In this document: positions 1 through 64,000 of the stretch, piece by piece | Layout: each line of letters starts with the position of its first letter | Numbering within the stretch: position 1 is the stretch's first letter | Notes under the pieces: generated by a model | What the model saw: the letters and a program-made list of their open reading frames with translations, nothing else | What the model was told of the DNA's origin: nothing | The model's database searches: none | Position numbers and translations under genes: made by a program | DNA from: Acidobacteriota bacterium | GTDB taxonomy: Bacteria; Acidobacteriota; Holophagae; Holophagales; Holophagaceae | DNA length: 64,000 nucleotides | Assembly (NCBI GenBank): GCA_005788175.1 | Contig: SXYX01000014.1 | Location: 213,277 to 277,276, forward strand | Direction of reading: 5' to 3'

Positions 1-227
1 ATAAGAATCATTTTTGAATTAGGGTCTTCGCCGCACGAACAATCAATGACTGCTAAATTGAGATTGATACCAATTTGAGGAGCGGCAATACCCACTCCAT
101 CTTCATCAAGGGCCGTATCAAAGAGATCCTCAACTAATTGGTCTAATTCTTGGGTCCAAAGACCCACGTCGGCACTCTTGATTTTCAGTCTAGGATCACC
201 CCAATGGATGACCTTGCGAACAGACAT
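1..227 (-). CDS. def: Peptide deformylase, N-terminal part (3' end beyond the window)
   Basis: Reading leftward from an ATG at 225-227, the translation starts MSVRKVIHWGDPRLK and contains GVGIAAPQIG, which is deformylase motif I (GxGxAAPQ) with its conserved glutamine. The enzyme removes the formyl group from the N-terminal methionine of nascent proteins, using a metal held by a later Cys and a HExxH motif. Both of those lie outside the window. About 75 residues are visible, so the gene is cut by the window edge, not broken. It is divergent from the PpiD-like gene, and the 72-bp gap between them must hold both promoters. The family call is firm from motif I and the typical N-terminal GDPRL segment. 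Confidence 0.9.
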   Translation of the reverse strand, partial: MSVRKVIHWGDPRLKIKSADVGLWTQELDQLVEDLFDTALDEDGVGIAAPQIGINLNLAVIDCSCGEDPNSKMIL

Positions 228-299
228 AATGACCTCAATTTCTATTATAGAATGCGGGTATTTAGTTGGTAATCTAAGAGTTCGGAGAATTGAGGACTC

Positions 300-2249
300 A
301 TGCTACGTAAATTCAGAAATGCTGTCAAATCTAACCGAACTCCTGTGGCCACTATTATGATTGTGCTAACCCTGGGGCTGCTTGCTTATTTGGTCCCCTC
401 GGGTAATGCCGGCGTCACTCCAGAGACAGTTTTTGGACGTGTCTATGGTCGAGAAGTGAAGCAAGCGGATATTAACCAAGCTTTGACGGATTTAATGCAG
501 CGGTTTGGTGGAAATGAGGATCAACAAGCTCAGTTACTACCTCTATTAAAACCCCAGGCGATCCAAACAGTGATACAAGACAAGGCCATAGAAGAACTGT
601 GCGAGCGTGAAGGGGTCAAAGTCAGCGATCTTGAAATCAAAAACACCCTTGAATTAATTTTAAAATCACAGGCTAAACAGCAACCTGAATTGCTTGGTCT
701 TTTTGATACTACAGGTCGTTTACGCAGTATGGATGATCTCGTAAAAACCTATCAAGAACCTGTTAGGAATTTTATTAATACAGTGGAGCGTGTTGCTCGT
801 AAAGAAGCCGTGCGCCAAAAGCTTTTCCAAATCTACGCCCTCAAGGCACCCGTATCGCCTGAACGTCTTGCCCTAGAGCATCGTTTAAAAAGCGAAAAGA
901 TATCCCTACAGTCCATCGCGGTGACACCCTCCATTCAAGATATTGGAGATCCCGGAGATGGGCCCCTGGGTATTTATCTCAAAGCGGAAGGCTCCTTCTT
1001 TAAACAGGGCTTACGTCGCACAATCCAAGTCGTCGTCGTTACAAGAGACATGGTTGGTGACTTAAAGATCGATGAGGCCGCTCTTAAAAGTGCCTATGAA
1101 AGCCAAAAGGCTTCTTTTGTAAAGTCTCCTGAAATAAAAGGCCGTCATATTCTTTTTGACGCTATCACTCCAGAGCAATTAGTTGAGGCCAATAAGAAAG
1201 CTATGGAAGTACGCGCACAACTTATCAAAGGTGAAAGCTTCGAGGCGTTAGCCACAAAGTTTAATAGCCCCCAAGCAGCGGGGCCCGGCGGTGATCTCGG
1301 CTGGTTTGATCGTTCTCGTATGGTGAAAGAATTTGCTGATGCTGCGTTTAATCTCAAGGTGGGAGAAATCAGTCAGCCTGTTAAAACTCAATATGGTATC
1401 CATCTCATACGTATTGATAATCAACGAGCCGAACGGGTAACCCCTTTTGATGAAGTCAAAAATCGATTGCAAAACGATTTAACTGAAGAACGCTACGCTC
1501 AGAAAGCCAAAGAGAGATTGGAGCTTTTACGTAAGAAAGCGAATCAGGGAGATCTTGAAGCAACAGCTAAATCTCTGGGGCTTAAGGCTGTGCGTAGCCA
1601 ACCTTTTGAAGCAATGGACAGCCCGAGTATCGAAGGTGTTTTCAATGTAGGTGATTTAGGGACGCGCGTTTTTTCTAAAAAGGTGGGTGAAGTATCTACC
1701 CCTGAATTAATCGGTTCTTCTTATATGGTTTATCGTATTGAAAAAGAATTTGAACCCAGTGTTCCCCCTTTGAGTGAAATCCGCGCAAAGGTTCTTTTGG
1801 CGTGGCGCCAGGAGCAAGCTGCAAAAGCAACTCAGATTCAAATGCAAACCCTGCTGCAGTCAGGAAATTTCAAGGCCCTCAGGGTCCTTGGCTCCATCAC
1901 TGAAACTAAAGCGGTTACGATCGTATCGAAGCAAGAATGGGTTTCGCAGCCTTTGATTCGCCAAGCCCTTCTTCAAATGCCCCTCAACAAGCCCACGCCT
2001 ATTATTCTTCAGGAAGATGGATCCCTTTGGTGCGGTCAAATAAGTCAACGTGAAACGCCAAAGCCTCTCACGATAGAATCCCGATTAGATCTGATTAACG
2101 AAATTCAAAACCGTGAAGCCGGCCAAATGCTTCAATATGAGGTTCAAAGACTCATTGAGGTTGGCAAGTCACGTTCGGGGCTTCGATCGCTTTGGGGTAT
2201 GTGGGATGGTATTTGGATCGATGAGAAAGCCTTGGGGATTACAAAGTAA
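300..2249 (+). CDS. PpiD/SurA-type membrane-anchored peptidyl-prolyl isomerase
   Basis: This 649-residue periplasmic folding factor has a short basic N-terminus and one membrane anchor (about residues 17-34, [18 protein letters not shown]). A SurA_N-like helical region follows at about 40-190. One parvulin domain lies at about 276-375, with the typical GRHILF, GGDLGWF and YGIHLIRI blocks. This is the PpiD architecture: single anchor, central parvulin, long C-terminal region. The ATG at 300 is preceded by GGAG and GAGG stretches. The gene is divergent from def and its last 11 bases overlap the convergent serS end. It probably helps outer-membrane proteins fold, which fits the many barrel proteins nearby. 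Whether the parvulin domain is catalytically active cannot be told from the sequence. Confidence 0.85.
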
Positions 2250-3516
2250 TTCGCTCTAAACCACCCATATAAGGCACGAGGGCTTTAGGTAGAACAATGC
2301 TGCCATCAGCTTGTTGACCATTCTCAATAATAGCGACCCAAGTTCGACCAATAGCCAAGGCCGAACCATTCAAAGTATGCAAGTGACGATTCCCTCCTTT
2401 GGGGGGGCTGGTTCGATACTTAAGCCCTATTCGACGAGCTTGGAAGGTTCCAAACCAAGAGCAACTGCTTATTTCACGGTAGGTCTGCTGTGAAGGCAAC
2501 CAGACCTCAAGATCATACGTTTTGTGGCTACTGAATCCCATATCGCCCGTGCATAACAACATCCGTCGATAAGGCAGCTCCAACATTTCTAATATATTTT
2601 CCGCATTCTCAGTTAAACGCTCTAGTTCCTGCGGGGCATCCTCTTCTCGGGTAAAACTGACTAATTCCACCTTATGGAATTGATGTTGACGGATAATACC
2701 CTTAGTATCCTTGCCGTAGCTTCCGGCCTCACTGCGAAAACAGGGTGTCAAGGCACAATGTCGAACAGGGAGTTCTGTTTCTTTGAGGATTTCATCTCGA
2801 TAAAGGTTTGTGATCGGAACTTCAGCGGTAGGAATAAGATATAAGTGGCTCTCGCCGTGAGGAACCTTAAATAAATCATTCTCAAATTTAGGGAGTTGGC
2901 CCGTTCCATACATGGATTCCGGATTAACCAAGTAGGGGGGGATGACTTCTGAATAGCCATGCTTCAAATGAATATCAAGCATAAAAGCCCCTAAGGCACG
3001 CTCGAGTTGGGCGCCGGCGCCCTTGAGGACGGCAAAACGTGACCCCGTAATTTTAGTAGCCCTCTCGAGATCTAAAATACCTAAATGGACTCCAAGATCG
3101 ATGTGATCCTGGGGATGGTCTAAAACACGTGGGGTTCCCCAGGTTTTGATCTCCTGATTATTCCCGGATGTCTGGCCTAGGGGCACAGAGACGTGAGGTA
3201 CGTTCGGTATGAGTGAAAGAAAAGATTCCCACTCAGATTCAATATCTCGCATTACCTTTTCGCATTGGGCCAGATTTTCAGAGGAAGCTTTTTGTTTTTC
3301 GAGGAGATCGGAGGTATTCTCTTGAGCTTGTTTTCTAGAACGAATTTGATCTGTGATTTTATTTCGATCGGCCTTAAGCCCTTCAAGATCCTGAATAGCC
3401 TTTCTGCGGGCTATTTCCAATGCGCTCCAAGCTGAGCGATCGAATTCAAAATAACGGTCTCGAAGACGCTGAATGGTTATATCTAACTGGTCTCTAAATA
3501 CGTGAGGATCGAGCAT
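2239..3516 (-). CDS. serS: Seryl-tRNA synthetase
   Basis: Class II aminoacyl-tRNA synthetase that charges tRNA-Ser. Its 425 residues are the usual length. The N-terminal 110 residues form the antiparallel coiled-coil arm that grips the tRNA (heptad-rich, [17 protein letters not shown]). The catalytic core carries [39 protein letters not shown] (motif 2), [10 protein letters not shown] and the motif 3 block [20 protein letters not shown]. The start ATG at 3514-3516 gives [10 protein letters not shown], typical for the family. The 3' end overlaps the ppiD-like 3' end by 11 bases on the opposite strand. A strong palindromic terminator lies just upstream, so the gene is transcribed separately from the outer-membrane operon to its right. 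Confidence 0.97.
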
Positions 3517-3574
3517 ATGATAAGTTTACTTGGAGGTCGAAAGAGGTCCGCATCTTTCCGCACCAGAACATACT

Positions 3575-3601
3575 AAAAAGGGCCCTTAAAGGGCCCTTTT
3601 T
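3575..3601. terminator. Palindromic rho-independent terminator
   Basis: A-run, GGGCCC, short TTAAA loop, GGGCCC, T-run. It is nearly symmetrical, so it can act on both strands. On the minus strand it follows the stop of the small barrel-protein gene (3620) and closes the 8102-to-3620 outer-membrane operon. It separates that operon from serS. Confidence 0.85.
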
Positions 3602-3619
3602 AGTCACCTTCAATGAAGG

Positions 3620-4207
3620 TTAATGAAAGCGGTAAACAGCGCCCACAGTAATCCATGAGGGGTTAAAGACTTTATTCATTTCGGTCTGTGTGAAATTAAC
3701 ACTGACAGACCATTGTGAAGTAATAGGTCGCTCAATACCAACGCGGAATCCCCATTTTATATCATTTCCAACCGTGTTATTACCACCATTTGGATTGGTG
3801 GCCGTTGTGCTCACAGCAGTTGTGTTATTAAAGAGGTAATTTGTGTTAGTAAGTGTATTTTGTTTCCAAGCTGTGCCAAGAATTCCGGCGTAAACATAGT
3901 TACCACGCCATTCTTGGTATAGCTCGAATCCACCTTGAAAACTAGGTCGTGACACGTTGTCAAATCCCGTACCCTTTTGTCCTTTGATACCAAACAAGGT
4001 TGCATGGAATCGAAGATCTAAACCAGCCATCACCGGCTTATGTAGATTGACGCCAACACCGTAGCCAGCAATGTTATTACCTGAGACAACTTTATTAAGG
4101 TCGCCATTGGCAATGATTCCATTGAAGGACATAGAAAAGGGCGTTGGTGTTTGTGCCATCAAGGGTATGGCTAGCAAAACCAGTGAAGATAATTTTTTTA
4201 AGTTCAT
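3620..4207 (-). CDS. Small outer-membrane beta-barrel protein, unknown function
   Basis: 195 residues with a Sec signal peptide (MNLKKLSSLVLLAIPLMAQ, probable cleavage after MAQ). The mature part alternates polar and hydrophobic residues as in beta strands, and it ends in an aromatic strand (WITVGAVYRFH). It looks like an OmpW/OmpX-class 8-strand porin-like protein, but no specific family is recognised. It is the last gene of a three-gene leftward operon behind the TonB receptor (34-bp gap). Its leader carries TATTTGGAGT before the ATG, the same block as before the receptor gene. A role as an accessory to the receptor is inference. Confidence 0.75.
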   Translation of the reverse strand: MNLKKLSSLVLLAIPLMAQTPTPFSMSFNGIIANGDLNKVVSGNNIAGYGVGVNLHKPVMAGLDLRFHATLFGIKGQKGTGFDNVSRPSFQGGFELYQEWRGNYVYAGILGTAWKQNTLTNTNYLFNNTTAVSTTATNPNGGNNTVGNDIKWGFRVGIERPITSQWSVSVNFTQTEMNKVFNPSWITVGAVYRFH

Positions 4208-4240
4208 TTTATAACTCCAAATAAGTTTTTTGTTAACCGA

Positions 4241-7200
4241 TTACCACTTGAAACCAGCGGAGATCCGAACGCTTCGGCCACCACCAAAAGTACCAGCAGA
4301 TGTTGTACCCCAACCTAAGGGTGTTCCCAAAGGAATAAGTGAGGGGTTAACGCCTGCAGCTCGGAAGGAGGATACAGCAGGTACAAGGGCTGCAGTTCCA
4401 GTCGAACCTGCAATACCTAAGGTTGAATAACTGCTGTTCTGCCAGTGATTGAAGAGTCCAAACACGTTGACTTCAGTAAAGAATCGAACTCGTTCAACTA
4501 AGGGATATTCCAAGCCTAATTTGAAGTCGAAGGAGTAGAGATCATTGAAGCGTCCTATTCCACGGCCACCATAAAACTGCGTATATGTATTAGGATACAA
4601 GGTTGAAATCGTTGAACCTAAAGCTGCGGCTCTTACACGACCATTAAAATACTGTGTACGGGTCAAACTGTAGATACCGCCACCAGTGTAATTGAATGTA
4701 AGGGCAGCATTGAGCGCGGCACCCTGTGCTGACCTATTGGTATAGGTTAGTGCTAGCAAGGCACGATGACGCTGTTCGCCTGGAAGGTATCCATAGGGAG
4801 CATAGGCATCTCGTGAAGTGCCATTGAGTGCATGGAGATCCTCGTAGAAACCAATAGGCTCACTTTGGACGGGAGGATTACCTCCTTCACCGCCAGTCGC
4901 ATTGCCCAAGAGTTGAGACATCGTCCAATTACCGCCAAAATTCCAATTGCGATCTAGGCGGGCATTGAATTCCATTTCAACGCTTGTGTAATCTCTTTTG
5001 ATGTCATTGTTAGTGCGCCATCGTTCCATAAGTACGGCTGATGTTAATGTCGTATTTGGAATCGTGAGGTTGATTTCATTACGAGATAAATTAAAAGTTT
5101 GTTCTCGTGAGAAGAAGTCGCCACTCTTACGCATGTTGTAAGTAATGTTGAGGAAAGAGCCGTCGTCCCAATTATGACGATAGCCTAGCGATGTTTCATC
5201 GCTATAAGGGGCTTTCGTGTTTGGATTAGTTGAACGATTCGCGGGTGAAGAGAAGAAGCCTAGGCCCGAAGCAAGGCCAATTTGCCAATTAGCGCGATTC
5301 ACCAATTGGGCGTAGGTAATATTAGCAAATTGATAAGCGGGTCCATATCCAATCTGTCCCCAGACAATTGCATTGGCGCCCGTACTTGAGGTTTGATTCA
5401 CATCGTTGAATTTCCACATTGTTGTGATGGGGTTGCCAGCACGAGTAAAGCGATTAGTGAATCCATCACCTAGCTTTTCAACAAAGCGAGCATAGCTTAC
5501 TGTAAAAAGATGCTTCTGATCGCCGTTTAAATCATATCGGTATTGAGCACGAGGGCTGAAGGCGTCCTGTGAAGTGACGGGGGAGCCCAGGGTGTCAGAA
5601 GCGGTTGATTTATCGTATCGAACACCAAGCATAACTTGATGATTTTTGTTAATGGTTAATAGATCATTAATGAAGTAAGAATCAAACGCGTTCTTGGCTG
5701 CTCCACGATCTGTTGAATAGTTGTACAGTTCAGCATCCCCATCCCATGTGCCGTTATCAACGACAAAAGTACCGTTAGCGTTATAACCAGCATTATAAAT
5801 AATAGAGCCGGTAGGTGATTGATCATTGGCGGCGGCGCGACTTTGTCGAAGCATTTCAAAGCCAACATCTATGCTGTGGCTACCGAACAATCCATCGTTG
5901 ATGAAATGATTCAAAACACCGTAGTAGGTTTTAATGATGCGCGAATCTCCACCATCGCTTTTATTGAAAATACCGTTGTGAGAAAAAGCGATCGAGAAAC
6001 CTGCGCCATAAGAGCTACCGATCACATCACCTAGTGTAGGATCTCCACCAGCTGATAAATTCTGATTTTTATTTCCGTAGCGTAACTCTAGAGTTGTTGC
6101 GGGACCAAGAATACCTCGATAAGCAAGCGTTTGGTATTCATTCAAGTTCGTTTGAGGAACCAAATTACGAGGGTCCATGGTGTTGGTATAGTTTCGATTT
6201 TGTTGATTATTAACCGCACGACTACCTGCGAATTCAAGGCTGTTATCTTGATTAATGGCATAGGTCAATTTCAAATCATAGAATTGACTTGCAGACACAG
6301 TGTTAAATTGTTGGCCAGCTGTGGGGAAAATATAGGCGGCGCCAGAAAGACCACCGGTGTATCCATAATAAGCGAATGCTGAGGTACTAAGTTGCGTACC
6401 CGTAGGGGTAAAGTATGTACCAGTGCCATAAGCAGCGGGAGATAAAATCGTTGAAGCTGTGAACCAAAGTTTATCTTTGATAATAGGTCCACCAATGAAG
6501 ACGGTGTATTCAACAGTTTGTAGATCAGTTCCTGGAGCAGGTCGGCCGGTAGAGGGGGCAAATCGTTGTCCCATGGGCGAAATAGATGACCAGGCAGTTC
6601 GACTAATATTGGCCCGTATTGTTCCCGATAAGGTATTGCTTCCAGATTTGGAGATGGCCTGGATAAGACCTCCGGAGAAACCGCCGTATTTGGCATTAAT
6701 TGGTGATTGAATTACTTGAATTTCCGCGATGGAATCATCCACGTAGTAAGAGTTACGTCCGTTGGTTCCACCGAAAACGTTGTCGGCGATATCCACACCA
6801 TTGAGAAGGAATCGTGTTCCGAAACCTTGTTGACCACGAATTGAGATTCGACCACCGTCGGTGAATCCACCGGCAGCAACTCCTGGAGATCTTAGAGCAG
6901 CATCAGACAATCCTCGAGTCGAACCAGGGAGAATATCAAATGTCTCAGAAGAGAAAGTCGTACTAGCTGAAGTGTTCGTCTTATCGACACTTTCTTTACT
7001 TCCACTCACTTCTACAGTTGCGCTACTGTCACTTGATTCCATCAACATATCTTGACGGGAGGTCACAGAGACGTTTACGGTTATGCCTGTGGCAGGAGCA
7101 CTAATGTATCCGTCTTTTCTAACGGTTATCGTGTACTGATTGCCAGGAGGCAGGAGAGGAGCGCGAAACTGACCTTGAGAGTCTGTGAGAAGAGTGCGCA

Positions 7201-7369
7201 CGCCTTGAAGAGTGGGGGCAGAAATACGGACTTCCGCACCTGTAACTGCACGACCTTGACGGTCTCTGACGGTTCCCGTGAGGGCTCCGGTGGCTTCTTG
7301 AGCAATCAAGACAGGGCCGGCTACCAATGCTAATGAAAGCATGGTTAAAGATGTTTTAAATCGGTTCAT
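4241..7369 (-). CDS. TonB-dependent receptor, Oar-like, with carboxypeptidase-regulatory-like domain
   Basis: 1042-residue outer-membrane receptor. A signal peptide (residues 1-23) is followed by a CarboxypepD_reg-like beta-sandwich (about 27-110, GALTGTVRDRQGRAVTGAEV), a plug domain (about 130-240, with RISIRGQQGFGTRFLLNGVD and SGGLIQAISKSGSN) and a long barrel region. It ends in GGGRSVRISAGFKW, with the terminal aromatic residue needed for barrel assembly. Proteins of this build are abundant in Acidobacteriota and are thought to import large or polymeric nutrients or to anchor surface proteins. The substrate cannot be inferred. A classic TonB box was not identified. It is the middle gene of the 8102-to-3620 operon, flanked by two small barrel proteins. 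Confidence 0.92.
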   Translation of the reverse strand: MNRFKTSLTMLSLALVAGPVLIAQEATGALTGTVRDRQGRAVTGAEVRISAPTLQGVRTLLTDSQGQFRAPLLPPGNQYTITVRKDGYISAPATGITVNVSVTSRQDMLMESSDSSATVEVSGSKESVDKTNTSASTTFSSETFDILPGSTRGLSDAALRSPGVAAGGFTDGGRISIRGQQGFGTRFLLNGVDIADNVFGGTNGRNSYYVDDSIAEIQVIQSPINAKYGGFSGGLIQAISKSGSNTLSGTIRANISRTAWSSISPMGQRFAPSTGRPAPGTDLQTVEYTVFIGGPIIKDKLWFTASTILSPAAYGTGTYFTPTGTQLSTSAFAYYGYTGGLSGAAYIFPTAGQQFNTVSASQFYDLKLTYAINQDNSLEFAGSRAVNNQQNRNYTNTMDPRNLVPQTNLNEYQTLAYRGILGPATTLELRYGNKNQNLSAGGDPTLGDVIGSSYGAGFSIAFSHNGIFNKSDGGDSRIIKTYYGVLNHFINDGLFGSHSIDVGFEMLRQSRAAANDQSPTGSIIYNAGYNANGTFVVDNGTWDGDAELYNYSTDRGAAKNAFDSYFINDLLTINKNHQVMLGVRYDKSTASDTLGSPVTSQDAFSPRAQYRYDLNGDQKHLFTVSYARFVEKLGDGFTNRFTRAGNPITTMWKFNDVNQTSSTGANAIVWGQIGYGPAYQFANITYAQLVNRANWQIGLASGLGFFSSPANRSTNPNTKAPYSDETSLGYRHNWDDGSFLNITYNMRKSGDFFSREQTFNLSRNEINLTIPNTTLTSAVLMERWRTNNDIKRDYTSVEMEFNARLDRNWNFGGNWTMSQLLGNATGGEGGNPPVQSEPIGFYEDLHALNGTSRDAYAPYGYLPGEQRHRALLALTYTNRSAQGAALNAALTFNYTGGGIYSLTRTQYFNGRVRAAALGSTISTLYPNTYTQFYGGRGIGRFNDLYSFDFKLGLEYPLVERVRFFTEVNVFGLFNHWQNSSYSTLGIAGSTGTAALVPAVSSFRAAGVNPSLIPLGTPLGWGTTSAGTFGGGRSVRISAGFKW

Positions 7370-7397
7370 TGTTTACTCCAAATAGTCGCGGGTGCGA

Positions 7398-8102
7398 TTA
7401 AAATTTAATTCCAAAACTGAGTTCAGTGATAAAGCCGGTTTTGCTTCCAGCGTTAGGAAATTTAACATTAGATTGAGTAACGTTTAATTCACCACTGTAG
7501 CGTTCATTAAAACGTTGGCCAATGCCAAAAGTAGGGTTTACCGTCATATTTTTATTAACTGATGAAGTTGCAATGGCACTTGAGCTTACAAGAGTGTATG
7601 TTGTCCCAGCAAGAGTCCATGTTTCAGTACTACCCGTGTCAGTTTCTTTAACGTTCCATGCTTGTGCGCGAATTCCAGCCTGCCAATACATACCAGGGCG
7701 CCCAAAATTATCGCGATATAAAAAATTGAGATCATAACCAAAAGATTCAGGCTTACGAATCCTGTTCGAATAGGTACCTGCGGGGGTTCCAGCAACTAGT
7801 GAAGTACCGGCTGTAGACAAGTGAGGAATGTTACTTACCTTCCACCACCGACCTGGATTAATACGATAGTTGATTCCCACAACCCACTTGTCTTTAGTGA
7901 ACTCAAAACCTGCAGCAAAAGTATTCAGAGCTTCGGCATCATTGAAACCCGTTTGGTTCGATAATGCACCGGATACATTTCCGGTATTCATTTTCACAGC
8001 TATATCCCAACCGGAATATAAACCAGAAGTTTGAGCTGACATTATGCCCGTGGTTAAAACAGACAAAGCAGTGGCTTTAAAAAATTGTGTGAAACGCATC
8101 AC
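7398..8102 (-). CDS. Outer-membrane beta-barrel protein, unknown function
   Basis: 234 residues with a signal peptide (about 1-23, MMRFTQFFKATALSVLTTGI, cut near MSAQ). A strand-rich mature region ends in GFITELSFGIKF, a typical terminal aromatic barrel strand. No named family is recognised; length suggests 8-10 strands. It is the first gene of the leftward outer-membrane operon, 28 bp ahead of the TonB receptor. The GGAGGA Shine-Dalgarno at 8109-8114 sits directly beside two short hairpins in the leader, so translation may be structure-controlled. The upstream region also holds two near-identical palindromes that could be operators. Confidence 0.75.
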   Translation of the reverse strand: MMRFTQFFKATALSVLTTGIMSAQTSGLYSGWDIAVKMNTGNVSGALSNQTGFNDAEALNTFAAGFEFTKDKWVVGINYRINPGRWWKVSNIPHLSTAGTSLVAGTPAGTYSNRIRKPESFGYDLNFLYRDNFGRPGMYWQAGIRAQAWNVKETDTGSTETWTLAGTTYTLVSSSAIATSSVNKNMTVNPTFGIGQRFNERYSGELNVTQSNVKFPNAGSKTGFITELSFGIKF

Positions 8103-8114
8103 GTGGTGTCCTCC

Positions 8115-8156
8115 GCGACCGAAATAGTCGCAAAATATACGAGAAAAGATTCTCGT
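8115..8156 (-). promoter_or_regulatory. Two consecutive hairpins in the leader of the barrel-protein gene
   Basis: In minus-strand RNA order there is a 7-bp stem ACGAGAA/TTCTCGT with a 4-base loop (8139-8156). Nine bases later comes a 5-bp stem GCGAC/GTCGC with a 7-base loop (8115-8131). The second stem abuts the GGAGG ribosome-binding site of the 8102 start. It could be an RNA thermometer or ligand-responsive leader, or only transcript stabilisation. No known riboswitch class was recognised. Confidence 0.4.
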
Positions 8157-8185
8157 GTGGGTTTATAAGCGAAAGGGAAAGATCC

Positions 8186-8215
8186 AAAAAGACTTGGCCA
8201 AAGCCTAGTCTTTTT
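8186..8215 (-). terminator. Rho-independent terminator between the CarH-like regulator and the outer-membrane operon
   Basis: In minus-strand RNA: A5, GACT, one A-A mismatch, GGC, loop TTTG, GCC, then AGTC followed by T5. The gene upstream on that strand is the CarH-like regulator (stop at 8384), so the simple reading is that this ends the regulator transcript. If a promoter lies at the palindromes 8301-8386, it would instead act as an attenuator ahead of the outer-membrane operon. Confidence 0.65.
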
Positions 8216-8229
8216 AAGCATAGGAAAAC

Positions 8230-8250
8230 TTTAAGCCATTTCGGCTTAAA
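8230..8250 (-). promoter_or_regulatory. Perfect 8-bp hairpin upstream of the terminator
   Basis: TTTAAGCC, a 5-base spacer and GGCTTAAA form a perfect inverted repeat. No T-run follows on either strand, so it is not a terminator by itself. It lies 14 bases upstream of the terminator hairpin on the minus strand and could pair with neither or compete with it. Function unknown. Confidence 0.35.
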
Positions 8251-8300
8251 TGTCTTGAACAAATTCACCAAAAAGTTTCAAATTATTTTCAAACACTTAC

Positions 8301-8323
8301 AAGTATAAATATTTCAATACTTA
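8301..8323. repeat. Palindrome copy 1 (AAGTAT-N11-ATACTT class)
   Basis: The 23-base element AAGTATAAA...AATACTTA has 6-base inverted arms. It matches the element at 8364-8386 at 20 of 23 positions, including both arms. The duplication of a whole palindrome, not just arms, suggests a protein-binding site such as a regulator operator. Confidence 0.55.
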
Positions 8324-8363
8324 AAGGTTACTTTCCTATGAATAATCTTTTGTTAGGGAAACT

Positions 8364-8386
8364 AAGTATAAAGATATTAATACTTA
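8364..8386. repeat. Palindrome copy 2, overlapping the stop codon of the CarH-like gene
   Basis: Same 23-base palindrome class as 8301-8323, 63 bp away (about six helical turns). It overlaps a further perfect 8-bp inverted repeat AAGATATT/AATATCTT at 8371-8394 and the stop codon of the regulator gene. Candidate operator. Confidence 0.55.
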
Positions 8387-9244
8387 AATATCTTCCAAGC
8401 GCGTCATGCGCTCAACACCCTCTACTTTACGGGTTCGTGAGGCTCCCAAGCCTCCTATAACGAGTTTACAGCCCTTGGGTAGACGCTCTTGTAAATCCAT
8501 TAAGAGTTGGCGAACACTTTCTCCAGCCGTCAGGATGGACAAACTCACAGCTACTCTGTTAGCTCCTACTTGTCGAGCCGATTTTGCAATGTTGGCGACC
8601 GGGACATCCATACCTAAAACTTCAGTCTTATATCCTTTGAAAGTATAAATCAGAGCGGCCATTAATAATCCTAAGCGATGTCGTTCACCGGGCAAGGTGG
8701 TCATCAACACAACTTCGCGGGGTCCTTGAGCTTGTTGATTAAGTTCGGTGCGAAGTCTTCGAAGAAGATCTTCGATAACCTCTGTTAATAACTTCTCGTG
8801 ATGAATATCTAGTTTTCCTTCGGCCCAAGCTAGGCCTACGCGGCCCAGGAGAGGAGAGATGATATTGATAACAAAGTCCCTCAAGCCTTGTTGAGACAGG
8901 GCATCAGCTAAAAGGTTTTTTATTTTCTCGGAATCCGAAGACAGCGTGGCAACCATGAGGTCGTCGAGAATCTTATTTGTTGATATAGAGAGCGCGTTCT
9001 TGAGAACCATTGTTTGTAACTGAGCAGGGGTTGAGACCACAGCGGTCGAAGGTCGATGACCAGAGGCAACTGCTTCGGCGATGAGCCGAAGACGATTAAG
9101 ATCTTCCGATCGGTATCGACGATGACCTGAGGGCAACCGAACAGGCATCGGAAAACCATAACGTCGCTCCCAAACACGAATGACATCTGAAGAAAGTCCG
9201 GTTTCGGTGCAAACATCACCAATACTTAATAATTGAGCGTTCAT
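8384..9244 (-). CDS. MerR-family regulator with B12-binding domain, CarH/LitR-like
   Basis: 286 residues. The N-terminal MerR winged helix (residues 5-70) carries VIRVWERRYGFP and PSGHRRYRSEDLNRL, the signature of the CarA/CarH/LitR/MlrA branch. A four-helix cobalamin-cap-like region follows (about 95-165) and then a Rossmann-like cobalamin domain (about 175-286). The ExHxxG motif is present as E187-R-H189-R-L-G192, so the lower axial histidine is kept. The cap motif W-x9-E-H appears as W140-x9-E150-K151, so the histidine that ligates cobalt in light-adapted CarH is a lysine. Family members repress promoters in the dark with adenosylcobalamin and release in light. Light sensing here is plausible but unproven. 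The start has a good AAGGAG site. Paired palindromes lie just upstream. Confidence 0.85.
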   Translation of the reverse strand: MNAQLLSIGDVCTETGLSSDVIRVWERRYGFPMPVRLPSGHRRYRSEDLNRLRLIAEAVASGHRPSTAVVSTPAQLQTMVLKNALSISTNKILDDLMVATLSSDSEKIKNLLADALSQQGLRDFVINIISPLLGRVGLAWAEGKLDIHHEKLLTEVIEDLLRRLRTELNQQAQGPREVVLMTTLPGERHRLGLLMAALIYTFKGYKTEVLGMDVPVANIAKSARQVGANRVAVSLSILTAGESVRQLLMDLQERLPKGCKLVIGGLGASRTRKVEGVERMTRLEDI

Positions 9245-9254
9245 TTATTCTCCT

Positions 9255-9276
9255 TGTCTATATATATTACTAGACA
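9255..9276. promoter_or_regulatory. Palindromic operator candidate A before the CarH-like gene
   Basis: TGTCTA, 10 AT-rich bases, TAGACA. It lies 10 bp upstream of the regulator start codon, over the ribosome-binding-site region. Together with the copy at 9287-9308 it forms a repeat matching 22 of 25 positions, offset by 32 bp (about three turns). It is a likely autoregulatory site; the binding protein is inferred from position only. Confidence 0.6.
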
Positions 9277-9286
9277 ATAAATTTTG

Positions 9287-9308
9287 TGTCTATATAAATA
9301 TCTAGACA
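9287..9308. promoter_or_regulatory. Palindromic operator candidate B before the CarH-like gene
   Basis: TGTCTA, 10 AT-rich bases, TAGACA, on the same helix face as the 9255-9276 copy. It contains the TAG stop codon of the upstream receiver gene (9302-9304). Tandem palindromes in this position fit the multi-dimer or tetramer operators known for the CarA/CarH branch of MerR proteins. Confidence 0.6.
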
Positions 9309-9913
9309 ATAGGTCTCTTTTTGTTCCACGCCTCTAAGATACTCTGAGCCTGCTCCTTATTAATCTTTTCTTCTAGGGTTTCAAGCAAAATAGCCACTTC
9401 CACATGCCACGCTCCCCGATCCTTGAGCGCCCACTCTAATTCCTGAAAAGGCGAACTGGGGAGTTTTGAGGGTGGGCTTACATCGATAGGTGCCTTTAGG
9501 CCTGAACTCAAAAAGCTTTTTAAGAACGGGGTGACCGATATAGGGATCTTGGTATTACGGAGTTGGTCCACCCAGGGGACCAGACGGCTGAGTTCGTGAG
9601 GTTTTACCAGTATGCCAGCTATGCCCACCTGATCTTCCGGGGTCCATCGAGATAGTTCGAGGGCTCCATACATTAACCACGTTTTAGGGATGAGATGTGG
9701 AAAATCTTTTTGAAGCAACGTTAAACATTCCTGACTACGATCATCAACTAGATCGTGATCAAGCAAGATGGCTTCGATCTCGAATCCTTTAAGACACGAG
9801 TGGGCCTCTGCTACATAAGTTACACCATGAAAAACAAGATCCTTGCGTCCGGAAAAAAGTCGCTCCAGCGCGCGGACTAAGCTAGCATTGTCGTCGATGA
9901 TGAGTAAATGCAT
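9302..9913 (-). CDS. Stand-alone response-regulator receiver protein
   Basis: 203 residues. The N-terminal 125 residues are a CheY-like receiver with the acidic pair D7-D8, phosphoacceptor D52 (LLDHD) and a conserved lysine in GILVKPHE. The remaining 75 residues are not a recognised output domain; they are helical and charged, with a KEQAQSILEAW segment near the end. No DNA-binding or enzymatic domain is visible. It sits between a secreted unknown (19-bp gap) and the CarH-like regulator (57-bp gap holding the palindromes), all leftward. It could signal by protein contact. No partner kinase is adjacent. Confidence 0.8.
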   Translation of the reverse strand: MHLLIIDDNASLVRALERLFSGRKDLVFHGVTYVAEAHSCLKGFEIEAILLDHDLVDDRSQECLTLLQKDFPHLIPKTWLMYGALELSRWTPEDQVGIAGILVKPHELSRLVPWVDQLRNTKIPISVTPFLKSFLSSGLKAPIDVSPPSKLPSSPFQELEWALKDRGAWHVEVAILLETLEEKINKEQAQSILEAWNKKRPIV

Positions 9914-9932
9914 GGGGATTAGGCCTCTAGGT

Positions 9933-11225
9933 TCAACGAAGCCAAGCGCGTACCGCTCTCGTCGTTGAGGTATCTAATAACTTGATGAGATGAATTTGAT
10001 CCCCCACCCAAACCCAGGCTTTACCGTGAGATTCGAGAACGTGAACGGCTGGGCCCTGAGATAAATAGGGTTTAAGTTCTGGACGAAGCGAGATTATACG
10101 TCGCGTCTCACTGGCATATGTTTTCCTGAGCTCATCGATCCACAAAGTAGGAGGTATTTTTTTTGCAGAACCCCATCGTTCACCTTCATAAGATACAGCA
10201 CCATCAGATTTCCAAAACCAACGATCGTAATCATCAGGAAGCGATTTTAATGTCAAATTAATATCCTTGATAGTCAGAGGAGCTCGATCTGCAACTTCAA
10301 CATATCCAAGAGGTATTTTGGAGGATGTATCTTGGATCAGAAAGTAATCGGGGAAATGTGGAGTCAGGCGACCAGCCCCTCCTTGTGTTCTTTTCCAGCC
10401 TGAAGGATACAGACGCCAAAGAGTCCATAAAAATCCGTCGCTCACCCACATTTGATCACCTTTGGGAAACCACAATTGGTGTGATTTAGACCAAATTAAC
10501 ATCAACCGATCCCCGGTGAAATCTTGGCCGGTCTCTGAGAGATTCTGAGGGAGCGTGATCACATCCTTAGGAACTTTTTGAAAATCAGGTTCTTGATATG
10601 AGGCCAAGGATGATCGAGGAGATGATTGATCAACTGAACGCGAACTCACCAACAGTCGATTCGTTTTTTCGAAAAAGCCTAAGAGCACCGATTGTCCGTT
10701 CCAACTAAATCGACTCCACGGACCGGAAGGTGTGGACCATCGGACGCGATTTTCAGGATAGTCAATCAGTTGAGTTTCATAAAGATTTCTTCCGTATTGA
10801 AAAGTGACTAACGCTTGTTTAGCATTTCTGGGATTAAAACGAAAAGAAACAATAGGGACCTCATAGGTATAAGTTCGCCAATCTAAATTTTTCCAAAGAT
10901 AAATTTTACTTCGACCTTGGGGTCCATTGAGAGCAAGTCCATTGGGGCTTGCGAGAGGCGTAGCGGGCTCCCAGGGAAACCCGAAATAACGAGAACCCAA
11001 GGGATCAATTTCGGGTTCAGCATGATTTTGAAAAACTGGTTTCCAACCTCGTTCTAAAGTCAGAGTCGCCTCGATAGGAAGATTTTCTATCTTTAATAAG
11101 GCCGGCTCCTCGGAAGTGCCAAAAATAGTCTTGCTACGCTCTCCCCAAAAACCCTGAGCAAAGGACACTAAGAGCAGGAGGCCTCCAATAAATAAACTAG
11201 CTATAAGATAGCGTTTGGGAAACAG
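9933..11225 (-). CDS. Secreted protein of unknown function, probable CTG start
   Basis: No family is recognised. The shortest reading starts at a GTG at 11168 (411 aa, MSFAQGFW), but this beheads an obvious signal peptide. The frame stays open upstream and encodes FPKRYLIASLFIGGLLLL before VSFAQ. The only start-like codon there is CTG at 11223-11225, preceded at 7 bases by AAGGAAGG. That gives 430 residues with a complete Sec signal. No ATG, GTG or TTG is available before the upstream in-frame stop. The mature part is rich in Trp, Tyr and short strands (for example SDGFLWTLWRLYPSGWKR), suggesting a beta-propeller-like fold. It heads the receiver/CarH-like gene block and is probably periplasmic. 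Confidence 0.6.
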   Translation of the reverse strand: MFPKRYLIASLFIGGLLLLVSFAQGFWGERSKTIFGTSEEPALLKIENLPIEATLTLERGWKPVFQNHAEPEIDPLGSRYFGFPWEPATPLASPNGLALNGPQGRSKIYLWKNLDWRTYTYEVPIVSFRFNPRNAKQALVTFQYGRNLYETQLIDYPENRVRWSTPSGPWSRFSWNGQSVLLGFFEKTNRLLVSSRSVDQSSPRSSLASYQEPDFQKVPKDVITLPQNLSETGQDFTGDRLMLIWSKSHQLWFPKGDQMWVSDGFLWTLWRLYPSGWKRTQGGAGRLTPHFPDYFLIQDTSSKIPLGYVEVADRAPLTIKDINLTLKSLPDDYDRWFWKSDGAVSYEGERWGSAKKIPPTLWIDELRKTYASETRRIISLRPELKPYLSQGPAVHVLESHGKAWVWVGDQIHLIKLLDTSTTRAVRAWLR

Positions 11226-11341
11226 AGGGCCACCTTCCTTTATTTAGTTTAAGAGGGCTTAGGTTGAAAAGATTTAACAGTTGAAACATCTTCTAGTCAT
11301 GCAAAATTCCTAGTCTATGAAAGTTTTGTTGGTAAGCCAAT

Positions 11342-11369
11342 AAAAAAGGACCCTTTCGGATCCTTTTTT
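11342..11369. terminator. Bidirectional rho-independent terminator after the second TonB receptor
   Basis: A6-GGA, an 8-10 base centre, TCC-T6. It lies 20 bp past the receptor stop on the minus strand, so it ends that transcript. The A-run and T-run are symmetrical, so it could also act on plus-strand transcripts. Confidence 0.8.
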
Positions 11370-11390
11370 ATTGAGACTAGGTCCTAATAT

Positions 11391-14303
11391 TTAGAACTGA
11401 ACCTTCACTCCAAAACGAATTGATCGGCCTTGATTCCAGCCTGTTTCAAATCCGTAGAAGGGATTGACTTGACTGGATGAGGTCGTTCCATAGATATTCG
11501 TTGTCGTGGCGGTACGTCGATTGAAGACATTGAATATCGTCGCTTCTGGCGAAATACGATAACCCATGTAATTCATCGAGTAATTCATCAAAAGATCGAA
11601 CATCATATTCTGAGGAGTTCGGCCTTCTGTGCCATATTGGAAGTTTCTAGGGACGGCATTACCGTAGCCACCAATATCTAAACCAGGATTACCCGAGGCG
11701 GTACCGTTGTCAAAGAGACTCTTAGGAGTTCCAGATTGTATGAGCCCCCTGAGACCTAATGTGAGCGGATTACCATAGAAATCCATCGTGTAGCTTCCAA
11801 AAAGTTTTAATATGTGCGTACGATCAGTCGGGAGGAAACCTTTACCAACATAGGGCCAGTGGTCGAAGGTGGAGGTAATAAGAGCATCTGCTTGACCATT
11901 ACTAGTTTGACCAAGTCCTTCATAGGTTCCAAAGAGTTTGCTCCAAGTATAGGAAGCGTTTAAGTACCACGCACCCTCTTTCTTATCGGCCTGAACGATG
12001 ATGGCATCGTAATCGTTGTAAGCTTCTACTTTGAAAGGATTTTGTGCTGCAGTGAAACGAATCTTGCCTGCTGAAAGAAGAGGATTAGACGCACTATCTA
12101 GGGTGGGGTGAGGTGTATAACTCACAGCTCCTGGTTTTGGATTCCAAAGAACAGCATACTGACCGGTAACTTCGTCGATAACAGAGTCCTCAATAGGATT
12201 ACGGAGTTCGCGCCGAATATATTTCGCGCCCATAGTCCAACCATCAAAAGCACCATTTTTGAAGATGTGATCGACGCCTAATACCCATTCTTCCCGAGAG
12301 GTTAATTTTGTTCCATCCGCAAGAGGGGGGGCCGTAAAGTAAACACCGTAGTCGATAATTGTAGAAACATTAGCGAGAACATTGGTGGGGACATTAATGC
12401 TGAAAGCGCCTGTCCCGGTGTTATAAGTGGTGTTAGCAGCGGTGTAGTAATTGCGGACATAGATTTCTGTTCCACCCGTTCTCATAACCGGTTGCATCGG
12501 AATGGCAACAAAATACTTTGCGTAGTTGAGCGATAACTTGGTTTGTCCGTCATTATTAGGATCCCAGGTCAAGCCAGCACGAGGCTGAAATAGATCTCCC
12601 ATGTCATCAAATTTGAGGGCTGTCACACCGAAGTTATTTTTAATTGCCTGACTTTCAAAACGGCCACCATATGAAAGACGAAGACCTGGAGATATTTCCC
12701 AAGTATCTTGCGCGTAGAAAGCATTATATTCCGCTGTGATTTTCGATGCGGCGGTGTAATACCATTGGCGATAAATACCATTCCACGTCGTTCCACCACC
12801 AGTACTGCGAAGGACAACAGTATAGGGCAACGAATTGGTGGAAAGCACTTGGAGACCATTAAAGAATTGAGCGCGCGCACCCGAAGCCGTATCGTTCTTA
12901 CTGTAAGAAGATTCCATTGAAGAAATACCGGCCTTGAATTGGTGATTACCAAGGTACCAAGATAAATCAGCGCGATATTGAGTGGTTTCATTTTTATTTA
13001 GGGCTGTATAGACACCATAGCCGCCACGATAGAAAGCAGCGCCGGCAGTTGTATTGGCATTTCCGTCATAAGCAGCGCGCATGAAGTCAGTGACTAAATT
13101 AGCAGTGGTGTTAGTTGGATTGACAGTGCTAGACAACGTGCTCTGACCTGCTTTTATAGATAATTGGATATTCGATGCGATGTTCCAATCGTAGATCAAG
13201 CCAAGGTTTTGAGTTTTATCCTTGCTGGTTTCTCCCCAATTTGCATCTCCAAGAAGTGGGTAATCGTTCACCTGGGTGAATGTAACTTGGCGATCTTGGA
13301 TCGTTGCCGTGAATTGTTGATCAGTGGTCAGGAAGAAATTAACCTTGGCATAAAAATTGGTATCTTCGCTAATCAGAGGATCGCTCGTAAGACCAATTAG
13401 ATTGGTTTGACCGGGTTGATTGGTTTTAGTTTGGTTCACACCAATAAAATAAAAGAGTCGGTCAGGAAGCAAGGCGCCACTAACAGTCGCACCGTAGTCG
13501 TTACGCTCAAAGGGATTGCCTTGTTGAGCAGCTAAATTTTGCTTAGGGGCCGCTTGATATTTATAAAGATCAGAATTGACCCAAGCTGAGCCTTGGAATT
13601 GATTCGTACCAGATTTAGTAACGGCAGAGAACACTCCACCAAGAGCGCTGAATTCTGGTTTGAAACCACCTGTCTGAACTTCAATTTGATCAATAAAGTC
13701 TGTAGGAAGGCCTCCGCCTTGAAACCCTTTTCGCATATCTTGGCTACTGAAACCGTCGATATAGTAGGAATTTTCTAAGCTAGAAGCACCTGAAATCGAA
13801 GGGCCTCCAAGGGCTCCTGAACTGGTAACACCGGGGGCCAACTGAACAAGGTCATTGAAATCTCGACCTTTGGGAACAGTGTTAAGGTTTTCCATAGATA
13901 TGTTAAGGCCCGTGGTGTTGCTCGTAAAATCTACAGCCGCAGCGGTGCCAGAAACAACCACCGTGCTTGCGCCCATTGTAGCCAAGCGAAAACTAATATT
14001 TTGATTTTCATTTGTTGTTACGAGAACGGTACCTTTTGAGTTCTGATATCCATCGGCACTAATCTGAATGGACCAATTACCAACGTTGAGAAGACCAAAA
14101 CGGAAGGTGCCGCTACCATCTGTCATTCCTGTTCTTGAAATTTGCCCAGAGCTCACTTTAATTGTGGCGCCTGCAAGCGGTTGTCCGTTTGTACCCGTTA
14201 TGGTACCTGATAAACTTCCTGTAGTAGTGGTCTGAGCTATAAGAACTGAGCTGGAAACCAAAACAAAAGCGGTAAGCCCAAGACGGGCTGAAATACGACT
14301 CAT
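11391..14303 (-). CDS. TonB-dependent receptor, Oar-like, with carboxypeptidase-regulatory-like domain
   Basis: 970 residues. Signal peptide (1-23, ending VLIAQ), then a CarboxypepD_reg-like sandwich (about 28-108, GSLSGTITGTNGQPLAGATI), a plug (about 120-235, with NTVPKGRDFNDLVQLAPGVT, NSYYIDGFSSQDMRKGF and GGVFSAVTKSGTNQFQGS) and the barrel. The terminal strand SIRFGVKVQF ends in the expected aromatic residue. The layout matches the 1042-aa receptor at 4241-7369, but the two are clearly diverged, so this is not a recent duplication. It is a monocistronic leftward gene with its own terminator and a long 459-bp upstream region. Substrate unknown. Confidence 0.92.
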   Translation of the reverse strand: MSRISARLGLTAFVLVSSSVLIAQTTTTGSLSGTITGTNGQPLAGATIKVSSGQISRTGMTDGSGTFRFGLLNVGNWSIQISADGYQNSKGTVLVTTNENQNISFRLATMGASTVVVSGTAAAVDFTSNTTGLNISMENLNTVPKGRDFNDLVQLAPGVTSSGALGGPSISGASSLENSYYIDGFSSQDMRKGFQGGGLPTDFIDQIEVQTGGFKPEFSALGGVFSAVTKSGTNQFQGSAWVNSDLYKYQAAPKQNLAAQQGNPFERNDYGATVSGALLPDRLFYFIGVNQTKTNQPGQTNLIGLTSDPLISEDTNFYAKVNFFLTTDQQFTATIQDRQVTFTQVNDYPLLGDANWGETSKDKTQNLGLIYDWNIASNIQLSIKAGQSTLSSTVNPTNTTANLVTDFMRAAYDGNANTTAGAAFYRGGYGVYTALNKNETTQYRADLSWYLGNHQFKAGISSMESSYSKNDTASGARAQFFNGLQVLSTNSLPYTVVLRSTGGGTTWNGIYRQWYYTAASKITAEYNAFYAQDTWEISPGLRLSYGGRFESQAIKNNFGVTALKFDDMGDLFQPRAGLTWDPNNDGQTKLSLNYAKYFVAIPMQPVMRTGGTEIYVRNYYTAANTTYNTGTGAFSINVPTNVLANVSTIIDYGVYFTAPPLADGTKLTSREEWVLGVDHIFKNGAFDGWTMGAKYIRRELRNPIEDSVIDEVTGQYAVLWNPKPGAVSYTPHPTLDSASNPLLSAGKIRFTAAQNPFKVEAYNDYDAIIVQADKKEGAWYLNASYTWSKLFGTYEGLGQTSNGQADALITSTFDHWPYVGKGFLPTDRTHILKLFGSYTMDFYGNPLTLGLRGLIQSGTPKSLFDNGTASGNPGLDIGGYGNAVPRNFQYGTEGRTPQNMMFDLLMNYSMNYMGYRISPEATIFNVFNRRTATTTNIYGTTSSSQVNPFYGFETGWNQGRSIRFGVKVQF

Positions 14304-14762
14304 GGTGATGCTCCAAAAGAGTCCCGAAGTGTCAGGACGAGTTAAAAACTTAAGATTGATGGTGCGAGATTGTGTGGATTGGTTTCACTCTAAGAATTAA
14401 AGAGCATAGAGGGAATTTACACCTTTGTTACGTCGCATGTCTATAAATTTATTGATTTAAAATCCAACTTCAGTTGCACAAGGAGAAAATCTCTAGCTTT
14501 AAGTAATAGCAAATAAAGGCTTTAGGCATTTTCACAATATTGCAGTCTGTTATAACTATATCTGATTTAAAGCATATATATATTTAGACTTAGGAAATTA
14601 AATAACGTTTTAAAAGCTCAATTTAAACCCGTGCTTTAGAATCTTGAGGCAGACATTTAATTACGTATTTGCAACCTCATAATACCTATGCAGTAAATGG
14701 TCAGTTCTCGCAAGAAAAAAAATATATTTTCATCCCCGTAAAGAGGGTGCATCTGAGTCTAG
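14304..14762. other. 459-bp AT-rich intergenic region
   Basis: No convincing gene. It must contain the promoter and leader of the TonB receptor (start 14303, with a TTTTGGAGC ribosome-binding site) and the end of the 14763 gene. It is rich in A/T runs and TATATATA-like stretches (around 14575-14585). A weak GC patch followed by a T-run near 14719-14745 on the minus strand could be a poor terminator. No clear operator or riboswitch was recognised. Confidence 0.4.
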
Positions 14763-15437
14763 TTAAAGGATAGAGCGTCTCAATTTCTTGATGATCTCAT
14801 CCCCTTCTGGGAATGCTTGACGATAAAGGTCAAGATGTTTTCTTGCCGAGGTCACATCACCTTTAGATTGATCGATCATTAATTGAATTTCCCAGTAAGC
14901 TTTTGCCCATGATGAAGGAGTTTTAGCTTCAGACGCAAGGGGGGTTAACCAATCCTGAGCCTCTTTTAATTGGCCCAAAAGTAGTGCCTGGTTAGCCTGC
15001 TGAATACGCTCCCAAGCCTGAAGAGATGCTGGAGTTTCAGACAAGGGAGGCTTGCCAGAAACCAATCGCCAACTATTGATCATATTAATGAGGGAATTTC
15101 TTTGACTGGAGGGTGCTTGGGTGAGAAGCGCTTCGATTTGAGGCAAATACAGGGCGAGGGATTGAGAAAGGGCGTCGCCTTTTTTGGGTTCGAATTCAGT
15201 TCCCAAAGCTTCAATTCGAAGCGCACTCAATTGAGCCTGAAAAGCCAGAACCGTATTCTCACGAGATTGCCTTATAAAATAAATCACTAATAAAAGAAGA
15301 ACAAAAATACCGCCTGCTAATAAGACTTTTTTAAATACTTTAGATGGGTCTTCCTTAGAAAGACTTTTTTGAAAATGATCTAAACTAGGCGCTGGTTTTT
15401 GGACTTGAATAATCTTTGGCGTATCTTGTTGAGTCAT
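14763..15437 (-). CDS. Membrane-anchored protein of unknown function, TPR-like C-terminus
   Basis: 224 residues from the ATG at 15435-15437 (MTQQDTPKIIQVQK). The frame remains open further upstream, but that part is the tRNA-Phe gene read in the wrong sense and is not coding. A cytoplasmic N-terminus of about 50 residues precedes one membrane segment (KVLLAGGIFVLLLLVIYFIR). The long periplasmic part is helical, with TPR-like pairs such as LLLGQLKEAQDWLTPLASEA and ARKHLDLYRQAFPEGDEI. No catalytic motif. Its start codon lies 35 bp downstream of tRNA-Phe, so both may share a transcript. Function not recognised. Confidence 0.7.
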   Translation of the reverse strand: MTQQDTPKIIQVQKPAPSLDHFQKSLSKEDPSKVFKKVLLAGGIFVLLLLVIYFIRQSRENTVLAFQAQLSALRIEALGTEFEPKKGDALSQSLALYLPQIEALLTQAPSSQRNSLINMINSWRLVSGKPPLSETPASLQAWERIQQANQALLLGQLKEAQDWLTPLASEAKTPSSWAKAYWEIQLMIDQSKGDVTSARKHLDLYRQAFPEGDEIIKKLRRSIL

Positions 15438-15472
15438 AGTGTAAGTCTCTATTTTATTAAGGTTACTGGTAG

Positions 15473-15548
15473 TGGTGCCTGGAGAGGGAATTGAACCCCC
15501 GACACAAGGATTTTCAGTCCTTTGCTCTACCAACTGAGCTACCCAGGC
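15473..15548 (-). tRNA. tRNA-Phe (GAA)
   Basis: A complete cloverleaf with encoded CCA. The acceptor stem GCCTGGG/TCCAGGC contains one G-T pair, the D-arm is TAGCTCAGTTGGTAGAGC, and the anticodon loop is CTGAAAA with anticodon GAA. The T-arm loop reads GGTTCAATTCC and the discriminator base is A. It is transcribed leftward. Divergent from the glutaredoxin gene to the right. Confidence 0.97.
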
Positions 15549-15616
15549 AAACGCCTTCAGACTAGGCAGAATATCATTGAAGTTAAGGCTTAGCAAAGGC
15601 CCTAGAGGGAAGCGCC

Positions 15617-15898
15617 ATGGAACATATTAACCAATTAAAATTACAAGTTTATTCAGGGGATTGGTGTCCAGACTGTCGAAGGCTAGAACAATGGCTTGAG
15701 TCAGCGGGAATAATCTATGAAAAAGTCGATATAGAGACTGTTTCTGGAGCCGCCGAAAAACTAGAGGCCGAAACAGGAAAAAGAGCCATTCCATACATTT
15801 TAGTTAATGGTCAAACTTGGATTCGCGGGTATCACAAGGAGTTACCTCAGCGCTTTAGTCCTGACCTATTAATTCAAGAACTCCAAAATATACCCTAG
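15617..15898 (+). CDS. Glutaredoxin-like thiol-disulfide protein
   Basis: 93 residues, a single thioredoxin-fold domain. YSGDWCPDCRRLEQWL holds the redox pair CPDC (an unusual variant of glutaredoxin CPYC), AIPYILVNG carries the cis-proline loop, and WIRGYHKE is near the end. The length fits monothiol/dithiol glutaredoxins of the NrdH/YruB type. The ATG at 15617 is preceded by GAGGGAAGC. It is divergent from tRNA-Phe and 57 bp upstream of mreB, possibly co-transcribed with the cell-shape genes. Partner unknown. Confidence 0.8.
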   Translation: MEHINQLKLQVYSGDWCPDCRRLEQWLESAGIIYEKVDIETVSGAAEKLEAETGKRAIPYILVNGQTWIRGYHKELPQRFSPDLLIQELQNIP

Positions 15899-15955
15899 GC
15901 AATCGATAAAAATTGCGTAACTCTATCCTTTCTACATTTTGATGGAAACCTGATT

Positions 15956-17005
15956 ATGGTGCCTTGGCTTAAGACAGATTTCTGGAGCAATTGGATCTCG
16001 ACCGACCTTGCGATCGATTTGGGTACATCTTCAACACTCATCCACGTCAAGCAACTCGATAAAGTTGTAATTTTCGAACCCAGTATTGTGGCGATCAACA
16101 TTACAACAAACCAAGTAGAGGCTGTGGGCGCTGACGCCAAGGAGTTAATGGGTCGAACGCCACAAGGAGTTAAAACAGTGCGACCTATGCGTGATGGAAT
16201 GATTTTTGAAGTTGATGCGGCAGAAAAAATGCTGGAAGCTTTCATTCGTAAATCCAAATCGATACAGAGCAGATTTCATTTAACCACTCGTATTTGCGTT
16301 TCGGTGCCACCACGAGCTCATCAGGTATCAAGACGAGCGGTTCGTGCGTGTTGCTACGACGCGAAAGCCAATGAAGTTTTTCTTGCTGATCAAACCATGG
16401 TAGCTGCCATAGGAGCAGGTTTGGCCATAGGTGAAAAACGAGGCTGCATGATTGTGGATATTGGAGGGGGTACAACCGATATCGCTGTGATGAGTTATCA
16501 CGGTAAAGTCTACTCGGAGTCCATTGTCATTGCAGGCGATGAAATGGACGAGGCTATCGTCAAATATATTAAAGACAAATACAATATGGTCATTTCGGAA
16601 ATCGGAGCCGAAGAAGTCAAAATGAAACTCGGGTCGGCTTATCCGTCTAGCCAAACGAAAACTATGGAAATATCAGGGCGCGATATGTTTGAAGGCCTGC
16701 CTAAAACATTGATATTGAATGATGCTGAAATTCGAGAAGCTCTCGGTCCACCTATCAATGCGATTTTAGATTTAATCCGCAAAGCGCTAGCTGAAACGCC
16801 TCCTCAACTTTCAGCGGATCTTATTACGCGAGGAATTTGTTTGTCGGGAGGCGGCTCGTTGATCATGGGTCTCGATGAGCGTATTAGAAAGGAAACACAT
16901 CTTCCTGTTTTTAGAGCAGAAAATCCTCGTTTTAGTGTGGTGACAGGAACCGCGCAGTTATTAAAAGACATCCCTCTCCTGCGACGCATTCAGATTTTAG
17001 ATTAA
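15956..17005 (+). CDS. mreB: Rod-shape-determining actin homologue MreB
   Basis: 349 residues, usual length. Actin-fold ATPase that forms membrane-bound filaments steering wall synthesis. It shows the phosphate-1 loop DLAIDLGTSSTLIH, phosphate-2 MIVDIGGGTTDIAVMS, and the adenosine motif GICLSGGGSLIMGLDERI. A short N-terminal stretch with aromatic residues (MVPWLKTDFWSNWI) can act as the membrane-binding helix. It is the first gene of mreB-mreC-mreD-mrdA-rodA, the elongasome set, so the cell is expected to be rod-shaped. The ribosome-binding site is weak, but no better start exists. Confidence 0.97.
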   Translation: MVPWLKTDFWSNWISTDLAIDLGTSSTLIHVKQLDKVVIFEPSIVAINITTNQVEAVGADAKELMGRTPQGVKTVRPMRDGMIFEVDAAEKMLEAFIRKSKSIQSRFHLTTRICVSVPPRAHQVSRRAVRACCYDAKANEVFLADQTMVAAIGAGLAIGEKRGCMIVDIGGGTTDIAVMSYHGKVYSESIVIAGDEMDEAIVKYIKDKYNMVISEIGAEEVKMKLGSAYPSSQTKTMEISGRDMFEGLPKTLILNDAEIREALGPPINAILDLIRKALAETPPQLSADLITRGICLSGGGSLIMGLDERIRKETHLPVFRAENPRFSVVTGTAQLLKDIPLLRRIQILD

Positions 17006-17022
17006 TTTCATCGAGTGGGTCT

Positions 17023-17877
17023 ATGGCTTACACTAGCGGTCTTAAGTCAAAGCCCACACGGATTCGATTATCCTCAGTCCTCATAGTCACCATTTGGGCA
17101 GTTCATTTTTTTTGGGTTGTCATAAGTCCCCTGACTGTCCGTCACCAGACCTTTGACGTAGCGCTTTCAAACCCTTTATTAAGATGGGTGAACGAACGTC
17201 GTTTGCGAGCAGTAGCTCAAAAGGAATCGTCTCGTTTGTTATCAGATGTGCTTCTTGAGAATCAACAGATGAAAGTCCAAATCCAAACCCTGACAAATCA
17301 ACAACGCCAATGGGGTCAGGATCGTGAATCAATGGAGGGGTTAGCGCAAATGCTAGATCTCCAGAAATCAATGTCTCTTAATGCGACCGTGGCAGAAGTA
17401 ACCTATCATGCGCGCCCACGTTTTTTTGGAACGTTGGTGATTAATAAAGGGACAAGGGAAGGTCTTGAAATAGACCAGCCGGTCATCTCACCTCAAGGTG
17501 TCGTCGGACGTGTATGGTCAGTCGGACTTCATCAATCTAAAATTCTGCCTGCAGATGCTCCTAATATTGGTATGGCTGTTTACATGTCGGCTTCAAAGTC
17601 CACGGGGATTCTTCAGGGTTACAGCGATAACCAAGCTGAGATCCTATATCTTAGATCTGAGAAAGCAGTTCAACCCGGCGAATCGGTTTTTACATCAGGG
17701 CTCGACAATCTTTACCCTCGGGGTCTTCTCGTTGGGCTCATCAAGGAGGTTCAAAGAGAAGGTGGAGCTTCTCGCGTTGTGGTTCAATTATCGTCTCGCC
17801 TTGATCAGCTTCGCTATGTCTTAATTTTGCCCAAGCGGACACCTCTTGAAAATCTCAACGATCCTATCAGCCAATAG
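17023..17877 (+). CDS. mreC: Rod-shape-determining protein MreC
   Basis: 284 residues. One N-terminal membrane segment (about 16-38) is followed by a coiled-coil stretch (about 75-115, LLENQQMKVQIQTLTNQQRQ) and the beta-rich MreC domain. That domain has GTLVINKGTREGLEIDQPVI and GVVGRVWSVG, the typical double beta-barrel blocks. MreC links MreB filaments to PBP2 and RodA in the periplasm. It is 17 bp behind mreB and 9 bp ahead of mreD. Slightly short of some homologues but complete. Confidence 0.93.
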   Translation: MAYTSGLKSKPTRIRLSSVLIVTIWAVHFFWVVISPLTVRHQTFDVALSNPLLRWVNERRLRAVAQKESSRLLSDVLLENQQMKVQIQTLTNQQRQWGQDRESMEGLAQMLDLQKSMSLNATVAEVTYHARPRFFGTLVINKGTREGLEIDQPVISPQGVVGRVWSVGLHQSKILPADAPNIGMAVYMSASKSTGILQGYSDNQAEILYLRSEKAVQPGESVFTSGLDNLYPRGLLVGLIKEVQREGGASRVVVQLSSRLDQLRYVLILPKRTPLENLNDPISQ

Positions 17878-17886
17878 AGGACCCAG

Positions 17887-18381
17887 ATGTACTCCTTGAA
17901 TGTCAATTTGTCAGTGATCACCTTGAGACGAATTTTGGCTTTTTTAGCTCTTGTGAGTCTTTGGATCCTAAGTGCACATCCATCAGCACAATGGCTTATT
18001 CACACCTTGCTTGTTCATGCTCTCGCTCTAGATCCAACCTCATCTTTACTCGCTACACTGTGGCTGACGCTGAGTGGCTGGTGTGTCGAGGTTCCCCTTC
18101 GAACGACGCCTTGGGTTGGGGCACTGCCTTTTGCCAATCTCACGGTGGGTCTTTTTTTTCTTTTTATAAATAGAAAATATCCTCCACGCACTTATGCTGG
18201 AAATCTTCTAAGATTTATAGGGGTCTATGGAATACATTTAATGTGGTATCTCTTTTTTAATTGGAGACTAAATCATGTATGGGCTTGGGACGATATGTAT
18301 CTTAACTCCTTTTTAGCGAGCCCTTTTCTCGCCGCCTTATCATGGCAACTTATCAAGCTTGAGAGACGTAAGAAAATATGA
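17887..18381 (+). CDS. mreD: Rod-shape-determining membrane protein MreD
   Basis: 164 residues with about five hydrophobic segments (for example ILAFLALVSLWILSA and LTVGLFFLFINR). Sequence conservation in MreD is low, so the call rests on length, membrane topology and position between mreC and the PBP2 gene. It overlaps mrdA by 4 bases (ATGA), indicating translational coupling. Confidence 0.8.
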   Translation: MYSLNVNLSVITLRRILAFLALVSLWILSAHPSAQWLIHTLLVHALALDPTSSLLATLWLTLSGWCVEVPLRTTPWVGALPFANLTVGLFFLFINRKYPPRTYAGNLLRFIGVYGIHLMWYLFFNWRLNHVWAWDDMYLNSFLASPFLAALSWQLIKLERRKKI

Positions 18382-20228
18382 ATCCTCAAATTCGTTGGCT
18401 TATCGAAAAAAGTAGTAGAAAAATAAAATGGCTTTTCATTGCTGGATTGATATTCAATTTTATGTACTATGGATATGTTCAAATCTTTCAGCGTAGCTTT
18501 TTTCAAGATCGCGCCGAGAACCAAGCTATCAAACTTCGTCTCATTCATGCCCCTCGTGGCATTTTATATGACCGTAATGGTGCTCGTCTTGTTGATAATA
18601 TCGATTCCTACCAACTTGTTATTAATCGGGATGAATTGCCGAGAGATAACCAGATCTTGATCAGTTTTGCTGAGGAATTTGGTCTTGATGGAGATGATTT
18701 TATAGAAATTGTTCAATCGTATCGAGATAAGAAATCGGGTGTTGCGCCGTTGATCATACAAAAGAATTTAACGGAACCCGAGCTCGCTCTTACCGAACGA
18801 CTTAAGGCAAGGTTTCCGTTCTTATCAATTGAAAATTCAACACGGAGAGCCTATCGAGACAATGAATTAGCAGGACATGTCTTGGGGTATATTGGAGAAG
18901 TTGATTCAAGAGTCATCAAGAAAAAAGGTGGCTCGTTGCGATTGGGCCAATTGATAGGTCGAGTAGGTATCGAAGCCCAATGGGACAGTTATCTGAGGGG
19001 CCAAGATGGGGCCAAACGAATTATGGTTAATCGATCGGGAGATGAAATTGCTATTCTAAAAGAAGAGGCCCCTATTAAAGGCCGCAGTCTTGTATTGACG
19101 CTTGACCTAGGCATGCAAAAAATATTACAGGAGAGCTTCAAGGGGAAAAAGGGTGCTGCGGTTGTTTTAGATACGCAGGATGGTGGAGTCTTGGCGATGT
19201 ATTCGTCACCGAGCATTAATCCCAATCTCTTTATTGATCGCATGTCACAAGCCGACGTTGACGCCACTTTTAAGAATGTGGATAAACCCATGATGAATAG
19301 GGCAATTCAGGGTATTTATCCCCCTGGATCTACCTTCAAACTTCTAACCGCAATAGCAGGCCTAGAAAAAAAAGTCATCACTCCAGAGACTGTTTTTTAT
19401 TGTACGGGCAGTAAGAATTTTTACGGTCGTGATTTTCGTTGTGATGAAAAATCAGGACATGGGCCCATAAGTCTTACCTTAGCGATTGCAAAAAGTTGCG
19501 ATATATATTTTTATGAAGTTGGAAATCGTTTAGATGTAGATGATATTTATGAAATTGGGAATCGATGGGGATTAACTATAGATACTGGAATCGATTTACC
19601 CAATGAGAAAACATCACGTATCCCCAACCGAGAATGGAAAGCAAAGACAAACCCCCAGGATCCAAAGTGGTATGCAGGAGAAACGATCAGCGTTGGAATT
19701 GGCCAAGGACAAGTTGGATTGACACCTATTGCACTCGCAAGGTTTTATGCAGCCCTGGCTAATCAAGGTCGTCCTGTTACGCCTCATCTTTATTACGGTA
19801 TAAAGAACGAATTGACTGGAAAGATTGAAATGAAATTTGTACAACCCGCTCCTCCTATTGCTTTTGATCCTAGCTATTGGTCAGCTTTGAATGAAGGCTT
19901 ATTACAAACTGTCCGATCCGGAACAGCAGTCAATATTCGATTGAGCGATGTAGATATTTTAGGAAAAACTGGCACCGCACAGGTGGCTAAGTTTGTGAAC
20001 CGATCTCACTATCTTGGTCAGGCAAAATCACTTAGAGATCACGCATGGTTTGCCGGGTTTTCGTCCAAAGATCGCCCTGAGATCGCCTTTGCTATTTTGG
20101 TTGAAAATGGAGGCTTTGGAGCAGAGAACGCAGCGCCAATTGCCTCGAAGTTAGTAAAATATTGGATGGTGGATCGTCCCAATCTGGATCGTTCAACTAA
20201 TCTATCCTTGTCGTCCTCTGATCGCTAA
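18378..20228 (+). CDS. mrdA: Penicillin-binding protein 2, elongasome transpeptidase
   Basis: 616 residues. Membrane anchor at about 17-35, a PBP dimerisation/pedestal domain (about 55-230, with APRGILYDRNGARLVDN), then the transpeptidase domain. The catalytic serine is S318 in PPGSTFK (SxxK). SCD forms the SxN-type motif in AIAKSCDIYFYEVG, and KTGTA is at 530-534. It cross-links peptidoglycan during side-wall growth, with RodA as its glycosyltransferase partner encoded next. The 4-base overlap with mreD and 18-bp gap to rodA indicate one operon. The SCD in place of SxN is common in PBP2 proteins. Confidence 0.96.
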   Translation: MNPQIRWLIEKSSRKIKWLFIAGLIFNFMYYGYVQIFQRSFFQDRAENQAIKLRLIHAPRGILYDRNGARLVDNIDSYQLVINRDELPRDNQILISFAEEFGLDGDDFIEIVQSYRDKKSGVAPLIIQKNLTEPELALTERLKARFPFLSIENSTRRAYRDNELAGHVLGYIGEVDSRVIKKKGGSLRLGQLIGRVGIEAQWDSYLRGQDGAKRIMVNRSGDEIAILKEEAPIKGRSLVLTLDLGMQKILQESFKGKKGAAVVLDTQDGGVLAMYSSPSINPNLFIDRMSQADVDATFKNVDKPMMNRAIQGIYPPGSTFKLLTAIAGLEKKVITPETVFYCTGSKNFYGRDFRCDEKSGHGPISLTLAIAKSCDIYFYEVGNRLDVDDIYEIGNRWGLTIDTGIDLPNEKTSRIPNREWKAKTNPQDPKWYAGETISVGIGQGQVGLTPIALARFYAALANQGRPVTPHLYYGIKNELTGKIEMKFVQPAPPIAFDPSYWSALNEGLLQTVRSGTAVNIRLSDVDILGKTGTAQVAKFVNRSHYLGQAKSLRDHAWFAGFSSKDRPEIAFAILVENGGFGAENAAPIASKLVKYWMVDRPNLDRSTNLSLSSSDR

Positions 20229-20246
20229 TCTTTCGAGGCATATATT

Positions 20247-23329
<3,083 letters not shown>

Positions 23330-23359
23330 ACGTAGCTTTTAGAGGGAGACGAGTACATC

Positions 23360-24517
23360 ATGAAAAAAAATTCACAATATTTTGCTACAAACTGTGTTCA
23401 TGCGGGTCAAGAGCCAGATCCCACAACTGGATCCGTTATGACTCCGGTCTATTTTACTTCCACATATGTACAAGAAGGTTTTGGTATACACAAAGGCTAT
23501 GAGTATGGTCGAACACACAACCTGACTCGATCGGCTGTTGAAGCAAACCTAGCAACACTTGAGGGTGGTAAGTACGGAATTGCTTTTGGCTCAGGCCTTG
23601 CGGCTGCTCAAGCTATTTTAGAATTACTGTCTCAAGGTGATCACTTGATTCTTGGTAATAACGTTTATGGAGGTACCTATCGCCTCGTTGATAAAGTTAT
23701 GACACGCTTAGGTCTTTTATATACTCAAGTCGATACCGCCGACTTAGATGCCGTGAAAACTGCTTTAAGACCGAACACGCGTTTAGTGATGTTGGAAACG
23801 CCGACCAACCCCATGCTTGGATTGACAGATATCTCAGCGGTTCGTTCCATTTTAAAAGAAGCCCATTCTGACGCGATCCTAGCGATCGATAATACTTTTG
23901 CTTCTCCTTATAATCAATTGCCCTTAGATCTCGGTGCTGACCTGGTTTGGCACAGTACGACTAAGTATCTCAATGGACATAGTGATTCAATCGGTGGAAT
24001 AGTTATTACCGATCGTGAGGATATTTCAGAAAAAATACGTTTTCTTCAGAATGCAGGGGGAGCCATCATGTCCCCTATGGATGCATGGCTTATTCTCAGA
24101 GGTACCAAAACACTTCATCTACGAATGGCAAAACACAACGAAAATGCTCAGAAGATTGCTAACTGGCTGTCTCAACGCTCAGATATCCCCAAGGTATATT
24201 TCCCGGGGTTACCCTCCCATCCACAATACGAACTTGCTAAAAAACAAATGAAGGGTTTTAGCGGAATGGTCAGCTTTGATACGCTCGATAACGAAAGAAC
24301 CCGGCGTATAGGGGCAGCGTTTAAGATTTTCACTTTGGCTGAGTCACTCGGGGGGGTTGAGAGTTTAGTCTGTCATCCAGCGACGATGACGCATGCTAGT
24401 GTTCCGTTAGCAGACCGAACGAAACTTGGTCTTACCGATTCGCTTCTGCGACTTTCAGTTGGCGTTGAAGATATTGAGGACTTGATCGCAGATCTTGAAC
24501 AAGCCCTCAAGGCATAA
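23360..24517 (+). CDS. Cystathionine gamma-synthase / gamma-lyase (PLP-dependent Cys/Met metabolism enzyme)
   Basis: 385 residues, fold-type I PLP enzyme of the trans-sulfuration family. It contains YEYGRTHNLTRSAVEANLA (Tyr and Arg that hold the cofactor phosphate), LVMLETPTNPMLGLTDI, AIDNTFASPYNQLPLDLGAD and the cofactor lysine in WHSTTKYLNGHSD. The family includes MetB, MetC and gamma-lyases. The GHSD and SLGGVESL blocks favour gamma-synthase or gamma-lyase, but motif reading cannot separate them. No other methionine gene is adjacent and no SAM riboswitch was seen. It follows ligA by 30 bp with a GAGGGAG ribosome-binding site. Confidence 0.9.
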   Translation: MKKNSQYFATNCVHAGQEPDPTTGSVMTPVYFTSTYVQEGFGIHKGYEYGRTHNLTRSAVEANLATLEGGKYGIAFGSGLAAAQAILELLSQGDHLILGNNVYGGTYRLVDKVMTRLGLLYTQVDTADLDAVKTALRPNTRLVMLETPTNPMLGLTDISAVRSILKEAHSDAILAIDNTFASPYNQLPLDLGADLVWHSTTKYLNGHSDSIGGIVITDREDISEKIRFLQNAGGAIMSPMDAWLILRGTKTLHLRMAKHNENAQKIANWLSQRSDIPKVYFPGLPSHPQYELAKKQMKGFSGMVSFDTLDNERTRRIGAAFKIFTLAESLGGVESLVCHPATMTHASVPLADRTKLGLTDSLLRLSVGVEDIEDLIADLEQALKA

Positions 24518-24526
24518 AATTTTAAA

Positions 24527-27436
24527 TCAAGGGCCGCCGCGACGACGGAATCCCGGAGTGTCTTCTGGAGTTTTTGCTATTAACAGGGGTACTGTTAAAA
24601 TTTGATCCCCATACTCGATCAGGAATTTATAGGTACCCGCAGTGGCAAAGGGGCGCCGTCCCGGTGGCAAATTTTTCAGAGTTGTGGGATCTACCAAATA
24701 ATCCCATGCGAGATGATTCAACCCCGAGACCGCTTGAATATCCCACGTTTTAACCACTTTGTCGTCTGCATTGATCAATCTCAGTTTCACAAGGCCGGGG
24801 TTCAAAATATGGAAGTATAGATCTAGAGGCTCTTCGACAACAGGATTGAACCACGTTGGACGATCATTGGCCCACCAAGTGCGAGCAGTAATCTTAGGTA
24901 CATCAAAAAGATGTACTTTCTTCTTCTGAATTACTTCGGTATAGCTTTGAAGAATATTTATGGGGGCAACATAAATACTTCGTCCGTGAGTACCCAAAAC
25001 AAGTTCTTTGGCTTTTGGTTGAATGATCATGTCATGAACAGGTACTCGTGGAAGCCCTTTACCTAAAACATTCCATGATCGACCTCCATCTAAAGAAGCG
25101 TAAACACCTGTATCTGAACCTGCATAGAGTATCGATGAATTAGATGGATCTTCGCGAAGAACGTTAAAGTTTTCTTCGGGCAAATTACCCTTTATAGATT
25201 GCCAAGTGATGCCATAATCCATAGATTTATATAGGTGTGTTTCTTGCGTATCATTTCGATAGGCATTTAAAACAATAAAAATGGTTCCTTCCTGAAAATA
25301 ACTCGGCTCTAATCTTGATACCCACAGACGTTGAGGTAGGCCCTTGGAAATATCTGTCCAAGTGAGCCCGCTGTCTTTTGTCATATGAACAAGCCCATCA
25401 TCTGTTCCCGCGAAAAGAAGGCCAAATCGCTTGGGGCTTTCGGTCAGCGCAGTAATGGTACCAAAGGGAACATCGCCCATAAGGGGCCTACGGGTCAAAT
25501 CGCCACTAAGTTCAACCCAGGTATCACCACGATCCATACTACGGAGTACCTTTTGTGTCCCCGTATAAACTACGTCAGGAGCATGTGTCGAAATTTTGAT
25601 CGGTGTCATCCAATTAAATCGATAAGGTGCATCTTTGAGGGCCGCATAGGGACGTATCGATTTACGCTCTGTGCCCTTAAGACGCGACATGAATCCAAAT
25701 TGACTTTCCGTATAAATAGTCTGATTATCTTTAGGATTGACTTGAACAAATCCTCCGTCGCCTCCATAAATAGATTTCCAAGTATCTTTGCTTTGACGAG
25801 GCCGAAGAGCTCTAGCAGGACCCGTCATGACACCATTGTCCTGGAGCCCTCCATAAATTTGGTAAGGTTCAGCGTGATCTACTTCCACAGTATAGAATTG
25901 GCCGACAGCCAGATTTTCAATTTCTCTCCAGGAGCTACCGCCATCGGAGGAAATGTTTAAGCCTCCATCATTGCCTAAGATGATGTGTTGGGAATTCTTG
26001 GGATTTATCCACATCGCATGATGATCAACATGAGGGATGGCGCCATCTTCACCATTAGCACCTTCAAAAGTTTTACCGCCGTCTCGAGTTTGAATAACAG
26101 GGACGCCCATCAAATAGATGTGGTTATCATCGTTAGGATCAACCGATAGTTGGCCAAAATAATACCCATAGGTAAAAATGACATTATCAATACGTTCGTT
26201 ATGGGTCTTATTCCAATTCTTGGCACCGTCAATCGTTACGTATAATTCAGGACCTACAATATTAGTTTCGAATAACGCACTATTACTGTCATTAATAGCG
26301 CGTAATAAATCAGTGACCTGAAGTTTATCTTTAGAAATATCCTCAAGGATAGTTTCGGCTTTCAAGGAAGAATCTAAATCATTACTTCGAAGAAATTCTT
26401 GAAGGGACTTGGGATCAATTTTAATAAATTCGTCTTTTGACATAGTTCGAATTTTCTTGGCTGTTAATCGACCGGTATTCTCGAAGGGATTGACTTCATT
26501 GCTAGGTCTAAGATTCTGATTATCAATAAAGGCGTATATCTTTTGGGGATTTTGTCGACTTTGTCCAAGACCCACTCGTCCCATCCCGGCATCTCGAGGC
26601 AGTCCATCGGTCACTAAACTCCAGTTAGCCCCAGCATCACTAGTTTTATAGACTGCGCTTTTGGGTCCGCTTTCTAAAAAATTCCATGGTTTTCGATCTT
26701 TTTCCCACAGAGCTGCATACAATATATTTGGATTACTATAATCCATAAGTAAATCGGATGCCCCCAACCGATCACTTCCCGGAAGACTTTGAATCCATGT
26801 AAGCCCATTGTCCGTAGTTTTATAAATTCCTCGTTCACCGCCATCAGTATAGAGAGGTCCTTGGGCAGCTACGTAAACTGTTTTAGATTCTGTGGGATGT
26901 AATATAACCCGCGCAATGCGATGGCTATTTTTCAAACCCGCTCGTCGCCACGTAAGCCCACCATCTTGTGAATGATACATGCCGGCTCCCGCATAAGAAC
27001 TTCGGCTTGCATTAGGCTCACCCGTCCCTACCCAGATTTCCTGAGGTTTGCCGAGGTTTCCCCATCGAACAGCGATGGCACCGATAATGCCTGTTTCCTG
27101 GTCATCAAAGAGGGGTTTCCAACTAGCACCATCATTATGGGTAATCCAAAGCCCTCCGGTTGCAAAAGCAACAATCCAGTTTTGTGGGTTTTGGTTGTCG
27201 ACCGAAAGATCGACAACTCGTCCCCCTTGGGCCATGGGGCCAACAGATCGAAATGGAATACCACTCAAAGAGCTAGTACTAGCTAATTGCTTACGCACTT
27301 CAAAAGATTTTTCTCGAATCTTTAAATCTCCTACCGGTGCCTTAGGATGAAAAGTTTTTAATTCTTGAATCTTAGGATGAGTATTTTGGGCAACCAGATA
27401 AAAAGCAACAAAGAACAACAGTATTTTGCGTATCAT
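24527..27436 (-). CDS. Secreted BNR/Asp-box repeat protein, Vps10/sortilin-like propeller
   Basis: 969 residues with a signal peptide (1-16, ending LVAQ). The bulk is made of beta-propeller blades marked by at least seven Asp-box motifs (S/TxDxGxxW): SQDGGLTWRR, TTDNGLTWIQ, TSDAGANWSL, SMDRGDTWVE, TKDSGLTWTD, SMDYGITWQS and SLDGGRSWNV. The C-terminal 130 residues form a separate beta domain (LVKLRLINADDKVVKTWDIQ). Such exoproteins are frequent in Acidobacteriota; activities in the wider fold include sialidases and xyloglucanases, but no glycosidase catalytic set is evident. Upstream sit a LytTR regulator and its kinase on the same strand (59-bp gap), which might control it. It is convergent with the PLP enzyme gene. 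Confidence 0.85.
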   Translation of the reverse strand: MIRKILLFFVAFYLVAQNTHPKIQELKTFHPKAPVGDLKIREKSFEVRKQLASTSSLSGIPFRSVGPMAQGGRVVDLSVDNQNPQNWIVAFATGGLWITHNDGASWKPLFDDQETGIIGAIAVRWGNLGKPQEIWVGTGEPNASRSSYAGAGMYHSQDGGLTWRRAGLKNSHRIARVILHPTESKTVYVAAQGPLYTDGGERGIYKTTDNGLTWIQSLPGSDRLGASDLLMDYSNPNILYAALWEKDRKPWNFLESGPKSAVYKTSDAGANWSLVTDGLPRDAGMGRVGLGQSRQNPQKIYAFIDNQNLRPSNEVNPFENTGRLTAKKIRTMSKDEFIKIDPKSLQEFLRSNDLDSSLKAETILEDISKDKLQVTDLLRAINDSNSALFETNIVGPELYVTIDGAKNWNKTHNERIDNVIFTYGYYFGQLSVDPNDDNHIYLMGVPVIQTRDGGKTFEGANGEDGAIPHVDHHAMWINPKNSQHIILGNDGGLNISSDGGSSWREIENLAVGQFYTVEVDHAEPYQIYGGLQDNGVMTGPARALRPRQSKDTWKSIYGGDGGFVQVNPKDNQTIYTESQFGFMSRLKGTERKSIRPYAALKDAPYRFNWMTPIKISTHAPDVVYTGTQKVLRSMDRGDTWVELSGDLTRRPLMGDVPFGTITALTESPKRFGLLFAGTDDGLVHMTKDSGLTWTDISKGLPQRLWVSRLEPSYFQEGTIFIVLNAYRNDTQETHLYKSMDYGITWQSIKGNLPEENFNVLREDPSNSSILYAGSDTGVYASLDGGRSWNVLGKGLPRVPVHDMIIQPKAKELVLGTHGRSIYVAPINILQSYTEVIQKKKVHLFDVPKITARTWWANDRPTWFNPVVEEPLDLYFHILNPGLVKLRLINADDKVVKTWDIQAVSGLNHLAWDYLVDPTTLKNLPPGRRPFATAGTYKFLIEYGDQILTVPLLIAKTPEDTPGFRRRGGP

Positions 27437-27495
27437 TTAAACCTCACATTTGATAAGTTTAGTCTCGGCAGAGAAAATTAGAGGGCATCAATTAT

Positions 27496-28224
27496 TTAAA
27501 TTCCACAGATAGATTTAATTTGAGGCGTAACAGATCGGCTTACTTCAAGTTCAACACCTTCGGAAACACGAACAGAAATTCGACCACTGCCAAGAGGGCG
27601 CACGCCTAAAATAGCCTGAGCTCTCAAGAGTAGATTTCGTTGAATTCGCACAAGTCCTTGATCACTAAAATGATCTTCAACTTCAGATAACGTATCCCAT
27701 TGAGTACGAAAACGCTCGAGCCCCTGCGGTCCTATCTGGACCCAGGCCCAGACCGCTTCATCTTCAACTTGGAAATAAGTTGTACGTTTTAGATCCATAA
27801 AGATATAACCGTCTCCTGCTGTTACAGGATAGCGAGAGCCCAAGGAAGGCTTTGATTGAGTTTGAGAATCTATTTTCTCCACTGCAGCGAGACGTTTAAA
27901 ACATGCTTCGAGGCGCTCTTTTGAAACGGGTTTGAGAAGATAATCTAAAGCTTCAAGATCAAAAGCGCTCACTGCATATTGATCAAAAGCCGTAACGAAT
28001 ACAACATTCAACTCTTTGGGCATCTCGGCAATAATTTCAAGACCACTGAGTCCTGGCATCTGGATATCGAGAAAGCATATATCGGGTTTGGGGTTTTCAT
28101 TAAGCCATGAAAGGGCACTCCGCCCGTCGGCGCAGTCTCCAGCAACTTCAACGCTCAGCTCCTCAAGGAGTCGACGGAGCCGCTGGCGCGCTAGGGGTTC
28201 ATCGTCAACAATTAGAGCTCTCAT
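27496..28224 (-). CDS. LytTR-family response regulator
   Basis: 242 residues from the ATG at 28222-28224. That ATG overlaps the kinase stop codon (ATGA), giving translational coupling. A GTG three codons upstream is an alternative. Receiver domain: acidic residues D8-D9 in LIVDDEP, phosphoacceptor D53 in FLDIQMPG, K98 in DYLLKPVS. The C-terminal 100 residues are a LytTR DNA-binding domain (VTAGDGYIFMDLKRTTYFQV, LVRIQRNLLLRAQAILGVRP). Such regulators bind tandem direct repeats near promoters and often govern exoproteins. Pair partner: the adjacent LytS-type kinase. Confidence 0.93.
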   Translation of the reverse strand: MRALIVDDEPLARQRLRRLLEELSVEVAGDCADGRSALSWLNENPKPDICFLDIQMPGLSGLEIIAEMPKELNVVFVTAFDQYAVSAFDLEALDYLLKPVSKERLEACFKRLAAVEKIDSQTQSKPSLGSRYPVTAGDGYIFMDLKRTTYFQVEDEAVWAWVQIGPQGLERFRTQWDTLSEVEDHFSDQGLVRIQRNLLLRAQAILGVRPLGSGRISVRVSEGVELEVSRSVTPQIKSICGI

Positions 28225-29330
28225 CGGGACCACATTGGGTAATGATCTGGAATAGTTATTTCAGCCAAAGTCCATGTTCCATCCGTGGATAATTTCAGAG
28301 ACGCTAGTTCTCCATAAATAAGCTTCAATCTTGAATCTAGATTAGTCAGCCCTATTCCCCAAGATCGAGTCGAGGATTTATTTAGTGGAGCTCCAGAATT
28401 TTCTACTCTTAGCACAATACGATTATCAGGTATCCGAGAAGCGTGAATCCGAAGTACTGAGGGTTGCAAGAAAGGTGTCACACCATGTTTGATTGCGTTT
28501 TCTACAAGCGGCTGAAGAATCAAAGGAGGAACCTTTATAGCGTTTAAATTTTCATCCCATTGCCATTCGACCTGGACTCGAGAACCTAAGCGTAATTGCT
28601 CTATAGATAACCATTTTTGAATGAGCGTGCTTTCTTCACCAATCGAACTGTAGCGCTTAGATGTTAAAACGAGAAACTCGCGGTATAGGGATGAAAGATT
28701 CAGAATCCCCTGTTCGGCTTTATTGGGATCTAGGTGAACTAACTCAGCAAGACCATTAAGTGAGTTATGAAGAACGTGCGGGGATAGTTGTACTTGTAGG
28801 CCATGAAGTCGCTCTTGATTCAAAGATTTCATCATCGATTCTTTTTCTATTTTTTCAACTCCTTGGTTAGCGATTAGACCCCCAATAATAGTTGCAATAA
28901 CTACATTGGCCACACCACCTCGAATCCATTGCCAATATTTGATGTGTTCATCAATTTCACCACCTATATAAGGTCCAGGGATACCCTTGGCATCATCCAT
29001 AAGAATCAAGAACGTGATGCTATAGGCAATAGCAAGCCACGCTATATTGAAAGGGAGCGACTGTAGCGTGCCTCTGAAAACATTGGCTCGAAGTTGGTGA
29101 TTCCCTGAATAAAGCCATGGTAAAGGAGACAAAAAGCCAATGCCAAAGGCAACAGACGAAATGATACATACAATTCCAAAGTAGACTCTCAAAGAATTTA
29201 AGGTAAGAAGATATTGATTTCTCAGAAAAATTATGAGCAAAAAAGCCAAAGTGATAACCAAGATAGTAATCCACGTGGCGGAGCGCCGCATATTGTCTTT
29301 AGTAAAGTCGTTAAGGCCCTGAATATCCAT
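28221..29330 (-). CDS. LytS/YehU-type sensor histidine kinase
   Basis: 369 residues. Four or five membrane segments in the first 155 residues (for example WITILVITLAFLLIIFL), with little room for a separate sensor domain. A His_kinase domain follows with LQVQLSPHVLHNSLNGLAEL; H185 in the SPH motif is the expected phosphoacceptor. The HATPase_c domain has PLILQPLVENAIKHG (N box) and SWGIGLTNLDSRLKLIYG (G box). It overlaps the LytTR regulator gene by 4 bases, so they form a two-component system. The signal is unknown. 33 bp downstream of the marC-like gene. Confidence 0.92.
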   Translation of the reverse strand: MDIQGLNDFTKDNMRRSATWITILVITLAFLLIIFLRNQYLLTLNSLRVYFGIVCIISSVAFGIGFLSPLPWLYSGNHQLRANVFRGTLQSLPFNIAWLAIAYSITFLILMDDAKGIPGPYIGGEIDEHIKYWQWIRGGVANVVIATIIGGLIANQGVEKIEKESMMKSLNQERLHGLQVQLSPHVLHNSLNGLAELVHLDPNKAEQGILNLSSLYREFLVLTSKRYSSIGEESTLIQKWLSIEQLRLGSRVQVEWQWDENLNAIKVPPLILQPLVENAIKHGVTPFLQPSVLRIHASRIPDNRIVLRVENSGAPLNKSSTRSWGIGLTNLDSRLKLIYGELASLKLSTDGTWTLAEITIPDHYPMWSR

Positions 29331-29363
29331 GAATTAAGGATGACAGATCAAGCAGCCGAATGG

Positions 29364-30029
29364 CTATGAGGGGGTGAACGTACGAATTTGGTAGGCCAAC
29401 GAAAGGATTCCGTTGATAAGAAACTGCATCCCCACTCCAGCCAAAATGAACCCCATCAATTTAGTCAGGATTTTTTCGCCAAGAGTGCCGAGTTTTTTGA
29501 AAATAACGGTCGCATTAATAAGCACAAAATATGTAAGGGTGATATTGACTAAAATAGCGATGAGCACCAATACATAATCACGGATGGATACTTGGGTCAC
29601 AAAACCCATCACCGTACTCAAGGTTCCGGGACCTGCTAAAAGAGGAATACCAAAAGGGATAACCGCATAGTCTTCTGGAAGACGATGCCGAGCGGCATCT
29701 TGCTCTTGGGGTGTTATTCGATCTTGACTATCGCCCGATAGCATATCAAAAGAGCGAGATAAAACCAAAATGCCTCCTACAAATTTCATAGCTAAAGCTG
29801 TAAACCCAAAGAAGCTAAAAATAAACTGGCCGAGAACAGCGAAAACAATCATTGCAAGACCCGCAGTGATGCATGCACGCCGTGCCATTTTTTTCATCGC
29901 AAATGTATCTACATTAGTGGTTGAAGAAGCGAATATGACAGAGGCGCTAATAGGATTCAGAACAGAAAACAACGAGGCAAGAACTCCAATTAAATAGGAA
30001 CTATCGACAAATAAGGCGCTTAGTCTCAT
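29364..30029 (-). CDS. MarC-family integral membrane protein
   Basis: 221 residues, six predicted membrane segments. It carries the family pattern FSVLNPISASVIF near the N-terminus and PFGIPLLAGPGTLSTVM in the middle, the two half-repeats of the MarC/NAAT fold. Family members were once linked to multiple antibiotic resistance without proof; some are amino-acid exporters. The gene lies 2 bp behind the phosphatase gene upstream and ahead of the two-component kinase, all leftward. Confidence 0.9.
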   Translation of the reverse strand: MRLSALFVDSSYLIGVLASLFSVLNPISASVIFASSTTNVDTFAMKKMARRACITAGLAMIVFAVLGQFIFSFFGFTALAMKFVGGILVLSRSFDMLSGDSQDRITPQEQDAARHRLPEDYAVIPFGIPLLAGPGTLSTVMGFVTQVSIRDYVLVLIAILVNITLTYFVLINATVIFKKLGTLGEKILTKLMGFILAGVGMQFLINGILSLAYQIRTFTPS

Positions 30030-30031
30030 AG

Positions 30032-31702
30032 TTATCTCTTTGATTTTGGAAGCAAAGTTAAGACTCTACCGTCAACTAATTCTGTGGGTTTAATACCCAA
30101 TACATGAGCAAGAGTGGGGGCTAAATCTACTGTTTCAACCGCATCTGATATAACTTGATGTTTCCAGGGACCCCAGAAGATGAGTGGTACGTGCCGATCA
30201 TATTTTTCAGGAGTGCCGTGCTGTGATCCTCCCATACCCCACGTTATATAAGGCTTAAAACGAACAAATATATCACCGGAGCGTTCCTTGTTGGTACTCA
30301 GGCTGAACCGCTCAACCATAGTTAAAGTTCTAGGATCTTTATGAGGAGTGGGTCTCGCTTGTATAACCTCTTCTCGAGTGTATACCTCGAGAACATGTGG
30401 TGCTTCTTTAAGAATTTTCAATAACTTAGGCATGAGGTCCTGTCGGCTTTCAGTGTGACCCTGTAAGAACATCGGATTTAGATAAAGATCTATCGGCGAG
30501 CCCCCTATTGTTAGGAATGGCTCAACAATATTTTTTTCAGATTTTGATAATTCTTTTCGAACTCTTTTATTAACAGCCTGGAGCCATATAGATCCTTGTT
30601 CGCGTTCAGATATAAATTTTTTTTCATTGAGTCGTTCGGAAAAATCAGGAGCTCCGTGATCGGAGCTCAATACAATCGCCACATTAGGGTCGCGAGATTG
30701 TAGAAACTTAATGAAGGACCCAAGTGCTCGATCAAGCCTTAAAAGTTGATCGCGCATCTCCGGTCCACCCGTCCCGTAACTATGGCCAATGTAGTCATTG
30801 GCCGCAAGCCCGACAGCCAAGATATTCAAATGGTCTCCTTGCCCTAATTTTTCTTCCTCGATAATCTTTTTTGCATATTGAAGCAACAAATCATCATAAA
30901 AGGGGGTAGCAACAAAGCGTTGATAAAACCCACGGTCAAGAGGCGCGTCGTCCTGCTTAATCATTTTAGGAAGACCCGTTTTGATAGTTTTTTGGCCGAG
31001 ATAATTTCCGTCTAAAAGATAGGTACGATCACTGAATGTTGAACTTTTGGGTTTAGATGCGGACCAAATAATTTCTTGCTGCTCGATTGACTTTAGCCAA
31101 TCTTTATTAGCTTCCCGCAACCACTCGGGTAACTCTAATCGATAGCTAGTGGATGTTGTGAAACCAACAAAGGGCTCAAACCAATAAACATCAGGGTTGG
31201 AGGAGCCCGCCATAAATATGGCTGAGCGAGCCTTTCCTCCGAGGGTAACCAAACGAGCTTTGGGATCATGTTTCACTAGCCAATCGCCAAAACTAGTGCC
31301 TACAAACCATCCATTACTAGACGCTTTCACACCTGCGGGAACATCCAAAGCAGTAGCGTAGTCGTCATCTGTACTGTTTACGCTTTTGAAGTCTGAGCTG
31401 AACCAATTATTACTAACGATTCCTGTTCGATAAGGATGGCGACCGGACATCAAAGTGGCATGACCCGGTGATGTCTCCGTAGCAGCATGTGAATGATAGG
31501 CTTCAGCGAAAACAACTCCCTCATTAAAAAGTGTTCGAAGACCCCCTGTCCATTCACTTCGATAGCGAGTCGATAACTCGTAGGCAAACTGGTCTATGAC
31601 AATAACGACCACAAAACGTGGTTTTTGAGATCCCTGCAAAAAGGAACAGAAAATAAAACTAGCAAAAAAATGAAATAGATATTTTACAGTTTTTTGTTTC
31701 AT
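30032..31702 (-). CDS. Secreted alkaline-phosphatase-superfamily enzyme, PafA-like
   Basis: 556 residues with an N-terminal signal peptide (1-23). The metal site and nucleophile region reads VVIVIDQFAYELSTRY, then AATETSPGHATLMSGRHPYR, where the Thr of TSPGHATL is the expected nucleophile, as in PafA and nucleotide pyrophosphatases. Later motifs VLSSDHGAPDF and GSQHGTPEKYDRHVPLIFWG supply further metal ligands (Asp, His, His). It probably hydrolyses phosphate mono- or diesters in the periplasm. It directly abuts thiG (adjacent start and stop) and marC, so the cluster is transcribed as one run. Whether phosphate controls it cannot be seen; no Pho box was recognised. Confidence 0.87.
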   Translation of the reverse strand: MKQKTVKYLFHFFASFIFCSFLQGSQKPRFVVVIVIDQFAYELSTRYRSEWTGGLRTLFNEGVVFAEAYHSHAATETSPGHATLMSGRHPYRTGIVSNNWFSSDFKSVNSTDDDYATALDVPAGVKASSNGWFVGTSFGDWLVKHDPKARLVTLGGKARSAIFMAGSSNPDVYWFEPFVGFTTSTSYRLELPEWLREANKDWLKSIEQQEIIWSASKPKSSTFSDRTYLLDGNYLGQKTIKTGLPKMIKQDDAPLDRGFYQRFVATPFYDDLLLQYAKKIIEEEKLGQGDHLNILAVGLAANDYIGHSYGTGGPEMRDQLLRLDRALGSFIKFLQSRDPNVAIVLSSDHGAPDFSERLNEKKFISEREQGSIWLQAVNKRVRKELSKSEKNIVEPFLTIGGSPIDLYLNPMFLQGHTESRQDLMPKLLKILKEAPHVLEVYTREEVIQARPTPHKDPRTLTMVERFSLSTNKERSGDIFVRFKPYITWGMGGSQHGTPEKYDRHVPLIFWGPWKHQVISDAVETVDLAPTLAHVLGIKPTELVDGRVLTLLPKSKR

Positions 31703-32503
31703 TTAACCTGCCCTATTGGAATCGAGAGATGAAGCAATGAGTCCTGAGGTTGGGCTACTGGCCTGAGCAACCGATCGGAGAGGCATACGCCCAGCCTCAA
31801 AAGCAGAGCGTCCCGATTGGACTGCCGCATGCATAGCTTCGGCCATTAAAATAGGATTTTGAGCTTCTGCGACAGCCGTATTCATTAAAACCCCGTCAGC
31901 TCCAAGTTCCATGGCAATACATGCATCACTTGCAGTCCCTACACCCGCATCAACAATCATAGGAATCTTATAGGGTCTGAGTACCTCTCGAATAAGCTTC
32001 AACGTGGAGGCATTCTGAACTCCTTGGCCTGAACCAATGGCACTTCCAAGAGGCATCACTGCGGAGCATCCAATATCAGCTAACTTTTTAGCTAAAATGG
32101 GATCTGCGTTCACATAAGGCAAGACAATAAATTTTTCCTTTACTAGCTCGCGAGCTGCAACAAGAGTTTCTTCATTATCGGGATATAAAGAATGAGGATC
32201 GCCGATCACTTCGAGCTTGATCCAATCGGTCTGAAGGGCTTCGCGAGCAAGTCGCGCAACTCGAACAGCGTCTTCTACGCTGTAACAGCCCGCCGTGTTA
32301 GGAAGAATACGCATATGCGGCGAAATCCAATGAAGGATATTGGCTTCTCCTTGAGCACTCAAATCAAATCGTCGGACAGCTAGGGTTATCATTTCTACAC
32401 ATGCAGCCTTGTGACAAGCTTGCATAACATCAAAAGATGGATATTTGCCCGTTCCTAAAATGAGACGGTTTGAAAATTCAAGTGGTCCCAGGTTCCAAGA
32501 CAT
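31703..32503 (-). CDS. thiG: Thiazole synthase ThiG
   Basis: 266 residues, TIM barrel forming the thiazole phosphate of thiamine from deoxyxylulose phosphate, dehydroglycine and ThiS thiocarboxylate. Characteristic blocks: NRLILGTGKYPSFDVM, EMITLAVRRFDL (with the Schiff-base region), NTAGCYSVEDAVRVARLARE, DWIKLEVIGD, VMPLGSAIGSGQGVQN and VDAGVGTASDACIAMELGAD. Full length. Its usual partners thiS, thiF and thiH are not in the window, which is unusual since thiG is normally clustered. No TPP riboswitch was seen in the 46-bp gap to folC. Confidence 0.95.
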   Translation of the reverse strand: MSWNLGPLEFSNRLILGTGKYPSFDVMQACHKAACVEMITLAVRRFDLSAQGEANILHWISPHMRILPNTAGCYSVEDAVRVARLAREALQTDWIKLEVIGDPHSLYPDNEETLVAARELVKEKFIVLPYVNADPILAKKLADIGCSAVMPLGSAIGSGQGVQNASTLKLIREVLRPYKIPMIVDAGVGTASDACIAMELGADGVLMNTAVAEAQNPILMAEAMHAAVQSGRSAFEAGRMPLRSVAQASSPTSGLIASSLDSNRAG

Positions 32504-32549
32504 TCATACTCCGCTGAGATATACAGTTTATTTTGCCTATTTTATAAGA

Positions 32550-33860
32550 TTACTCTGAGTTTGGAATCAAATTGAAATGTTCAAGAATTTCTCCCACGAG
32601 ATACAGTGAGCCCATAATCAAAACTGGTTCGCCCTGATGGCTTTTGAGACGGCCCTCTAAATCGTTCCATGAGGAGAGATTTGTATAGTCAACCGATATA
32701 CCTTTAAGAAGATTTCCAAGTGCTTCGAGAGTGGCAAATCGCTCTGCAGTTCCCTGAATTAAAGTAAGTGATTTCTTGGGAAAGGCCTTCAGTATCTTTG
32801 ACATCGTTGTCAGATCTTTATCTTTCATCACGCCAAAATATAGATGAGGGGTCTTGTTACTCATTGAACAATGTGCTTTGAGAGCCTCTAGGCCTTCTGG
32901 ATTATGAGCACCATCAATCCAAACATTTTCAAATCCAGGAAGCGAAGAAAGCCGTCCAGGCCAGTGAAGATAGGCCAAACTTTTTTGGCATTCATGAGCA
33001 GGTAAATTAAAGCCTAATCCCCTCAAGCAATCGAGAACTTTTAAAGCACAGGAGAGGTTGTCTAACTGATGTCGACCGGCTAGACCAAACCGTTTACCGT
33101 CAACGATTGAGTAATCCCACAAAATATCGACAGGGACGTCTAATTTAGAGGTTGTGTAAACAGAAGGTACACACTCTAAAAGTGGTTCAACCCAAGCCCG
33201 AGATAACGTAGGTCCGAGTACGAGAGGTCGTTGTGAACGACCGATAGCTAATTTTTCTCGGCAAATAAGTTCTTTTGTATCTCCGAGATATTGTTGATGA
33301 TCAAGTCCTACATTCGTTATGACACTTAGAATTGGATCTGTTGCATTGGTTGCATCCCATCGTCCGCCCATACCGACTTCGACGAATGCAAGATCAACCT
33401 GCCTCTCTGAAAAAGATTGTAGTGCAGCGGCTATGATGGCTTCAAAATAGGTTAGACTGATGGCCAAATCTTTTTCTTCGTTGAAGATTTTATTTAGAGT
33501 TTGATCCATATTTTCAACATTGACTAAATCTCCGTCAATCCAAATCCGTTCTCGAGGATGTCTCAGATGTGGGCTTGTGGTCCATCCCACTTTTAGACCG
33601 GATGCCCGACACGCATGAGCCAAGATAGAGCCCGTACTACCCTTACCGTTGGTTCCACCAATTAAAACAATGGGGTAGTTACGGTCAGGTCGACCCAGTC
33701 TCTCAAGTATTTTATGAGTATTATCAAGACCTTTTTTGATACCAAAAAAAACTCTTTCACTTAATTGCTTAAACCCATCTCCTGCGGGAAGAGGATCTCG
33801 CAAAGGAACAAAACAATTTGCTGAATGTAGGTCCATGGTTTGAAAGCGAGTCTGTGTCAA
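32550..33860 (-). CDS. folC: Dihydrofolate synthase / folylpolyglutamate synthase
   Basis: 436 residues. Mur-ligase-like ATP-dependent enzyme that adds glutamate to folates. The P-loop is VLIGGTNGKGSTGSILAHAC; the Mg-binding Omega loop region LRHPRERIWIDG follows; VEVGMGGRWDATNATDP is the family signature; WIDGAHNPEGLEALKAH marks the C-terminal domain. The N-terminus (MTQTRFQTMDLHSANCFVPL) could be a few codons too long, as an inner ATG at M9 is possible. Lies 24 bp downstream of parB in the leftward run. Confidence 0.93.
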   Translation of the reverse strand: MTQTRFQTMDLHSANCFVPLRDPLPAGDGFKQLSERVFFGIKKGLDNTHKILERLGRPDRNYPIVLIGGTNGKGSTGSILAHACRASGLKVGWTTSPHLRHPRERIWIDGDLVNVENMDQTLNKIFNEEKDLAISLTYFEAIIAAALQSFSERQVDLAFVEVGMGGRWDATNATDPILSVITNVGLDHQQYLGDTKELICREKLAIGRSQRPLVLGPTLSRAWVEPLLECVPSVYTTSKLDVPVDILWDYSIVDGKRFGLAGRHQLDNLSCALKVLDCLRGLGFNLPAHECQKSLAYLHWPGRLSSLPGFENVWIDGAHNPEGLEALKAHCSMSNKTPHLYFGVMKDKDLTTMSKILKAFPKKSLTLIQGTAERFATLEALGNLLKGISVDYTNLSSWNDLEGRLKSHQGEPVLIMGSLYLVGEILEHFNLIPNSE

Positions 33861-33884
33861 CTTAGAGAAGATACCTGGTGAGAT

Positions 33885-34754
33885 TCATATTTTTTTTGAG
33901 GGACCCATTTTGAGACCCTCATAAAGACGGTCTAACTGTTCGGCGTCACTGTAATGAAATAGGAGCATCCCTTTTTTTCCATGGCCTTTGATCTCAACCC
34001 GCGTAGACCAAGATTGAGTTAATTTTTCGGCAGCATCCTTCAAAAATACGGTATTAGGATTGAGTTTCTTTTTTTTCATGGTCTTCGAAGATTGGAGTTG
34101 ATTAACGCGAACTTCTAGCGCACGCACGCTTAAGCGCCGGTCGATAACCTCTCGAGCAACCTGTTCTTGGAGTCGTGGACTTTCTAAGCTCAACAAGACT
34201 TTTGCGTGGCCAATCGATAACTGCAATTCAGAAACCATATTCTGAACCGCTGTGGGCAACTTCAGAAGACGGAGCGTGTTGGCGACTTGTGGCCTAGATT
34301 TACCTACGCGATCGGCGACTTGCTCTTGTGTATATTTCAATAAATTACCTAAATTCCAATAAGCTCGGCCTTCCTCGATGGGATTGAGTTCTTCTCTCTG
34401 AATATTTTCGACAAGGGCATACTCGAGGAGTTCTTTATCTGGGACATCTCGAACTATAATAGGAACATTAACAAGACCTGCTTTTTTTGCTGCGCGCCAG
34501 CGACGTTCTCCAGCAATAATTTCAAACCGCTGACCTACCTTACGAACTACTATGGGTTGTATAATCCCATGCACCTTGATACTTGCAGACAGTTCATCCA
34601 AGGCTTCGTCATTAAAAACTATTCTGGGTTGTGCGCGATTCGGCGTCAGAAGATCAATTAACACTTCTTGAGAATTAGCATCTCCGATGGAGGTGCGCTG
34701 TTGCATTAAGGCTTTAAGCCCTTTACCGAGAGCCGGTCGTTTAGAAGAGTTCAT
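33885..34754 (-). CDS. parB: Chromosome-partitioning protein ParB
   Basis: 289 residues. The start MNSSKRPALGKGLKALMQQ has the conserved GKGL box for interaction with ParA. The CTPase/ParB_N domain carries RAQPRIVFNDEALDELSASI, IVVRKVGQRFEIIAGERRWR and ALVENIQREELNPIEEG. A helix-turn-helix for parS binding follows (TQEQVADRVGKSRPQVANTL), then a C-terminal dimerisation domain. The 4-base overlap with parA marks one operon. A full parS site was not found in the window by eye, only half-sites near parA. Confidence 0.96.
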   Translation of the reverse strand: MNSSKRPALGKGLKALMQQRTSIGDANSQEVLIDLLTPNRAQPRIVFNDEALDELSASIKVHGIIQPIVVRKVGQRFEIIAGERRWRAAKKAGLVNVPIIVRDVPDKELLEYALVENIQREELNPIEEGRAYWNLGNLLKYTQEQVADRVGKSRPQVANTLRLLKLPTAVQNMVSELQLSIGHAKVLLSLESPRLQEQVAREVIDRRLSVRALEVRVNQLQSSKTMKKKKLNPNTVFLKDAAEKLTQSWSTRVEIKGHGKKGMLLFHYSDAEQLDRLYEGLKMGPSKKI

Positions 34755-35539
34755 AAGATATCCTTAGCAAGTTCATTTTTTTTACGGCGTAACCATTCCT
34801 TTGTGAATTGTATGTATGCCTGAGCACCTTTTGATTTCAAATCATAAAAAGCTATGGGTTTGCCGTGACTAGGCGCTTCAGCGAGACGAATATTTCTTGG
34901 AATGGTTGATTTGAAAACCTTACCCGGAAAATTTTTGCGAACTTCATTGGCGACAGCTGACCCAAGATTGGTTCGTTCTTCAGCCATTGTGAGTAAAATA
35001 CCCCCAAGTTGAAGATTAGAGTTCGATTGTTTTTGGACCGCATTCAGAGTATCGACTAATTCTATTAACCCATCCATAGCTAAAAATTCACAGGGCATGG
35101 GAACAATCAATTCGTCGGCAGCTGTGAAAGCATTCAGTGTCATAGCGCCAAGAGCAGGAGGTGAATCAATCACGATGTAATCGTATGTTTCTTTGATAAG
35201 ATTCAGGGCATTTTTTAAATTGTAAAGTTGGGACTCATCGGTCAAGTCGCTAAACTCCAAACGTGCAAGATCTTTCCCTGCAGGGATGATCTGTAGGGTA
35301 GGAATTTCTGTATTAAGGGCTAGAACATCTGCGGGTGTGCCCGTTAAAAGAGCATATGCTCCGGCTTGATCATTAGGCTTTTCGAAACCAAGGCCTGTAG
35401 TGGAATGTCCCTGCGGATCCAAATCTATCAACAGAACCATATGCTCGAGGATAGCCAGTGAGGCTGCAAAATTGATAGAGGTGGTTGTTTTTCCAACACC
35501 CCCTTTTTGATTAGCAATAACAACAATTCTTGCGGTCAC
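34751..35539 (-). CDS. parA: Chromosome-partitioning ATPase ParA (Soj)
   Basis: 262 residues from the GTG at 35537-35539, which has AAGGTG nine bases ahead and gives VTARIVVIANQKGGVGKTTT, the standard Soj start. An ATG at 35632 would add 31 residues unlike any ParA and would place a palindrome inside the gene, so it is disfavoured. Deviant Walker A is KGGVGKTT, Walker A' DYIVIDSPPALG, Walker B VLLIDLDPQGHST. ParA moves ParB-parS complexes along the nucleoid. Gap to dapF is 126 bp with this start and contains a palindrome. Confidence 0.93.
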   Translation of the reverse strand: MTARIVVIANQKGGVGKTTTSINFAASLAILEHMVLLIDLDPQGHSTTGLGFEKPNDQAGAYALLTGTPADVLALNTEIPTLQIIPAGKDLARLEFSDLTDESQLYNLKNALNLIKETYDYIVIDSPPALGAMTLNAFTAADELIVPMPCEFLAMDGLIELVDTLNAVQKQSNSNLQLGGILLTMAEERTNLGSAVANEVRKNFPGKVFKSTIPRNIRLAEAPSHGKPIAFYDLKSKGAQAYIQFTKEWLRRKKNELAKDIL

Positions 35540-35571
35540 GATTTTGAGCACCTTTTCTTCTATTGATGGGC

Positions 35572-35602
35572 GTGGAACAAATAATATTTTACCTTGTTCC
35601 AC
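35572..35602. promoter_or_regulatory. Inverted repeat in the parA leader made of two parS-like half-sites
   Basis: GTGGAACAA, 13 AT-rich bases, TTGTTCCAC: a perfect 9-bp inverted repeat. TGTTCCAC and GTGGAACA are the half-sites of a canonical parS-type palindrome, but here they are arranged outward and spread apart. It lies 33-63 bp upstream of the GTG start of parA, so it may be an autoregulatory operator for ParA or ParB, or an RNA hairpin. Confidence 0.5.
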
Positions 35603-35665
35603 ACCTAAACTATCATGATTGCACATCTTCAAGTGCTGATTAAACGGGTCTTTGTGGAAGACCGG

Positions 35666-36445
35666 CTAGTGAAGTTCTACGTCGATGGGTTCTTCGACTT
35701 GAATAGGCCCAGAAAGCCAAAGGTTATCCCAATGGCCATTCCGGACAGAAGACATGGTTATACGAACAGGGTCGTGGGCGGTTTGGAATTCCCAAGAAAT
35801 ACACTGGGTCATTTCAGATAGCCAAGCACCGGCTACAGCACAACCAGTGCCACAGCAAGAAGTTTCTCTTTCAACACCTCTTTCGTAGGACCGAATACTA
35901 GCTTCTCCTAAACGATTTATTTGCACAATATTAATATTTGATCCTTCAGAGAAAATTTTATTGTATCTCAGAGCGCGAGCCCAATTTTCTAAATTGAAAG
36001 TAGAAATGTCTTTCATTAAAATTACTAGTTGCGGATTGCCGATGTACCCAAAGCGATATGGATAAGGGAGATCTATCGATAGGTCTACTAACCCCATGCG
36101 TTGATCCTGAGGAAATTTTAGAGAGACACCATCGGAATCCTTCATCAAAAAAACTTGTTCCTCATTCGAATAACAAGTGATGGTCTCCGAGAAAGGAGTT
36201 TCAATAAGTGCCATGGCTGCTCGAGTTCCATTAGAGCAAAAGGTCTCAGATCCGTCTGTGTCCCAATGTTTCATGACCCATGGTTGACCCGGGATATAGG
36301 GGCTTAAAATGAAAAATCCATCAAATTGACGGGAATTTATTCTAAGAGATCGAGCCCAACGAGAGCCATCCTCTGAAGTGATGCCTTCTTGATCGAAAAT
36401 ATACGCAAACCGATTCCCGCTTCCAGATGCCACGTGAAGTTTCAT
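35666..36445 (-). CDS. dapF: Diaminopimelate epimerase
   Basis: 259 residues. Converts LL- to meso-diaminopimelate for lysine and peptidoglycan. Two catalytic cysteines are in place: ETFCSNGTRAAMALI (usually CGNGxR; here Ser replaces Gly) and RETSCCGTGCAVAGAWLS (CGTG motif). N-terminal HVASGSGNRFAYIFD corresponds to the conserved GNDFxxxD block but with GNRF. Slightly shorter and more divergent than typical enzymes, yet with the essential residues. Sits between the ftsB-like gene (21 bp) and parA, a cell-wall and division neighbourhood. Confidence 0.9.
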   Translation of the reverse strand: MKLHVASGSGNRFAYIFDQEGITSEDGSRWARSLRINSRQFDGFFILSPYIPGQPWVMKHWDTDGSETFCSNGTRAAMALIETPFSETITCYSNEEQVFLMKDSDGVSLKFPQDQRMGLVDLSIDLPYPYRFGYIGNPQLVILMKDISTFNLENWARALRYNKIFSEGSNINIVQINRLGEASIRSYERGVERETSCCGTGCAVAGAWLSEMTQCISWEFQTAHDPVRITMSSVRNGHWDNLWLSGPIQVEEPIDVELH

Positions 36446-36466
36446 GTAAGGAAGTACTCGTATGTT

Positions 36467-36769
36467 CTATTTTTGCTTAGGTTCTTGAAAAACATAAACG
36501 CGTTCGTTGGGCATCTGCATTCCGCGCTGCCGAGCCATAATTTCATAAATTAACTCGTTCTTCCCTTGCTCTAGAGATAATTTTAAAAGCTTATTTTCAC
36601 TCCTGAGTTTATCAAGGCGCTGCTCATCTTGAGCAAGCTGTTTTTTACTCCGCTGAAGATTATGAGACTCTGGTCGAGCAAACAAAACATACAAAGTGAG
36701 GGCTAATGAGAACAACAAAAACCAGCCTAAATTAGCCTTACGAATGATCATTTGCATAAATTTATCCAT
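36467..36769 (-). CDS. FtsB/DivIC-type septum formation initiator
   Basis: 100 residues. A short basic cytoplasmic N-terminus is followed by one membrane segment (about 14-30, LGWFLLFSLALTLYVLF), then a charged coiled coil (LQRSKKQLAQDEQRLDKLRS...) and a short tail, the bitopic FtsB/DivIC plan. These proteins join FtsL and FtsQ to activate septal wall synthesis. The tail has the family-like YEIMARQRGMQMPNERVYVF segment. Ten bp downstream of eno, the order seen in many bacteria, which supports the call. Confidence 0.87.
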   Translation of the reverse strand: MDKFMQMIIRKANLGWFLLFSLALTLYVLFARPESHNLQRSKKQLAQDEQRLDKLRSENKLLKLSLEQGKNELIYEIMARQRGMQMPNERVYVFQEPKQK

Positions 36770-36778
36770 AAATCTACC

Positions 36779-38053
36779 TTACCTCAAAGTTAAAATTTCT
36801 TGTCCTGCATAACGAGCTTGGGTACCCAGTTCCTTCTCTATCTCCATCAGCCGATTATATTTAGCTACACGGTCAGTTCGTGCAGGCGCTCCAGTTTTAA
36901 TCTGTTTCGCTGAAGAAGCTACGGCTAAATCAGCGATAAACGTATCTTCGCTTTCACCACTTCGATGACTGATAATGCATCGATAGTTTGCACGATGAGC
37001 CATATCTATGGCTTGAAAGGTTTCAGTAAGGGTTCCAATTTGGTTAAGTTTGACCAACAAAGCATTCGCAATTTGATCTGAAATACCTTCTTGGAGTATG
37101 GCGGGGTTAGTCACAAAAACATCATCGCCTACTAATTGAATTTTTTCACCTAGTGCGGCGGTAAGTTTTTTCCAACCGTCGCGATCATCTTCCGCCATAC
37201 CGTCCTCAATACTAATAATTGGAAATTGTCGGATGAGTGACTCGTAATAGACCAATAGTGTTTCTGATGTCAGCGATTTTTCGTCTAGGTGATACTTACC
37301 ATCTCGATAAAATTCTGACGCGGCGCAATCGAGCGCCAAGTAAACATCTTGCCCCAACTTAAAACCTGCTTTTTCAATTGCTTCAGCGATGCAATGGAGG
37401 GCAGCTTCATTATTGTCAAGATGTGGGGCAAACCCGCCCTCATCACCCACGCCCGTTGAAAGGCCTTTATTTTTTAAGACTTTTTTTAAGCTATGGTAAA
37501 TTTCGGCACCCCAGCGAACCGCCTCATGAAAACTAGGTGCAGCCACGGGAACAATCATAAATTCTTGAATGCCTACGTTCGTATCTGCATGAACGCCCCC
37601 ATTCAAAATATTCATCATAGGAACCGGTAGATAGGATAATTCGACTGATCTCAATTGACGATACAAAGGGACTTTCAGTGAGTGGGCCGCGGCTACTGCA
37701 GTAGCCATGGATACCCCTAAAATGGTATTGGCACCCAAACGTGATTTATTAGCGGTACCGTCCAAATCAATCATGAGTTGATCAATATTTTTTTGGTCGT
37801 AAGGATTCTGATTTTTTAGATGGGGGGCTACAATTGTTTCAACAGCGTTGACAGCTTGCAAAACCCCTTTGCCTCCATATCTCCCAAGATCGTGGTCACG
37901 ATGTTCGAGTGCTTCTTTAGAACCCGTGGAGGCTCCCGAAGGGACATTGGCTCGCCCTCGATGTCCATCCGATAAATCTACGGTCACCTGAAGGGTAGGA
38001 TTCCCCCGACTATCTAAAATCTCAAGGGCTAGAATATTTTCAATATGGGGCAT
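36779..38053 (-). CDS. eno: Enolase
   Basis: 424 residues. Interconverts 2-phosphoglycerate and phosphoenolpyruvate. Clear motifs: [110 protein letters not shown] and the signature [20 protein letters not shown]. Catalytic Glu, Lys and His residues are present. Two terminator hairpins lie directly upstream, isolating eno from the TrpC-like gene. Confidence 0.98.
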
Positions 38054-38092
38054 GTGATTAACTTTAGGTTGGATTCCTAAGTTTATAAAGGA

Positions 38093-38113
38093 AAACCCCC
38101 GTTTCCGGGGGTC
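38093..38113 (-). terminator. Second of two tandem terminators after the TrpC-like gene
   Basis: On the minus strand: ACCCCCGGAAACGGGGGTTTTCC, a GC-rich hairpin with a four-base loop and T-run. It stands 16 bases after the first hairpin and 40 bases before the eno start codon, so the eno promoter must overlap or follow it. Confidence 0.75.
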
Positions 38114-38120
38114 TTCTTAC

Positions 38121-38143
38121 AAAAGAAAAGCCCTTTTCGGGCT
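38121..38143 (-). terminator. First of two tandem terminators after the TrpC-like gene
   Basis: On the minus strand: AGCCC, GAAA loop, AGGGCT, then TTTTCTTTT. It begins a few bases after the stop codon of the TrpC-like gene with its lysine-rich tail. Confidence 0.8.
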
Positions 38144-38148
38144 GCGAT

Positions 38149-38238
38149 TTAACGCTTTTTCTTTTTTGCTGCTTTTTTCTTGGTGGCTTTTTTAGCTACT
38201 TTTTTAGTAGCTTTTTTAGCCGCTTTTTTCTTAGCCAT
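38149..38238 (-). CDS. Nested in-frame start: lysine-rich histone-like peptide
   Basis: An internal ATG at 38236-38238, in the same frame as the TrpC-like gene, is preceded by AAAAAGGAGCCAATC, a near-ideal Shine-Dalgarno at 6-7 bases. It would yield a 29-residue peptide beginning MAKKKAAKKATKKVAKK, with Lys as about two thirds of the residues and Ala most of the rest. Such KKxAKK peptides resemble bacterial histone H1/Hc1-like DNA-binding tails. It could be made separately as a small nucleoid protein in addition to the long fusion, or the longer ORF may have arisen by read-in. Expression of the short form is inference. Confidence 0.5.
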   Translation of the reverse strand: MAKKKAAKKATKKVAKKATKKKAAKKKKR

Positions 38239-39192
38239 GATTGGCTCCTTTTTGCCCTTGCGGGCTGTTGTGGAAGGGGTGCGGCGAGCCGGTGTTCCAG
38301 ACATTCTGGACCCGGTATCTTTCCGCGGGGAAGAAATTTTTTCTTTGGCTGCTTTAGTTGCTGCCGGCACAGCCGTTACTACCACGGGGGTTGGAACAGC
38401 CTTTACCTTAGGAATCTTTTTAATTGGGGGTGCTTCACCTTTGAGTAATGACGCTAGTCGCTTGCCAGGATAAAAGTCATCCAAGAGAGCGTCTCCGATA
38501 ATGACGCCGTGAACGCCGAGGGCATGCAAATGCTTCACTTGAACTAATTGGTTAATGCCCGCTTCGAATATGATAAGTGAATCTTTAGGAATCTTTTTAA
38601 TGAGCACAATAGCTTTGTCATAGTTGGGATGCCAGTTCTCTAGATTGCGCCCTACGATACAAAATAATTGAGCACCTACTTCTATGGAGCGTTTAATTTC
38701 ATCGTCATTGGTAACTTCGAATACGACATCTAAACCTTTGGCAATGGCTAACTTATTCAAATCAACTAATTTAGATTGGGTCAAGAGAGCAGGCATGAGA
38801 AAAATAGCGTCTGCGCCAAGGATCTTGCTTTCTTCGACTTGGTATTCTTCAAAAATAAATTCACGACGCAATAGTGGAACCTTCACTTGAGATCGTGTTT
38901 CAGAGAGACCTTTATCATCACCAAAATAAAGAAATTTATCTGTGGCGACAGAAAGTGCTTTGGCCCCATTTTCTACTAGACTTTTAGCGTGCGTTGAAGC
39001 TTTAAAATTTGAGCGTGTTTTACCTAAGCCAGGACTACCGCCTGCAATCTCAGCGATGATAGTAATCGTTCCTTGGCTCAACTGTTCTTTTAAAGAGTGA
39101 TGGCCGCGGTAATTTCCTTTTGCGGCGACCGAACCACGTTGCTTTTTAATTTCAATATCAAGAGCTTTAAAAATAGCAACACGTTTTAACAT
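38149..39192 (-). CDS. TrpC-like TIM-barrel protein with degenerate active site and histone H1-like lysine-rich tail
   Basis: 347 residues. Residues 1-255 align with indole-3-glycerol-phosphate synthase: IIAEIAGGSPGLG for IAEIKxxSPS, KALSVATDKFLYFGD for AISVLTdxxFF, PLLRREFIFEEYQVEESKIL for PvLRKDFiidxYQixEA, LFCIVGRNLENWH for iGiNNRdL, FEAGI for SESGI, GVIIGDALL. Of the catalytic residues known in the family, the glutamates remain (E48, E159, E210), but the lysine of EIK is A50, that of RKDF is R110, the Asn is V180 and the Ser is A211. Synthase activity is therefore doubtful. Residues 256-347 form a Pro/Lys/Ala-rich linker and tail with KAAKK/ATKK repeats. Met319 has its own ribosome-binding site. 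No other trp genes are near. It may be a nucleoid-associated or regulatory protein. Confidence 0.8.
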   Translation of the reverse strand: MLKRVAIFKALDIEIKKQRGSVAAKGNYRGHHSLKEQLSQGTITIIAEIAGGSPGLGKTRSNFKASTHAKSLVENGAKALSVATDKFLYFGDDKGLSETRSQVKVPLLRREFIFEEYQVEESKILGADAIFLMPALLTQSKLVDLNKLAIAKGLDVVFEVTNDDEIKRSIEVGAQLFCIVGRNLENWHPNYDKAIVLIKKIPKDSLIIFEAGINQLVQVKHLHALGVHGVIIGDALLDDFYPGKRLASLLKGEAPPIKKIPKVKAVPTPVVVTAVPAATKAAKEKISSPRKDTGSRMSGTPARRTPSTTARKGKKEPIMAKKKAAKKATKKVAKKATKKKAAKKKKR

Positions 39193-39497
39193 TTAAACAA
39201 GTCTCATGGGTTTTATTGTGTCCTTTATATTACTAAGGTACTGGTTAGCCTTTACACAAACACTTAACTCTATGAAACCCAAGGTTCTTCCGAGAGTCAA
39301 TTGGTTTTTTTTATATTTTGAGGATTCATCCTCACGCTTTCTTCTTAAAATAAATTCATGGCCTATTTTGGAAATGATTTCCTGTCTTTATTGATAAACA
39401 TCGAATGTCAAATAATCCCAATGAAATCAAGGACTCGTTGGGTTTTGAAACTACAAATATTGGAAAAGATAGCCGTTTTTAGTCCACACTATTCACT
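39193..39497. other. 305-bp intergenic region between divergent TrpC-like gene and rnc
   Basis: No convincing gene; small open frames here lack homology and coding character. It must hold promoters for both flanking genes. An inverted repeat TGAGGAT-TC-ATCCTCA at 39319-39334 is the only clear structure and could be an operator or small hairpin. Confidence 0.4.
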
Positions 39498-40190
39498 ATG
39501 CGACTAGCCGACACAGAATCACTCGTACAACTTATTAAAAAACATGCTCTCTACGAGTTTGCCAACCCTAAATTGCTTCAAGAAGCACTCACGCATCCTT
39601 CAAACTCGAGTCTCAATAATCAAAAATTAGAGTTTCTTGGAGACTCTATTTTGAACTTTGGAGCAGCACTTTTAATCTATCAATTGCGCCCAGATCTTAG
39701 CGAAGGTGAGATGTCAAAACTAAGGACGCTATTGATTAATACCGATGCACTAGCTTCTTGGGCTTCTGCCATGAAACTGCCCTTGGAGATGAGTGGCCGA
39801 CAGTTAATCGGTGAGCGCTCTCGAGCTGATGCACTCGAATCTCTTTTGGCGGCGATCTATTTGGACTCAGCCCAACAAGGCCAGGAGGGCTTTTCACACA
39901 TTATGGTTTTGTTAGAAAAACGCTATGGCAATTTAGTCAAAAGTGCGACAGCAACTCTTTGGGAGGCTAGTGATACCAAAACAACCCTCCAAGAACGAGC
40001 CGCAAAATTAAATCTTGGCTTACCGGTGTACCACTTGATATCCAAAACAGGTCCGGATCATGCTCCCGAATTTTTAGTTCGGGCCGAATTAGGTGATTTG
40101 ACTGCACAAGGGACTAGCAACACATTAAAAAAAGCGGAGGCGGAGGCGGCGGGGATTCTCTTGGGATTAATGAAAACACTCGGCCCCTGA
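39498..40190 (+). CDS. rnc: Ribonuclease III
   Basis: 230 residues. Processes rRNA and double-stranded RNA. The signature NQKLEFLGDSILNFGAALLI matches NExLEFLGDaVL, holding catalytic Glu and Asp; the second acidic pair is in RADALESLLAAIYLDSAQ. A C-terminal dsRBD (about 155-228, TTLQERAAKLNLGLPVYHLI... and GTSNTLKKAEAEAAGILL) follows. Length is normal. First of a rightward run with the ABC exporter and queA. Confidence 0.95.
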   Translation: MRLADTESLVQLIKKHALYEFANPKLLQEALTHPSNSSLNNQKLEFLGDSILNFGAALLIYQLRPDLSEGEMSKLRTLLINTDALASWASAMKLPLEMSGRQLIGERSRADALESLLAAIYLDSAQQGQEGFSHIMVLLEKRYGNLVKSATATLWEASDTKTTLQERAAKLNLGLPVYHLISKTGPDHAPEFLVRAELGDLTAQGTSNTLKKAEAEAAGILLGLMKTLGP

Positions 40191-40229
40191 CCCTTGAAGT
40201 AGTTACTCTAACTTAAAGGAAGCAAACAC

Positions 40230-42029
40230 GTGAGCCCCCTCCAGCGTTTTATTCGTAAACACCTCCGTCCTTATCTTTTAGGAACCCTTGGGGGAGGCTT
40301 AGTTTTAGCCCTAGGTAGCAGTTTACAAGCTTTAAGTATTGGCATACTTTCGCTTGTTTTTGATCGACAATTCGGCGCAGGCCAAAGCGCTTCTTCTGTC
40401 AAACCCTTGAAGGCTCTTGCCCTCAAATTTGCAGAATCCCTTCCCTCATTTGAACCCAGCTCTATGGCCACATCCATATGGCTACTACCTTCGGCGCTTT
40501 TTACGATTTTCGTTCTTAGGGCTTTGTTTCTCTACTTGGGTAGTCTATGGGTTGCTCGATCCGGAATGAGGGCTGTTCGAGATATGAGAGAAATGCTTTT
40601 TGATCGAGTGCTTATTCAAGATCCCGTCTTTTTTCAAAGACACCCTGTAGGCGAGTTGATGAATCGAGTTCTTGGAGATGTCAATGCGGTACAGCATTTA
40701 GTATCCAATCAAACATCCGATTTCATTAAACAAGTGGCAACTGCAGTGTCAACACTAGTGGCTATTTTCTTGGTTGACTGGCGTATGCCTTTATTCGTTT
40801 TACTCTTATTTCCGCTGGTTTATTTTCCTATACGTTTAATCACTAAAAAGATTCGTCAAAGGGGAAGAGAGAATCAGAAATCAGCAGATAAACTCTTGGC
40901 TCGTCTTAAAGAAGTTTTATCTAATATGAGAGTTGTTAAAGTATTTGCGCGTGAACAGTATGAGAGTCAGCGCTTTAAATCCCAGGGTGGCGAACTTTAC
41001 CGCATCAACATGAAAGTAGTTCGCTCTCAACTCTTGGCGCCTCCCATCATGGAAGTTATAGGGGGCTTGCTCCTAGCTATTTTAGTGATTTATGGTGGAT
41101 TACAAATCAAGGAAGGGGGATTGTCGGGTGGCGATTTCATAGGACTTCTCCTTTTAATCTATGCGCTCTACGATCCCATTCGACATCTAACCAAGATGTA
41201 TACAGATATTCAGGTCAGCCAGGTGGCCCTTGAGCGGATTTTCAATCTCTACGATTTAGAGCCTACGATTCAAGGCCCCGTCCGATCAAAACCTGTACCC
41301 ACGCGACCCTCTCTTATTGAATTCGATCAAGTATGTTTTGCTTACGAGCAAGGGCAACCTATTTTAGATGGGATTAGTTTGAAGATAGGCAAAGGTGAGA
41401 TTGTAGCCTTTGTTGGTCCTAGTGGAGGTGGCAAGTCTACGTTAGTGAATTTATTACCTCGTCTATTCGATCCCTTGGAAGGTCGCATTTTAGTGGACGG
41501 GACAGACATCAAAGAGTTCGATCCTAAAGAGCTGCGCTCTCGCATTGGTGTCGTCACTCAAGAAACACTTCTGTTTATGGACACCATACATGACAACATT
41601 GCTTACGGATTGAAAGTGAGTCGAGCTGAAGTGATGGAGGCCGCACGCCGTGCGCATGCCCACGATTTTATCTCTCAATTACCCAAGGGATACGAAAGCA
41701 GATTGGCGGAAACAGGATCGAGCTTGAGTGGAGGTCAGCGCCAAAGAATTGCTATAGCTCGGGCTATTCTTCAAAATCCACCTGTTTTGATTCTGGACGA
41801 AGCGACAAGCGCTCTTGATACCGAGAGTGAATCCGTCGTTCAACAGGCCCTCGATGAACTAATGAAAGATCGAACCACTTTGGTGATTGCCCATCGATTG
41901 AGTACGATTCAACGTGCCAGTCGAATTTACGTGATCGCAAGGGGTAGATTGATTGAGCAAGGGACTCATGAAACCTTGTTGGCTGCCAAAGGTGAATATG
42001 CTCGTCTGCATAGTTTTTCAGTACTTTAA
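40230..42029 (+). CDS. MsbA-type ABC exporter (fused permease and ATPase)
   Basis: 599 residues, half-transporter that would work as a homodimer. Six membrane segments in residues 1-320 (ABC_membrane domain), then the ATPase domain: Walker A FVGPSGGGKSTLVNL, Q-loop GVVTQETLLF, signature LSGGQRQRIAIARAI, Walker B VLILDEATSALD, H-loop IAHRLSTI. The subfamily resembles lipid A flippase MsbA or other lipid/drug exporters; substrate is not certain. GTG start with AAGGA ten bases ahead; the 40-bp gap to rnc suggests co-transcription. queA follows after 3 bp. Confidence 0.92.
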   Translation: MSPLQRFIRKHLRPYLLGTLGGGLVLALGSSLQALSIGILSLVFDRQFGAGQSASSVKPLKALALKFAESLPSFEPSSMATSIWLLPSALFTIFVLRALFLYLGSLWVARSGMRAVRDMREMLFDRVLIQDPVFFQRHPVGELMNRVLGDVNAVQHLVSNQTSDFIKQVATAVSTLVAIFLVDWRMPLFVLLLFPLVYFPIRLITKKIRQRGRENQKSADKLLARLKEVLSNMRVVKVFAREQYESQRFKSQGGELYRINMKVVRSQLLAPPIMEVIGGLLLAILVIYGGLQIKEGGLSGGDFIGLLLLIYALYDPIRHLTKMYTDIQVSQVALERIFNLYDLEPTIQGPVRSKPVPTRPSLIEFDQVCFAYEQGQPILDGISLKIGKGEIVAFVGPSGGGKSTLVNLLPRLFDPLEGRILVDGTDIKEFDPKELRSRIGVVTQETLLFMDTIHDNIAYGLKVSRAEVMEAARRAHAHDFISQLPKGYESRLAETGSSLSGGQRQRIAIARAILQNPPVLILDEATSALDTESESVVQQALDELMKDRTTLVIAHRLSTIQRASRIYVIARGRLIEQGTHETLLAAKGEYARLHSFSVL

Positions 42030-42032
42030 AAA

Positions 42033-43091
42033 ATGACGCTTCGATCTAATTTTAATTTTGACCTACCCCCACATTTAATTGCGCAAAGGCCCCTAGAAGA
42101 CCGGGGGGCCTCGAAATTATTGGTCGTTCATCCGGATCGTGGAATTGTTGCACATAGTCATATACGCGAACTAAATAGATGGATTTCGCCCTGCAGTTTG
42201 ATCATTCCGAATGAAGTACGCGTTCGAAAAGCGCGTTTATTACTAAGGCGGTCCACGGGAGGAATCGGAGAGGCTTTGCTTTTCCACCGCAACCAAGATG
42301 GTTCTTTTGAGGCTTTAGTAAGACCTGCAAGTCGTTTAATATCGGGGGTTACCTGTGACATTCTTCATCCTGTCACCCAAAGACCTCTCGGATCACTAAA
42401 AATTCTCAAGGAAGGCGAACAAGGGGAGCGAAGTGTTCGTCTTAATCCTGAAGAATTATCAGAATGGACGCAAGTAGACCAAATTGGAAGCCTGCCGCTA
42501 CCTCCTTATATCAACCGAGATGCAGATCAAAGTGATGACCTAAGATACCAGACCGATTTTGCTTCCGATGAAGGCGAGGCGGTAGCTGCCCCAACAGCAG
42601 GTTTACATTTTTCCAAGGCATTTATTGAAGAGCTTAAACGAAGCGGTCACGATTGGGCACCTATTCGCCTTGATGTGGGGTTAGGTACTTTTCGCCCGAT
42701 CTTGGTGGAGAATATTGATGACCACCATATGCATCGAGAATCTTTTACTATTGGAGTGGAGACTTCGGAAAAGCTTTTACGAGCCTTGCACAAGAAACAA
42801 CCCATCGTCTGTGTTGGAACAACAAGCCTTCGTACGATAGAAACTGCTTGGGACGGTAGCATATTGACGCCCAAGGGAGAGAGTAGTTTATTTCTCAAGC
42901 CAGGTAACTCTCCAAAAATCACTTGTGGCCTAATGACTAATTTTCACCTTCCGGAAAGTTCTCTTTTTGTCCTCGTTTGTAGCCTATTGGGAACCGAACT
43001 AGCTCAAAAAGTCTATGCAGAGGCTATTGAGAAATCTTATCGTTTTTTCAGTTACGGTGATGGGATGTTAATCCAGCAAAAGGAGTCCTGA
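42033..43091 (+). CDS. queA: S-adenosylmethionine:tRNA ribosyltransferase-isomerase
   Basis: 352 residues. Builds epoxyqueuosine at tRNA wobble position 34. Family blocks: FDLPPHLIAQRPLEDRGASKLL, LPLPPYINR, RYQTDFASDEGEAVAAPTAG (the substrate-binding PTAGLHF motif), LDVGLGTFRPI, VGTTSLRTIET and LMTNFHLPESSLFVLVCSLLG, then the end YRFFSYGDGMLI. Full length. Its 3' end is imperfectly repeated 580-900 bp downstream (see the repeat entries). Other queuosine genes are not in the window. Confidence 0.96.
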   Translation: MTLRSNFNFDLPPHLIAQRPLEDRGASKLLVVHPDRGIVAHSHIRELNRWISPCSLIIPNEVRVRKARLLLRRSTGGIGEALLFHRNQDGSFEALVRPASRLISGVTCDILHPVTQRPLGSLKILKEGEQGERSVRLNPEELSEWTQVDQIGSLPLPPYINRDADQSDDLRYQTDFASDEGEAVAAPTAGLHFSKAFIEELKRSGHDWAPIRLDVGLGTFRPILVENIDDHHMHRESFTIGVETSEKLLRALHKKQPIVCVGTTSLRTIETAWDGSILTPKGESSLFLKPGNSPKITCGLMTNFHLPESSLFVLVCSLLGTELAQKVYAEAIEKSYRFFSYGDGMLIQQKES

Positions 43092-43225
43092 GTTATTTTG
43101 ATTTGGATGAAATCAAGCATAGAATAAGAAATAGAGGTGAACTTCATGTTTCTGCTTTTATGTACAGAGCTCACAAAAAAATTTGTGCTGGTTCTTGGTG
43201 TCTCGTTTTTAATTAGCTGTGGTGG
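43021..43225. repeat. Copy 1 of an imperfect duplication: queA 3' end to lipoprotein 5' end
   Basis: This stretch covers the queA end (43021-43091), the spacer and the start of the cupredoxin lipoprotein gene. Its parts recur in the same order at 43601-43632, 43945-43985 and 44036-44125. The copies share AGGCTATTGA, TCTTATCGTTT, ATGGGATGTT-ATCCAG and the whole signal-peptide coding start. Confidence 0.7.
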
Positions 43226-43610
43226 TGGAGGTGGAGGAGGATCTGCAAGCTATACTTCACCAGGACCCTCTCCTGGTGTTTCAGTGTTTAGCGTAACGAA
43301 TAATGGTTCAATTTCTTACATTATCAATGGAAGTTCTAATCCAGATTTAACACTAACAAGAGGACAAACATATACATTTAATATAAATGCAACGGGTCAT
43401 CCGTTTTGGATAAAAACATCACAAGTTACAGGAACAGACAGTTCATACAACAATGGTGTTACTAATAACGGAAGGGATAGTGGTACTTTAACTTTCACCG
43501 TGCCTAACGACGCCCCATCTACTTTGTTTTATATTTGTCAATTCCACTCATCACAGGTAGGAAGAATTATTATTATTAGCGCAGGGGGAGGTGGAGGCGG
43601 AGGCTATTGA
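43146..43610 (+). CDS. Cupredoxin-like lipoprotein
   Basis: 154 residues from the ATG at 43146, with AGAGGTGA ahead (a GTG at 43137 would add three residues). A signal peptide with lipobox VSFLISC is followed by a poly-Gly linker. The rest is one Greek-key cupredoxin-like domain, with FNINATGHPFWIKTS and TLFYICQFHSSQVG. Putative copper ligands: His in GHPFW, Cys131 and His134 in CQFH; the usual axial Met position is Gly, so a type-1-like site without Met, or no copper at all. The protein ends in a second poly-Gly run; its stop codon lies in a duplicated piece of queA. Probably a periplasmic or outer-membrane electron carrier; it precedes the cytochrome-like lipoprotein. Confidence 0.7.
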   Translation: MFLLLCTELTKKFVLVLGVSFLISCGGGGGGGSASYTSPGPSPGVSVFSVTNNGSISYIINGSSNPDLTLTRGQTYTFNINATGHPFWIKTSQVTGTDSSYNNGVTNNGRDSGTLTFTVPNDAPSTLFYICQFHSSQVGRIIIISAGGGGGGGY

Positions 43611-44035
43611 GGGGTCTTATCGTTTCTGCAGTAGCAAGTGTTACTGTGTAAATTACTTACACGTAACTGAATTTTTAAAAAAATGTAAATATGGCATCTC
43701 TACCCGTAGCTCTCCATCCAACAATAAACCCCATGCCAATTCGGGGAAGATCATTTTTTAATAGCTCTTCTGATCTAACCCTTAAGTCCGATTACATTCT
43801 CATGACATCAGGGTATGAACCGGAAGATTCTATTTTTTCCTAAAAATGAATCTTTGAAATTTTCCAAATTTTAATTTGGTAATAGGAATGTCCGGTATCG
43901 ATGGTTTTACAAAGTCTCAATATCACGGCCTAACTGAATTAAATAATGGGATGTTCATCCAGTAAAGGAAATGATGGGTTTGATTTACTATGAGCCTCGA
44001 TTAAGTCTAAAATATTTTATGTAGTAAACAACTCG
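43601..44035. other. 425-bp non-coding stretch with degenerate queA remnants
   Basis: 43601-43632 resembles the queA segment 43021-43052 (AGGCTATTGA then TCTTATCGTTT). 43945-43985 resembles 43060-43100 (ATGGGATGTT, ATCCAG, AAAGGA, then TTTGATTT). The sequence between these blocks (about 43633-43944) has no recognisable gene and looks like unrelated or decayed filler inside the second copy. No mobile-element ends were found. Confidence 0.55.
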
Positions 44036-44125
44036 GTGCGCTTCATGTTTATACTTTTATGGTCCAATCTCACAAAAAAATCTTCGTTCATCCTTGGGGC
44101 GTCATTTTTAGTTAGCTGTGGTGGT
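44036..44125. repeat. Copy 2 of the duplicated lipoprotein 5' end
   Basis: Matches 43137-43225 in long blocks: CTTCATGTTT, CTTTTATG, CTCACAAAAAAAT, CTTGG and TTAGCTGTGGTGGTGG. It encodes the signal peptide and lipobox of the second lipoprotein, so two different mature domains carry a duplicated export leader. Confidence 0.7.
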
Positions 44126-44557
44126 GGGTCTGTAAGCAGTATTTCACCAAGCCCAACTGACCCCTATGCTTCTACCACATGCCCTATTGCCACGACGAAG
44201 GCTAACCCAAGTTTTTCTGCAGATATCCTACCGGCCCTTCAGCTGAGTTGTGGTTCGAACACAAGCAGTTGTCACGGAGGGACAAACCCAGCAGGTAGAA
44301 TTGTTTTTGCAGGAACAGCCAATAGTGTATACACACAACTCCGCGCAGTCACTCAAAGTGGGCCCTCTTGGTATCGGGTTAACCCTGGTAATGCAAATAC
44401 ATCTTGGTTGATTGAGAAAATAACAAAAGATAACCCAGGACTAGCGGCGTTTGGCCAAACCTATGGCGTGCGAATGCCAATAGGTGCTCCCATCGTATGC
44501 CAGCCTACGGTCGATACAATTCGCGCATGGATTAACAACGGCGCACTCAATAATTAA
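44045..44557 (+). CDS. Cytochrome-c-like lipoprotein
   Basis: 170 residues from ATG 44045 (GTG 44036 would add three). The lipobox ASFLVSC sits at the end of a signal peptide nearly identical to that of the cupredoxin lipoprotein. The mature domain has FSADILPALQLSCGSNTSSC followed by HGG, then YRVNPGNANTSWLIEKI, RMPIGAP and TVDTIRAWINNGALNN. This matches small haem-c-like domains seen in myxobacterial and planctomycete secreted proteins (MP motif before the last helix). The cysteine spacing is C-x6-C-H, not CxxCH, so covalent haem binding is uncertain. It is followed by the DUF1800 gene after a hexamer repeat. Likely surface-exposed redox component. Confidence 0.65.
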   Translation: MFILLWSNLTKKSSFILGASFLVSCGGGSVSSISPSPTDPYASTTCPIATTKANPSFSADILPALQLSCGSNTSSCHGGTNPAGRIVFAGTANSVYTQLRAVTQSGPSWYRVNPGNANTSWLIEKITKDNPGLAAFGQTYGVRMPIGAPIVCQPTVDTIRAWINNGALNN

Positions 44558-44583
44558 GGTTAAGATTAAGGTTAAGGTTAAGG
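44554..44583 (+). repeat. Five-copy hexanucleotide repeat TTAAGG before the DUF1800 gene
   Basis: TTAAGG, TTAAGA, TTAAGG, TTAAGG, TTAAGG in direct succession. It contains the TAA stop of the cytochrome-like gene and ends two bases ahead of the ATG of the DUF1800 gene. The AAGG units serve as ribosome-binding sites. Slippage here could change spacing between stop and start without shifting frame. Confidence 0.85.
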
Positions 44584-44585
44584 CT

Positions 44586-46322
44586 ATGGCTAATCTTACA
44601 TCTATCACATCTTGGTCAATGCTTGATGTTCAACACTTTGCCCGGCGAGCGGGCTTTGGGTTAACTCCGGAAGCGGCAGCGACCGCAGCAGCGACTAATC
44701 CGAGCAGTTTCATTAATGCTTGGATCGATGGGGGGCAGTCGTCTTCTCTTTTTGATGCCGTCTATGCTAATCGATCGGATGTTGTGGCGATCAGTGCCAT
44801 TGACCCCACAACGGGCAATGCTGCCAACGTGCTTGTTCCCGCTATCACGTCAGCGCATGGTTTTCTTTGCGAGGGGCCTAATACGTGGCGGAACCGGTTG
44901 AGCGTAGCCCAGGCAGCATGGGCTTTCCGAATGCAATATGCGCCTGATTCATTTCGCGAACGTTTATCTCTTTTCTGGCACCAATTTTTTGCTACTGGTT
45001 ACGATAAAGTCCAAAATACGGCGCTCATGCTCGAACAGATTCAATTGTTTCGAGACCGAGGTCTTGGAAATTTTACAGACCTTCTAGTAGCCGTTAGTAA
45101 AAATCCGGGGATGTGTGTTTGGCTAGATTCCGTTACCAACTCTGCTGTAGGGTCTGCTGTGCCAAATGAAAATTACGCACGCGAAGTGCTAGAGCTTTAT
45201 TCATTGGGTGTCGACAATGGGTATTCGCAACAAGATATTACAAGTCTAGCCAAAGCACTTTCGGGTTGGAGTTTTTATGTAGTCTCATCGGATATTGTCA
45301 CCGCACCTAATAATGTAACTAATAAATACGCCAAGAGGGGAACAGCGGTGGTCGCTCAGGGCCAGACAGTTCCGGCAGGATCCCTTTCATGGTTCATGGG
45401 GGCCTTAAGCAATAATCGACTCCCCAACCAACACCCTACTTCAGCAGCCAACGCTTCGGGAGGATCTGCAAGCATTACTTTTCTTGACCGGACTTTTAAT
45501 TACACGGTGACGCAAGCAGGAATGGTCCCAGGAGAGGATGTGCTTCGCTCCATCACTACATCTCGTGCTACTCAATGTTCTGAATACCTCGCGGCGAGAA
45601 TGATTAGTCATTTTGTCACTCCTAACTTTACTTCGCAAGATATTCAAGATTTTGGGCTAGTGATTCGAAATAACGACTTTAATATTGGTGCTTCCTTAAA
45701 GGTTTTGTTTAAGTCTCAGTTCTTTTTTGATGCCTCTCATCGATTCGCACTTATTACCTCCCCTATTGTTTGGCTTGTCTCTTCTTGTCGCATGTTGGGG
45801 TATAACCTGAGTGAGGCAGATTCATTAGCAGTTAAGGGATTCCCTGCGTGGAGACTCTTGGTGGGGACATCGGATTCTGACTCCTCCACTCTTGACAACC
45901 TCGGGTTAGCGCTACTAGACCCCGCAGGTCCTAATGGATGGGGTGAGCATGATGTTTGGGTCAATGCCAATATGATGCGCTATAGAAGTTATTGTTCTTC
46001 TGCAGTGGCCCTAAGCGAGACTTACCGATATGGCCTCTATCAAGGCGCAGGAACCATATCATTACAATTGACCGTCACACTTGTGCCAACAGATCTCAAT
46101 AAATGGTTTCCAACTACACCAATTACTTCACTTGATATCTTCAACCGTCTTGCGAATCTGCTGCAGATCGCTCCGACACCAACCAGCTTGAGAGATGCAT
46201 GGCTCAATGCTTTATTCGGCGGTAACGGGAGCGCTATAAACCTAACCAATACAACTCATCAAGTTAAGATCAGAGAGTTAGCTTTCATGATGATGAGTAC
46301 ACCAGCTAATCAATTGCACTAG
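44586..46322 (+). CDS. DUF1800 domain protein
   Basis: 578 residues from ATG 44586 (MANLTSITSWSMLDVQHFAR); the open frame continues 34 codons upstream but only through the hexamer repeat and the previous gene. The domain has RRAGFGLTPEAAATAA, FRERLSLFWHQFFATG (the usual WH.HF region), NPGMCVWLDS, NENYAREVLELYSLG and LDPAGPNGW, all typical of DUF1800. No signal peptide is visible with this start. DUF1800 genes are almost always followed by DUF1501 genes, as here, and the pair is thought to act in the periplasm or on the surface; the biochemical role is not established. Nine bp ahead of the DUF1501 gene. Confidence 0.88.
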   Translation: MANLTSITSWSMLDVQHFARRAGFGLTPEAAATAAATNPSSFINAWIDGGQSSSLFDAVYANRSDVVAISAIDPTTGNAANVLVPAITSAHGFLCEGPNTWRNRLSVAQAAWAFRMQYAPDSFRERLSLFWHQFFATGYDKVQNTALMLEQIQLFRDRGLGNFTDLLVAVSKNPGMCVWLDSVTNSAVGSAVPNENYAREVLELYSLGVDNGYSQQDITSLAKALSGWSFYVVSSDIVTAPNNVTNKYAKRGTAVVAQGQTVPAGSLSWFMGALSNNRLPNQHPTSAANASGGSASITFLDRTFNYTVTQAGMVPGEDVLRSITTSRATQCSEYLAARMISHFVTPNFTSQDIQDFGLVIRNNDFNIGASLKVLFKSQFFFDASHRFALITSPIVWLVSSCRMLGYNLSEADSLAVKGFPAWRLLVGTSDSDSSTLDNLGLALLDPAGPNGWGEHDVWVNANMMRYRSYCSSAVALSETYRYGLYQGAGTISLQLTVTLVPTDLNKWFPTTPITSLDIFNRLANLLQIAPTPTSLRDAWLNALFGGNGSAINLTNTTHQVKIRELAFMMMSTPANQLH

Positions 46323-46330
46323 GGGAGAGC

Positions 46331-47713
46331 ATGAAAAAAGCGTTGTCGCGTCGCACTTTTATTCAATCATCCCTAACAGCCGGCGCTTCGGTGGCCGGCT
46401 TAGTAGGCTGCGGTGGTGGGGGCAGCTCAGCTTCCTCCTCTTTAGACTCTTCTGGGGGCGGTACCGGTGGTGGTGGGAATGCAGGCGCTTTCACAAACCC
46501 AATTTTAGTTGTCATTAATGTGGATGGAGGATGGGACTGGCTTAATGTTATTCCCCCTGACAGTGGGGCTAACCTGACGGCTTACCAAGCTAAGCGGAGT
46601 ACGCTAAGAATTACTCCCGCTACCACATTAGGAAGCGGCGTGGGGCTCAATGGTGATTTTATTGGTCTCGATGTTTTACAAGCTCAAGGTAAAGTGGCTT
46701 GGATCACCGGATTAAGTATGCCCAGCCCTAATTTATCTCATTTCACTGCAGCAGATTTATGGGCCCAAGGAGGAACCTCGGGCTCGAATCCTTCGAGTCT
46801 AAATGGAACGGGTTGGTTAGGACGATTTGCTGATCAGGCTTTCGATGCAGCCAATGCAATTCAAGGGGTTACTACAACAAATTCTGTGCATCGCATGATT
46901 GCGGGAGCCCGGAGATCTTTTATCCCAATCACGAGTACCAACGGATTTAGATACCCAGGAAGTTTACGGAACGCCACCCTACAGGCTCCTTACTCGACCG
47001 ATAATATGTTGCTTCAATCCGCCTATAATTTAGCAGCCAGCTCTATCAGTTCCGACAGTGCCTCTAGAGCCGCGTATGAACTGATAGCGAAATCACAGAA
47101 GAGTTTCTATGACTCGGTGCAAGGGATTTCGACCCTAACCACTCGAACGCCGAGTGTACCTTACCCTGGAGATTCCAATTACACCAATACGAATGGGGCG
47201 GTGCTCTCAAATGCCCTCAGTGTTCAATTCAAATTGATTGCATCCATGATCTCCGCCAACCTTCCAATCCAAGTTTATTACTGCCGGCTAGGGGGTTGGG
47301 ATACCCATAGTAATCAATTGATCGCCATGAAGAATCTTCTTTCAACGCTAGGAGGATCAATTAAGTCGTTCTATGAAGATTTGGGAGCGATCACGACATC
47401 AACAGGGTTGGCTCAGAACCGCGTGATGATGATGACGTGGAGTGAGTTTGGTCGACGAGTCACAGAGAATAGCGGGGGGACTGACCATGGCACTAACTCT
47501 TTATCGTTATGTATTGGTAATAGCATTAAAGGGGGGCTTTATGGCACTTACCCCAATTTGGCGAACCTAGATAATAACGCCAACATGCGCTATAGCTCCG
47601 ATAGTGATTTTAGAAATATGTACGCGACAGTTTTAGATCGGTGGCTAGGGCAAGCAACGACGTCCACTAACGCCCTTCTAGGAAGTAATTACACACGGAT
47701 GAATTTTCTCTAA
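46331..47713 (+). CDS. DUF1501 domain protein with Tat signal
   Basis: 460 residues. The N-terminus KKALSRRTFIQSSLTAGASV is a twin-arginine signal, with a Cys (GLVGCGGG) that may also be a lipobox, then a Gly/Ser linker. The DUF1501 domain is a sulfatase/alkaline-phosphatase-like fold: LVVINVDGGWDWLNVIPP, VAWITGLSMPSPNLSHFTA, GGWDTHSNQL, MMMTWSEFGRRVTENSGGTDHGTNSL and GLYGTYPNL. Tat export points to folding or cofactor loading in the cytoplasm. Last gene of the lipoprotein / cytochrome / DUF1800 / DUF1501 run. Substrate unknown. Confidence 0.9.
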   Translation: MKKALSRRTFIQSSLTAGASVAGLVGCGGGGSSASSSLDSSGGGTGGGGNAGAFTNPILVVINVDGGWDWLNVIPPDSGANLTAYQAKRSTLRITPATTLGSGVGLNGDFIGLDVLQAQGKVAWITGLSMPSPNLSHFTAADLWAQGGTSGSNPSSLNGTGWLGRFADQAFDAANAIQGVTTTNSVHRMIAGARRSFIPITSTNGFRYPGSLRNATLQAPYSTDNMLLQSAYNLAASSISSDSASRAAYELIAKSQKSFYDSVQGISTLTTRTPSVPYPGDSNYTNTNGAVLSNALSVQFKLIASMISANLPIQVYYCRLGGWDTHSNQLIAMKNLLSTLGGSIKSFYEDLGAITTSTGLAQNRVMMMTWSEFGRRVTENSGGTDHGTNSLSLCIGNSIKGGLYGTYPNLANLDNNANMRYSSDSDFRNMYATVLDRWLGQATTSTNALLGSNYTRMNFL

Positions 47714-47784
47714 CTCCGTAAAATTTCCCTTAATTTCTCGGTATATCTTAGGGGAAATCTACCTCTGCGTTTATCCTAAAAGAT

Positions 47785-48570
47785 ATGCATCTTCAAATAT
47801 TCGATGATTGCCTAATGGATAGCCGGCGTGCGCTTTGGTTGTCTCGCGCACGAACATTGGTATTATGTGATTTCTTTTTTGGCCTTGGGGCTGGGCGACG
47901 TCGGGCAGCGGAAGGGCTTCCTTTGGCGGCCCACCTAGATCCCTGGGAGCGATTAGTAAGCCTTTTATCCGACTACCAACCTGATCAAATTGTAGTTCTT
48001 GGGAATATTAAACCTAATCAAGGTCACTTGGTGGGGGAAGAGGCTGAGGAATTGAATGCTTATATTTCTAAATTAACAGGCAAATCTCGCCCCGTAATTC
48101 AAGTCGTTGGGCAGTCCGATCGAAGCGAAGGACCTGCCGTTAATAATCCTTTACTCAAGGTTGTGGATCATTTACAAATAGAGAGTTATCACTTTATGTA
48201 CCGCCGACATATTTTTGTATACCCTCGATTAGAAAATCGGGAGATTTGGATTAATGGTGGGGTTCATCCGGTCTTTGCCATACCGGTAAAATCACCCAGC
48301 GGTAGTGAAGACTGGATGCGTGTCTCGGCTTTTCTGTATACAGGCTATGCAGTTGTTATGCCTCCGTTCATGTCTTATGCACAAGGCCATGAAGTATTTC
48401 TTCCAGATCGGCTCCCCAAACAGGCTAAAGCATACAAGTTACTAGCGGATCGCATATCTCCGATTGACCTAAGCGCTCTATCTCTGCCGCCGGAGCATCT
48501 GAGACAGATTGCTCGATTTCCTAAAAAAGGTCGTGCGAGCTCAGGGGCAGTTAAAGATCTCTACGTCTAA
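47785..48570 (+). CDS. Metallophosphoesterase-like protein with degenerate metal site
   Basis: 261 residues, resembling the COG1407/PdeM-type calcineurin-like phosphoesterases in layout. The usual metal motifs are altered: LVLCDFFFGLG (DxH becomes D29-F-F31), VVLGNIKPN (GDxxH becomes G73-N74-I-K-P-N), VVGQSDRS (GNHD becomes G109-Q-S-D112), while GGVHPVF keeps a late His. With the bridging Asp and most His ligands gone, catalysis is unlikely. The fold and length are intact and the frame is open, so it is not a recent pseudogene. No ligase or helicase partner is next to it. Convergent with the DUF192 gene. Confidence 0.7.
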   Translation: MHLQIFDDCLMDSRRALWLSRARTLVLCDFFFGLGAGRRRAAEGLPLAAHLDPWERLVSLLSDYQPDQIVVLGNIKPNQGHLVGEEAEELNAYISKLTGKSRPVIQVVGQSDRSEGPAVNNPLLKVVDHLQIESYHFMYRRHIFVYPRLENREIWINGGVHPVFAIPVKSPSGSEDWMRVSAFLYTGYAVVMPPFMSYAQGHEVFLPDRLPKQAKAYKLLADRISPIDLSALSLPPEHLRQIARFPKKGRASSGAVKDLYV

Positions 48571-48591
48571 TTCTATAGCCAGATATTTTCA

Positions 48592-49077
48592 TTAGCCTTG
48601 CTTGGGTAGCTGAACTCGACGCCCATCGTCAAGAATGATATCCCAACTCACCCGATCGCCTACTTTCAATTTCAGGCGTGCGATAGTTCCCGAAGAGAAT
48701 TCAACAAAGTATCGTGCGATAAACTGATCGCCATATGTCGGGCAGTTATCGCCTTTACTAGGTGGGCATGGCGGAATATTTGCAATCAACCCAACAATAC
48801 GACCTTCTCGATCAGTCCATACAACATCCAAAGGAATTAAGCAGTTTTTCATCCAAAGGGGTCTCGGCTCATCATTATCATACAAAAAAACCATACATCG
48901 ATTGCTAGGCAGGGACTGACGGAACATCAGTCCGCGAGCTTGTTCTTGAGGAGTCACGGCTACTTCTGCAATAAATTTTTTATTTTTAACAATTAAAGTT
49001 CCTCCGCTCGCTATTAAAGAAGTTGTGACCGCAGTAGCGAGAATCAACTGGCGCAAGAAGGGGTGGGCAAGAATCAT
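48592..49077 (-). CDS. Secreted DUF192 protein
   Basis: 161 residues with a signal peptide (about 1-24, ending SLIASGG). DUF192 domain: FIAEVAVTPQEQARGLMFR, CMVFLYDNDEPRPLWMKNCL, IPLDVVWTDREGRIVGLIAN and an end VGDRVSWDIILDDG. This family is widespread, small and of unknown biochemical role. A Cys pair (PPCPPSKGDNCP) is an addition within the loop. Divergent from the DUF5916-type gene. Confidence 0.88.
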   Translation of the reverse strand: MILAHPFLRQLILATAVTTSLIASGGTLIVKNKKFIAEVAVTPQEQARGLMFRQSLPSNRCMVFLYDNDEPRPLWMKNCLIPLDVVWTDREGRIVGLIANIPPCPPSKGDNCPTYGDQFIARYFVEFSSGTIARLKLKVGDRVSWDIILDDGRRVQLPKQG

Positions 49078-49211
49078 GAATTAAGTTTATCCACTCATCG
49101 TAATTTTCATACCATTGACCGGTGAGCGCATACTAAATAGCAACCAAAAAATAAGGAAAGGCTTTTTCTCATAGGATACTGATTTATCTGTTGAGGTTCA
49201 CCAGGGCTAAA

Positions 49212-51665
49212 ATGACGAAAATAATAAAAAAAGGTCTTCTGGTGATGGGTTGCTTTTTCTGGGTGGGGATGTCAGCTCAAACGATATCCTTGCCTGCACA
49301 CCAAGCTTCTCGACGAGGAGACCTCATTCTCCTTGACGGGAAACTGAATGAACAGGATTGGCGCGTCGCCTACGTAACAGAAGGCTTTCGGCAGACATTC
49401 CCAAACTATTTAGAACCGGCACAGGGTCTCACTCAAGTTCGAATTCTGTTTGATGACAAATATCTTTATGTAGGAGCTCGACTTTTAAAAAGTGCTCCCA
49501 CTCAAAAAATTATGACGCGCCTAAATCGTAGAGACCAGCGTAATGAAGGTGCCGATAGTTTCTTTATCGGCCTAGATCCCATTTTGTCTCGACGATCAGC
49601 GTATGTGTTTGGAGTTACTGCTGCGGGAGTCCAATTTGACTTCATCGCAAATGATAGCCAGCAATATCGAGGAATTGATTTCTCCTGGGATGCTGTTTGG
49701 GAAAGCGCAGTATCCGTTGATGATGATGGATGGTCGGTTGAAATGCGAATCCCGCTCTCAGCGATGAAAATCCCTGTCGGCAGCAATGCCCCATGGGGCT
49801 TTAATCCATGCCGAGCCGACAATGGCCAAAGTAAAGAAGAAAGTAAATGGTATGTGGAGCCCCGAGATGTAGCAAGTGGTATCGCAAACTACCCCTTCCT
49901 CCGGGGGATCGAGCAACTGAGTATACAAACCAAGCAAGAATGGGTTCCTTTTATCGTTGCCAAGAAAGATATTTCGCGTTCAGCGACCAATCGTGATTTC
50001 CAGTCCTTTATTAATTATGGTCTTGATGCTCGACTGAGTCTCCCCAATAATGCGCAGCTAGACTTGGCTATCCAGCCCGATTTTGGGCAGGTCGAAGTGG
50101 ATCAAACTGTATTCAACTTGTCGGCACTCGAAACGTCCTTCCCAGAAAAAAGACCTTTCTTTACGGAGGGGTCCGATATTTTTCAAATCGGCGGGCCTCC
50201 TTTTTTATATAGTCGTCGTATTGGTCAAGCTACCCCAGCCGCCACCATCCTCCCGGGAGAACGACTACTCAGTTGGGATAGTTCGGCAGTGATTACGGGC
50301 GCGGCTAAATATACATCGAAGAGCGAAAGGGGCCTTAATATTGGCATTCTTGGAGCCAACACAAAAACAGCGGAAGCTTATATCCGCTCTGTTGATGGAT
50401 CCACTCGGAAAGAAACCCTTTTACCCTCGACTAATTACGGGGTTATGCGAGTCTCGCAGGCCCTCGATGACCGCGGAAGCTTTATCGGTGGGTTTGCCTC
50501 GTGGGTCAATCGTTCGGGTCAGCAGAATGACGATGCTTTGGTCACTTCAATTGATGGGGTATGGCGCAACCAAGATCAAACCTTCGAGGGGACCTTGTCG
50601 AATTCAAGGGTGGGTCCTCCTGGGCAAATTCTTAGTGACTGGCGAGGTCGATTAAATTGGCGTAAAAGGTGGTCAAACGGAGCTTTTCTTTCCATTAACC
50701 CGGTATATGTTGGTCCTCGTTTTCAACTGAACGATCTGGGCTATCAATCTCGAACCGACGAGAAGCGTTTGAGTATCTACAGTGGTCGAACTTGGGACCA
50801 ACCCATGGGTGGCGCCCAGAATTTAAATATTGATCTTCAATTGAATCACGCTCGCGATAGTGCTAACCATGTGGTTCAAAATAATTTGTCTACCGCCATA
50901 CGCTTTAATACCAAAGACTTATACCGCATTAAACTCGATGGATTTTTCTTCGGACCTAGAGAAGATGATTATGAACTTCGAACTTTTTCTGATGCCCGAA
51001 AAAAATATTTACCTCGAGGATCCGGTGCGGGCTATAAGTTGGAATTAGAAAGTCCTCAATATGGTGTATGGCAGTGGGAATTTGAATTATTTAATATTGG
51101 GGGCGATGAATCAAAAGGGGGGTTCGGAGTTCAAAATGATTTTCAATTAACGGATCAGTGGAAAATCGAAATGACTCAATATCTCACGCAAAGCCAAGGG
51201 GACTACTGGTTCGAAACACAATCGAGGACCCCTGTGGGTTTTGTAGCGGGAATGTCGAATGCCACCCCCATCGTGGGCTATCGTACATTGACAGAATTTG
51301 GTCATCTACTAAAGGTCAGTTACGTGGCTAACCCTCGTTTAACGTTTCAATTAAGTACCGAATGGCTTGGAGTGAACTATATTTATAGCGACCTTCGGTC
51401 TTATGTTAGCGATGGGGTCTACTCACCTGCATCAATCACCACGCGTTCCCCAAATGGTAGTTTCCGGTCATTGGTGGTCAATATGATTACTCGGTGGGAA
51501 TTCGCTCCTGGCTCTGCATTCTTTTTGGTCTATGGAAAAAATGCTAGGAATACTGATCTCATTAGCCCGCAAGGTGGCATTCGCCCTTTCAATGACTTGA
51601 CGATGCTTCAACATGTTCCTTCTGATGACACTATCCAAATTAAAATATCTTATTTATTCCGCTAA
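49212..51665 (+). CDS. Secreted CBM9-like / DUF5916 outer-membrane protein
   Basis: 817 residues from ATG 49212 (TTG 49191 would add seven). Signal peptide about 1-23 (ending GMSAQ). A CBM9-like domain (about 35-220) has LLDGKLNEQDWRVAYVTEGF, VRILFDDKYLYVGARL, GADSFFIGLDP and DDDGWSVEMRIPLSAMKIP. A DUF5916 domain follows, with LDARLSLPNNAQLDLAIQPD, FGQVEVDQTVFNLSALET, FPEKRPFFTEGSDIF and RRIG. The remainder is a barrel-like region ending in IKISYLFR. Common in Bacteroidota and Acidobacteriota; sometimes near TonB receptors; substrate unknown. Convergent with thyX. Confidence 0.88.
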   Translation: MTKIIKKGLLVMGCFFWVGMSAQTISLPAHQASRRGDLILLDGKLNEQDWRVAYVTEGFRQTFPNYLEPAQGLTQVRILFDDKYLYVGARLLKSAPTQKIMTRLNRRDQRNEGADSFFIGLDPILSRRSAYVFGVTAAGVQFDFIANDSQQYRGIDFSWDAVWESAVSVDDDGWSVEMRIPLSAMKIPVGSNAPWGFNPCRADNGQSKEESKWYVEPRDVASGIANYPFLRGIEQLSIQTKQEWVPFIVAKKDISRSATNRDFQSFINYGLDARLSLPNNAQLDLAIQPDFGQVEVDQTVFNLSALETSFPEKRPFFTEGSDIFQIGGPPFLYSRRIGQATPAATILPGERLLSWDSSAVITGAAKYTSKSERGLNIGILGANTKTAEAYIRSVDGSTRKETLLPSTNYGVMRVSQALDDRGSFIGGFASWVNRSGQQNDDALVTSIDGVWRNQDQTFEGTLSNSRVGPPGQILSDWRGRLNWRKRWSNGAFLSINPVYVGPRFQLNDLGYQSRTDEKRLSIYSGRTWDQPMGGAQNLNIDLQLNHARDSANHVVQNNLSTAIRFNTKDLYRIKLDGFFFGPREDDYELRTFSDARKKYLPRGSGAGYKLELESPQYGVWQWEFELFNIGGDESKGGFGVQNDFQLTDQWKIEMTQYLTQSQGDYWFETQSRTPVGFVAGMSNATPIVGYRTLTEFGHLLKVSYVANPRLTFQLSTEWLGVNYIYSDLRSYVSDGVYSPASITTRSPNGSFRSLVVNMITRWEFAPGSAFFLVYGKNARNTDLISPQGGIRPFNDLTMLQHVPSDDTIQIKISYLFR

Positions 51666-51667
51666 GC

Positions 51668-52351
51668 TTATCCAACGTCCGTAGAAAGTAAAGCCTCCAA
51701 GCTGGCAGGGAAGACTTTTTCTATGAGCTCCCGGACAGCGTGAGCATACTGTTGGATCTCCCATTGGGAGTGGGATTCAGAGCGGAGGCGAATAAAATGA
51801 GCGACGGCTTGTAGGGATGATGTCCAATAAACCTCTGAATAAAGCCCTAGCGGTAAAATACAGCGGGCTTGCTCTCTACAAACACCAAGAGAAAGAAGTT
51901 TTTTATATTCGTCCACAGCATGTCTGCAGGCCGCTTCATACGCGGTCCGAGCTGCTATTCGATGCTCGGACTCGATCTCTCCTTGGCTTCCTTGCTTGTT
52001 ATCTTTAGACTGTTGACGGAAAAGGCTTGGAATGAAAAACTCATCATCCGGAAATTCCACATACCTCCCGCTAATTTCATTCCAAGAACAACCGACTTGA
52101 TGTTTCATCCACTGACGAAACACAAAGATGGGTGCCTTGATGTGGAATTGAACGTAGGCATGACGAAAGGGAGAGGTGTGTTCATGCTTGGCAAGATATT
52201 GAATAAGTTTTTTATCTTTTTCTTCGAAATGCTCTTTGCGCTTCCCAAAAGAAACGCGCGCAGCATTGACTACCGATAAGTCATTTCCCATCATATCTAC
52301 GAGGCGCACAAAACCTCGGTCAAGCACCTTAATCTCTGCATCTTGTGGCAT
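51668..52351 (-). CDS. thyX: Flavin-dependent thymidylate synthase ThyX
   Basis: 227 residues. Makes dTMP from dUMP with FAD, NADPH and methylene-tetrahydrofolate. Start MPQDAEIKVLDRGFVRLVDM; LIQYLAKHEHTSPFRHAYVQF; IKAPIFVFRQW; then the signature region KHQVGCSWNEISGRY. In the classical enzyme this is RHRx7S; here it reads K83-H-Q85 with one extra residue before the Ser, so it is a divergent subtype. The end EVYWTSSLQAVAHFIRLR is normal. ThyX implies absence of ThyA, which cannot be checked in this window. Divergent from the transaldolase gene (76-bp gap). Confidence 0.93.
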   Translation of the reverse strand: MPQDAEIKVLDRGFVRLVDMMGNDLSVVNAARVSFGKRKEHFEEKDKKLIQYLAKHEHTSPFRHAYVQFHIKAPIFVFRQWMKHQVGCSWNEISGRYVEFPDDEFFIPSLFRQQSKDNKQGSQGEIESEHRIAARTAYEAACRHAVDEYKKLLSLGVCREQARCILPLGLYSEVYWTSSLQAVAHFIRLRSESHSQWEIQQYAHAVRELIEKVFPASLEALLSTDVG

Positions 52352-52427
52352 TGTTTTCTCCGGACTTTAAGGATGCCTGAGAGCCTGAGACAATGGAAGA
52401 GGGCAGTCGAACTTCCTAGGAGAACTG

Positions 52428-53075
52428 ATGAGATTTTTTATCGATACAGCCAATATTGCTGAGATTAAGCGCATCAACGCTTTGGGTATTCTTGATGGGG
52501 TCACAACAAATCCTTCGCTGATCGCTAAAGAAAGTGGTCGACCCTTTGAGGCGATCATCGAAGAAATATGCTCGATTGTAGATGGTCCCATCAGCGCTGA
52601 AGTTATTAGTCTTGATGCAGACGGAATGATAGATGAAGGAAAGAAACTAGCCAAAATTCATCCCAATGTTGTGGTGAAAGTACCCATGACTTTTGATGGC
52701 CTTAAAGCTGCTAAATCTTTTAAGACCATGGGAATTAAAACTAATGTGACCTTGTGTTTCAGCGCGACGCAAGCGCTCATGGCGGCCAAGGCCGGTGCTA
52801 CTTATGTATCGCCGTTCGTTGGGCGCTTAGATGATATCAACCAAGATGGTATGGAGTTAATCCGTCAAATTGTTGAAATTTACGGGAATTATGGTCTCGA
52901 GACTTATGTGCTGGCCGCATCAATGCGAGGGCCCATCCATGTTACTGAGGCCGCACTCGCAGGGGCTCATGTAGCCACCATCCCAACCAAAGTTTTTGAT
53001 CAAATGCTCCAGCACCCTCTTACTGATAAGGGTATTGAAGGGTTTTTGAAAGATTGGAAGAAATCTGGGCGGTAG
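52428..53075 (+). CDS. Transaldolase, fructose-6-phosphate-aldolase-like subfamily
   Basis: 215 residues, the short form. It shows [33 protein letters not shown], the Schiff-base lysine in [48 protein letters not shown] and [20 protein letters not shown]. This subfamily (tal / fsa type 3B) is either a pentose-phosphate transaldolase or a fructose-6-phosphate aldolase; motif reading cannot decide. Divergent from thyX; followed after 25 bp by the carboxyltransferase gene with its own good ribosome-binding site (AGGAGATCTTA). Confidence 0.93.
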
Positions 53076-53100
53076 TATGAGCCTTATATAGGAGATCTTA

Positions 53101-54639
53101 ATGAATCTAAAAAAGAAATTTCGGTTACTTGAGGATCAGCGTACTTCATCTCTTATAGGAGGCGGTGCTGAGCGAACTAAAAAACAGCATGATTCAGGAA
53201 AACTCACAGCACGAGAGCGTATTGAAATATTAGTAGATGAAAATTCTTTTGAAGAAGTTGATGCATTTAAAAAGCATCGCCACGCTCCAGAAGAACAAAT
53301 ATTAGGGGATGGGGTTATCGCGGGTTTTGCTAAAATTGATGGGCGGCCAGTGGCACTTTACTCACAAGATTTCACCGTTAATGGCGGTTCTCTATCTGAG
53401 GCTAATGCACAAAAAATTTGTAAGATAATGGACCTTGCTATGAAGGTGGGCTGTCCTTTTATCGGCATAAATGATAGCGGCGGAGCCCGCATCCAAGAGG
53501 GCGTTTTATCGCTTGGAGGATTTGCTGATATTTTCCTTCGCAATACCCTTGCTAGCGGCGTAATACCTCAAATCTCTCTCATTATGGGACCTTGTGCGGG
53601 CGGCGCAGTATATAGTCCTGCCATTACTGATTTCATCACAATGGTTAAAGGTACCTCATACATGTTTGTGACAGGACCAGATGTGATCAAGGCAGTGACT
53701 CACGAAGAAGTAACCAAGGAAGAATTAGGAGGATCAGCAACACATAGTTCAAAAAGTGGCGTAGCTCACTTCGTCCGAGAGAATGATGCCGAAGCCCTGG
53801 CCCATACTCGAGAGCTTCTTTCTTTTCTACCAAGTAATAATCTCTCTAAGGTACCGAAATTCCCTGTACCGAGTCACCCACCGTCCATTAATTCTGTATT
53901 AGATGATTTGATCCCCGCCGACCCTAATAAACCTTATGATGTTCGCGATATTATCAGAGGTATTGTAGATGAAGAGCATTTTCTCGAGGTACATCAAGCC
54001 TTTGCCCCGAATATTGTCGTAGGTTTCGGGCGGATGGGAGGTCAGTCTGTGGGCCTCGTAGCCAATCAACCTTGTTATTTGGCCGGGGTATTAGATATTT
54101 CAGCGAGCGAAAAAGCTGCCCGGTTCATTCGCTTTTGTGACGCCTTTAATATTCCATTAATTGTATTTGAAGATGTCCCTGGTTTTATGCCTGGCGTGCA
54201 ACAAGAGCATGGGGGGATTATTCGCCATGGTGCCAAATTGCTATACGCTTTTGCAGAAGCTACAGTTCCAAAAATTACCATCATTACTCGCAAAGCATAC
54301 GGTGGCGCCTACTGCGTAATGGCTTCAAAACATTTAAGGACTGATTTCAATTTTGCTTACCCTACGGCTGAAATTGCCGTAATGGGCGCCGAGGGCGCAA
54401 TGAACATCCTTCACTCCAAAACGATTAAAGAATCTAAAGATCCCCAAGCTAAGAAAAATGAATTGGTAGAGGCTTATAATGAAAAATTTGCCAACCCTTA
54501 TATTGCAGCTGAATTAGGGTTCGTAGATGAAGTAATTTTCCCCCGTGAGACTCGCGAAAAGATTCTCAAAGCGCTTTCCTTTCTTGAGACCAAGCGCGAT
54601 ATCTTGCCCGCCAAAAAACATGGCAATATACCTTTATAG
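53101..54639 (+). CDS. Acyl-CoA carboxylase carboxyltransferase (propionyl-CoA carboxylase beta type)
   Basis: 512 residues. Carboxyltransferase with two crotonase-like halves: [54 protein letters not shown], then [18 protein letters not shown] and [18 protein letters not shown]. It transfers carboxyl from biotin to propionyl- or methylmalonyl-type acyl-CoA. The biotin carboxylase subunit and biotin carrier are not in the window. Usual length for PccB/MmdA; the family also contains sodium-pump decarboxylases, whose extra subunits are not adjacent. Confidence 0.95.
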
Positions 54640-54678
54640 GTAAGCTTTAAGGAAGTATAATTATCAAAAGGGGCTCTA

Positions 54679-55854
54679 GTGTTTAAAAAAACTTTTTTAT
54701 TGTCTTTATTCTTCGTTTCCCTCATGGGCCAAGAGATTCTCATAAAAGGATCGTTGGCTCGCTTCGCTAGCGGCAAACCCGCACTAGAAGATTTTAAAGT
54801 GGGCAGCCCTGTCGAAGGCGCTGTTATGCAACTCGAACTTCAGGCAGATTTTAGGATTCGCTATGTGGCGGCTCAATGGCTTCTAGCGGCGCAAAAGTTA
54901 CGATTACAGAACCCCTCTCTTGGTGCTGGCAATCCTCAGGCCTTATTCGAACGAGCCTGGGCGCTAGGTTGGGGTAGTTATTTAAATGCAATGGGAACAA
55001 CGGAGCGGGAACTTTCAGGAGCTGAACGAGCCACTCAGTATCGAGGATTTGATACGCAAAAAGGAGGTAATGCAACTAATCCTGAAGTACGCATTATGCG
55101 GCAACAAAGAGGCTCAGAATTATTATCTATAAGAGATTTGGATCCAGAATTCATCATAAAGATGCGCAATCTTAATCTTGAAATTGCGATGGGAATGGAA
55201 GATTGGAATAAAGCAACTCAAGCCCTCACTGCCATGGAAGGTGATCTCGGTTTACCAGGCGTGGATCTGCAGGCGGTATTCTTCGCATCCGCTCATACTG
55301 GCCGTATCTCTTCAATGGCAAAAGTGGCCAAGGGGATGTCTGAGGCTTCGCTGAAAACTTTTCATACGAGGTCGTTAGCAAACCCAAATGAGGTCGATTA
55401 TAGTGTGCTAATTAAGTTAGCCGACCAGCCTCTGCCGACAGTGGGACAAATTCCCTCTTATCTGTCTTTCGCTGTTGACAATTACCGCGTACGACTGATC
55501 AATGCAGAGGGTACAAATGCGGGTCGAATAGAGGCCGCAAAAAATACTCTGGGTTCATGGCAGAGCCGAGACGCTAGCGCTTTCGCCGACCACCCTTTTC
55601 TTCGCATTGGCGCAGTAGCGCATTGGCTTAGGCCGGGGCAAACTAATCTTCCTATGACTGGTGTTTGGGGTGAAAATAGTATGGTGCTGATGGGTTATGC
55701 CGACCTAGAAAACGGGGAATCCCGTAGAGAGACCTGGGCCCTGAAAGCCTCGGGGACCTCGGGTCTGTGGACAGGAACGCTCACCCAAGAAACCATCTCT
55801 AAATCTGGGGAAAAATTGGTTCTAACCCTAGAAACAGAATTAAAGCTCAAGTAG
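54679..55854 (+). CDS. Secreted protein of unknown function
   Basis: 391 residues from a GTG start with AAAGGGG ahead. Signal peptide MFKKTFLLSLFFVSLMGQ. The mature part is helical in the middle (residues about 45-230, LQADFRIRYVAAQWLLAAQK, TPR-like ALTAMEGDLG) and beta-rich at the end. No family recognised. It lies 39 bp after the carboxyltransferase gene and 63 bp before the MBL hydrolase gene. Nothing points to a specific role. Confidence 0.6.
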   Translation: MFKKTFLLSLFFVSLMGQEILIKGSLARFASGKPALEDFKVGSPVEGAVMQLELQADFRIRYVAAQWLLAAQKLRLQNPSLGAGNPQALFERAWALGWGSYLNAMGTTERELSGAERATQYRGFDTQKGGNATNPEVRIMRQQRGSELLSIRDLDPEFIIKMRNLNLEIAMGMEDWNKATQALTAMEGDLGLPGVDLQAVFFASAHTGRISSMAKVAKGMSEASLKTFHTRSLANPNEVDYSVLIKLADQPLPTVGQIPSYLSFAVDNYRVRLINAEGTNAGRIEAAKNTLGSWQSRDASAFADHPFLRIGAVAHWLRPGQTNLPMTGVWGENSMVLMGYADLENGESRRETWALKASGTSGLWTGTLTQETISKSGEKLVLTLETELKLK

Positions 55855-55917
55855 AAAAGGGCTACAACTCATATATGTTTATGGGCTGTAGTTTCTAAAT
55901 AACCTCACAATAGGTTA

Positions 55918-56688
55918 ATGGATTATGCTTCTCTAGCTTCAGGCTCAAAGGGTAATTGCCACGCCATACGTCACAAGGACTCCATTTTATTAGTTGATGC
56001 AGGACTTTCTCTTCGACAAATAGAACGAAGGATGATCCTGATTGGCTGGGATTTTTCTTTCATTAAAGGTATGGCCATCACTCATGAACATAACGATCAT
56101 ATTAGTGCCTTACCTGTTCTCTTAAGAAATACGTCCTGGAAATTCCTACTCACGCCGTTAACAAAAAAAGCGGTTGAATTGAAGTTGCATATCATCATTC
56201 CTGATAACCGTTGGGTGCCCGTTGAAAGCGGATCTCAGTTGAAGTTTGACCCATGGACGATTAGGGCGTTCCCTTTGCCTCACGATGCTGTCGATCCTGT
56301 TGCATTTCGATTCGAAAATGAAGATCGATCTTTGGCGGTAATCACAGATTTAGGCCATATTTCACAGGCGGTCCGACAGTGCTGCGATGGTCTTGAAACT
56401 CTCGTGATTGAATCCAATTACGATGAACAAATGTTGATCGATGGAAACTATACTCCAGAACTTAAAGCAAGAATACTTAGCAAAGTAGGTCATTTAAGCA
56501 ATGAAGATACGGCGGGTCTTCTTAAAACTATGAATACCTCTTGTCTGAATCGTGTGGTATTAGCACACCTCAGCGAAGAGAATAATCATGTAGATCTAGC
56601 CCGCGCGTCTGCCGCACTGGCCCTGTCTGATACTCGTGCTCATATATGTATTGCAGAGCAGCATAACCCCGTGCTGCTATCGAGCTAG
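55918..56688 (+). CDS. MBL-fold metallohydrolase, YycJ/WalJ-like
   Basis: 256 residues. Start MDYASLASGSKGNCHAIRHK has the SGSxGN motif of the YycJ branch. The metal motif is AITHEHNDHISAL (HxHxDH); further ligands are in FPLPHDAVDPVAF and VITDLGHI, and VLAHLSEENNH near the end. YycJ-type proteins are exonucleases of the single-strand/DNA-repair kind in some bacteria; activity here is not shown. Six bases ahead of the FHA gene, thus likely co-transcribed. Confidence 0.88.
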   Translation: MDYASLASGSKGNCHAIRHKDSILLVDAGLSLRQIERRMILIGWDFSFIKGMAITHEHNDHISALPVLLRNTSWKFLLTPLTKKAVELKLHIIIPDNRWVPVESGSQLKFDPWTIRAFPLPHDAVDPVAFRFENEDRSLAVITDLGHISQAVRQCCDGLETLVIESNYDEQMLIDGNYTPELKARILSKVGHLSNEDTAGLLKTMNTSCLNRVVLAHLSEENNHVDLARASAALALSDTRAHICIAEQHNPVLLSS

Positions 56689-56694
56689 CTGTCT

Positions 56695-57183
56695 ATGATT
56701 ATTGTTTGCCCGAGTTGTTCTGGTCGTTTTTATTATGATGAGAATCGTTTTCAAGGCAGTACGAGTAAACGCCTAGGGTGCCCGAGTTGTTCCCATGAAT
56801 TCGATATTCTCAGCCCACACCAGCCCTCACCCATTGTGCCTTCGAGGCTAAACCCGCTTATACATAACCGCTATGTACTGCTAACAATTTCAGGAATGCA
56901 AATGGACCCCTTTGTGATTCAACAAGCTGTCATCACAATCGGACGATCGGAGGGTGAAATCACAACTCACGACCCACAATGTAGTCGACGCCATGCACAA
57001 ATAAGTCTTGAGCAGGATGGGTCGGTATGGCTAGAAGATCTTGGATCAACTAATGGCACCTTTATAAAGAGCCGAGCCATTAAAGAAAAATGTTCGCTTG
57101 AAAATAACTCAGAGTTCACATGTGGGCATACCCGATTTCAACTTATGATTCACCCTATAGCACGAAGCGGAAAAGCTATATGA
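56695..57183 (+). CDS. Zinc-ribbon and FHA domain protein
   Basis: 162 residues. An N-terminal MJ0042-type zinc ribbon (VCPSCSGRFYYDE and LGCPSCSHEFDI, two CxxC pairs) comes first. An FHA domain follows (about 75-155): ITIGRSEGE, SRRHAQISL, VWLEDLGSTNGTFI, the phosphothreonine-binding Arg, Ser/His and Asn residues all present. It probably binds a phosphothreonine on a partner; no Ser/Thr kinase is in the window. Its TGA overlaps the next start (ATGA). Confidence 0.87.
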   Translation: MIIVCPSCSGRFYYDENRFQGSTSKRLGCPSCSHEFDILSPHQPSPIVPSRLNPLIHNRYVLLTISGMQMDPFVIQQAVITIGRSEGEITTHDPQCSRRHAQISLEQDGSVWLEDLGSTNGTFIKSRAIKEKCSLENNSEFTCGHTRFQLMIHPIARSGKAI

Positions 57184-58121
57184 TTACCGATCCATTTATA
57201 CCAAAACTTGAAGAGGCAGAGGCATCTGCTCGTCGAGGTATGTTTGGCAAGGCTATTGCAATTTACTCTGAAATTCTCCACCGAGATCCCCGTCATTTGG
57301 GTGCCCAACAAGGCTTAGCACGACTAAGGCCATATTTAACAGACTCCATTGATCAAACTATGGCGACCGATTGCACTAATAAAAACTCAGAGAAGGCGAC
57401 CAAAATTTCTCGGTCGGCTCCACCAATTGGTTTAACAAAGTTACCGAGTCGCCTAAACTCCAATTTTTTCTTACGACAATGTGGGGAGAAGGGGTTTTTT
57501 AAATATGGCTTATCTATTCTTGTAATATTTATATGCGCTTGGTGGCTACTTCAAGGATATCGATCAGAAAATATAACTGCGCGTGCACAAGAACAAACTT
57601 TAACTATTAGTAGAAATCAATCCCCTTACGTTATTCCTCAAAACGAGCCACAGGCTATTTGGGAAGAGGTTTTATATTTTCAAAAAGAAAACCGCCCGCT
57701 CTATGCTTTTTATAGAGCCCGTCACCTAACTAAATTAGATCAACAACACCCCGAAGCCGCGACATTAGTAAAAGCATTAAGAGACCGTTTGAGCAAACAA
57801 GACCCAATAAAAAAAACAGCGCAAGATATTGATAAGTATATTTTGAATCAACAGTTTACAGAGATACAAGCTTATACTGAAAGCCTGCTGGGGCGAAAGC
57901 CAAACGACCCAACTGCTTTAGCCCTTCACGCGTACGCTCTGACTAGATTGTCCCGTGCGGCGTTCAAGGCTGGAGATGATAAAGCCACGGAGGCCTTTCT
58001 GAAACTTGGACGAGCTATATTCCCTGATGATCTTATCTGGGATGTTCGATTATCTATACTTGAAGATCTTCGAAGAACGAAGTCTAAAAAAAGAGAGGCT
58101 ATGCTTGATTACTTCGGTTAA
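57180..58121 (+). CDS. TPR-containing membrane protein
   Basis: 313 residues from ATG 57180, overlapping the FHA gene stop by 4 bases; an upstream in-frame start at 57120 lies inside the FHA gene and is rejected. TPR-like helices (EEAEASARRGMFGKAIAIYS) in residues 1-50, a linker, one membrane segment (about 110-126, YGLSILVIFICAWWLLQGY), then a second helical domain (about 165-300) with TPR-like repeats. No catalytic motif. Middle gene of FHA / TPR / zinc-ribbon operon; the tight coupling suggests a membrane complex. Confidence 0.7.
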   Translation: MITDPFIPKLEEAEASARRGMFGKAIAIYSEILHRDPRHLGAQQGLARLRPYLTDSIDQTMATDCTNKNSEKATKISRSAPPIGLTKLPSRLNSNFFLRQCGEKGFFKYGLSILVIFICAWWLLQGYRSENITARAQEQTLTISRNQSPYVIPQNEPQAIWEEVLYFQKENRPLYAFYRARHLTKLDQQHPEAATLVKALRDRLSKQDPIKKTAQDIDKYILNQQFTEIQAYTESLLGRKPNDPTALALHAYALTRLSRAAFKAGDDKATEAFLKLGRAIFPDDLIWDVRLSILEDLRRTKSKKREAMLDYFG

Positions 58122-58126
58122 TTTAT

Positions 58127-58834
58127 ATGACCAATAACTGCGAACAGTGCGGTACAAAAAAACCGAAGTATATATTTGAATGCCCGCGCTGCGGCGCACA
58201 TCCTAGCGTTGAGCCTACGCCAAAATTATTGTTCGATGTGTCGGTATCGCTACATCATGATCCAACTTCTTCTCAGAATAGATACACGGTATCCTCGGCA
58301 CAATCTGAAGGTCCTAAAATGCTTGCAAGTCCTTTATGGGTTGATTACGAGTCCATAAAACCTAGCCCTGACGGGCCACCGACACAGGATATTAAGGACT
58401 CGGCCTTGCCGGATAGGCGGCAGGAGCTCGTTCTAATTTCATCATTTTGGCCTATAGTATCCGTGTTATTTATCGAATCAATTTTTGTATACATGATTAA
58501 TGTTGGCCTCGCCATCGTGGTGAGTGAAGTATTGTTAATACCTACAGAAGATCTCTACGACGAAAAAGTACGGTGGATGATGTATGCGCTTCATTTTATA
58601 TGTTCGTGGGCAGTGCTTCTTGCGCCACTTTTATTTTTTGATAAAACACCTTTTATGTCTTCGTATCGCCTGAGTATGCCATTTAAAAATAATGGACAAC
58701 GGATGTTCTTTTCTTTGTTATATTTACTCTCCCTGGTCTTATTACCAATTACCGTTTTGTTTATTCTCACCGACCGAAATCACCGTACACCGTCGGAGGC
58801 ATTATTGGGGCTGCCTATTCTGCAGTCGAATTGA
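58127..58834 (+). CDS. Zinc-ribbon membrane protein, RDD-like
   Basis: 235 residues. An N-terminal zinc ribbon (CEQCGTKKPKYIFECPRCGA, two CxxC pairs) is followed by a low-complexity linker. A membrane domain with three segments comes next (FWPIVSVLFIESIFVYMINV, MMYALHFICSWAVLLAPLL, FFSLLYLLSLVLLPITVLFI). The end, ILTDRNHRTPSEALLG, resembles the RDD family tail (RDxxHRTxxDxLLG). Five bases behind the TPR gene. It shares a zinc-ribbon N-terminus with the FHA protein, which hints at a common partner. Convergent with the permease gene. Confidence 0.65.
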   Translation: MTNNCEQCGTKKPKYIFECPRCGAHPSVEPTPKLLFDVSVSLHHDPTSSQNRYTVSSAQSEGPKMLASPLWVDYESIKPSPDGPPTQDIKDSALPDRRQELVLISSFWPIVSVLFIESIFVYMINVGLAIVVSEVLLIPTEDLYDEKVRWMMYALHFICSWAVLLAPLLFFDKTPFMSSYRLSMPFKNNGQRMFFSLLYLLSLVLLPITVLFILTDRNHRTPSEALLGLPILQSN

Positions 58835-58870
58835 AAATCTAATGTGGCTAAGTCTAATTTGGTCAGTAAT

Positions 58871-60781
58871 TTATAAGTGATACGGGACCGAAACTATAAT
58901 AACCTGTCGCAGCGATAGCAGCTTAAGTTTTATAAAGAATGCAGTTTGATTGTGCAGAAGTTTATCAAAAAAACCATGGGTAACAAATTCTGGGATGATG
59001 ACCGTAATGGTACATTCGGGTTCTGCTTCTGTCATTTTCTTAATGGAATTAATAATAGGTGTAACAATCTGCCGATAGCGATCTTCGATTGAGTGGAGTT
59101 TGATACCTTCTCCATATTTAAACCAATTATCCTTTAATGTTTCTATGTCCGGGTTATGCCGCCCATTCTCATCAATCAAATCAACAGTGAAGGCTTCAAT
59201 TTGATCGTGTGGTGCGATGGTCTTGGCATAATTCAAAGCAGATACCACACCTACGTGCATCCCCGACACCAATATAATCACGCGATGTTTGCGGTGTAAA
59301 TCATAGCCCTGGGTGCTTGCTGAAAGCTTTTCTTCGATCTCTACATAGTGAGATCTAATGCCCCGAAAGAGGAGGAGAAGTCCAAATATTAGGATGATTA
59401 CTGCCCAAACACCATTTATAAATTTAGTAAACAGGATCACCAACAAGACAAGTGAGGTTGCTATGAAGCCTAATGAATTCAAAACTAGTTTTACTTTCCA
59501 ATAGGGTCCCTGGATCCGTCGCCAACGAACAACCATGGCTCCTTGACTGATACAAAAACCCAGAAATACACCGAAGGCGTAAAGGTCGAGTAAGTAGTGT
59601 TCGCGTGCGTTGAATAAATAAACTAAAATTATTGCGAGAAAACTAAGAATCAAAATTCCATTAGAAAAAACAAGACGATGACCTTGTTGCGAGAATTGAC
59701 GCGGTAGATATTTGTCTTTTGCTAGCATGGCCGACAGTCTTGGAAAATCTGCATAAGCCGTATTGGCCGCTAAAAACAAAATGGCCATCGTGAGCCCTTG
59801 GATCAATAGATAGTAGAAGTAAGATAGCCCCGATGAACCTGGTACTAACGAGATAATTCTCTTGGTTAGTGCCGATAGCAGTGTTTCTGTATCTTGGGGG
59901 TGATGGGTAAGTTGGTAATGATTAGCTAGATAAGTAATACCCAAGAACATACTCGCGAGAAGAAGTGTCATCATGCGCATGGTTTTGACTGCATTCTCTG
60001 CCGCGGGTGGCTTAAAGTTTTGAATCCCATCAGAGATTGCTTCAATACCCGTTAGCGCTGTACATCCAGCAGCATAGGCCCGAGCAAATAACCAGACAGC
60101 TGCAATCCCCGTAAATTGATCAAGGCTAGGAACTACCCGTACTAACGAATCTGGAGCAACAACAGGAGCCCCAGATAAAACGCGATACGCCCCTATGGCG
60201 AGGAGAGAAAAGATACCGAGGACGAAGCAGTAAGTTGGTACTGCAAAAAATAATCCACTTTCTTTAACGCCGATTAGGTTGATGTAGGCCACAAACAGAA
60301 TGACCAATGAGGCGATGAAAATACGGTAGGGATCAAGCAATGGAAAAGCGGATGTAAGTGCTGAAACACCTGCACTTACGCTAACTGCTACTGTTAAGAT
60401 ATAGTCAACTAAAAGGCTTGCTCCTGCTGTTTGAGAAAAGTTTTCTCCAAGGTTATCGCGCGCAACTAAATACGCACCGCCGCCAGATGGATATGCGCGA
60501 ATTGTTTGGTTATAGCTCACGAGTAAAATTATTAGCAGCAATACAATACCTAATGCTGCATACCACGACCAGGCAAATGCGCCGAGAAGCAAAGCGCCTG
60601 ATAAGCCAACCGTTGGGCCAGCTACAGCGATTGTATCCATAATGGACTGCGTAGCATAAGCTACAGAACTTAGGGCATCCGAACTAAAAACAGCAAGCCC
60701 GACAGGTTTACCGACCTTGGTCTGACGGGTGTTGTCATCAGAATATCGTTTGCCTAATAATAAGTTTTTTATGTCGATCAT
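58871..60781 (-). CDS. APC-superfamily permease, YdaO-like
   Basis: 636 residues from ATG 60779-60781 (MIDIKNLLLGKRYSDDNTRQ), matching the usual family start; a GTG at 60844 would add 21 residues with no ribosome-binding site. About 12 membrane segments (LAVFSSDALSSVAYATQSIM, YPSGGGAYLVARDNLGENFS, GCTALTGIEAISDGIQNFKP), then a cytosolic C-terminal domain (about 490-636). The branch is close to potassium importers of the KimA/YdaO type, which are c-di-AMP-controlled; the substrate could be potassium or amino acids. Convergent with the RDD-like gene; divergent from lipA. Confidence 0.85.
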   Translation of the reverse strand: MIDIKNLLLGKRYSDDNTRQTKVGKPVGLAVFSSDALSSVAYATQSIMDTIAVAGPTVGLSGALLLGAFAWSWYAALGIVLLLIILLVSYNQTIRAYPSGGGAYLVARDNLGENFSQTAGASLLVDYILTVAVSVSAGVSALTSAFPLLDPYRIFIASLVILFVAYINLIGVKESGLFFAVPTYCFVLGIFSLLAIGAYRVLSGAPVVAPDSLVRVVPSLDQFTGIAAVWLFARAYAAGCTALTGIEAISDGIQNFKPPAAENAVKTMRMMTLLLASMFLGITYLANHYQLTHHPQDTETLLSALTKRIISLVPGSSGLSYFYYLLIQGLTMAILFLAANTAYADFPRLSAMLAKDKYLPRQFSQQGHRLVFSNGILILSFLAIILVYLFNAREHYLLDLYAFGVFLGFCISQGAMVVRWRRIQGPYWKVKLVLNSLGFIATSLVLLVILFTKFINGVWAVIILIFGLLLLFRGIRSHYVEIEEKLSASTQGYDLHRKHRVIILVSGMHVGVVSALNYAKTIAPHDQIEAFTVDLIDENGRHNPDIETLKDNWFKYGEGIKLHSIEDRYRQIVTPIINSIKKMTEAEPECTITVIIPEFVTHGFFDKLLHNQTAFFIKLKLLSLRQVIIVSVPYHL

Positions 60782-60873
60782 TGGTGGCTTCTTGATGCGT
60801 GGCTTAAGTCTTAAGGGGTTTCTAGAATGGTCTAATCGTATCACCTGTCAGAATAAAAATAAGGGACTAGCGC

Positions 60874-61800
60874 ATGGGTCGTTTTCCAAAAAAGAGTGGG
60901 CGTGAGGTTCTTGATACCCATGAAAGGCTTCCCTCTTGGATCTCCAAAGAAAAAACGTCATTAAGCCAACTTCACGATCTGAAAGTTGGCCTTCGAGAAA
61001 GCCATCTTCATACTGTCTGTGAAGAAGCTCGTTGCCCCAACCGAACCCATTGTTTTACACATGGCACAGCAACATTTTTACTCTTGGGAGACATCTGCAC
61101 TCGTGCCTGTGGGTTTTGCTCGATTAAAAATGGGAAACCGTTGGTTCTCGATCCCCACGAACCTGAAGATACAGCCTCCCGCGTAGAGGCTATGGGATTG
61201 CGCTACGCGGTTTTAACAAGCGTGAACCGCGATGATCTCCTAGATGGCGGCTCAGCCCAAATTGCCGAGACGGTTCGAGCCATCCGACGCCGGTGCCCTA
61301 GTGTGTCAGTAGAGGTTTTGATTCCAGACTTTATGGGAGACCTAGAATCTGTATCATCAGTGATTTTATCTGGCCCCATTGTATTAAATCACAATGTCGA
61401 AACAGTACCCCGTCTTTACCCAATAGTTCGGCCAGCGGGCCGTTTTGAAAGATCATTATCTGTACTAAAAAAAGCAAAAGATTTAGGCCGAGACATTTTT
61501 GGCGATCAGTTTAAAACAAAAAGCGGATTGATGTTGGGACTTGGTGAAAATGAAAAAGAACTTCTAGAGGTCTTCGAAAAACTTCGTTTAGTTGAGGTGG
61601 ATATTCTGACACTTGGTCAATATTTGAGGCCTACAAGATATCAACTCCCGGTCACTCGATACGTCCCCCCGGGGGAGTTCGAACTGCTTGCAAAAAGAGC
61701 AAAAGCTATGGGGTTTTCAACCGTTTACGCGGGGCCTTTGGTCCGAAGTAGTTTCAATGCGTTTGAAGTAAGCCAACAAGATGGGATTGCTATCTTCTAA
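60874..61800 (+). CDS. lipA: Lipoyl synthase
   Basis: 308 residues. Radical SAM enzyme inserting two sulfurs into octanoyl groups. Auxiliary cluster motif HTVCEEARCPNRTHCF (CxxxxCxxxxxC), SAM cluster motif RACGFCSI (CxxxCxxC with the preceding C in DICTRAC), FKTKSGLMLGLGEN, and LTLGQYLRPT. The C-terminal RSSFNA Ser is present (VRSSFNAFEV). Full length. Its partner lipB is not seen. Convergent with the ferredoxin gene. Confidence 0.97.
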   Translation: MGRFPKKSGREVLDTHERLPSWISKEKTSLSQLHDLKVGLRESHLHTVCEEARCPNRTHCFTHGTATFLLLGDICTRACGFCSIKNGKPLVLDPHEPEDTASRVEAMGLRYAVLTSVNRDDLLDGGSAQIAETVRAIRRRCPSVSVEVLIPDFMGDLESVSSVILSGPIVLNHNVETVPRLYPIVRPAGRFERSLSVLKKAKDLGRDIFGDQFKTKSGLMLGLGENEKELLEVFEKLRLVEVDILTLGQYLRPTRYQLPVTRYVPPGEFELLAKRAKAMGFSTVYAGPLVRSSFNAFEVSQQDGIAIF

Positions 61801-61807
61801 GTAAACT

Positions 61808-62458
61808 CTAATTGAATTTTTGCTTAGGAATAATTTTAATTGCAGAAGGATCTGTGGGGCAACCAAACACACACAATCCACAGCCTGTACAAAATTCAGA
61901 TACAACTTCTGGGTGAGCATGTGTTTGGTCTAAATTAGGTTTCATCTTTATCGCAATACCTGGGTAGGGGCACCGGTCTACGCATACCTGGCATGACATT
62001 GGTGTACGATTCGGCGCTTCATAGGTAAGACAAAGTTCTGATGAAATTTCCGCGGTGCCAATGAAAACTGCCGCAGGTCCCGATCTACTAAACCCCCCAT
62101 TAGTAGCACGAGTCGGCCAAATTAGGGCGCCTTCGGGGCAGGCTGTAATACAGGGTAATTCTGTGCATAAGTAACAGGGTGTTGTTCTAGGGTCGATGTA
62201 AGGAGTCCCAATAGCTAGCCCGGTTTTCGCATCTGCTTTGATCAGAGAATCTTGGGGGCATGCTTCAATACATTTGTCACAACGCGTGCAACAACTTAGG
62301 AAAGAGAGTTCATCGAGAGCACCAGGGGGACGAATTAAATCCGAGCCAAGCCCGATTGCTAATGTCTCAAAACGCTCTGCGAAGAAGCCTAGGGCTAATT
62401 TTTTAGCTGAACTAAAAAATTCTGAGCGCCCTTGGTGTTCATCTAAACGTGAAGACAT
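61808..62458 (-). CDS. NapG/MauM-type ferredoxin with four [4Fe-4S] motifs
   Basis: 216 residues from ATG 62456-62458, five bases past the stop of the upstream gene and with AAGG ten bases ahead; an earlier ATG at 62512 would overlap that gene by 49 bases. Cluster motifs: CTRCDKCIEACPQ, CYLCTELPCITACPEG, CQVCVDRCPYPG and CTGCGLCVFGCPTDPSA. The order and RPPGAL start match the NapG/MauM family, which passes electrons to periplasmic reductases. No nap genes are in view, so the partner is unknown. The N-terminus lacks an obvious signal peptide, unlike NapG. Confidence 0.83.
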   Translation of the reverse strand: MSSRLDEHQGRSEFFSSAKKLALGFFAERFETLAIGLGSDLIRPPGALDELSFLSCCTRCDKCIEACPQDSLIKADAKTGLAIGTPYIDPRTTPCYLCTELPCITACPEGALIWPTRATNGGFSRSGPAAVFIGTAEISSELCLTYEAPNRTPMSCQVCVDRCPYPGIAIKMKPNLDQTHAHPEVVSEFCTGCGLCVFGCPTDPSAIKIIPKQKFN

Positions 62459-62463
62459 AAATA

Positions 62464-63279
62464 CTAAACCTTGAGAGATAAGAGGCGAACCATCGGCTGA
62501 AGAACGCCCCATAAAATAGGGTCAAACCCTATAACTAGCGTTACATATTGTCCCGAAGAATCAACATCCGCATACACAAGGACTTCGCTACGTGTTGCAA
62601 CATCTCTCGAAGTAGGAGGTGTGTCAACCCATAAAACTTGTGGGGGGGCATCGATTTTTTTTGACATGGTTTTTTGTAAATTCACGAGATGCAGAACTAA
62701 AAGATCGCCATAAAAAGTGGGGGTTAAAATATCTATGATTCTGCCTTTTGGTTTTTGAGGTACAACTTCAAAAGCAGCTCGATAGCCAAGTGGTGTTATG
62801 TCCGGCTCTTCGCCTTGAAGAACCGCAACGCTTTGTTGATGAAGCTCCATCAACCCTGATTCACCTCGATGCGATACAGATCTCAAATATACCCCGCTAA
62901 TGCTGGCGAGATTTTCAACTAATTGGGGCAGCAGCAATAAAATTTGCTCTACCGCAGGACGAACAAACACTCTCTTATCGTCGCCCCATGAACCTGTCAG
63001 CGGCGCAGGAACCCCGCGAGATGCACCCGCCGTTACATCAAGAATGCGCCCAGAGAATTGATCGAGTAAGCCGGTGGGTTCAGGTTTCGCTAGAATAACC
63101 GCGTCGTAATCTTGAATTAGTTCGGGGGTCGGGGCAAAAGCTACAATATCGTTTTCTTCTTGCTCTTTTGTCAGTGGCCCAGAGGCGAGTGGGAGTACAG
63201 AACAGTGGTGCATCTCGAGTGTACGGACCAGCTCCTGCCCTAAGATGTCTTGTGCGCCGACAACAGCAATTTTTAACAT
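62464..63279 (-). CDS. Aspartate-semialdehyde dehydrogenase-like protein without catalytic cysteine
   Basis: 271 residues. Start MLKIAVVGAQDILGQELVRT is an ASADH/USG-1-type Rossmann fold, and SVSHRGESGLMELHQQSVAV matches the dimer-region block that in active enzymes follows the Cys loop. The Asn-Cys pair of the catalytic loop is replaced by VRPAVEQILL, and the only Cys is near residue 27. It resembles USG-1, an ASADH paralogue of unknown role. Shorter than ASADH (about 330-370). It lies between purB and the ferredoxin gene, 9 and 5 bp away, as part of one leftward run. Confidence 0.75.
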   Translation of the reverse strand: MLKIAVVGAQDILGQELVRTLEMHHCSVLPLASGPLTKEQEENDIVAFAPTPELIQDYDAVILAKPEPTGLLDQFSGRILDVTAGASRGVPAPLTGSWGDDKRVFVRPAVEQILLLLPQLVENLASISGVYLRSVSHRGESGLMELHQQSVAVLQGEEPDITPLGYRAAFEVVPQKPKGRIIDILTPTFYGDLLVLHLVNLQKTMSKKIDAPPQVLWVDTPPTSRDVATRSEVLVYADVDSSGQYVTLVIGFDPILWGVLQPMVRLLSLKV

Positions 63280-63288
63280 TCTTTAGCC

Positions 63289-64000
63289 TTACACGCGAGG
63301 AGTTTCGGGCGGTAGCGGCTCGAAACTGAACAAAATAGGGTCGATAATTTTTTCTATAAAAACCTTCACTTGTTCGGGGGCCCGTCCTACCAGTCTCTCT
63401 GGCTTTAATAACACTTCTATATCACTAATCTCTAAGCCCCATGATCGGTCTTCGGCAAGCAGTGATGTAAGGGGATTGGGTTTCCCGTGATGTATTTCTT
63501 CCATGGCTTTGAGGGCGCTTTCTCTAAACCTAGCGTGTAGGGTTTGTCGATCACCACCTCTTTTTGTAGCCTCCATCAATAAGATTTCGGCGCACAAAAA
63601 AGGTAGTTCGCGACGCAGATTGGCATCAATCATCGGTGTGTGGACCAAGAGGCCCTCGGCAATATTTTGGTAAAGAATTAAAATCGAGTCGACTGCGAGA
63701 AATCCTTGAGAAATTGTCAATCGGCGGTGCGCGCTATCGTCTAGGGTTCTTTCGAGCCATTGATTAGAAGATGTTTGATAAGTACTTGGCATTAGGCCTG
63801 TAATAAAACGCGCTAGACTCACAATGCGTTCTGAACGCATAGGATTGCGCTTGTACGGCATCGCGCTCGAACCCACTTGTTCTTTGTCAAAGGGCTCTTC
63901 AATTTCTCTAAGGTGTTGTAAGAGGCGGATATCATTTGCGAATTTACTTGAACTGCTGGCGATACCACACAAAATTTGTCCTATGCGATCCTCGAGTTTA
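63289..64000 (-). CDS. purB: Adenylosuccinate lyase, C-terminal part (5' end beyond the window)
   Basis: About 237 residues visible, the frame remaining open to the window edge. Fumarase-superfamily signature GSSAMPYKRNPMRSER (SSxMPxKxNP) with the catalytic Ser, and LERTLDDSAHRRLTISQGF, LRRELPFLCAEILL and PERLVGRAPEQV follow as in PurB. It cleaves adenylosuccinate and SAICAR in purine synthesis. Upstream gene of the ASADH-like and ferredoxin genes, 9 bp apart. Confidence 0.93.
   Translation of the reverse strand, partial: KLEDRIGQILCGIASSSSKFANDIRLLQHLREIEEPFDKEQVGSSAMPYKRNPMRSERIVSLARFITGLMPSTYQTSSNQWLERTLDDSAHRRLTISQGFLAVDSILILYQNIAEGLLVHTPMIDANLRRELPFLCAEILLMEATKRGGDRQTLHARFRESALKAMEEIHHGKPNPLTSLLAEDRSWGLEISDIEVLLKPERLVGRAPEQVKVFIEKIIDPILFSFEPLPPETPRV

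Follow-up and report, generated by a model that had tools for sequence, protein, structure and literature searches.

A TrpC-like barrel without its catalytic residues, fused to a histone H1-like tail with a conserved candidate internal start site in Holophagaceae

Introduction

What does a gene encode whose barrel resembles an enzyme of tryptophan biosynthesis and whose end resembles a histone, and does it give rise to one protein or to two? The question is raised by a locus at 38149-39192 of the 64,000-nucleotide stretch of Holophagaceae DNA that was analysed here (the window). Indole-glycerol-phosphate synthase (IGPS, TrpC) converts CdRP to IGP on a TIM barrel. The initial annotation, made without a stated strand, described such a barrel at this locus, aligned over its whole length with IGPS, depleted of most catalytic residues and fused to a basic tail.

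A barrel without the IGPS catalytic set

The locus is an open frame on the minus strand, as are the parts of the gene, eno and the terminator-like hairpin given below, and it encodes 347 residues from an ATG. The full-length product consists of an IGPS-like pseudoenzyme barrel, a linker and an H1-like tail. The barrel (residues 1-255; 38428-39192) matches the Pfam IGPS family over residues 23-239 (E = 5.6e-47), and AlphaFold predicts most of its blocks with pLDDT values of 75-97, the first 26 residues being uncertain. Among solved structures, IGPS and IGPS-based designed proteins come closest in fold, at about 22-30% identity. The whole barrel aligns, and by Pfam and fold match it belongs to the IGPS TIM barrels. 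The curated NCBIfam cut-offs for TrpC equivalogs are all missed; the best score is 173 bits against a cut-off of 260.

The two Lys, Glu, Asn and Ser residues of the IGPS site count as catalytic residues of the enzyme. In the window protein, the Lys of EIK is replaced by A50, the Lys of RKDF by R110, the Asn of NNR by V180 and the Ser of ESG by A211, while E48, E159 and E210 are retained, exactly as had been annotated; the canonical site is likewise matched at R182, G212 and G233. Canonical IGPS copies, taken from genomes with the barrel-tail gene and from related ones, have every one of these catalytic residues (26 of 26). By contrast, the two Lys, the Asn and the Ser are missing from every one of the 35 distinct orthologues long enough for residue scoring. 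The first Lys position is occupied by Ala or Ser, the second by Arg, His or Gln, the Asn position by Val or Leu, and the Ser position by Ala, Gly or Cys. Neither E48 nor E210 varies, and E159 is Gln in two. A base-call error that would restore the lysines or an earlier stop is excluded by the recurrence of these changes in 35 distinct orthologues.

It is somewhat probable that the barrel is a pseudoenzyme that binds a ligand or a partner. It is doubtful that the barrel is instead an active enzyme, held on the nucleoid by its tail, that acts on a phosphorylated metabolite in a novel reaction and employs for it E48, E159, E210 and R182 together with the retained phosphate site. Barrel residues such as G233-D234, R109, R182 and E210 are tightly conserved, as would suit such an enzyme. 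However, both the Lys that serves as general acid and the second catalytic Lys show variable replacements (A/S and R/H/Q), E159 is Gln in two orthologues and the Ser at position 211 is A/G/C, a pattern that reads as a relaxed active site, and the eno-parAB neighbourhood gives no hint of a pathway.

One Holophagaceae clade with a constant neighbourhood

A search for orthologues with the same class of substitutions and a tail, as had been proposed, recovered the 35 genes, which apparently all belong to Holophagaceae (Geothrix and relatives); the qualification is needed because some of the metagenome-assembled genomes are named to phylum alone or misnamed. In a tree they form one clade with support of 100/100 on a long stem branch (length 2.25). 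No match at 1e-60 was found outside Holophagaceae among 297 Acidobacteriota genomes. Since substitutions and tail are family-wide and purifying selection is strong, a pseudogene or a sequencing error was rejected as an explanation of the locus. In L016/L078, from a metagenome-assembled genome labelled Deltaproteobacteria bin_5, a frameshift at about codons 64-77 breaks the barrel frame, either through faulty assembly or because the copy is decaying; this record is probably misnamed, because the gene is Holophagaceae-like.

In all contigs that extend past the barrel-tail gene, eno (36779-38053 in the window) comes next, mostly with dapF-parA-parB behind. A terminator-like hairpin, identified by consensus match only, lies right after the stop codon (38129-38143). 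Elsewhere in the window, and unrelated to this gene, is a predicted lipoprotein-like open reading frame with poly-Gly runs (GGGGGGG) at both ends (43137-43610).

A candidate internal start site under nucleotide-level constraint

In reading the locus as a fusion alone, the initial annotation missed a second feature. Just before the tail, a Shine-Dalgarno sequence, AAGGAG (38245-38250), stands 6 nt upstream of an in-frame ATG. Sequence at this site is available for 34 distinct orthologues, and 32 of them have the arrangement AAGGAG-N6-ATG. In one of the other two, L073, the ATG has become GTG, by which the start codon is retained and the methionine lost; in the other, L076, the site is gone. These two come from sister genomes of one genus (g9) and are natural variants for the function of a short product.

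The conservation extends to synonymous sites. The AAG and GAG codons of the Shine-Dalgarno sequence are invariant; among 82 barrel columns with a conserved residue, none is codon-invariant. In the Geothrix group (23 genomes), there are no synonymous differences in 2264 comparisons over the 10 codons upstream of the internal ATG, versus a rate of 0.31 in the barrel. The window's genus shows 2 synonymous differences in 150 over codons 281-340, versus a background of roughly 0.45, and positions 38352-38202 form the most identical stretch of the 4.8 kb compared there, though the encoded residues change. An AAGGAG at good spacing precedes 1 of the 44 long open reading frames in the window. The start of the long form, in comparison, has a weak Shine-Dalgarno sequence. 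In the window's genus it is directly abutted by a 4-codon ORF-like element, ATG AGA ... TAA (39193-39222); this element and the weak Shine-Dalgarno sequence may keep output of the long form low. A search for sigma-70-like promoters inside the gene found none, and a promoter of this type was rejected as the source of a short form.

From this conservation of both ribosome-binding sequence and start codon, the internal start is very probably used. It is improbable that only the full-length fusion is made and that the conserved KGxKExxM stretch, instead of being a start site, serves the protein as a motif or the RNA as an element for pausing or regulation. A single product would agree with the linker frame kept in every intact copy, and the hairpins described below could have another purpose. 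Against it stand the constraint on nucleotides, synonymous sites included, a sequence and spacing that make a good ribosome-binding site, and the change in L073, which preserves a start codon and not a methionine.

Linker and predicted RNA structure

The linker (residues 256-318; 38239-38427) is variable as protein, while its 3' half is conserved as nucleotide sequence, and this half is predicted to be structured. The segment 38210-38360 folds better than shuffled sequences (z = -3.09). Upstream of the internal start, a long stem-loop is predicted at 38281-38326, with an outer stem P1 (GCGG...CCGC) and an inner hairpin P2. This prediction draws on the fold score, on folds of individual sequences and on covarying pairs. 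The long stem with such pairs occurs in the Geothrix group as well as in the genus of the window; pair counts for the Geothrix group exclude L004, L007 and L060, which carry a one-codon shift. A C-rich stretch at -40 to -31 from the internal ATG (38269-38278) has 0% G over 33 orthologues, in part a reflection of Ser/Thr/Pro codons.

Two short hairpins follow. P3 (38254-38265; GCCC-GCAA-GGGC) lies before the Shine-Dalgarno sequence and is kept in nearly all orthologues; its 4-bp form GCCC-NNNN-GGGC is 98.4% paired, with compensatory changes at two pairs. P4 (38234-38245; GCCA-AUCA-UGGC) spans the internal start codon and is replaced by GUUCC-NNNN-GGAAC in other clades, so that it occurs in two registers, AGCCA-UGGCU where the second residue of the short product is Ala and GUUCC-GGAAC where it is Glu. 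The independent compensations are modest in number and come from related sequences. No known RNA family matched the linker at the Rfam gathering score. In minimum free energy folds, the Shine-Dalgarno sequence and the AUG are partly occluded, and the RNA structure may restrain initiation; because the hairpins lie partly over these signals, repression or regulation is conceivable instead of strong use. Together, the ribosome-binding site and the structured RNA suggest that the tail is probably a separate gene nested in the fusion.

The opposite extreme, in which the H1-like gene is the functional one and the barrel is an in-frame read-through of no consequence, is very improbable. The strong internal translation signals and the weak Shine-Dalgarno sequence of the long form favour it, but the linker occurs in eleven lengths, all in frame and without stops, and random drift would break some of them. 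The linker is also basic, with a net charge of +4 to +17. The intact frames imply that the fusion protein is kept as well.

The H1-like tail

Residues from about 258 to 347 are predicted to be disordered (pLDDT <50) and rich in Lys, Ala and Pro. The annotated tail of about 90 residues is a real one of H1/Hc2 type, as seen from the HC2 match of a relative given below. The proposed short product, an H1-like basic protein, would start at codon 319 and comprise 29 residues (38149-38238). In the window's genus, the tail has shrunk to 29-33 residues past the internal Met, with a net charge of +17 to +19; in relatives outside the genus with an intact 3' end, the predicted short product has about 107-211 residues and carries K/A/P-rich repeats. 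Such a tail, in L074, matches Pfam HC2 with E = 4.9e-29 (102 bits; cut-off 40). In the window's genus the tail no longer matches HC2, the window's own short tail included; the assignment to Hc2-type, H1-like nucleoproteins comes from the relatives. The barrel-tail locus is the sole or best HC2 match in most genomes of the family that have any, and G011 contains further weak matches. No older, free-standing H1 gene was found upstream of eno in the sampled other families where upstream DNA was present.

Contigs end in or near the lysine-repeat tail in L006, L009, L011, L013, L018, L059, L062-L064, L067 and others, and in G009 the end of the tail sits on a separate contig beside eno. Owing to such breaks in the lysine repeats, draft assemblies often carry the gene in pieces or cut short.

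The shared tail would most likely bind DNA or another polyanion, and its binding to the nucleoid in particular is fairly likely.

The tryptophan pathway in the host genus

Whether the genome holds a second, canonical trpC was examined as had been proposed. None was found in the organism's own 894-kb assembly (85% complete), and none in two congeners whose assemblies are 96-97% complete; TrpA, TrpF and TrpE domains were likewise absent from all three. Most other Holophagaceae genera have a separate, normal and complete TrpC besides the barrel-tail gene; the window's genus is reduced. Despite this, its barrel shows little amino-acid change, while about 45% of codons for the same residue differ. 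These comparisons support purifying selection on the barrel even where the tested tryptophan-synthesis genes are gone, that is, without a tryptophan role in the genus. Sensing of an anthranilate-pathway metabolite, the function initially suggested, is unlikely in the window's genus, because the pathway genes looked for are absent. A still functional TrpC, which the Pfam assignment and the status of the gene as sole IGPS in its genus would suggest, is hardly conceivable and was rejected, given the family-wide loss of four catalytic residues, scores under every NCBIfam TrpC cut-off, the separate TrpC of other genera and the missing TrpA, TrpF and TrpE.

Two probable products from one locus

The observations are likely to be explained by one locus with two products, the fusion of barrel and H1-like tail, and an H1-like protein that is initiated on its own. 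At the level of sequence comparison, the loss of catalytic residues, the clade-wide fusion, the conserved predicted ribosome-binding site and the constraint on the RNA are established, and the idea of a metabolic barrel that lost its IGPS residues and gained a tail like that of histone H1 or Hc2 is supported by the 35 orthologues and the HC2 match. In the proposed course of events, a duplicated or acquired TrpC would have lost IGPS chemistry in an ancestor of Holophagaceae, and the inactive barrel would have been fixed in a fusion protein, of which it forms the N-terminal half, with an H1/Hc2-like tail that would bind DNA or polyanions. The long protein would begin at the weak upstream ATG, and the tail-only protein at the internal ATG, with its strong Shine-Dalgarno sequence within conserved structured RNA. 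The short form may act as a condenser of the nucleoid or of a polyanion, and in the long form that tail may anchor the barrel to the nucleoid, in the way proposed for granules and the tails of PhaF and AlgP. Several points count against this reading: the short product has just 29 residues in the window, the absence of the internal site from L076 means that the site is not indispensable, no sigma-70-like promoter was found inside the gene, the hairpins lie partly over the Shine-Dalgarno sequence and the AUG, independent covariation events are modest in number, and the barrel may have another enzymatic activity.

A further proposal is unlikely to hold: that the structured RNA in the coding region sets the ratio of free H1-like protein to its barrel-tethered form throughout the family, so that a ligand of the barrel would tune chromosome compaction, or the barrel would be localised to the nucleoid beside eno-parAB.

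The locus shows that, across a whole clade, a barrel from the tryptophan pathway was recruited into a histone-like protein, and offers evolutionary evidence of a putative gene inside a gene, with its start site in a conserved RNA structure. Geothrix is cultivable, which makes the two-product reading testable there. Family matching will label the gene TrpC, and reduced Holophagaceae genomes may consequently be miscredited with a step of tryptophan synthesis.

Comparison with known systems

The locus shares features with four known types of system. Literature searches for IGPS combined with H1-like sequence, for TrpC pseudoenzymes and for histones or nucleoids in Holophagae gave no relevant work. 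With TrpC (PF00218), the whole barrel aligns at the identities to solved structures given above, and E48, E159, E210, R182, G212 and G233 are common to both; it is set apart by the fused basic tail, by sub-threshold NCBIfam scores and by 35 of 35 orthologues that lack both catalytic Lys as well as the Asn and the Ser. With the chlamydial Hc2/H1-like nucleoproteins (PF07382), it shares a Lys/Ala-rich repeat tail of variable length, matched above the HC2 cut-off in relatives; the size of Hc2, too, varies by repeat number (PMC2848022). Hc2 stands alone, whereas in this locus a barrel protein carries the tail as its C-terminus, and a nested product consisting of the tail is proposed as well.

AlgP and PhaF of Pseudomonas likewise combine a folded or helical N-terminal part with disordered H1-like C-terminal repeats, which are thought to tether cargo to the nucleoid; their N-terminal domain, however, is unrelated and helical, not an IGPS barrel, and the portion of that account used here describes no nested start (PMC9239181). 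Finally, CheA-L/S, IF2 alpha/beta and ClpB are bacterial in-frame proteoform pairs in which one gene yields two products by an internal start (PMC11005335), as is proposed here. They differ from the present case in that the proposed short product is a disordered H1-like tail alone, and in that its internal start lies within a conserved RNA structure.
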